Source: a virus. From it: a stretch of DNA of 23,655 nucleotides. How positions within the stretch are numbered: position 1 is the stretch's first letter; every line of letters begins with the position of its first letter. Made by a program: the position numbers and the translations under genes. The notes under the pieces were generated by a model. The model ran no database searches and was not told the DNA's origin. It saw only the letters and a program-made list of their open reading frames with translations. Positions 1 to 23,655 of this stretch are shown here, piece after piece. The stretch covers positions 1 to 23,655 of IMG/VR virus record IMGVR_UViG_3300020215_000140, one strand, 5' to 3'.

Positions 1-873
1 TTTAAGTCCCGCTATATGGAGTATTCGCGGACTAACAAAAACCCTCAGACGCACTATCGGGACACGTTAGCTTTCCGCATGGTGGAGGAGGTGTACCCCA
101 TAAAGCACTTACGGGAAATGACGCCTGATTTAATGGAGCGCTTAAAGGAGCTTTGGCTACAGCGGGGGGTTAAAAAGCCATCGATCAACCGGGCGCTCTC
201 GGCGTTAAAGGCGGCCATGCGGAAAGCGGAGGATTGGAAGTATCGGCCTTTTGAAAACTGGACCAGGGTACACTACCTCAAAACCCCGAAAGCACGATTG
301 CATTGGTACACCTTGGAGGAGTTAAAGCGGTTGCGGGATCGGTGTAAAGGGATCTGGTTGACGGGGTTCATGCTGGGATGGGAAGCGGGGTTACGGCCAG
401 CCGAAAAACTGCGCTTGGAATGGGCAGACGTATACTGGCACTCTAACAAACTCCACATTAGAGAGGCCAAGGGGGAGAAAGAGCGCTGGGTCCCGATGTC
501 AAAGCCATTGCGATCCTATCTTGAGGCCTTGCCGAAGGGGTCTACGTTCGTCCTAGGCGATGAGAAACCGAACGAGAAGGTATGGGCCGCCTATTGGCGC
601 AAGATCGTGCGGAGCGTCCGGCTGAAAGGGTCTGAGTATACCCTGCGACACTCGTTCGCCAGCCATTTAGCCATGGCCGGGGTTCCGCTGAAGAAGATAG
701 CGGAGTTGATGGGTAACACGGTGAAAGTCGTTGAAGACCACTACGCGCACCTATGCCCTGATTCGCTCATCTCTTCCATTGACAGCCTCCCCAAAATCGG
801 CCATTCCGGTGGTTCCGCTTTAATGCCGGGCCCTTTGGACCAGAGAGGCCTTGATAAGACTGTACAGGTTTGA
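1..873 (+). CDS. Tyrosine recombinase / phage integrase (5' end cut by window)
   Basis: Site-specific recombinase of the lambda-integrase/XerD family, which would integrate or excise the element at att sites. The frame is open to the window edge and the codons before the Met at 16 fit the usual core-binding start, so the gene very probably begins outside the window. Numbering from that Met: an alpha-helical core-binding region lies at about 1-95 and the catalytic domain at about 95-260. Visible catalytic positions are Arg127 (GLRPAE), Lys152 in the hairpin AKGEKERWVP, Arg211 in YTLRHSFASHL, and nucleophile Tyr243 in HYAHL. The usual His of HxxR is Tyr208, and the usual GH before the nucleophile is GN (Asn234). 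Both are seen in some active phage integrases. The last 35 or so residues form a low-complexity tail. The minus-strand genes converge on it. Confidence 0.93.
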   Translation, partial: FKSRYMEYSRTNKNPQTHYRDTLAFRMVEEVYPIKHLREMTPDLMERLKELWLQRGVKKPSINRALSALKAAMRKAEDWKYRPFENWTRVHYLKTPKARLHWYTLEELKRLRDRCKGIWLTGFMLGWEAGLRPAEKLRLEWADVYWHSNKLHIREAKGEKERWVPMSKPLRSYLEALPKGSTFVLGDEKPNEKVWAAYWRKIVRSVRLKGSEYTLRHSFASHLAMAGVPLKKIAELMGNTVKVVEDHYAHLCPDSLISSIDSLPKIGHSGGSALMPGPLDQRGLDKTVQV

Positions 874-927
874 TAAGCTCGACGGTAAAGGGGAAAAGGG
901 GCCCCAACCACGACGAGAAAAGGGGCC
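851..927. repeat. Two short direct-repeat pairs at the integrase 3' end
   Basis: TTGATAAG occurs at 851-858 and 870-877, the second copy covering the integrase stop. GAAAAGGGGCC occurs at 893-903 and 917-927. Arm-type sites or the attachment core often lie beside int, so this is a candidate attP area. No second att copy is in the window to prove it. Confidence 0.25.
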
Positions 928-969
928 TCGTCGGGGCGTCCCTTCCTGGGCATAATTTTCCGACGAGGC
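911..969 (-). terminator. Possible terminator between converging transcripts
   Basis: A perfect 10-bp inverted repeat, GCCTCGTCGG at 925-934 and CCGACGAGGC at 960-969, lies just past the last minus-strand gene. On the minus strand the stem is followed by CCCTTTTCTCG, a weak U-tract. A nested alternative hairpin pairs CGACGAG (911-917) with CTCGTCG (927-933). The position between convergent genes suits termination, but the short T-run makes this uncertain. Confidence 0.4.
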
Positions 970-1001
970 ATATTCCGCTTAGTTCCGGTATGGCGGGGTT
1001 T

Positions 1002-1160
1002 TTAGGCGGCGTCTTTCACGTCCAGGATATCGGTATCAACGTCGCTCTGGGCCTGGATCATGCCATTACGCCATTGGGCGCGGGCTTCTTCCGGGGTCTT
1101 CGCTTCAGTCAACACCACGATCCGCACGACACGCACTACGGTAACAAGGTACTTCGTCAT
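1002..1160 (-). CDS. Small hypothetical protein, 52 aa
   Basis: I do not recognise this protein. It begins with ATG after CCTAGGAGACCCCCA, which puts an AGGAG ribosome site about 8 nt upstream. The product opens with a run of beta-prone residues (KYLVTVVRVVRIVVL, residues 3-17). An acidic-basic helix with the TPEEARAQW pattern follows (about 22-30), and the end is acidic. The beta strand followed by 'PEEA' helix layout resembles many short phage accessory proteins, but no function follows from that. It is the last gene of the minus-strand mini-operon, 37 nt after the ribbon-helix-helix-like gene, and ends near a possible terminator at 925-969. Strand, start site and amino-acid pattern support a real gene. 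Confidence 0.6.
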   Translation of the reverse strand: MTKYLVTVVRVVRIVVLTEAKTPEEARAQWRNGMIQAQSDVDTDILDVKDAA

Positions 1161-1197
1161 TGGGGGTCTCCTAGGCGCGGCTTATTTGGGGGTCTTT

Positions 1198-1365
1198 TCA
1201 ATCCGGCTTAAACCCGGATGCTTTGTCTAAGTGCTTCTTCGCCCATTCCGAGACAGACAGCCCTTCCTTCTTCGCGGCTTTGTCATACGCCTCTTTGCGG
1301 CTGACGACTTCTTTCGGCGGTCCAATGTAGATATTCAAGTTAATTGGCACAAACTTATCGGTCAT
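1198..1365 (-). CDS. Ribbon-helix-helix-like small DNA-binding protein, 55 aa
   Basis: A 55-residue basic protein starting at ATG 1365 with an AGGGGGAA ribosome site 4-5 nt upstream. A beta-prone segment (FVPINLNIYI, about 5-14) is followed by a helix (SRKEAYDKAAKKEG, about 22-35). The Ser-Val-Ser-Glu-Trp turn-and-helix (37-46) matches the 'GLSxSEW' signature of Arc/MetJ/CopG ribbon-helix-helix proteins. Members of that fold usually bind palindromic operators as dimers and often repress their own promoter. Here a palindrome covers the promoter of this operon (1584-1600), and a related half-matching site lies just upstream of this gene (1388-1398). It may therefore be the regulator of the minus-strand operon, or an antitoxin-like or Arc-like repressor without a partner. 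Fold assignment is from pattern only; the regulatory role is inference. Confidence 0.6.
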   Translation of the reverse strand: MTDKFVPINLNIYIGPPKEVVSRKEAYDKAAKKEGLSVSEWAKKHLDKASGFKPD

Positions 1366-1387
1366 GATTCCCCCTGTTATGTTCTGA

Positions 1388-1398
1388 CATGACAGGAT
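1388..1398. promoter_or_regulatory. Second operator-like site
   Basis: CATGACAGGAT here matches 10 of 11 bases of CATGACATGAT in the promoter palindrome (1588-1598). It lies about 23 bp upstream of the start of the ribbon-helix-helix-like gene. It could be a secondary binding site of the same repressor. Confidence 0.35.
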
Positions 1399-1416
1399 GA
1401 TAGATAAAAAAGGGGG

Positions 1417-1473
1417 CTAATGCGAGAAGCGCACAGGCTTGGTTGCAATGAGTCTCATGGTTAGTTCCTCCAT
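1417..1473 (-). CDS. Very short open frame, 13 or 18 aa
   Basis: ATG 1458 is preceded by GGAGGAACTAACC, a strong Shine-Dalgarno, and gives a 13-residue peptide (RLIATKPVRF core). An in-frame ATG at 1473 would give 18 residues. The start follows the stop of the upstream mini-gene by 2 nt, an arrangement typical of translational coupling. The peptide is too short to recognise. It could be a leader peptide for the downstream ribbon-helix-helix-like gene. Confidence 0.3.
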   Translation of the reverse strand: MEELTMRLIATKPVRFSH

Positions 1474-1544
1474 TCCGTTCCGTTCGTTTGGTATTCCGTT
1501 ACATACGCCCATAAAACCCACATAGGTGTAATCATGGTTAGTTC
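1455..1544 (-). repeat. 13-bp repeat around two consecutive starts
   Basis: TCATGGTTAGTTC occurs at 1455-1467 (with the first base shared in its flank) and 1532-1544. Read on the minus strand it is GAACTAACCATGA, a stop codon, CC, then ATG. Each copy has a purine-rich ribosome site just upstream. Confidence 0.6.
1461..1535 (-). CDS. Very short open frame, 24 aa
   Basis: First open frame after the minus-strand promoter. It encodes a Trp/Tyr-rich 24-residue peptide (starts MITPMWVLWAYV) ending 2 nt before the next ATG. An AAGGAG motif lies 13 nt before this ATG, and between them is a three-codon minimal frame (ATG GTG AAC TAA) with the same 2-nt gap. The 13-bp sequence around both starts is identical (see the repeat at 1455-1544). 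Possible leader peptide; coding status unproven. Confidence 0.3.
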   Translation of the reverse strand: MITPMWVLWAYVTEYQTNGTEWRN

Positions 1545-1580
1545 ACCATCTCCTTTCGGGGTTTGTTGTCTCACATACAT

Positions 1581-1610
1581 ACTATATCATGACATGATAT
1601 GTGATATCAA
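1581..1610 (-). promoter_or_regulatory. Sigma70-type promoter of the minus-strand operon
   Basis: On the minus strand TTGATA (1610-1605) and TATAGT (1586-1581) are separated by 18 bp, each one or two bases from consensus. Transcription would start near 1574, about 40 nt before the first mini-gene. The whole -10 and most of the spacer lie under a palindrome, so repression by steric block is likely. Confidence 0.65.
1584..1600. promoter_or_regulatory. Palindromic operator overlapping the minus-strand promoter
   Basis: ATATCATG-A-CATGATAT is a perfect 8-bp inverted repeat around one central base. It overlaps the -10 and spacer of the promoter at 1581-1610. This is the classical position of a repressor operator. 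The ribbon-helix-helix-like product of 1198-1365 is the obvious candidate ligand, but this is inferred. Confidence 0.6.
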
Positions 1611-1703
1611 GCACAAAATAGCGGGGGTGGAAAAATAAAAAACAAGTGTATGAGGGGCCAAATTTCCCGGTCATTTACCGTCGAGGAGGAGGAAAGGACC
1701 CGA

Positions 1704-1739
1704 GAACCCCCCCTAGACAAATGGGGAAAGTCATGTAGA
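1704..1739 (+). promoter_or_regulatory. Repeated 36-bp element, copy A (promoter-like)
   Basis: AGAACCCCCCCT, 10 variable bases, then GGAAAGTCATGTAGA. The same layout recurs at 3165-3200 with equal spacing and one change in the 15-base right block. A weak sigma70-like reading exists: TAGACA at 1714-1719, 16 bp, TAGATT at 1736-1741. Copy A heads the structured region and small plus-strand genes; copy B heads the terminase leader. This suggests a shared, perhaps activator-dependent, phage promoter. Both copies can also be read as a peptide pattern (EPPL-x3-GKSCR), but copy B has no start codon in that frame. Confidence 0.5.
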
Positions 1740-1742
1740 TTT

Positions 1743-1864
1743 GTTGTAACTCACGGCCTGCTGTAGGCCGATTGCGTGATGGAGAGTCCTGACCGGACCT
1801 GTTGCCTTTGTGTGATGTTACAGAGCCACCCGTCATGCACTATAACGCCCGTGGAGACGGACTC
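1743..1864 (+). ncRNA. Candidate structured RNA (three-way junction)
   Basis: No convincing gene covers this stretch. Complementary segments suggest a junction. TGTAAC (1745-1750) pairs with GTTACA (1817-1822) and encloses two hairpins: TCACGGCCT (1751-1759) with AGGC...CGTGA (1765-1779), and GTCC (1786-1789) with GGAC (1795-1798). An alternative 6-bp pairing of GAGTCC (1784-1789) with GGACTC (1859-1864) would break the second hairpin, as in a switch. It starts directly after repeat copy A. It matches no RNA family I recognise. By-eye folding only. Confidence 0.3.
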
Positions 1865-1942
1865 AGTTAAACAGATAGCACCTCTCTGCGCGTGAAGAAG
1901 GCTTGAAGCGCCTTAGACATGGCGAAGAGTCAACTGTCATCG

Positions 1943-2018
1943 AGAGACGGCAAAACGACCCGCTTTCTTTTTCTTTTTACCCTTTTTCTTTTTCTTTAGG
2001 TTGCCGTTTTCCGTCTCT
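1943..2018. other. Long hairpin with polypyrimidine loop
   Basis: AGAGACGG-C-AAAACG (1943-1957) pairs with CGTTTT-CCGTCTCT (2005-2018), giving 14 bp with one bulged C. The loop of about 47 nt is almost pure pyrimidine, mostly CTTTTT repeats broken by ACCC (1961-1998). It is not followed by a T-run, so it is not an intrinsic terminator on the plus strand. On the minus strand the loop could be read as a lysine-rich peptide. Confidence 0.55.
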
Positions 2019-2026
2019 ACTACTTT

Positions 2027-2374
2027 ATGCCTTTTACTCACTACTGCCGTTATCATGTTCTCAAGAGGTCGGGTCAGTTCGGTTTCGGGTTTCAACGCTG
2101 GATTGAACGATGCCGTTGCGGTCGTAGTGTGGCCGTGCATATATCGTGGTCACATAACGGTAATAGGGCTACGGCTAGGTCCGCTAAACATTGGTTCGAT
2201 CAAGAAGGACGATTAGTGCGGGTTACCGGTATGGATGGAGGATTGCCAGATCAGGAGGATCAACTGGAAGGCAGGGAAAGGAGGGAGGATCGGGAGGACC
2301 CTTCACCACAGAGAGAGCCAGCGGAAATCCCCGATCCTGGGCCTTTAGACCCGTCATCCGGTGATAATGCCTAA
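2027..2374 (+). CDS. Doubtful open frame with CxCG motif, 115 aa
   Basis: The only start in the frame is ATG 2027, and no ribosome site precedes it. Residues after about 25 look protein-like: RWIERCRCGRSVAVH (a CxCG knuckle), then AKHWFDQEGRLVRV, then a strongly acidic and proline-rich tail ending PLDPSSGDNA. Before that the sequence is less convincing. The 'HWFDxEGRxV' pattern is common in small zinc-binding phage proteins, but I cannot name a family. It overlaps a lysine-rich minus-strand frame (1937-2140) that I reject. A real gene with a non-standard or frameshifted start, a decayed gene, or a chance frame are all possible. Confidence 0.35.
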   Translation: MPFTHYCRYHVLKRSGQFGFGFQRWIERCRCGRSVAVHISWSHNGNRATARSAKHWFDQEGRLVRVTGMDGGLPDQEDQLEGRERREDREDPSPQREPAEIPDPGPLDPSSGDNA

Positions 2375-2381
2375 AAACATG

Positions 2382-2491
2382 CAAAACGATGCGATAATTC
2401 AACAAATGGTTCCTGACTCGCATTGTTACATGCCTAATACCCCTCATACCCCTCAAGTGTCCTACACAAAACGATGCGTAAAATCAACAAA
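2382..2491. repeat. 25-bp direct repeats, 85 bp apart
   Basis: CAAAACGATGCG at 2382 and 2467 begins two 25-bp copies (2382-2406, 2467-2491) that agree at 22 of 25 positions and both end TCAACAAA. Between them is a perfect 9-bp tandem repeat, ATACCCCTC (2437-2445, 2446-2454). The surrounding DNA is locally AT-rich. The 279 bases between 2375 and 2653 hold no gene I accept. Confidence 0.7.
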
Positions 2492-2525
2492 CGCAAATTC
2501 TCACTACCATGATAAGCTGTATTAT

Positions 2526-2578
2526 ATTTCATCATGGTTGGGTCTAACGGCCCAGAGACCCCGGCACCCCCATGAAAT
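2526..2578. other. Nested hairpins in the gene-poor region
   Basis: An outer 7-bp stem pairs ATTTCAT (2526-2532) with ATGAAAT (2572-2578). It encloses an inner 6-bp stem, GGGTCT (2540-2545) with AGACCC (2556-2561). No T-run follows. Function unknown. Confidence 0.45.
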
Positions 2579-2612
2579 CGATCAAGTGAACCTTAACGTT
2601 CCTACCCCCTGC

Positions 2613-2631
2613 GCCAAATACGGAATTTGGC
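2613..2631. other. Short perfect hairpin
   Basis: GCCAAAT (2613-2619) and ATTTGGC (2625-2631) form a 7-bp stem with an ACGGA loop, about 20 bp before the first small gene of the plus-strand cluster. No T-run follows, so termination is unlikely. It could shape the leader of that cluster. Confidence 0.5.
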
Positions 2632-2653
2632 TTCCGTCGGAGTATACGATTCC

Positions 2654-2746
2654 ATGCGTTATTTAGACACGTTTTCTATGTTGCCTTCCGAGATGATTCA
2701 TAAAAGCGCTGTAGATGTTTGTTTTGGGTATGACGATGCCCTATAA
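2654..2746 (+). CDS. Possible small protein, 30 aa
   Basis: ATG 2654 has a GGAG motif 11 nt upstream. The 30-residue product (MRYLDTFSMLPSEMIHK...) has no recognisable domain. It overlaps the next small frame by 17 bp, as seen throughout this cluster, which is the main support for it. It could be a chance frame. Confidence 0.3.
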   Translation: MRYLDTFSMLPSEMIHKSAVDVCFGYDDAL

Positions 2747-2819
2747 GCAAATCGTCGGGTCGATTGTTTTTGCGGTGATGACGGTGTTGGGGTTACTGAC
2801 ATGGAAATACCCGAGTTAG
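2730..2819 (+). CDS. Possible small membrane protein, 29 aa
   Basis: ATG 2730, inside the end of the preceding frame, opens a 29-residue peptide. One hydrophobic segment (IVGSIVFAVMTVLGLLTW, about 8-25) is flanked by Lys before and Lys-Tyr-Pro after, which is a typical single-pass helix. The ribosome site is weak (GGG). The stop overlaps the start of the zinc-ribbon gene by 19 bp. Small one-helix proteins are common in phage early or lysis regions, but nothing here decides the role. Confidence 0.42.
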   Translation: MTMPYKQIVGSIVFAVMTVLGLLTWKYPS

Positions 2820-2959
2820 AGAAATGTTTAGAGTGTGAAGGGGCGCTTGTGTTATGCCAGAACAAACAATGTGAGCATGACGACTTGTACTATTACTGCG
2901 CGGCATGCGGATTGCATTTTCACTATATCCCGAGTTTGCGAGCCTGGGCCGGGATCTGA
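2801..2959 (+). CDS. Small zinc-ribbon protein, 52 aa
   Basis: Starts at ATG 2801 with a TTGGGG stretch 8 nt upstream. Two CxxC knuckles, Cys9/Cys12 (KCLEC) and Cys33/Cys36 (YCAACG), are separated by 20 residues, a regular spacing for a one-zinc ribbon. An acidic HDD turn and a Tyr-Tyr-Tyr strand lie between them. The C-terminus is HFHYIPSLRAW. Such mini-ribbons usually bind nucleic acid or a protein partner; which one is unknown. It is the third member of an overlapping small-gene cluster, and the next gene starts 11 nt after its stop. Confidence 0.65.
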   Translation: MEIPELEKCLECEGALVLCQNKQCEHDDLYYYCAACGLHFHYIPSLRAWAGI

Positions 2960-2970
2960 GGAGATTCAGC

Positions 2971-3165
2971 GTGACCTTGACATGCGTTTACTGCGACGAA
3001 GAAATTCCGGAAGGCTGCGGGATGTTTGGCCGGGGCCATGCGGCCTATTGCGATAGCCATTGTCTGAATATGGGGAAATGCGCGCGCAAGTTCGGCGTCT
3101 TTAAACGACCGGCGCCGCAACGCCGATACGTCCTCGGAAAACGACGCCGGCCTGAATCATTCTAG
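2971..3165 (+). CDS. Small cysteine-rich basic protein, 64 aa
   Basis: I choose GTG 2971 because GAGGAG lies 6-7 nt upstream; the frame remains open further upstream but overlaps the previous gene. Cysteines at 5, 8, 16, 27, 31 and 37 (CVYC, EGCG, YCDSHC, KC) suggest a compact zinc-binding fold. The last 25 residues are rich in Arg and Lys (PQRRYVLGKRRR), suited to nucleic-acid binding. The N-terminal CxxC with 'EEIPEG' resembles short zinc-finger proteins found in many phages. The stop codon (TAG at 3163-3165) lies at the first base of repeat copy B, so this gene ends the cluster and the late-region leader starts immediately. Confidence 0.65.
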   Translation: MTLTCVYCDEEIPEGCGMFGRGHAAYCDSHCLNMGKCARKFGVFKRPAPQRRYVLGKRRRPESF

Positions 3166-3200
3166 AACCCCCCCTTGTAAATCGCGGAAAGTCCTGTAGA
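3165..3200 (+). promoter_or_regulatory. Repeated 36-bp element, copy B (promoter-like)
   Basis: AGAACCCCCCCT, 10 variable bases, then GGAAAGTCCTGTAGA, matching copy A at 1704-1739. A weak sigma70-like reading is TTGTAA (3175-3180), 16 bp, TAGAGT (3197-3202), the same spacing as copy A. It lies directly before the hairpin leader and the terminase genes, so it is a good candidate for the late promoter. The C-rich block and the GGAAAGTC block are better conserved than the -10, hinting at a protein-binding site. Confidence 0.5.
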
Positions 3201-3208
3201 GTTATATC

Positions 3209-3278
3209 AAGCGCTTTAAGTGCGGCAGACAGATTTGCCGGACTTTGAGCGCTATTTTTTAGCCCACTTAAAGCGCTT
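3209..3278 (+). promoter_or_regulatory. Attenuator-like leader with two exclusive hairpins
   Basis: AAGCGCTTTAAGTG (3209-3222) can pair perfectly over 14 bp with CACTTAAAGCGCTT (3265-3278). Its first 12 bases from 3210 can instead pair with ACTTTGAGCGCT (3242-3253, 10 Watson-Crick pairs), and TTTTTT follows at 3255-3260, which is an intrinsic-terminator layout. Both forms share the inner hairpin CGGCA/TGCCG (3223-3227, 3236-3240). The long form sequesters the terminator's T-run. An alternative is three copies of a protein site (ACTTnnAGCGCT, first inverted), for example a pac site for the small terminase. Confidence 0.6.
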
Positions 3279-3328
3279 TGGGCCGGGCGTGGAGTGAACC
3301 TTAGCGGGATCGTCCACGTACCGCTTTG

Positions 3329-3925
3329 ATGGATCGCCTCGAAGAAGCGAAAGCCCTTGCCGAAGAATTCTCGACTGCGGCCCGAAAATTGGTGCCAAGT
3401 CCAGACGGTAAAACCATTTTCGCGCCCCTCCTAGCCGATAAGCAGCTGCTCGATTTGCGGTTTAAAGAACTCCAAATCCAACGGGCCGTGAAAGCCGCGC
3501 TGACCGCCGCGCTCCAATCCAAAGTGTTTATCGATCCCGAAGAGGCGTTGACTCAAGCCTGTCTGGAAACGGGCATTGACCGCGAATGGGCGCGGAACTA
3601 TTTTGCCAGTCCTCGCTACAAGAAATGGTTTGTCGATCGGATGGAAGAAATTTCCGCGAACTTGGGGCTATCGATTGAATACCTTGCGCTTAAACATAAG
3701 CAGAACATCGAAGGCGACATTAAGCTGACCAGCGGGCAGCTCGAAAGCCTAAAAGAGTTGGGTGACCGCTTCTGGCCGAAAATTTCACGGATCGAACATC
3801 AGGTCGAAACAAAACAATCGACAACGCTTGACGATCTGCCGGATTTTCAGCGCCGCGTGGACGAACTGGAAGAAAAATTGCGCTCGTCGATCCCCACGGA
3901 GGGACTCTTTGACCCCGGAACCTGA
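3329..3925 (+). CDS. terS: Terminase small subunit (predicted)
   Basis: Predicted DNA-recognition subunit of the packaging motor, 198 aa from ATG 3329. The assignment rests on position directly before the large terminase and on an all-helical layout. An N-terminal helix (about 1-15) is followed by a helix-turn-helix-like segment, 'IDPEEALTQACLETGIDREWARNYFASPRYKKWF' in outline (about 70-103). Next come long helices (about 105-165) ending in a likely oligomerisation region, and an acidic coiled tail (about 170-190). The Shine-Dalgarno is poor. An 11-codon frame starting GTG 3294 stops at TGA 3327-3329, sharing a base with this ATG, so translation may be coupled to it. The C-terminus overlaps the large subunit by 17 bp. 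Confidence 0.65.
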   Translation: MDRLEEAKALAEEFSTAARKLVPSPDGKTIFAPLLADKQLLDLRFKELQIQRAVKAALTAALQSKVFIDPEEALTQACLETGIDREWARNYFASPRYKKWFVDRMEEISANLGLSIEYLALKHKQNIEGDIKLTSGQLESLKELGDRFWPKISRIEHQVETKQSTTLDDLPDFQRRVDELEEKLRSSIPTEGLFDPGT

Positions 3926-5411
3926 ACGATCCGACGTGTCGCATATCAAACGGGCCCTTGCCCGCGCCTTGAAGGAAAAAGAGCGTGACCGCCAGGAAAA
4001 CAAGATCCGTTATTATCTGCCTGCTTGTCTGGCTCATTTTCCTAAGCGCTGTCCAAGCGATTGCCGTAGCTCTAAGCACCTGGCTTTCCATCAGTCTATG
4101 GCGCGGAATCGCTTTGTCTTTGGCGGAAATTCTAGCGGCAAGACCGTGATGGGACTGACGGAAATGGTGATTCGGATGAGTTTTCATAAGCATCCCTATA
4201 ACGGGCTCGACCTGCCACACCCGGCATTTCATCGCGTCGAATTTGAATCGTTCCGTAACTTGGAGTCCTATTATTTACCGCTGTTTAAAGAGTGGGTGCC
4301 GAAATCCCTGCTCATCAACGGGTCCTGGAGCGATTCATATAACGTCAAATACAACATTCTCCGCCTCAAAAATAACGATTCGCTCGATTATTTGTCCTAT
4401 GACATGGAAACGGGGAAGTTTGAATCCTCCACAATTCATGACATCTGGGCCGACGAGAAAATGCCGGAAGACGTTTACGATGCCAATCTCTCCCGTCTCC
4501 TGCGAACAGATGGCTATCTCTGGAATACCGTTACGCCCATTAACGGCATGCCCTGGATTATGACCCGCGTGTGGGGGGTGAACAACGAAAATACACAGTC
4601 TTGGGTGATTGATATGGACGAAAACCCGTATATCTCGAAAGCGGCCAAAGATCGGATCTTAAGCGAAATGTCGCCGGACGAACGCGAAGCCCGGAAATCC
4701 GGCCGGCCGATGCAATTTCAAGGGCTCGTCTACCCCCATGTGAACGAAGGCGTTCACATGTCGGATCGAAAACCGGAACCCTACTGGCCGCTCTATTTCT
4801 GCTTGGACGCGCACCCGCGGAAACCCGCCTTTGGGCTCTGGATCGCCGTGGCGCCGGACGAGTCGGTCTATTGCATCGACGAAATGGAATTGCGCGGCAC
4901 ACCCAAAGAGTTGGCCGAACATATCTTTCGCAAAGAGTATGACATCCGCCGCTGGATCGGCGGCGGACCGTTCCGGGGCGTGCAGAAACGGTGGATCGAT
5001 CTCTCGGCTATCGTGCAGGATTCGGATATTCAAATGAATTATGACTTGCTCGCGGAGTTTGCCAAATTGGGACTCCCGTTTAGTCAGGCGAACCGTTCCA
5101 GCGTCGGGTATACCATCGTTAAAAATTATCTCCAATACGACAAAGAAAAGCCCATCGGGGCGTTTAACCGGCCGATGCTCTATTTCTGCCGTAACCGCGT
5201 GCCGAAAACGTGGTTTTCCATGACGCACATCATTTACGACGAGTATAGATCCCGTACCGGGCGCGACCCGAAAGAAAAAGTCAAAGATTGGGGAAAAGAC
5301 CCCGCCGATTGCGTGCGCTATCTCTTGATCGAAAAGCCACGCTACCAGCTGCAAATGTCGGCGGTCAGCTACGGCGAACCGGGATTGGAGCGGTGCTATG
5401 TCCAGCGATAG
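3909..5411 (+). CDS. terL: Terminase large subunit (packaging ATPase and nuclease)
   Basis: Motor of DNA packaging, with an ATPase that translocates DNA and a nuclease that cuts the concatemer. TTG 3909 is preferred because GGAGG ends 5-6 nt upstream; GTG 3936 is an alternative. From TTG the protein has 500 aa, normal for the family. Walker A is GGNSSGKT (72-79). Walker B is IHDIWADE (176-183), with Asp-Glu as metal/catalytic pair. The coupling motif is VTPINGMPW (208-216). The RNase H-like nuclease begins near 290 with Asp300 in FCLDAHPR, and a late acidic site lies in KDPADCVRYL (463-472). The last 14 bp overlap the next gene. No truncation seen. Confidence 0.92.
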   Translation: MTPEPERSDVSHIKRALARALKEKERDRQENKIRYYLPACLAHFPKRCPSDCRSSKHLAFHQSMARNRFVFGGNSSGKTVMGLTEMVIRMSFHKHPYNGLDLPHPAFHRVEFESFRNLESYYLPLFKEWVPKSLLINGSWSDSYNVKYNILRLKNNDSLDYLSYDMETGKFESSTIHDIWADEKMPEDVYDANLSRLLRTDGYLWNTVTPINGMPWIMTRVWGVNNENTQSWVIDMDENPYISKAAKDRILSEMSPDEREARKSGRPMQFQGLVYPHVNEGVHMSDRKPEPYWPLYFCLDAHPRKPAFGLWIAVAPDESVYCIDEMELRGTPKELAEHIFRKEYDIRRWIGGGPFRGVQKRWIDLSAIVQDSDIQMNYDLLAEFAKLGLPFSQANRSSVGYTIVKNYLQYDKEKPIGAFNRPMLYFCRNRVPKTWFSMTHIIYDEYRSRTGRDPKEKVKDWGKDPADCVRYLLIEKPRYQLQMSAVSYGEPGLERCYVQR

Positions 5412-6237
5412 AAACGGCGTTTACATCGATCCAAACGTTGTCAATGACGTGGATCGTAAATTGCGCGCCGATGCCGCCGCCATGAATAGCATCGCCTCGG
5501 CCGCCTGGAACGATGCTTGGGGGATTCAGGAAGGGCCGTTGGGCGCGATTGCCAACCCCGGCCCGCGGATTCCCTGGTATAAACGAAACCGTCCGCAGCC
5601 CGCGCCCCAAGTCGCGCCCCAAGTCGCGCCGGCGCCGGCGGTCACGCCCACGGCCAATATCGGGTTTAGCCTGAACAAGATCTTTCGCGCCGATATCTTT
5701 GCCTGGATCAAGCAAGCCCCTAGCGGTTGGGCGGATGTCATTGTCGCCAATCCAACGATCTGGCGGAATCGGGGCGACGGCTGGTCATGTGAACTCGGGT
5801 TCGAACGCACCCGCTATGAATACGACGGGAAATTGATGAGTCTTGCGGCCGAGTTTGCCCGCGTTGCCCGGCCGACGGCGCATTTGTTCCTGTTAGGGAC
5901 GGGAAACATCCCCAAACTGAAGGAATTCGGCTGGAAAATTTTCGAAGAAATCCATCCGACAGTCGGCGATCATTTTCTCTGGCATTACACCCGCGCCAAG
6001 GCCAAGCCAAGCGTCGAAGTCCCGCCGTGCGATCTTGTTCCCGTCGAAAATTACCCCTATCCGGTGATTCACCCGGAATGTATCGAAGCGCTTTTGGCGT
6101 CCAGCGCCATGGAAGGCGCGACCGTTTTCGCCCCGTTTGCTGGGTCGGGATCGATCTGTCGTCAGGCAAAGGCCATGAGAATGTTCTATGTCGGCGTGGA
6201 AAAGGGCAATTGGGAGGAATTATGGACGGGCCTATAG
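5398..6237 (+). CDS. Degenerate DNA methyltransferase-like protein
   Basis: 279 aa, starting at ATG 5398 with GGAG 8 nt upstream, overlapping the terminase end by 14 bp. Residues about 110-270 follow the permuted (beta-class) amino-methyltransferase order. A motif IV-like ADVIVANPTIW (112-122) comes first and a motif I-like VFAPFAGSGS (243-252) comes last, followed by FYVGVEK (263-269), as in DPFxGSGT...xGIE. Two key positions differ: the catalytic (D/N/S)PPY is NPTIW, and the Asp of DPF is Ala247-less APF. Catalysis is therefore doubtful, though SAM or DNA binding may remain. The N-terminal 90 residues are unrelated, with a Pro/Ala linker (68-83). It may be a modifier lost to activity or a structural or regulatory reuse in packaging. 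Confidence 0.6.
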   Translation: MSSDRNGVYIDPNVVNDVDRKLRADAAAMNSIASAAWNDAWGIQEGPLGAIANPGPRIPWYKRNRPQPAPQVAPQVAPAPAVTPTANIGFSLNKIFRADIFAWIKQAPSGWADVIVANPTIWRNRGDGWSCELGFERTRYEYDGKLMSLAAEFARVARPTAHLFLLGTGNIPKLKEFGWKIFEEIHPTVGDHFLWHYTRAKAKPSVEVPPCDLVPVENYPYPVIHPECIEALLASSAMEGATVFAPFAGSGSICRQAKAMRMFYVGVEKGNWEELWTGL

Positions 6238-6365
6238 AAACGGCAGCGGACGTCTTTTTATGCGCGCTTTTTCTCATTTCGTTGATGATTCTTTTTCCGT
6301 TGGCGCTCCTTTTTGCGGGATGCGACCTCCTATATCAGACGTTTAAGCGCGGATGCTCGATTTAG
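6222..6365 (+). CDS. Small membrane protein, 47 aa
   Basis: ATG 6222 has a strong GGGAGGAATT site immediately upstream and lies within the end of the methyltransferase-like gene (16-bp overlap). After an acidic start (MDGPIETAAD) a 23-residue hydrophobic stretch, residues 11-33, forms a single membrane helix. A short basic tail (FKRGCSI) should stay in the cytoplasm. Size and layout would suit a small phage membrane protein such as a holin-like factor, but most holins have two or three helices and no endolysin is adjacent, so I leave it unnamed. Confidence 0.6.
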   Translation: MDGPIETAADVFLCALFLISLMILFPLALLFAGCDLLYQTFKRGCSI

Positions 6366-6727
6366 TTCTGCCATCGCGCTATCAGCGACGCCGGTCGGCC
6401 AAAGTTCGACCGGACCGGTTCCGTGGGTTCGCCAAGCATATTCCTTGCGGCGGCGCAGCGTTTTGGTTTACGCGCTTTGGGAAAGCGTGGTTTGACCTGA
6501 ACTCTTCAGAAATCTTTTTTGAAGACGGGCAGATCAAGCTCCTGAACCGGCCGATTGAAGAATACCGCTGCCCGCATTGCCGTCAATCGTTAGAGGGAAA
6601 AGCGTTAAGACTTATAAAGATCATTCAAGATGACGAAGCGGACGCGATTCACGCGCAAGCCCATCGGAAAGTGCCGGTTGGGCAGGTCTGTTCTTTGTGC
6701 GGAGACCGGAAAAAGGGGAGCGCGTGA
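6353..6727 (+). CDS. Zinc-ribbon hypothetical protein, 124 aa
   Basis: Starts at ATG 6353, overlapping the previous stop by 13 bp; the ribosome site is weak and translation is probably coupled. The N-terminus is very basic (QRRRSAKVRPDRFR, about 11-24). An FxxD/WFD beta-like segment follows (about 37-60). Two CxxC knuckles, Cys73/Cys76 (YRCPHC) and Cys113/Cys116 (VCSLCG), are split by a helical insert. It probably binds one zinc. No family recognised. It sits in the packaging operon between the small membrane protein and a coiled-coil protein. Confidence 0.6.
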   Translation: MLDLVLPSRYQRRRSAKVRPDRFRGFAKHIPCGGAAFWFTRFGKAWFDLNSSEIFFEDGQIKLLNRPIEEYRCPHCRQSLEGKALRLIKIIQDDEADAIHAQAHRKVPVGQVCSLCGDRKKGSA

Positions 6728-7104
6728 AGTGGTCGGATGAAGTGCGTCTCATTGACGAACTGCTCAAGCGCGTGACCAATTTGGGCGCGGTGGTCGAGCG
6801 GGACATCACGCAGCTGGAAAGCCGGAAAACAACGCTTGAAAATGCCATTGCGAACCTGGAATCCGATTATGAATTGCTCCGGGCGCGAAACGAAAACGCC
6901 AACAAAGAATTTAAGAAGTCGATTCAGATGGATTTGCAGAACCTCGAAGAAAGTAAGCGCCGCGTGCAGCAGCGCGAAAAACTTCTCATCGAGAAAGAAA
7001 AGGAAATCGGCCGGTTAAAGGCCGAATTAGAAAATCATGTCGCCGACGCGCAAGCGACCCGGCGACAAATGGAATCGGTAGGGAGGAACCATGCCAGAAA
7101 ATAG
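6724..7104 (+). CDS. Coiled-coil protein, 126 aa
   Basis: GTG 6724 is preferred: AAAAGGGGAG lies 4 nt upstream and the start overlaps the previous stop in a GTGA arrangement. Apart from a short N-terminal helix (KWSDEVRLIDELLKRV) nearly all of the chain, about residues 20-115, is a highly charged coiled coil (Glu, Lys, Arg, Gln with Leu/Ile at heptad spacing). No Cys, no membrane segment and no catalytic motif are visible. It might be an assembly or scaffold-like factor, but a true scaffold candidate sits later at 10154. Function unknown. Confidence 0.6.
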   Translation: MKWSDEVRLIDELLKRVTNLGAVVERDITQLESRKTTLENAIANLESDYELLRARNENANKEFKKSIQMDLQNLEESKRRVQQREKLLIEKEKEIGRLKAELENHVADAQATRRQMESVGRNHARK

Positions 7105-7363
7105 CTCGTCAGCGACACACAAAATGATGGACGGTCCCGCGCCCAAGGCGAAAAAGAGCTTGATCAGCGAAACGGGGAAAACAGGGGATCTGGGCGCGAT
7201 GTCGCCGGCCCTTAAAGCGGTAGGCGTTGAGCCGAACACGGGCAAAGCTCGCATTACGACCGCCGCCAAGTCCGGCGACGGATTTTCCGGGATTTATCCG
7301 GAAACGCCGGCCGGTAAACCGGGGAAAACCTTTATCAATACGGGCGCTCTGAAGAATGGCTAG
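7091..7363 (+). CDS. Hypothetical protein, 90 aa, low complexity
   Basis: ATG 7091 follows a strong GGGAGG site with 4-nt spacing and overlaps the coiled-coil gene by 14 bp. The product is rich in Gly, Lys, Thr, Ala and Pro (for example APKAKKS, SETGKTGDLG, PAGKPGKT) and looks disordered. No cysteines, no motif. Similar basic, flexible proteins occur next to portal genes in many phages, but no role can be assigned. Confidence 0.6.
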   Translation: MPENSSSATHKMMDGPAPKAKKSLISETGKTGDLGAMSPALKAVGVEPNTGKARITTAAKSGDGFSGIYPETPAGKPGKTFINTGALKNG

Positions 7364-7526
7364 GCTGACGGATTTCGTTAAGCCGAAAGTCTCTTTCAAA
7401 AAAGGGACAAAAGCGTTTAAAAAGCGCAAGCGCATCGCGGAAGGAATTGCGCGCCGGAATCCGGTCATGCCAATCGACCGGAAGTTCCGGCTGGCGACGG
7501 CGGCGGTAAAAAAACATGAGTATTGA
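7356..7526 (+). CDS. Small lysine/arginine-rich protein, 56 aa
   Basis: ATG 7356 overlaps the preceding stop by 8 bp, and its own stop lies 11 bp inside the portal gene, so it fits the overlap style of the operon. The peptide is strongly basic, with KAFKKRKRIAEGIARR at about 19-34 and further Lys/Arg to the end. It could bind nucleic acid or act as an assembly peptide. No family recognised. Confidence 0.5.
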   Translation: MARLTDFVKPKVSFKKGTKAFKKRKRIAEGIARRNPVMPIDRKFRLATAAVKKHEY

Positions 7527-9675
7527 ACGCGAAACGCTAAACCTTTCCAGCTTGCCGGTTGAAGAACGGGCGCTTGGCGTCGAAGTACGGCTAAACCCGG
7601 CGGAGGAGCAGGAACTCTCCAACTATATCCGGTCTTCCTACACGGAAATGAAGTCCGACCGGACCAGCCTGGAAATGGAATGGGCGGACAATCTCCAACG
7701 CTACGAAGCGGTCTTGCCGAAACCAATGGGGCCGTGGCCGGGTTCCAGCGATATTCGCCCGCCGCTCTCGCGGGTTGTCACGGACACGTTATGCGCCCTT
7801 TGGATGAACTCGCTTTTTGGCAATCGTTCCAAAGTGCGCGCCAATCCCATCGGGCCGGACGATATCGCGAAGGCGCGCAAAAACGAAGAGTTTGCCCGTT
7901 ACGTGCTGGATAACGAGGTTCTATTCTATGACGTGATGGACCGGGCGACCGCGCAATTTCTCGGGCCGACGGGAAATGCGTTCTTAGAACCCCGTTACGT
8001 CGTTGAAAAAGAGCTTCGCGAAGAACGGGTTATGGAAGAAATTGAAGACCCCATGGACCCGGCCGCGCCTAAACAGCGCGTGGAACGGGTCGATGAGTAT
8101 GAGGAAACGGTTTTCGACGGTGTGCGGGTGGACCTTATTTCCGCAGAGCATATTTTCGCGCCGGGCGCGCCTTATGCCTCGGCGCAAGAAGCGGCCGAAC
8201 GCGATATTTTGATCAAGCTCATGCCACAAACCGTCGAAGAAATACGGCGTAAAGCCAAAGGGAAACGGCCGAAATACCATAACGTCGATCTCCTGGATCT
8301 TCTCATGGCGACGGAAACGAAGTCGCACATGACCTACGCCAAGGAGAAAGTCGACCATATCACGAAAGAGTATTTAAAAGGCCGTCGCGTGGTGAATACC
8401 GCGGAAGCCTATCTCTGGTGGAACGTCCCAGGGTCCGGCGACCAGCGCGAGCAGCGCATCATTGTGACCCTTGATATCGATACAGGGATCATTTTCCGGG
8501 TCATTAAGGGCCGCTGTCGTATCGTGCATATAAAGCCGTATCCGGTGCCGGGCCGGTTTTGGGGCCGGTCCCCCATTTCCATTGTGAAGCCCATTCAAAA
8601 GAACATTGATGCCGTGGTTAACCAATTTATCGACGCGGGAACGATTGCCAATCTGCCGGTCGGGTTTTACCGCGCCGGGGGAACCTTTAACCCGCAAATG
8701 TTCAGCCTGACGCCGGCGCACATGTACCCGGTGGAAAATCCGGGAGATGTCGCCTGGGCCCCAACGCCCAAGCCGGATAATTCCCTGCCTGTCATCGAGC
8801 AATTAATGTGGCAATACATCGAACGGCTGTTCGGGTTGAACGAAATCATTCAAGGCGCGGGCTCGCGCAATATCACGACCGCGACGGAAGCGATTGAAGT
8901 GTCCCGCCGCGCCGCCGTGAAGTTTGGCGCGCCGTTCCAACGGACCATCCATCAACTGAACCCGCTGCTTCAGCATATCCACGACCTCAACTACGAATTT
9001 GCGCCGGAAGAGAAAACCTATCGTGTGATTGGACGGGACGGTCTGCCCGTTTTCAATAAATACACGCGGGAAGACTCCAAGGCGCGATTAAATTACGCCT
9101 TTGAAGTGGAGACGATCTTCGACGAGCAATTGGCCCGAGACACCATGCTCTTGGCCTATCGCATGTGGCGCACGGACCCGCAAGTGATGTTAAACCGGGC
9201 GTCGCTGTACCGCTTCACGCGGGACGCCATGGAAGCGATTATCGGGGATTCTTCGCCGTATTTGCCGGTGCCCGAAGAAGCCAAATTGCCAAGCGCCGAA
9301 GAAGCCATTCAGCTTCTTTTGTCCGGCGAGCGGGTAGACCCGAAACCGGGCATCGACGCCGAAAATTACGTGCGCGTTTTGGCCGCCTTTATCGATAGCG
9401 CCGAGTTCCAGCAGCTTCGCAACGATCAGCAGCGGGCGATTTTCGCCTTTTTTGCCAAGGTGAAGTTCATGCTGGAAACGTTCGAAAAGTTCAACCTGAA
9501 TATGGACGGGAAATTTGACGGGCTGATGGAATCCATGGCCGGCAGTTTACCGCAGATGAGCGTCGGTAAAAACCCGTCTAGCACGTTCAATAACGTCCGC
9601 ATGGGACCGGGCCGACAAGGGGGAATGAATGCTGAACTTTCTTCGCAAATGCAAGGCATCGTCGGCGCCCGATAG
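7516..9675 (+). CDS. Portal protein
   Basis: Twelve-subunit head vertex protein through which DNA enters and leaves and to which terminase and tail adaptor bind. At 719 aa it is the large podovirus/P22-type size. The N-terminus has the typical helix 'YTEMKSDRTSLEMEWADNLQRYEA' in outline (about 42-65). It is followed by a WPGSSDIRPPLSRVVTDTL region (about 74-92) and NRSKVRANP (about 103-111). These are features shared by portal proteins of this group. A long charged insertion sits at about 165-200 (EERVMEEIEDPMDP). The stem-like middle includes PYPVPGRFWGRSPISIVKPIQ (near 340-360), and helical segments follow to the C-terminus. It is preceded by terminase and followed by head genes, as expected. 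The 3' end overlaps the next gene by 47 bp. Confidence 0.88.
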   Translation: MSIERETLNLSSLPVEERALGVEVRLNPAEEQELSNYIRSSYTEMKSDRTSLEMEWADNLQRYEAVLPKPMGPWPGSSDIRPPLSRVVTDTLCALWMNSLFGNRSKVRANPIGPDDIAKARKNEEFARYVLDNEVLFYDVMDRATAQFLGPTGNAFLEPRYVVEKELREERVMEEIEDPMDPAAPKQRVERVDEYEETVFDGVRVDLISAEHIFAPGAPYASAQEAAERDILIKLMPQTVEEIRRKAKGKRPKYHNVDLLDLLMATETKSHMTYAKEKVDHITKEYLKGRRVVNTAEAYLWWNVPGSGDQREQRIIVTLDIDTGIIFRVIKGRCRIVHIKPYPVPGRFWGRSPISIVKPIQKNIDAVVNQFIDAGTIANLPVGFYRAGGTFNPQMFSLTPAHMYPVENPGDVAWAPTPKPDNSLPVIEQLMWQYIERLFGLNEIIQGAGSRNITTATEAIEVSRRAAVKFGAPFQRTIHQLNPLLQHIHDLNYEFAPEEKTYRVIGRDGLPVFNKYTREDSKARLNYAFEVETIFDEQLARDTMLLAYRMWRTDPQVMLNRASLYRFTRDAMEAIIGDSSPYLPVPEEAKLPSAEEAIQLLLSGERVDPKPGIDAENYVRVLAAFIDSAEFQQLRNDQQRAIFAFFAKVKFMLETFEKFNLNMDGKFDGLMESMAGSLPQMSVGKNPSSTFNNVRMGPGRQGGMNAELSSQMQGIVGAR

Positions 9676-10033
9676 CGCGTTGAGCGCGGCGCATTTAGCG
9701 TTGCTCGAGCGCCTCTTTGGAGCGGAGGAGGGGAAGAAGCATTTATTGAACGTCGTGGCCCCCGTGTCGCCGGACGCCGAGACGGTGTTAAAAGACGCGG
9801 CCGCCGTGGAATTGACCGTGCATGGGGCGGGGTATCGGCTGCTTGAGCGAGCCGTTTGGTACAGGCTCCTTACGGCATTGCGGAAATCGCTGGCGAGTAC
9901 GTCTCTTTCGGAGCGTGAAGCGGCGCGCCAACAGGTGTTAGCCTATTTGGCGGTGTTGCATCTGCCGTATGAGATGCGGTATGCGGCGGATGCGATTAAG
10001 CAAGCGAACGAATTAGCCAAAGCACAGTCGTAG
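9629..10033 (+). CDS. Hypothetical post-portal protein, 134 aa
   Basis: ATG 9629 lies inside the portal C-terminus with AAGGGGG five nt upstream. The product is all-helical in appearance. A short basic start (MLNFLRKCK) is followed by Leu/Ala-rich helices (ALSAAHLALLERLFG, RLLERAVWYRLLTALRKSL, AARQQVLAYLAVL) and ends LAKAQS. There is one Cys and no membrane segment. It is the last gene before the intrinsic terminator. Genes of similar size follow the portal in many phages, but I cannot name this family. Confidence 0.6.
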   Translation: MLNFLRKCKASSAPDSALSAAHLALLERLFGAEEGKKHLLNVVAPVSPDAETVLKDAAAVELTVHGAGYRLLERAVWYRLLTALRKSLASTSLSEREAARQQVLAYLAVLHLPYEMRYAADAIKQANELAKAQS

Positions 10034-10056
10034 CTCTTTTCATCATCGTCGTAAGC

Positions 10057-10106
10057 AAAGCGGGCAAGTTCAGGTGCCTGAACCATCTGAACCGCCCGCT
10101 TTTTTT
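10057..10106 (+). terminator. Intrinsic terminator after the packaging operon
   Basis: AAGCGGGC (10058-10065) pairs with GCCCGCTT (10094-10101), followed by a T-tract through 10106. Inside is a second perfect stem, GTTCAGG/CCTGAAC (10068-10074, 10077-10083). It lies 24 bp after the last stop. No promoter is visible in the 47 bp before the scaffold gene, so readthrough or antitermination may feed the capsid genes. Confidence 0.88.
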
Positions 10107-10153
10107 ATGCCGATTTAATTCGCCGTGGCGGCGTTAAGGCCAAAGGAGAAGTC

Positions 10154-10867
10154 ATGGAACAACCAACTGGCGTGAATGGCACGGAATCGCCAACCGATGA
10201 TCGCGGGGTTCCCTTGCGGAACCTCCAAGCGGAGATGTCACGAAAGATGCAGGAGTTGGACGAAAAGTTGACCCGGAATCTGGAAGCAATTCAGCAAAAG
10301 CTGGAAGCGTTTCAGACGGAACCTGAACCGGCGGAAGTGCCCCAGGGGTTGCCGTATGACCCTCGGGAGGAGCTGACCAAAATATCACGCGATCCACGGC
10401 GTTATGTGGACGACTCTATTAAACCGCTTCAGGAACGGATTGACCGTACCGAGAAAGAGAAAGAAGCGTTAAGGACCGAACTGGTCCGCCTTCGATGGGA
10501 ACAGCAGGAAAAAGTCATCGCTGAGGCCGAAGGAAAGAAGCGCTGGGACGATCTTCCCCGCGATTTTCAATCCAGCCTCATCAGCATCTTGAAGGAGCGG
10601 AATTGGGTGGATAACCCGTCACGCGCCTGGGATGCCTATGAACTGCTCAAAGCCCGCGAAGCGCAAAAAGTTCGTGAAGAACCGGAACGCTTGGAACGTA
10701 TCGACCTCGCGCAATCCGAAGGGTCCGGGCGTGTTTCGGGAAAGACACCCGTTAGAACATTAACACGCGAGCAACTGTCCGTCTTAGCGGCCGATCCGCG
10801 CAACAAGGAAAACATGAAACTTCTCGATCAAGTTCAAAAGGGACAAATAAAAGTCGAAGGATACTAA
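10154..10867 (+). CDS. Predicted head scaffolding protein
   Basis: 237 aa from ATG 10154, with AAAGGAG 5-6 nt upstream. The protein is highly charged and mostly helical. A disordered N-terminus is followed by an amphipathic coiled region (about 26-60), a Pro/Glu linker (about 58-72), and a second coiled stretch (about 85-125, ERIDRTEKEKEALRTELVRL). A C-terminal part (about 190-237) has LTREQLSVLAADPRNKENMKLL and ends basic, as scaffold C-termini that bind coat protein often do. It lies directly upstream of the capsid genes, the normal scaffold position. No protease is visible next to it. Assignment from composition and position, not from a motif. Confidence 0.65.
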   Translation: MEQPTGVNGTESPTDDRGVPLRNLQAEMSRKMQELDEKLTRNLEAIQQKLEAFQTEPEPAEVPQGLPYDPREELTKISRDPRRYVDDSIKPLQERIDRTEKEKEALRTELVRLRWEQQEKVIAEAEGKKRWDDLPRDFQSSLISILKERNWVDNPSRAWDAYELLKAREAQKVREEPERLERIDLAQSEGSGRVSGKTPVRTLTREQLSVLAADPRNKENMKLLDQVQKGQIKVEGY

Positions 10868-10880
10868 GGAGGTGTTTTTC

Positions 10881-11378
10881 TTGAAAGCTCTTTTAAAGGT
10901 CTTTGCGGTAGCGGCGTTTATCACGCTCGTTACCAAGCCTCTCATGGCAGAGCAATACATCATCCCGCAGGACAGCGTTGGGCAAATCCCAGGCGATATC
11001 AGTCTTGTCGGCGTCGATGTTATTGACGCGACAGGCACCCGGAACTACGGCATTACAAGCCCGGTGATTCTGTACGGCGTGTGTGTTTCAAGCGACGTGG
11101 TGACGAACTACGCCCAGCTGCGAGACACCGACACGTTGAACAGCACATCGGACATTGCGATGACCGTATTTCCTGATGGTCAATCGACCAACGCCGCGCA
11201 AACCCTCTGTACACGATTGCCCGCTCCGGTCATTTTCCGGAACGGTCTTTCGATTACGTTGGGCAATGCGGTCGGTTCGACGACCAAGGGACGCTGGCAA
11301 TTCTTTGTCCGGCGCAGGCTCATTGGAAACGCACGCGGGACCGATACGTCGTTTAGCGCGACGTCGGCCAGCGACTAA
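10881..11378 (+). CDS. Structural-module protein with signal peptide, 165 aa
   Basis: TTG 10881 is chosen because AAGGAGG sits 8 nt upstream; a GTG at 10872 would abut the ribosome site. The N-terminus MKALLKVFAVAAFITLV followed by TKPLMA then EQ is a classic Sec signal peptide (basic n-region, hydrophobic core, Ala at -1, cut near residue 23). The mature part (about 140 aa) is Thr/Ser/Val-rich and beta-like, with two cysteine sites (YGVCVSS, TLCTRL) that could form a disulfide. The C-terminus has WQFFVRRRL. It lies between scaffold and major capsid gene, where a decoration or head-fibre protein is usual. Export of such a protein would be unusual. Confidence 0.65.
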   Translation: MKALLKVFAVAAFITLVTKPLMAEQYIIPQDSVGQIPGDISLVGVDVIDATGTRNYGITSPVILYGVCVSSDVVTNYAQLRDTDTLNSTSDIAMTVFPDGQSTNAAQTLCTRLPAPVIFRNGLSITLGNAVGSTTKGRWQFFVRRRLIGNARGTDTSFSATSASD

Positions 11379-11395
11379 GGGAGGTGAATTAACAC

Positions 11396-12220
11396 ATGGG
11401 AGAGTTTACAGCTACTACAGCAGCGGCCTATTTGCCGGATGTCTGGTCAGCAAAAGTATTTGAGAATGCGTATGAAGACGTGCTCATTTCTGATCTCGTC
11501 GTCTCGTTAGATGCGGAAGTGGCGAGCTATGGCGATGTCGTCCATATGCCCGTCATGGCGTCTCTATCGACCGCAACCAAATCAGCTGATACGGACGTGA
11601 CATTTACGGCCAACACGGACACGGATACTACCGTGACCGTGAATACATACGAGTATGTGGCGGTCGCCATTACGCTCGAAGTGATGAAGAAGGCGAAGTA
11701 TGACTTGCCGGGCTTGAACCAGAAGGCGATGGGCAAAGCCATTGGCAACCGGTGGGACGCACAAATCGCCGGGTTGTACTCGGGATTAAGCCAGTCAGCC
11801 GGCACGGCCGGCGGCGGCTTTACCGATGCTGCGCTCATTGAAGCCGTTCGGCTTCTTGACGTGGCTAACGCGCCGGATGAGGATCGCAATCTGGTACTTC
11901 ATCCGTCGGCCTGGGCGGACTTCATCGGCATCGAGAAGTTCTACAACTCCGCGACGTTCCCGCAACAGAAAATCCTGTCGAAGAACCAAGTAGCGGAAGT
12001 GTATGGGTTGAAGGTTTTCAAATCCAACAACATTTCCACCTCTGGAACAACTGAACGCAACCTGGTGTTCCACCGGGAAGCCTTTGGTCTGGCGCGATCC
12101 ATCAAGATCGACGTCATGATGCAGGACATGGCGCGGGCCGGCCGGAAAGAAATCGTCGCCTATACCCTCTACGGGTACGGCGAAATCCGTGACGCTTTCG
12201 GCGTGACGGTCCTGAGCTAA
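11396..12220 (+). CDS. Major capsid (coat) protein
   Basis: 274 aa, HK97-fold coat protein by position and pattern. It starts at ATG 11396 after GGGAGGTGAATTAACAC (long spacing of about 12 nt). The N-terminal FTATTAAAYLPDVWSAKVFENAYEDVL style opening, a middle 'GDVVHMPVMASLS' strand (about 47-59), and a 'PDEDRNLVLHPSAWADF' loop (about 160-176) are typical of P22-like coat proteins in environmental podoviruses. So is the C-terminal YTLYGYGEIRDAFGVTVLS. No signal peptide. It is followed by a very stable hairpin (12240-12265), in line with high expression. Confidence 0.85.
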   Translation: MGEFTATTAAAYLPDVWSAKVFENAYEDVLISDLVVSLDAEVASYGDVVHMPVMASLSTATKSADTDVTFTANTDTDTTVTVNTYEYVAVAITLEVMKKAKYDLPGLNQKAMGKAIGNRWDAQIAGLYSGLSQSAGTAGGGFTDAALIEAVRLLDVANAPDEDRNLVLHPSAWADFIGIEKFYNSATFPQQKILSKNQVAEVYGLKVFKSNNISTSGTTERNLVFHREAFGLARSIKIDVMMQDMARAGRKEIVAYTLYGYGEIRDAFGVTVLS

Positions 12221-12239
12221 TTGGGGGCCTTTCTCACTG

Positions 12240-12265
12240 GGGGGCGGGGAGCAATCCCCGTCCCC
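12240..12265 (+). other. Very stable GC hairpin after the capsid gene
   Basis: An 11-bp stem, 12240-12250 with 12255-12265, including one G-U pair and a GCAA (GNRA-type) tetraloop. It begins 20 bp after the capsid stop. No T-run follows, so it is more likely to stabilise the 3' end of the capsid message or attenuate downstream expression than to terminate transcription on its own. Confidence 0.7.
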
Positions 12266-12283
12266 GGGTGGAAAGGATGAACG

Positions 12284-12517
12284 ATGGGACGATGCGTTAA
12301 ATGCGGCGCGACAAACGTTGAAATCGATTTTCTAGAACGCTGCGAACCGTGTTTTCGGCATTACGTGATGAGCGTGGAAGACGATGGCCGGATGCCGTTT
12401 GTAAAGGCGCCTGGTTACACCGTGACAAACGCGCATCTTGACGATATCCGACGACGGAGAATCGACGAAAACGGGAAAGTCTATCGCGATTATGGAAAAA
12501 AGTCTTTCGTGGTGTAA
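12284..12517 (+). CDS. Small zinc-ribbon protein, 77 aa
   Basis: ATG 12284 has AAAGGA 6-7 nt upstream. Two CxxC knuckles near the N-terminus, Cys4/Cys7 (RCVKCG) and Cys20/Cys23 (RCEPCF), make a compact zinc ribbon. The rest is charged and polar, with RRRRIDENGKVYRDYGKK toward the end. It is a further member of the small zinc proteins scattered through this genome (2801, 2971, 6353). Its place just after the capsid gene suggests late expression. Function unknown. Its end overlaps the next small gene by 26 bp. Confidence 0.62.
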   Translation: MGRCVKCGATNVEIDFLERCEPCFRHYVMSVEDDGRMPFVKAPGYTVTNAHLDDIRRRRIDENGKVYRDYGKKSFVV

Positions 12518-12701
12518 GCAGCATCCCTGGATCATCGGCTTTCTGGCGTTAGGACTCCATACTGTCGGGATGGTGTTTCTCATCGACTATTTGCAGAAAC
12601 ATTGCGCGGGGTACGTCTTCAGCGGGTTCTATTCGACGAACGCGCAGCGAGACGGCCAGAAGGTTCAAGTGTACATACCGTTTTATGAGGAGGACAGATG
12701 A
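12492..12701 (+). CDS. Small membrane protein, 69 aa
   Basis: ATG 12492 starts within the zinc-ribbon gene. A GGGAAAG motif lies about 10 nt upstream, so the ribosome site is weak. After a short polar start (MEKSLSWCKQH) comes a hydrophobic segment (about 13-32, WIIGFLALGLHTVGMVFLI), then an external or cytoplasmic tail of about 35 residues with one further Cys and an acidic end (YEEDR). Single-pass membrane protein of unknown role. The stop overlaps the next start in an ATGA arrangement with a strong GAGGAGG site for that next gene. Confidence 0.55.
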   Translation: MEKSLSWCKQHPWIIGFLALGLHTVGMVFLIDYLQKHCAGYVFSGFYSTNAQRDGQKVQVYIPFYEEDR

Positions 12702-13093
12702 AAGAGCGAATTTTAGGCGGGTTTCTGGGAGCGGTGATTTTTTTATCGTCTGGCAGTACCTTATGGTCGGCGGATTACGAAGCGTCCCATTCCACCAATA
12801 CAACCGGGTCTGTTACCACGGGCATTATCCCGAATACCGATCCTGGGGATATTCTAGTGCGCCTCTTAATTAACCAGCGGTCACCCTCGGCCTGTACGGT
12901 GACGCTCTACGATTCAAGCGCGACGGCAACAACGTCCCTGGGAACCGTGGATATTTCGACCGGCGCAACGTCCATGAGCGGGCCGTTTGATGAAAGCGAA
13001 TACACCTACATGCTGCGCGTGTCGAGCGCGATTACGATCTCGAAATCCTGTACATCGGGGAACGTGACCGTTCTCTGGCAGAACAAACGATGA
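12698..13093 (+). CDS. Signal-peptide protein of the head/tail module, 131 aa
   Basis: ATG 12698 has GAGGAGGACAG just upstream, a very strong site. The N-terminus MKERILGGFLGAVIFLSSGS is a likely Sec signal peptide or membrane anchor; a cut near residue 25 (WSA) is possible but the -3 Trp is unusual. The remainder is Ser/Thr-rich and beta-like (TTGSVTTGIIP, SACTVTLYDSSATATTS), with two cysteines (SACTV and KSCTS) that could pair. It ends in VLWQNKR. No enzyme motif. It overlaps the tail adaptor gene by 4 bp. It probably belongs to the virion or its assembly, but export would be odd for a conventional phage. Confidence 0.6.
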   Translation: MKERILGGFLGAVIFLSSGSTLWSADYEASHSTNTTGSVTTGIIPNTDPGDILVRLLINQRSPSACTVTLYDSSATATTSLGTVDISTGATSMSGPFDESEYTYMLRVSSAITISKSCTSGNVTVLWQNKR

Positions 13094-14184
13094 CCCTTTC
13101 AGAAATTGTCAACGCTGCCGGCCGGCGAACGAACAAGACAACCACGAACTCGGATGTTCGCAACAAGTTCATCGAACACGTGAACGCCATTCGAGAAATC
13201 GCCTGGACGAAATACGACTGGTCCTGGAAAAAGCGCGTCTGGTGGTTGCGGACGTACGATCAAGTGACCTCGGGCACGATGACCGTTACAAACGGGTCGT
13301 CTACGGTCACAAACAGCGGAACGCCGTTTAGTTCGACGCATGCGGGATGGTACTTGCGGATTTTGGGGTCGACGCCGGAATCGTGGTATCGCGTAATTAA
13401 CGTGCCGTCTAGTTCGACCTTGACCTTGGACCCGGCCTATCAGGGCTCAACGGCGTCCGGGGTAAGTTACGAGCTGCGAAAAGTCGATTATCTCTTGCCG
13501 TCTGAATTGGAAGGGATGCCGACCGTGGTTGAAACGGAAAACCGCGTGCTAACGCTCAATCCGCCGCTATTTACGCGGCCTTTTGGTATCCCGGACACGC
13601 GGGGGAAACCGACGCACGGCATTGTATGGAGCGATGACCCGATTGGCAGCACCTACACGACCGGGACGATTTCAGGAACGGCCGATACCCGCACGGTGAC
13701 CGGCAGTAGCACGGCGTGGCTGGCGAACGTCACGCCGGGCGACCAACTGGAAGTCGTGGTCGGAAGCGCCACGTATAAATATACCGTGCGTTCCGTCGAA
13801 TCGGATACGTCGCTCACGCTCTATCAGTTTTTGCGCGTCGATATTTCGTCGGGCACAAGTTACACGATCCGCAACCAGTTTGGCCGGATTTTGCGCCTGA
13901 CGCCCACGGCGGACGACGAATATCCCATTGCGGTGCATGGCACACGCCGGTTTTATCCCTTGCAGCATGATGACGATATCGACGAATTGCTGGCCTGGCA
14001 CTCGGAAGCGATCATTACGGGCGTGATTGCCTTAGAACAAGGCGCCACGCCGGACGACCGCGAAAACCCGCAGTTTGTGAAGTTCCTCTCCCTGTTATCG
14101 ACAGCTGCGGCGGCGGATGCGCGCAACATGCACGCCAATCATCCCGCGCCGATTCAAGTGTCTTGGGGGGCTTACCGTGCCTAA
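13090..14184 (+). CDS. Predicted tail adaptor / connector with two beta repeats
   Basis: 364 aa from ATG 13090. The helical start (LSEIVNAAGRRTNK, about 3-16) and VNAIREIAWTKYDW (about 31-44), and the helical end (about 290-345), resemble head-to-tail adaptor proteins of podoviruses. Two similar beta domains are inserted, about 61-130 and 191-261. Each runs GT-x-T-V-T-GS-S-T-x-W, then a GD/GW turn, a Tyr-x-Val strand, SSTLTL or DTSLTL, and ends SG-x-SY-x-(L/I)-R. This looks like a duplicated module. The gene sits between the capsid module and the nozzle gene, the right place for an adaptor. Assignment moderate. Confidence 0.6.
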   Translation: MTLSEIVNAAGRRTNKTTTNSDVRNKFIEHVNAIREIAWTKYDWSWKKRVWWLRTYDQVTSGTMTVTNGSSTVTNSGTPFSSTHAGWYLRILGSTPESWYRVINVPSSSTLTLDPAYQGSTASGVSYELRKVDYLLPSELEGMPTVVETENRVLTLNPPLFTRPFGIPDTRGKPTHGIVWSDDPIGSTYTTGTISGTADTRTVTGSSTAWLANVTPGDQLEVVVGSATYKYTVRSVESDTSLTLYQFLRVDISSGTSYTIRNQFGRILRLTPTADDEYPIAVHGTRRFYPLQHDDDIDELLAWHSEAIITGVIALEQGATPDDRENPQFVKFLSLLSTAAAADARNMHANHPAPIQVSWGAYRA

Positions 14185-15772
14185 GATCCCGGCGCAGCCG
14201 GTCGATTTTTATGAAAACACGACGGGCATGGTGCCCATTAATTCGGGTATTCGCGTTCCGACAAGCGGCTGTTTAGAGGCGATCAACGTGAATCTAACGC
14301 CGATCGGCGGGCTTTCCCGGCGCAACGGATATTCGCGGCTGAATTCCAGCGCGTTTGTCACCGACGGCATTATGACGGGGCTCTATGACGCCGCGTTTTC
14401 CTCGGGCACAAACGTGTTGGTCGGATTTGGCGACACGAAAGTAAAGACCATGGATAACTTGGACGGCACCTGGGACGACAGGACGGGGGCCTTGACCATT
14501 ACGGCCGGCCAGAACAATTTATGGTCTTTTGCGATGCTCAATGACATCGTCGTATGCGCGAACGACACGAACAACTGTATTCAAATTAATAGTTCGCTCT
14601 CCGCTTCCACCATCGGAGCGGCCACCATTGATTCGGCGCTCTTTGTCGTGGAGTACCGGGGCTACATGTTTTACGGAAACACCGTGGAAAGCGCGACGCG
14701 GTTCCCGGACCGGCTGCGCTTTTCCAACAGCGCCGCGCCGGGTACCCTCACATCGACCGATATCGTAAGCGTTCATCAAAAGCAAGGCGGCCAGTTGCGC
14801 GGAGCGATTGTCTACAAGGACCGGCTGCTATGCTTCAAGGAAAACGGGCTGTATGAAGTCATTTTTTCCCCGACGCGGGTCAATTCGAGCGGCGCGTTGT
14901 TCCCGTTTATTGAAAACCCCAATCCGCTGATTGTCGGCGTCGGAACGCAATCGCATCGAACCCTGGTCCATTTCACGACGCCCACGACCCATAAAGCGCC
15001 AGGCGACTATATCTTCTTTGTCGATCAATTCGGCATGCCACGAATCTATGCCGGCGGGTCCACGGCCCTGCAAGTCGGCTATGCGATCTCGCGATCTCGG
15101 GATACCGCTATTCGCTCGTTAGTGGACGTTGACCATAGCGTTACGTCCTTACGGTCTCAATTTGCGATCAACTACCCCGAACGAAATCAAATCTTTGTAT
15201 TTCAGGATAACACGACCCAAATGGATACTTGCTGGGTCTTGGATTATTCCGTCGATTGGGCTTGGACGCGCCACAACTTCGCGGATGCTTTTACGTGCGG
15301 GGCGCTTGTCCGCCACACGGATGGCACCTACCGCGTTTTTACCGGCGACCGGAGCGGTTTCACCGTTCGCCACGACACGGGCAACCTCGACCACGACGAC
15401 ACGATTTCGATGACGTATTTATCCGGCGATGCGTTTCGGGGAAGTCCGATGATTCAATGCAATTGGCCGGTTTTTGAAGTGCGCGGCACAACTGGGACCG
15501 ACACGGAAGCGGTCAATATCGCCTTTGCCAAAGATGGCGAGAATATCGCTACCTCGTCGGAAGATGTCATTTTGTACGAACCGCAAACGAAGTGGGGGCG
15601 CTTCAAGTGGGGGCAAGCGGCCTGGGCGAAAACCGGGCTTGTGACGCGGACCATCGCCCCTAATTTTGACGGGAAAACTGCCCGTGTTCGATTTCAAAAC
15701 GTTTCTGGAAGCCAAGTCACGATTGAAGGCTGGTCCTACGTGCCTCGAATCACGGGCTTGTCTTACGAGTAG
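14177..15772 (+). CDS. Predicted tail nozzle / beta-propeller hub protein
   Basis: GTG 14177 is preferred (GGGGGG 6 nt upstream), overlapping the adaptor stop by 8 bp; 531 aa. The start PVDFYENTTGMVPINSGIR and 'SGCLEAINVNLTPIGGLSRRNGY' section (about 31-53) are typical of podovirus nozzle or DNA-stabilisation proteins. Repeated blades with AMLNDIVVCAN, VEYRGYMFYG, IVYKDRLLCFKENGLYEV and FVDQFGMPRIYAGG fit a beta-propeller, as in P22 gp10. The C-terminus (about 430-531) is a separate beta domain. It would form the tail tube end through which ejection proteins pass. Confidence 0.68.
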   Translation: MPKIPAQPVDFYENTTGMVPINSGIRVPTSGCLEAINVNLTPIGGLSRRNGYSRLNSSAFVTDGIMTGLYDAAFSSGTNVLVGFGDTKVKTMDNLDGTWDDRTGALTITAGQNNLWSFAMLNDIVVCANDTNNCIQINSSLSASTIGAATIDSALFVVEYRGYMFYGNTVESATRFPDRLRFSNSAAPGTLTSTDIVSVHQKQGGQLRGAIVYKDRLLCFKENGLYEVIFSPTRVNSSGALFPFIENPNPLIVGVGTQSHRTLVHFTTPTTHKAPGDYIFFVDQFGMPRIYAGGSTALQVGYAISRSRDTAIRSLVDVDHSVTSLRSQFAINYPERNQIFVFQDNTTQMDTCWVLDYSVDWAWTRHNFADAFTCGALVRHTDGTYRVFTGDRSGFTVRHDTGNLDHDDTISMTYLSGDAFRGSPMIQCNWPVFEVRGTTGTDTEAVNIAFAKDGENIATSSEDVILYEPQTKWGRFKWGQAAWAKTGLVTRTIAPNFDGKTARVRFQNVSGSQVTIEGWSYVPRITGLSYE

Positions 15773-15785
15773 GAGGAGTTAATTT

Positions 15786-16409
15786 ATGGCGTCAGTGGCG
15801 CGATCATACACATTTACCGATGGAACCGACGCATACGGTTCCCAAGTTGAAAACGAACTGAACACGATCTTTAACGCCTGGAATAACCATAACGCGGGAA
15901 CATCGACTTGGACGGTCCTTTCGGCGTCCAATGCGTCGGCTGTCCCGTTAATCGCCAACAATTCGACCGGGACGAACGATATTTTTAACGGCCGCGACAA
16001 CGGAACGAATATTTTTCGTCTGGTGGATGGCGGATGGATGCATTTCCGCTTACAGCGGCAGGATAACACGACCAATAACACCGACACGAACGACCGTATT
16101 CAAATGGGTTGGGGGTTCATCACCTCAGACGGTTCGGCTAATGACATGACCGAATCGATCAGCTTTGCCTCGGCCTACGGCGCCGCCCCGATTGTTTTCC
16201 TGACAACCTTGGGTGTTCGGACCGGGAGTGACCCGGCCGATATCACCGAGTTGACCGGATCGGAATCGCGAAGTCATATCGTGCATGCCGAAGACGTTAC
16301 GGCGAACGGTTTCACGGTTCGCATGCAAGCACCTGACGCCGCCGACGGTAACTTTACCAATACGGTGCGCTACGGGTATGCGTGGCTCGCGATTGGAGCG
16401 ATGGCATGA
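15786..16409 (+). CDS. Short fibre / lectin-like appendage protein, 207 aa
   Basis: ATG 15786 after TAGGAGGAGTTAATTT, a strong site. The N-terminus (about 1-75) has the pattern SYTFTDGTDAYGSQVENEL-x-FNAWNNH, then 'TNDIFNGRDNGTNIFRLVDGG', common in phage structural and fibre proteins as an attachment domain. The C-terminal part (about 110-207) resembles H-type-lectin-like or fibre-tip beta-sandwiches, ending YGYAWLAIG. It could be the receptor-binding or a small side fibre. Function inferred from pattern and position beside the nozzle. Confidence 0.6.
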   Translation: MASVARSYTFTDGTDAYGSQVENELNTIFNAWNNHNAGTSTWTVLSASNASAVPLIANNSTGTNDIFNGRDNGTNIFRLVDGGWMHFRLQRQDNTTNNTDTNDRIQMGWGFITSDGSANDMTESISFASAYGAAPIVFLTTLGVRTGSDPADITELTGSESRSHIVHAEDVTANGFTVRMQAPDAADGNFTNTVRYGYAWLAIGAMA

Positions 16410-16579
16410 TCGACTGGAAAGAATCGCTCGAAAAGCAATTTCAGACGCTACAAGCCGATTTCGCAGCGACACAATCTAAGCTCTATGAGATTTCCGGGGC
16501 TTTAAAAGTGATACGGCACCTCTTAGATCAAGGCGTGGAGATAGGGAAGGAGACGACCAATGGCCGATCGAATGACTGA
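16406..16579 (+). CDS. Small coiled-coil protein, 57 aa
   Basis: ATG 16406 overlaps the previous stop (ATGA) and has GGAG 8 nt upstream. The 57 residues form one charged amphipathic helix (WKESLEKQFQTLQADFAAT, about 3-21, continuing to 43). The 3' end overlaps the following ejection-type gene by 20 bp. No family recognised; a small chaperone or trimerising partner of the fibre is possible. Confidence 0.5.
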   Translation: MIDWKESLEKQFQTLQADFAATQSKLYEISGALKVIRHLLDQGVEIGKETTNGRSND

Positions 16580-17558
16580 CCTTGTGAACATTCAACCAGT
16601 GGCAAAACGTCCGCTGACAAGCGGGGGCGAAAGCGCGCCGAATCCCCATCTCTATAACGAGGCAATCCGGGTGCGTCAGGCGCTTTCCAACACGTCCAAA
16701 GCCGACGCGAAGAACATCATCGACAGCCATTTGCGCCAATTCCGCCAATTCTATAAAGGGCAATTCCAGGAAGATCCCAGCGACGAAGATTTAAGCGTCT
16801 TTTTAGAGGCGGTGGTGTTGCCAAGGGCCGGCCATTTCGCTGGCGGGGCGCAGGAAGTGGCGGACAATATCCGTACATTCGTAGCGGATCGGTTTTCCGG
16901 CCGGGCAGAGCAAATCTCGAAGCGCCGGCTGGAAGAAGCGCGGCCGGAAGCGCAGCGTCTTTCTGATGTGCTTCTTTCGGAAGGACGGAAACAACTGGGG
17001 TCCATTGCCGATGAATTGCGCGATTATCAAGTCCGCCTCTTTGAAAAGCTCCGGCCGCAACTGACCATCATGTCGAAAGCAAGCGGGCTTGAAGGGGGCG
17101 GCGGTCAACTCTTGCAAGAGCAAGGCGCTCTGGAAGATCTCGGGCGTGGCTCGCAAGAGTTTCTTTTGCCACGCCTGGCCGATTTAGCGAGTCAGGCGGC
17201 CAATATCCGCTATTCGGGCGAAGCGGCGCCCTATGAATTTGAACGGGCCATGGCACTAGGCGGGCCGGACACACTGCGCCAACTGGGGCAACAAGCCGTT
17301 CAGCGAGCGTTTGATTTCTCTCGGGCGGATCAGAATTTCAGGAATCAGAGCGCGATGCTCGATAAGCAGCTTAGTAGCATGCCGAGTTTTTGGGAGAGCC
17401 TTGGTCAGAACCTACTTTCTTCTGGCATTCAAGGGTTATCCGCTGGTTGGGGATACAGGCTTGGCGGGCCGGCCGGCGGCCTGATGGCAAGTCAAGCGAC
17501 AAAGTCTACCGGGCCGAAAAATCCAAATCCGCGAGATTATCACTTCGATAATGCGTAG
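16560..17558 (+). CDS. Predicted internal / ejection protein, 332 aa
   Basis: ATG 16560 with AAGGAG 7 nt upstream. The chain is mainly helical: long charged helices from about 50 to 170, a Gly-rich turn (GLEGGGGQLLQEQ), more helices to 285, then a Gly/Ala/Leu-rich C-terminal segment (about 275-320, SLGQNLLSSGIQGLSAGWGY, then GGPAGGLMA) that could insert in a membrane. The position between tail genes and two more such genes fits the ejection-protein block of podoviruses (P22 gp7/gp20/gp16-like role), whose products leave the head with the DNA and form a channel across the envelope. No sequence motif proves this. Confidence 0.5.
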   Translation: MADRMTDLVNIQPVAKRPLTSGGESAPNPHLYNEAIRVRQALSNTSKADAKNIIDSHLRQFRQFYKGQFQEDPSDEDLSVFLEAVVLPRAGHFAGGAQEVADNIRTFVADRFSGRAEQISKRRLEEARPEAQRLSDVLLSEGRKQLGSIADELRDYQVRLFEKLRPQLTIMSKASGLEGGGGQLLQEQGALEDLGRGSQEFLLPRLADLASQAANIRYSGEAAPYEFERAMALGGPDTLRQLGQQAVQRAFDFSRADQNFRNQSAMLDKQLSSMPSFWESLGQNLLSSGIQGLSAGWGYRLGGPAGGLMASQATKSTGPKNPNPRDYHFDNA

Positions 17559-17567
17559 GAGTTCTAT

Positions 17568-18692
17568 ATGGCGAAATTAAGCGACATTTTTCTTAATACG
17601 TTAGGAAATTTCCTCCTGGGTGTCGGTGGCGTGAACCCGGCTGAATTACATCTCAAGCGACAGCAGCAGGAGCAAGAAGCAGCGAAATATAGGCTATCCA
17701 CATTTGTGGATCTGGCTAAAGCCAATGCCGTTGATCGTATCCCCGCTTCTGTTCTCCAGCAGGCAGGAATTGGCATTCAGGATGATGTTGAAGTACCTCC
17801 ACTCTATGACGTGATTGCTCAAAAGGACAATGCCGGGAACATTATTGACTTTACCCATGTTCCGAAGCCACGCGGTGGACGGACGATGGTGGCAGGCCCC
17901 TCCTCACCAGGGGCGCCGCGATTAGAGCCTGATCCCGTTACAGGGGCTTTAACTTGGTTTTACCCGCCCTCCTCGGCCACACCAGAATCACCCGTGACGC
18001 AACCTTCAGGCACCCCTACGCCTAATCCGTCGGGTGGCGGAAAAGGCGTATTTACCGTATCGGGTGGAATGACAAAGGCTCAAAGAAAAGTCGATGAGGA
18101 GTTTGCGAAAGATTACAACGATTTTGTCGCCCAAGGGGGTCAATCTGATCCCGTTAAACTCGTTTACGGTTTAGACGATGCAATTATTGAGTTAGAAAAA
18201 ACAAATGCTACTGGTCGTGGTATGGGTCTTATCGGACGGCGGGGTAGAACGTTTATAAATCCAAAAGCTGGCGTAATTGAAGATCAGGTTAGAGATGCCG
18301 TGCAAAGGAACTTACGCCTAATTCTGGGCGGTCAATTTGCAGAACGAGAAGGCGATAACCTTGTTCGCACAGCTTACAACCCTGGATTGCCCGAAAAGGA
18401 AGTTGCCAAGCGTCTACAAAGCCTCTCCACGCAAATGAAGTTGGCTTTGAAAGCCAAGCAAGATGCCGTGTCATATTACGAACAACATGGCACGCTACGC
18501 GGGTATAAGGGCAAGCAATATAGTATCGCCGATTTTCAGCGAGCCGCCCAAGGAAAAGATAAATCCCTATTAGGAGAAGTTGAATTCGGGCAACAATCGG
18601 GGGGAGCAAGTCCTGAAGGGCCACATGGACCATCTGTCGTTCAAAACGGCGTGACATACAACTGGAATCCATTAACTGGTCAATATGAGTAA
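17568..18692 (+). CDS. Predicted internal virion / DNA-transfer protein, 374 aa
   Basis: ATG 17568 with TAGGAG 7 nt upstream. N-terminal hydrophobic start (LSDIFLNTLGNFLLGVGGV), Gln-rich helix (about 31-40), a Pro/Ser/Gly-rich linker (about 110-160) and a C-terminal helical domain (about 165-340). That domain carries 'LILGGQFAEREGDNLVRTAYNPGLPEKEVAKRL' in outline (near 245-278) and KAKQDAVSYYEQHGTLRGYKG (about 293-313), a pattern seen in internal or structural proteins of many podoviruses. It was presumably recruited to the ejection complex. Its DNA is visibly more AT-rich, with AGA/AGG arginine codons and fewer GC-ending codons than neighbours on either side. Confidence 0.55.
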   Translation: MAKLSDIFLNTLGNFLLGVGGVNPAELHLKRQQQEQEAAKYRLSTFVDLAKANAVDRIPASVLQQAGIGIQDDVEVPPLYDVIAQKDNAGNIIDFTHVPKPRGGRTMVAGPSSPGAPRLEPDPVTGALTWFYPPSSATPESPVTQPSGTPTPNPSGGGKGVFTVSGGMTKAQRKVDEEFAKDYNDFVAQGGQSDPVKLVYGLDDAIIELEKTNATGRGMGLIGRRGRTFINPKAGVIEDQVRDAVQRNLRLILGGQFAEREGDNLVRTAYNPGLPEKEVAKRLQSLSTQMKLALKAKQDAVSYYEQHGTLRGYKGKQYSIADFQRAAQGKDKSLLGEVEFGQQSGGASPEGPHGPSVVQNGVTYNWNPLTGQYE

Positions 18693-19764
18693 GCCTCGCT
18701 TTGATCCAAATAAGTTTTTTCAACCCGCCTCTGCAAATGGCAAGCCAGCGTTTGATCCTAATCAACCATTTGAGCCATTAGCCCAGCAATCCCAAAGTCA
18801 TTTTCAACGATTCGGAAAGTTTATCCCGGCGGTAGGCGGGGTTGCTGGAACGCTTCTAGGGACTCCTGCCGGTCCTCTTGGAATGGCAACAGGCGCAACT
18901 CTAGGGGCAGGTGCGGGGGAAGCGGGACGGCAACTCCTAGGACGTATGCTTGGAGAAGAAGCACCCATGACGTCCTTAGAGGCAGCCACAGGGATAGGAA
19001 AAGAGGCTGGAATCGGCTTAGTCAGCGAATTAACAGGTCAAGGGGTCGGGCGTTTGGCGGCACAGGGTTATAAGGCGTTTCCGAAGATCGCTCAAGCTTT
19101 TTCAGGAACGCCAGCGACAAACATTGCGAGAGCGCAAAAGAGAGGGTTTGGGGTTTATAAGACTGGGGTTACGCGTAAAGTCGCTGGAGAGGCGCAGCAG
19201 AAAACCGAAGAAGATCTATTAAGGCAATTTTTCCAGCCTAAGCAGAAAGTCGCTATCGATTTAAATCAGAGAGGGTTTGCACAGAACATGATCGAAAAAG
19301 CTGCTCTCAAATTAGAACAGGGAGAGCGCTTAACCCCGAAGGAGGCCGTTGGCGTCAGACGAGCGATTAAAGTTGTCTATCCGCCTGAAACAGCCAAAGG
19401 TGCCCCATTAGGAGCGAGACTAGCCAAAATTAATGAAGCCGCACGACAAGTCATCGCAGAGGACTTACCAGAGTTTTCCAAGCGACTCATTGATACGGAA
19501 AAGGCGATTACAAGAAGCCAACTCCTAAAACCACTTCGTGTAAACAGAACAAATCCAGATCAAATATCTGGTTTAGCAACGACTTTGGGAGCGTTTCGTC
19601 CTCTTGCCCTCGCTGCGACAGTTCCTTTTTCGCCCTTATCTATGGGTTTCGCGGGAGCAACGATGGGCGCTGCAAAACGACATATACCTGCTCTTCTACG
19701 TAGGGCTATTCAACGCGGGGCAATTCAATCCGAAGGGAGAGGACTCATTACGGACAATCTTTAA
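18685..19764 (+). CDS. Predicted membrane-active ejection protein, 359 aa
   Basis: ATG 18685 overlaps the previous gene by 8 bp. A repeat-like start, FDPNKFFQPAS and FDPNQPFEPLA, precedes a glycine-zipper segment (about 45-90, GGVAGTLLGTPAGPLG, then ATGATLGAGAGEAG) that could form membrane helices. A basic helical middle (about 150-290) follows, then a hydrophobic Gly/Ala C-terminal region (about 300-335). Such glycine-zipper proteins are common in podovirus ejection sets. It shares the AT-richer composition of the preceding gene. Followed by an AAAGGAGG site for the next gene. No lytic-enzyme motif seen. Confidence 0.5.
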   Translation: MSKPRFDPNKFFQPASANGKPAFDPNQPFEPLAQQSQSHFQRFGKFIPAVGGVAGTLLGTPAGPLGMATGATLGAGAGEAGRQLLGRMLGEEAPMTSLEAATGIGKEAGIGLVSELTGQGVGRLAAQGYKAFPKIAQAFSGTPATNIARAQKRGFGVYKTGVTRKVAGEAQQKTEEDLLRQFFQPKQKVAIDLNQRGFAQNMIEKAALKLEQGERLTPKEAVGVRRAIKVVYPPETAKGAPLGARLAKINEAARQVIAEDLPEFSKRLIDTEKAITRSQLLKPLRVNRTNPDQISGLATTLGAFRPLALAATVPFSPLSMGFAGATMGAAKRHIPALLRRAIQRGAIQSEGRGLITDNL

Positions 19765-19774
19765 AGGAGGTTCC

Positions 19775-20179
19775 ATGGACTTAGACGAATTGAAAAAGCT
19801 CATTAAGACACAAAACGATCAGATTACCGCTCTGATTCAGGCCGAAACCGCGAATTCGCGGTTGAAAGAAGAATTGCAATCAACGACCCGTAAACTGGAA
19901 AAAGTTTACGCGGATCTTAAAGTGGCGGAGGATCGATTAGTTTCCGTCAAAAGTGAGGCATCCCATGTCTTGGCAGAAGCGAACCAAGAAGCAACGAACA
20001 TGGTTGAATCGGCCAAACTCACCAAGGCCGAAGCGGACCGCAAGCTTAGTGAAGCCTCTCGGCTGGAAAGACAAGCTCAAGCAAAACTGGATGAGGCTCA
20101 AGATCTATCTGGCCGTTATCAATCCCTTATTGCGGACTTAAACGCCCAAAAAGAAAAAATTCTTGCGGCAATTAAGTAG
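19775..20179 (+). CDS. Coiled-coil protein, 134 aa
   Basis: ATG 19775 is chosen for its AAAGGAGG site with 4-nt spacing; the frame stays open upstream inside the previous gene. Nearly the whole chain is a coiled coil, residues about 5-133, with Ala/Glu/Lys/Leu heptads (SRLKEELQSTTRKLEKVYADL style). No Cys and no signal peptide. It resembles the second coiled-coil gene at 6724 in type only. Possible tail or assembly rod; function unknown. Confidence 0.6.
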   Translation: MDLDELKKLIKTQNDQITALIQAETANSRLKEELQSTTRKLEKVYADLKVAEDRLVSVKSEASHVLAEANQEATNMVESAKLTKAEADRKLSEASRLERQAQAKLDEAQDLSGRYQSLIADLNAQKEKILAAIK

Positions 20180-20181
20180 CC

Positions 20182-20529
20182 ATGGCCTCGGCATCTGATA
20201 CGGGAACGACCCCGTATTTCAATTCCAGTCTATCCAACACGGTAACGAACGTCAAAACCACGGGCGGGCGCGTGTACGGCTATCACATTGAAAACCCAAA
20301 CACGACGAAAGCCTACGTGCAGTTTTTCAATAGAACGGCGGCAAATGTCACGCTTGGAACGACAACCCCAACCAATTCCTTAATGGTGCCGGCGGGCGGC
20401 GCGCTGGATACGGCGTCTTTTGCGCCGCCTTGGGCGTATGGCGTAGCCGTTTCCATCGCCGCTACCACGACCGCGACCGGCAACACAGCGCCCTCGTCAA
20501 GCTTGATTGTCAATATCTGGTATCTATGA
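20182..20529 (+). CDS. Small beta-rich structural protein, 115 aa
   Basis: ATG 20182, two bases after the previous stop; weak ribosome site, likely coupled. Thr/Ser/Asn/Ala-rich with a pattern common in phage appendage and decoration proteins: GGRVYGYHIENPNTTKAYVQF (about 28-48), then VTLGTTTPTNSLMVPAGG (about 56-73), then WAYGVAVSIAATTTATGN. It looks like a single beta-sandwich. No signal peptide. It overlaps the fibre gene by 4 bp. Probably part of the fibre or capsid surface. Confidence 0.55.
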   Translation: MASASDTGTTPYFNSSLSNTVTNVKTTGGRVYGYHIENPNTTKAYVQFFNRTAANVTLGTTTPTNSLMVPAGGALDTASFAPPWAYGVAVSIAATTTATGNTAPSSSLIVNIWYL

Positions 20530-22634
20530 AGAAATGGATATGCGGATTCCTTCTCTTGGTCACGCTCGCCAGTATCCTGATGGGCGCGGCGGTTGTTCCG
20601 CGTCTGATCGTCGAAGAATCGGACGGTAGTCCTTCCGGTCAACCGGCCACGCTCAAAGTCACAAATGGCACGCTCACGGATAACGGCGACGGAACCTTTA
20701 GCGTTACGACCGGCGGCGGCAGCTCGTCCTCGCTCGAAGTCATTGTTGGGACAACGCGGTCTAGTTCGACGGCAACGGAGATTTTTAACAGCAGCCAATT
20801 TTCGGGCTCCGTTTCCGGGTCTACCATAACCATTTCGTTGGTAGGGTCTTCCGTGACACTCCAAGGGCAAAACGTTATCCGCCTTACCAACTCCCTGCAA
20901 TCGGGGGCGACCTTTTACGTGTCCAGCGGGACGGTGGACGCGAACTTTCGGTTAGCCTACGCCCTGCCTGGCGGGGTGTTCTATTCAAGTTCTGATCGGT
21001 CTGTCACGGTATCTACAACCTCGCTTTATTTCGACAGTACCAATAGCGCGTTGTTTGCCGGCGACGCCACCTCCGCCCGTGTTGATGCAGGCGACGGATC
21101 GGCGTACTCGATGATTGTCAGTAATGGCGACAATCAGAGCGAGCTTTTAGTGTCTGACCAATCCGGGGCGAACGCGAATCTCGTTGTCCAAAGTGACGGC
21201 GGTACGTTTTCTTTCCAGGTGCAAGGATCGGCGACGGCGAATTCGGATCAAGCGGCGGGGGACGCGATCCTGGGGAACGGGCTTGCTAACAACAAAACCT
21301 TTTTCACGGGAACCGGGAAATACGCGCTCGTCATCGATCCGGCAAGCGGGATATGCGTAAACTGCGAAGGGGTCTCCCCGGCAACGGCTCTAGCGACACG
21401 GCGCGCGGATATTCACGTAGGGCTCTCGTCCCGCGCGCCCAGCATTGCCCAGTCCAAGCTAAGCCTTCTTTCGAATAAAGCCGGGGATTCTTACGCGGTT
21501 TACCAGGACTCGGACACAGGCAAACAAGCCTATATCGGCATTGAAAGCGGGATTGCGGTTATCGGGTCAACGTCCAGCGCGACCCAAGTTGATCTTCGCA
21601 ACGCCGGGGCGACCGTTGCGACGGTCTTTGCTTCTAGCGTGAACGTGACCGGGGTAGGCGGTCTTGGCGTGACCTATGGCATTACCGCGGGAACGGTAAC
21701 GCCTAACAACCTGACCGCGTCCAGACCCGTCAAGAGCGATGCTAATAAAATGCTCGTGAGCGGGCAGATCGATCTATCCAGCACGAACGAAATCACCTCA
21801 ACGCTTGGCGTTGCCAATGGCGGGACAAACCTGACCGCCGCCGCGGACGATAATGTCATGGTCGGAAACGGTACGACATGGCAATCAAAGGCCGTTGGCT
21901 CCTGTAGCGGAGCGAGTAACGCGCTGACCTATAACACTTCCAGCAACGCTTTCGGCTGCAACACGATCTCTAGCGGCGGATCTTCGCTTGCTGTGACGAC
22001 GGGCAGCGCGAGCGGTTTTTCCGCAATCACTTCCAGTCCAACCGCCGTTTTAAACTTTTCTTCTACGACATTCAACGTGAGCCTGACAGGAAGCGCGACG
22101 GCCTTTGTCACGCTCACGCTCCCGCTGACCTTTACTTACAAGGCGGCGGTCTGCCAAAACACAACAGCAAGCCTTGGCTTTTCCACCTATCTTTCAAGCG
22201 GTCCAACAGCGGCATGCTTTACGAACGCTCAAACGACGCTTGGCATTGCCTCGTTTACGGACGCAAGTACCCAGGAAGTGCAGGACCATTTCAGCTTGCC
22301 GAACGATTGGACGGGAAGCGTGGACGTTGCGGCGGTCTGGAAATCAACGCAAACAAGCGGAAACGTTGTCTGGCAGATTAAAACCGCTTGCGTGGCGGCG
22401 GGCGAATCACTGGACCCTTCCTGGAACACGGCGAGTACGGTTACAGACGCCGCGCAAGGAACGAGTAACCGGGCGAATACCGCCGCCTTGTCCTCCATTA
22501 CGACGACAGGCTGCGCTGCCGGGGAAGAGTTTTTCTTTAACTGGTTCCGCAATCCAGCAGATGCCTCAGACACCTTGGCCGGGACAGCGGACCTCATATC
22601 GCTGCAATTCACGATCAGAAGGGCGACGCAATAA
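20526..22634 (+). CDS. Large tail-fibre-like protein with signal peptide, 702 aa
   Basis: ATG 20526 overlaps the previous stop (ATGA). The N-terminus MKKWICGFLLLVTLASILMGA is a strong Sec-type signal sequence with a likely cut near 21-22. Next come repeated Ser/Thr/Gly-rich beta segments (about 40-420), a fibre-type VANGGTNLT motif (about 429-437) with the VMVGNGTTW style repeat, and a C-terminal domain (about 535-702). That domain has WTGSVDVAAVWKSTQTSGN and GCAAGEEFFFNWFRNP, and several cysteines (AVCQNT, AACFTN, KTACVA, TTGCAA). It resembles appendage proteins of environmental phages, probably receptor binding. A signal peptide on a phage fibre is unusual. Confidence 0.65.
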   Translation: MKKWICGFLLLVTLASILMGAAVVPRLIVEESDGSPSGQPATLKVTNGTLTDNGDGTFSVTTGGGSSSSLEVIVGTTRSSSTATEIFNSSQFSGSVSGSTITISLVGSSVTLQGQNVIRLTNSLQSGATFYVSSGTVDANFRLAYALPGGVFYSSSDRSVTVSTTSLYFDSTNSALFAGDATSARVDAGDGSAYSMIVSNGDNQSELLVSDQSGANANLVVQSDGGTFSFQVQGSATANSDQAAGDAILGNGLANNKTFFTGTGKYALVIDPASGICVNCEGVSPATALATRRADIHVGLSSRAPSIAQSKLSLLSNKAGDSYAVYQDSDTGKQAYIGIESGIAVIGSTSSATQVDLRNAGATVATVFASSVNVTGVGGLGVTYGITAGTVTPNNLTASRPVKSDANKMLVSGQIDLSSTNEITSTLGVANGGTNLTAAADDNVMVGNGTTWQSKAVGSCSGASNALTYNTSSNAFGCNTISSGGSSLAVTTGSASGFSAITSSPTAVLNFSSTTFNVSLTGSATAFVTLTLPLTFTYKAAVCQNTTASLGFSTYLSSGPTAACFTNAQTTLGIASFTDASTQEVQDHFSLPNDWTGSVDVAAVWKSTQTSGNVVWQIKTACVAAGESLDPSWNTASTVTDAAQGTSNRANTAALSSITTTGCAAGEEFFFNWFRNPADASDTLAGTADLISLQFTIRRATQ

Positions 22635-23092
22635 TGGCTACGCTCATTCTTCGCAAGCCAACACGTGTCGGGTTTCGCGCCGCCATTTCGTGGATCGAAA
22701 ATGGCGTGCGTAAAGCGGCTCCCATAACCGCCGCCAAATACGCCGCCCTTGCGGAAAAAGACGCCGCGATCCCGGCGAAACCCGCCTCGTTTACGGGCAC
22801 AGACGCCGCGTGGGCCGCGACCTGGGCCGCGAGCGGGGTTGCCGGCCTCACGCACGACTATGACACGACCAGCGGAAACCTTGAGAATGGCGATCTCTTC
22901 CAATTTGGAAACGGAACGCTCGTGATCCTCTTTAAAGGAAAGCACTTTTTGCGTCTTCGCGCCGATCAGTATACGGGCACGCCGCCCAGCATCACGGCGA
23001 CCGTCCCGCTCCCATTAGGCGCGTCGATCGTCTCCGGTGTTTTCACGATTGACGAATCACAAGTGAACGAACCAAAGGATTATTCCGCCTAA
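22634..23092 (+). CDS. Appendage-associated hypothetical protein, 152 aa
   Basis: ATG 22634 shares one base with the preceding stop (TAATG). The product is Ala/Thr-rich, with KAAPITAAKYAALAEKDAAIPAKPASF (outlined; about 27-53), aromatic strands (GDLFQFGNGTLVILFKGKHFLRLRADQY, near 86-113, outlined) and the ending DESQVNEPKDYSA. No Cys and no signal peptide. It follows the fibre and overlaps the next gene by one base. It could be a fibre-bound or baseplate-surface protein; family unknown. Confidence 0.5.
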   Translation: MATLILRKPTRVGFRAAISWIENGVRKAAPITAAKYAALAEKDAAIPAKPASFTGTDAAWAATWAASGVAGLTHDYDTTSGNLENGDLFQFGNGTLVILFKGKHFLRLRADQYTGTPPSITATVPLPLGASIVSGVFTIDESQVNEPKDYSA

Positions 23093-23655
23093 TGGCTGTT
23101 ACTTTCGACGCACGAACGACAGGCAGTAACCCCTCCGGCGGGAGCATCACCGTTTCTCATACCGCTGCAGCAGACGCCGATTGCGTGATTTTTTGCGTGT
23201 ACTGGCTCTCAGACGCTGGCCGGAGCATCAACTCCATTACCTGGAACGGAACCAGTCTTTCGCTCGTCGGTTCCTCGACCGTTCTTGGAGCCGTGACAGC
23301 GGCTATCTATCAGTTGACCGGAATTACAACGGGCACTCGTAACGCCGTGGTGAATTTTAACGGACCGCCTGGCATTATCGCGCTCTTAGTCGCCACCTAT
23401 AAAGGCGTGAACCAGACCACTCCTTGCGGAACGCCGCAGACAACGTCCGGTAATTCGAATTCCTTTTCGCTCAGCGTATCAAGCGCGTCGGGGAATATCG
23501 TGATTGACGCGCTCAATTACACGCTATCGGCCACGGCGACGGTCGGAGCGAATCAGACGGAAATGATCAATTTGAACGTCGGTGGGTCCAATGACGTTAT
23601 CGCGGTCGGCAGCCGGGAAGACGGGGCCTCTAGCGTAACGATGTCCATTGACCTT
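23092..23655 (+). CDS. Appendage-type beta-sandwich protein (3' end outside window)
   Basis: ATG 23092 shares a base with the previous stop (TAATG). The frame is open for 188 codons to the window edge, so the gene is incomplete. The visible part begins MAVTFDARTTGSNPSGGSI, then TVSHTAAADADCVIF, WNGTSLSLVGSSTVLG, a YKGVNQTTPCGTP strand-turn (near 103-115) and SSASGNIVIDALN. This 'SVSHTxxxxxxLxV ... TWNGxxLxxxG ... YxGVxQTTP' layout is a recurring immunoglobulin-like domain in phage and bacterial surface proteins. Probably another tail appendage. Function inferred from pattern and neighbours. Confidence 0.6.
   Translation, partial: MAVTFDARTTGSNPSGGSITVSHTAAADADCVIFCVYWLSDAGRSINSITWNGTSLSLVGSSTVLGAVTAAIYQLTGITTGTRNAVVNFNGPPGIIALLVATYKGVNQTTPCGTPQTTSGNSNSFSLSVSSASGNIVIDALNYTLSATATVGANQTEMINLNVGGSNDVIAVGSREDGASSVTMSIDL

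Follow-up and report, generated by a model that had tools for sequence, protein, structure and literature searches.

A predicted intrinsic terminator behind a duplicated promoter-like element precedes the terminase operon of an integrase-bearing phage

How does transcription reach the terminase and head genes of this phage, and what does the repeat-rich leader in front of them do? The window analysed here is the whole viral record IMGVR_UViG_3300020215_000140 (23,655 bases; classed as linear or unresolved). It starts with an integrase at its left end (16-873), followed by small genes up to 3165, a probable terS, terL, a methyltransferase, the portal, a putative scaffold, the major head protein and then tail genes. 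The leader and its repeats sit in a non-coding gap (3166-3328), which separates the small-gene operon ending at 3165 from the terminase/head operon starting at 3329. On the upstream side, the plus-strand gene 2971-3165 (GTG start, good Shine-Dalgarno) encodes a small cysteine-rich basic protein; it is one of two small cysteine-rich proteins encoded at 2801-3165, for which no family match was found. On the downstream side, the first packaging gene (3329-3925, plus strand) is a probable small terminase (TerS), assigned by position: protein scans gave neither a family match nor a recognised DNA-binding family, and a low-confidence single-sequence model (mean pLDDT 58) is helical. The large terminase gene (TerL, 3909-5411, plus strand) follows, its likeliest start being TTG at 3909 with CGGAGG before it. 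Further to the left, two features were seen in their own right. At 1578-1612, the palindrome ATATCATGACATGATAT overlaps a leftward promoter-like site (TTGATA-18-TATAGT, minus strand 1610-1581) and is operator-like, upstream of the minus-strand genes 1002-1160 and 1198-1365; at 1958-1997, a C/T-rich tract carries a 19-nt near-repeat (ACCCGCTTTCTTTTTCTTT / ACCCTTTTTCTTTTTCTTT), and a 67-aa frame on its minus strand has a run of lysines there.

An earlier note on this DNA had described two mutually exclusive hairpins as an attenuator-like switch, one of them an intrinsic terminator before the terminase operon. This last element is well supported as a prediction: a hairpin at 3210-3253 (-26.5 kcal/mol) ranks first among the 199 hairpin-plus-T-run candidates on both strands of the window, the fold of 3200-3262 reaches -27.5 kcal/mol (z = -5.7), and six Ts follow at 3255-3260. 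The T-tract had been placed directly behind the arm; it is present, but A3254 stands in between. Apart from that one A, the U-tract comes directly after a stable, G+C-rich hairpin in a non-coding gap, and we consider 3210-3260 (plus strand) a predicted intrinsic terminator that would act on rightward transcription ahead of the terminase operon. A simple terminator pattern scan missed it because it demanded uninterrupted stems and loops of 3-8 only. A terminator on the minus strand was rejected, as the outer arm is followed there by GATATAACTC with no T-run.

The two arms of the terminator are copies of a repeat, copy 1 (AAGCGCTTTAAGTG, 3209-3222) forming the 5' arm and copy 2 (ACTTTGAGCGCT, 3242-3253) the 3' arm. 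Between them lies an inner hairpin, CGGCAGA-CAGA-TTTGCCG (3223-3240; 7 bp including one G-U, 4-nt loop), whose pairs were confirmed and which, as had been proposed, occurs in both folds. A third copy (CACTTAAAGCGCTT, 3265-3278) is the perfect complement of copy 1, making a perfect 14-bp inverted repeat with a 42-nt spacer; none of 100 order-2 Markov simulations of the window produced a perfect one of that length within 80 nt. Of the two pairings ascribed to copy 1, the one of 14 bases with copy 3 is thus perfect, whereas the one of 12 bases with copy 2 (3210-3221 with 3242-3253) has 11 standard pairs of 12, one of them G-U, and a U-U mismatch at 3217/3246. The pairings do exclude each other, since both use the arm 3209-3222. 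A second leader hairpin (approximately 3287-3323) ends just before the TerS start codon. Other identities were sought for the leader and set aside: a tRNA/att reading was rejected because the search found no tRNA, a mobile element with terminal repeats because no target-site duplication was seen, and Rfam returned nothing at gathering level, only two chance-level lncRNA matches elsewhere.

A terminator alone would be ordinary. What is new here is a duplicated promoter-like element directly upstream of it. The copy next to the terminator, P2 (3164-3203, plus strand; TTGTAA at 3175-3180, spacer of 16, TAGAGT at 3197-3202), begins at the stop codon of gene 2971-3165. It is 32/40 identical (80%) to P1 (1703-1742, plus strand; TAGACA at 1714-1719, spacer of 16, TAGATT at 1736-1741), a direct repeat 1461 bp apart. 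No other pair of 40-nt stretches in the window matches as well, and 20 simulated sequences reached at most 28 identities, vs 32 here; identity of the surroundings falls to chance on both sides, and no further copies of the 40-nt element were found in the window. The block GGAAAGTC (3186-3193 in P2) is common to both copies and lies between the hexamers, whose register is kept. Judged from these letters, P1 and P2 may both be promoters. P1 matches a sigma-70-like promoter at 9/12, the threshold of our scan; the P2 hexamers are a weak match (8/12), absent from the scan list at that threshold, and a local recheck of 3100-3340 at ≥8/12 gave P2 as the sole site on the plus strand. The predicted -10 ends at 3202 and transcription would begin 7 nt on, which puts the start at about 3209, where the hairpin arm begins.

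The reading that we favour, and hold slightly better than even, is that the terminator at 3210-3260, directly behind P2, gates the late genes through read-through and not through refolding with 3265-3278. It takes promoter activity, termination and any antitermination factor as predictions. Most transcripts from P2 would run from about 3209 to near 3260, an RNA of ~50 nt, and transcription entering from the upstream genes would also mostly stop there. The late genes would then be made from the read-through fraction, whose size would be set by the leakiness of the terminator or by a factor loaded on the polymerase (Q/AlpA-like); late-gene expression would probably need a polymerase that is helped or slips past the stop. 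The geometry of the leader, the stability rank of its hairpin, the order of its arms and the duplication of the promoter-like element are established. In favour of the model, the hairpin that outranks all other T-run candidates is intergenic, the start is predicted right at its arm, P2 repeats P1 with the hexamer register and GGAAAGTC kept, phage 21 Q and AlpA have a comparable layout, and internal terminators recur in this phage group; against it stand the weak P2 hexamers, an element in two copies only, copy 3, and the near absence of such a hairpin before the terminase genes of ten distant phage loci. Copy 3, which the polymerase reaches only beyond the terminator, plays no part in this model; that it matches copy 1 perfectly may point to a site bound by protein in DNA, to a read-through RNA feature or to a recent duplication. 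The window proteins scanned gave no match to an antiterminator of a known family, which is weak evidence because this linear record may not be complete. If P2 and the terminator work in this way, they would add to the known cases in which late genes are controlled by a terminator placed almost at the transcription start, here in a phage that has an integrase and no close cultured relative, and the repeated element would be a specific handle for finding the antiterminator.

A plain terminator at the end of the small-gene operon (last base 3165), with late genes transcribed from an unrecognised promoter in 3261-3329, would fit the leader equally well, save for the missing promoter-like site after it: no site of ≥8/12 was found between the terminator and TerS, and P2 stands alone, upstream. 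We regard this reading as somewhat unlikely. It is helped by the position of a strong terminator, which begins 45 nt beyond the stop codon of gene 2971-3165, and by terminators between modules, which recur in this phage group. The sole close relative found (IMGVR_UViG_3300031772_003160, L002/L006; 68-73% identity in portal and TerL) lacks the leader because its record begins inside TerL, but it can be compared further on. A strong intrinsic terminator in the late operon of the window (10060-10107), before the putative scaffold gene, has its counterpart at 5108-5151 of L006; both lie between the post-portal gene and the putative scaffold gene, and the stem is kept by paired changes (GCGGGC/GCCCGC vs GCGAGC/GCTCGC). 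Both phages also have a strong hairpin directly behind the major head gene; that of L006 (7286-7332) is a full terminator with a T-tract, that of the window (12236-12267) has none. Since terminators are common to both, internal terminators appear to be a habit of this group. A terminator before the terminase as a general layout was rejected, as only one of ten distant phage loci (L003) has a terminator-like hairpin directly before the terminase, and a weak one.

The earlier note had also offered the three repeat copies as binding sites. ACTTNNAGCGCT does occur exactly three times in the window, only in this leader; with at most one mismatch the window has 9 occurrences vs 1.2 expected. We rate it as unlikely that a regulator binds the copies as DNA, or that the small terminase recognises them as a pac/cos element; either could be true alongside the terminator. 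The three exact copies fall within 69 bp, have palindromic cores (AAGCGCTT) and lie directly upstream of the probable small terminase gene, where cos and pac sites are often found; moreover, copy 3 matches copy 1 at 14/14 positions yet cannot act in termination. On the other hand, copies 1 and 2 are already explained as terminator arms, the probable TerS belongs to no recognised DNA-binding family, and there is no related leader in which to compare site conservation. Relatives were sought by protein scans (TerL, TerS, portal), alignments A1 and A2, three DNA patterns in viral contigs and two genome-contig scans, none of which gave a homologous leader; blastn of 2801-5500 against phage records gave no match, and the TerL of L005 is at 25% identity. 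Arms of the form AGCGCTNNAAGT...ACTTNNAGCGCT were found in seven contigs, with no flanking sequence or T-tract common with the window, and these were rejected as relatives, their number being about that expected by chance (a rough estimate).

An undescribed family of processive antitermination is doubtful. Here a factor, perhaps the 2971-3165 protein, would load at GGAAAGTC of P1 and P2 and the polymerase would be carried through a terminator starting at about +1; copy 3 would add a further site of recognition, either in the DNA or in read-through RNA. By analogy, the gene 2971-3165 would occupy the place of Q in lambdoid phages.

The remaining readings give the outer pairing (3209-3222 with 3265-3278) a function in RNA. 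The bare helices of the two pairings are nearly equal (-26.6 and -27.5 kcal/mol). A comparison of the two complete forms, which the earlier note had proposed as a check, favours the terminator form in the full leader (3200-3290), at -37.5 vs -33.1 kcal/mol for the forced outer helix and with a mean pair probability of 0.87 vs 0.09. In folds of successive prefixes, the terminator form is best for RNA ends 3252-3276 and the outer form only for ends 3279-3282; from 3285 on, the terminator hairpin together with a new downstream hairpin is best again. Retro-regulation like that of lambda sib, in which RNase III would cut the outer 14-bp stem of read-through RNA and split the upstream mRNA from the terminase mRNA, is very unlikely: the outer stem can indeed form only in read-through RNA, where it is briefly the best fold, but it gives way from 3285 on and is split from the inner stem by a 24-nt one-sided bulge.

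Attenuation of transcription works only if the competing antiterminator has paired, or is pairing, by the time the terminator arm leaves the polymerase. In this leader, the competing 3' arm lies 5-18 nt past the U-tract, and no antiterminator can form before the terminator is complete. The polymerase is at 3255-3261 before 3265-3278 is synthesised, and therefore the outer pairing cannot prevent termination; the same holds as a general rule for such leaders, where a competing arm after the U-tract cannot be an antiterminator. A leader-peptide attenuator would need a short translated frame that precedes the terminator or overlaps with it. The 11-codon frame at 3294-3329, suggested earlier as one possible means of control, begins only past the terminator and cannot affect it by being translated; a Shine-Dalgarno at a suitable distance from it is lacking too. 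Its TGA overlaps the TerS ATG, which may couple its translation to that of TerS, though without consequence for the terminator. Altogether, although the pairings exclude each other and their bare helices are nearly equal, a true attenuator, in which the outer pairing blocks termination at 3260, is extremely improbable, given an arm made too late and a preference for the terminator form both in the full leader and in every prefix ending at 3252-3270.

Among known systems, the classical attenuators (trp-type, TRAP, riboswitches) resemble this leader in that the 5' arm of the terminator has an alternative partner, but here that partner follows the terminator, an order that does not allow it to control that terminator. 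In lambda tI/sib, it takes read-through RNA for a larger stem to close around the terminator, as would be the case here; unlike in lambda, the outer form is not favoured by energy, the downstream gene is the terminase and int is far away. The lambdoid pR'/tR'/Q systems (lambda, 21) resemble the arrangement proposed here, a promoter and then an intrinsic terminator upstream of the late genes, and the block conserved in P1 and P2 occupies the interval from -35 to -10 in which Q proteins have their binding elements. They differ in that no Q gene was found in the window, the terminator here would span about +1 to +52 whereas lambda tR' lies near +194, no clear sigma-pause sequence (a -10-like element) was found, and the late operon opens with the terminase and not with lysis genes. 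For Q proteins (PMC6606751) and AlpA (PMC7969949), a protein bound between -35 and -10 lets the polymerase pass terminators. In both the phage 21 Q system (PMC6606751) and the AlpA system (PMC7969949), a factor-binding element lies between the hexamers and an intrinsic terminator downstream. The resemblance is a working likeness and not membership, because no Q or AlpA family member, and no AlpA homologue in particular, was found among the window proteins scanned. The sites differ as well: those of 21Q are direct repeats of TGAGCA (PMC6606751), not seen in P2, and the AlpA motif GGGACGN5GGTA (PMC7969949) differs from the shared block GGAAAGTC. The likeness to the AlpA promoters of Pseudomonas aeruginosa (PMC7969949) lies in the proposed arrangement, with two promoters that have a common element between -35 and -10, and terminators directly upstream of the target gene.
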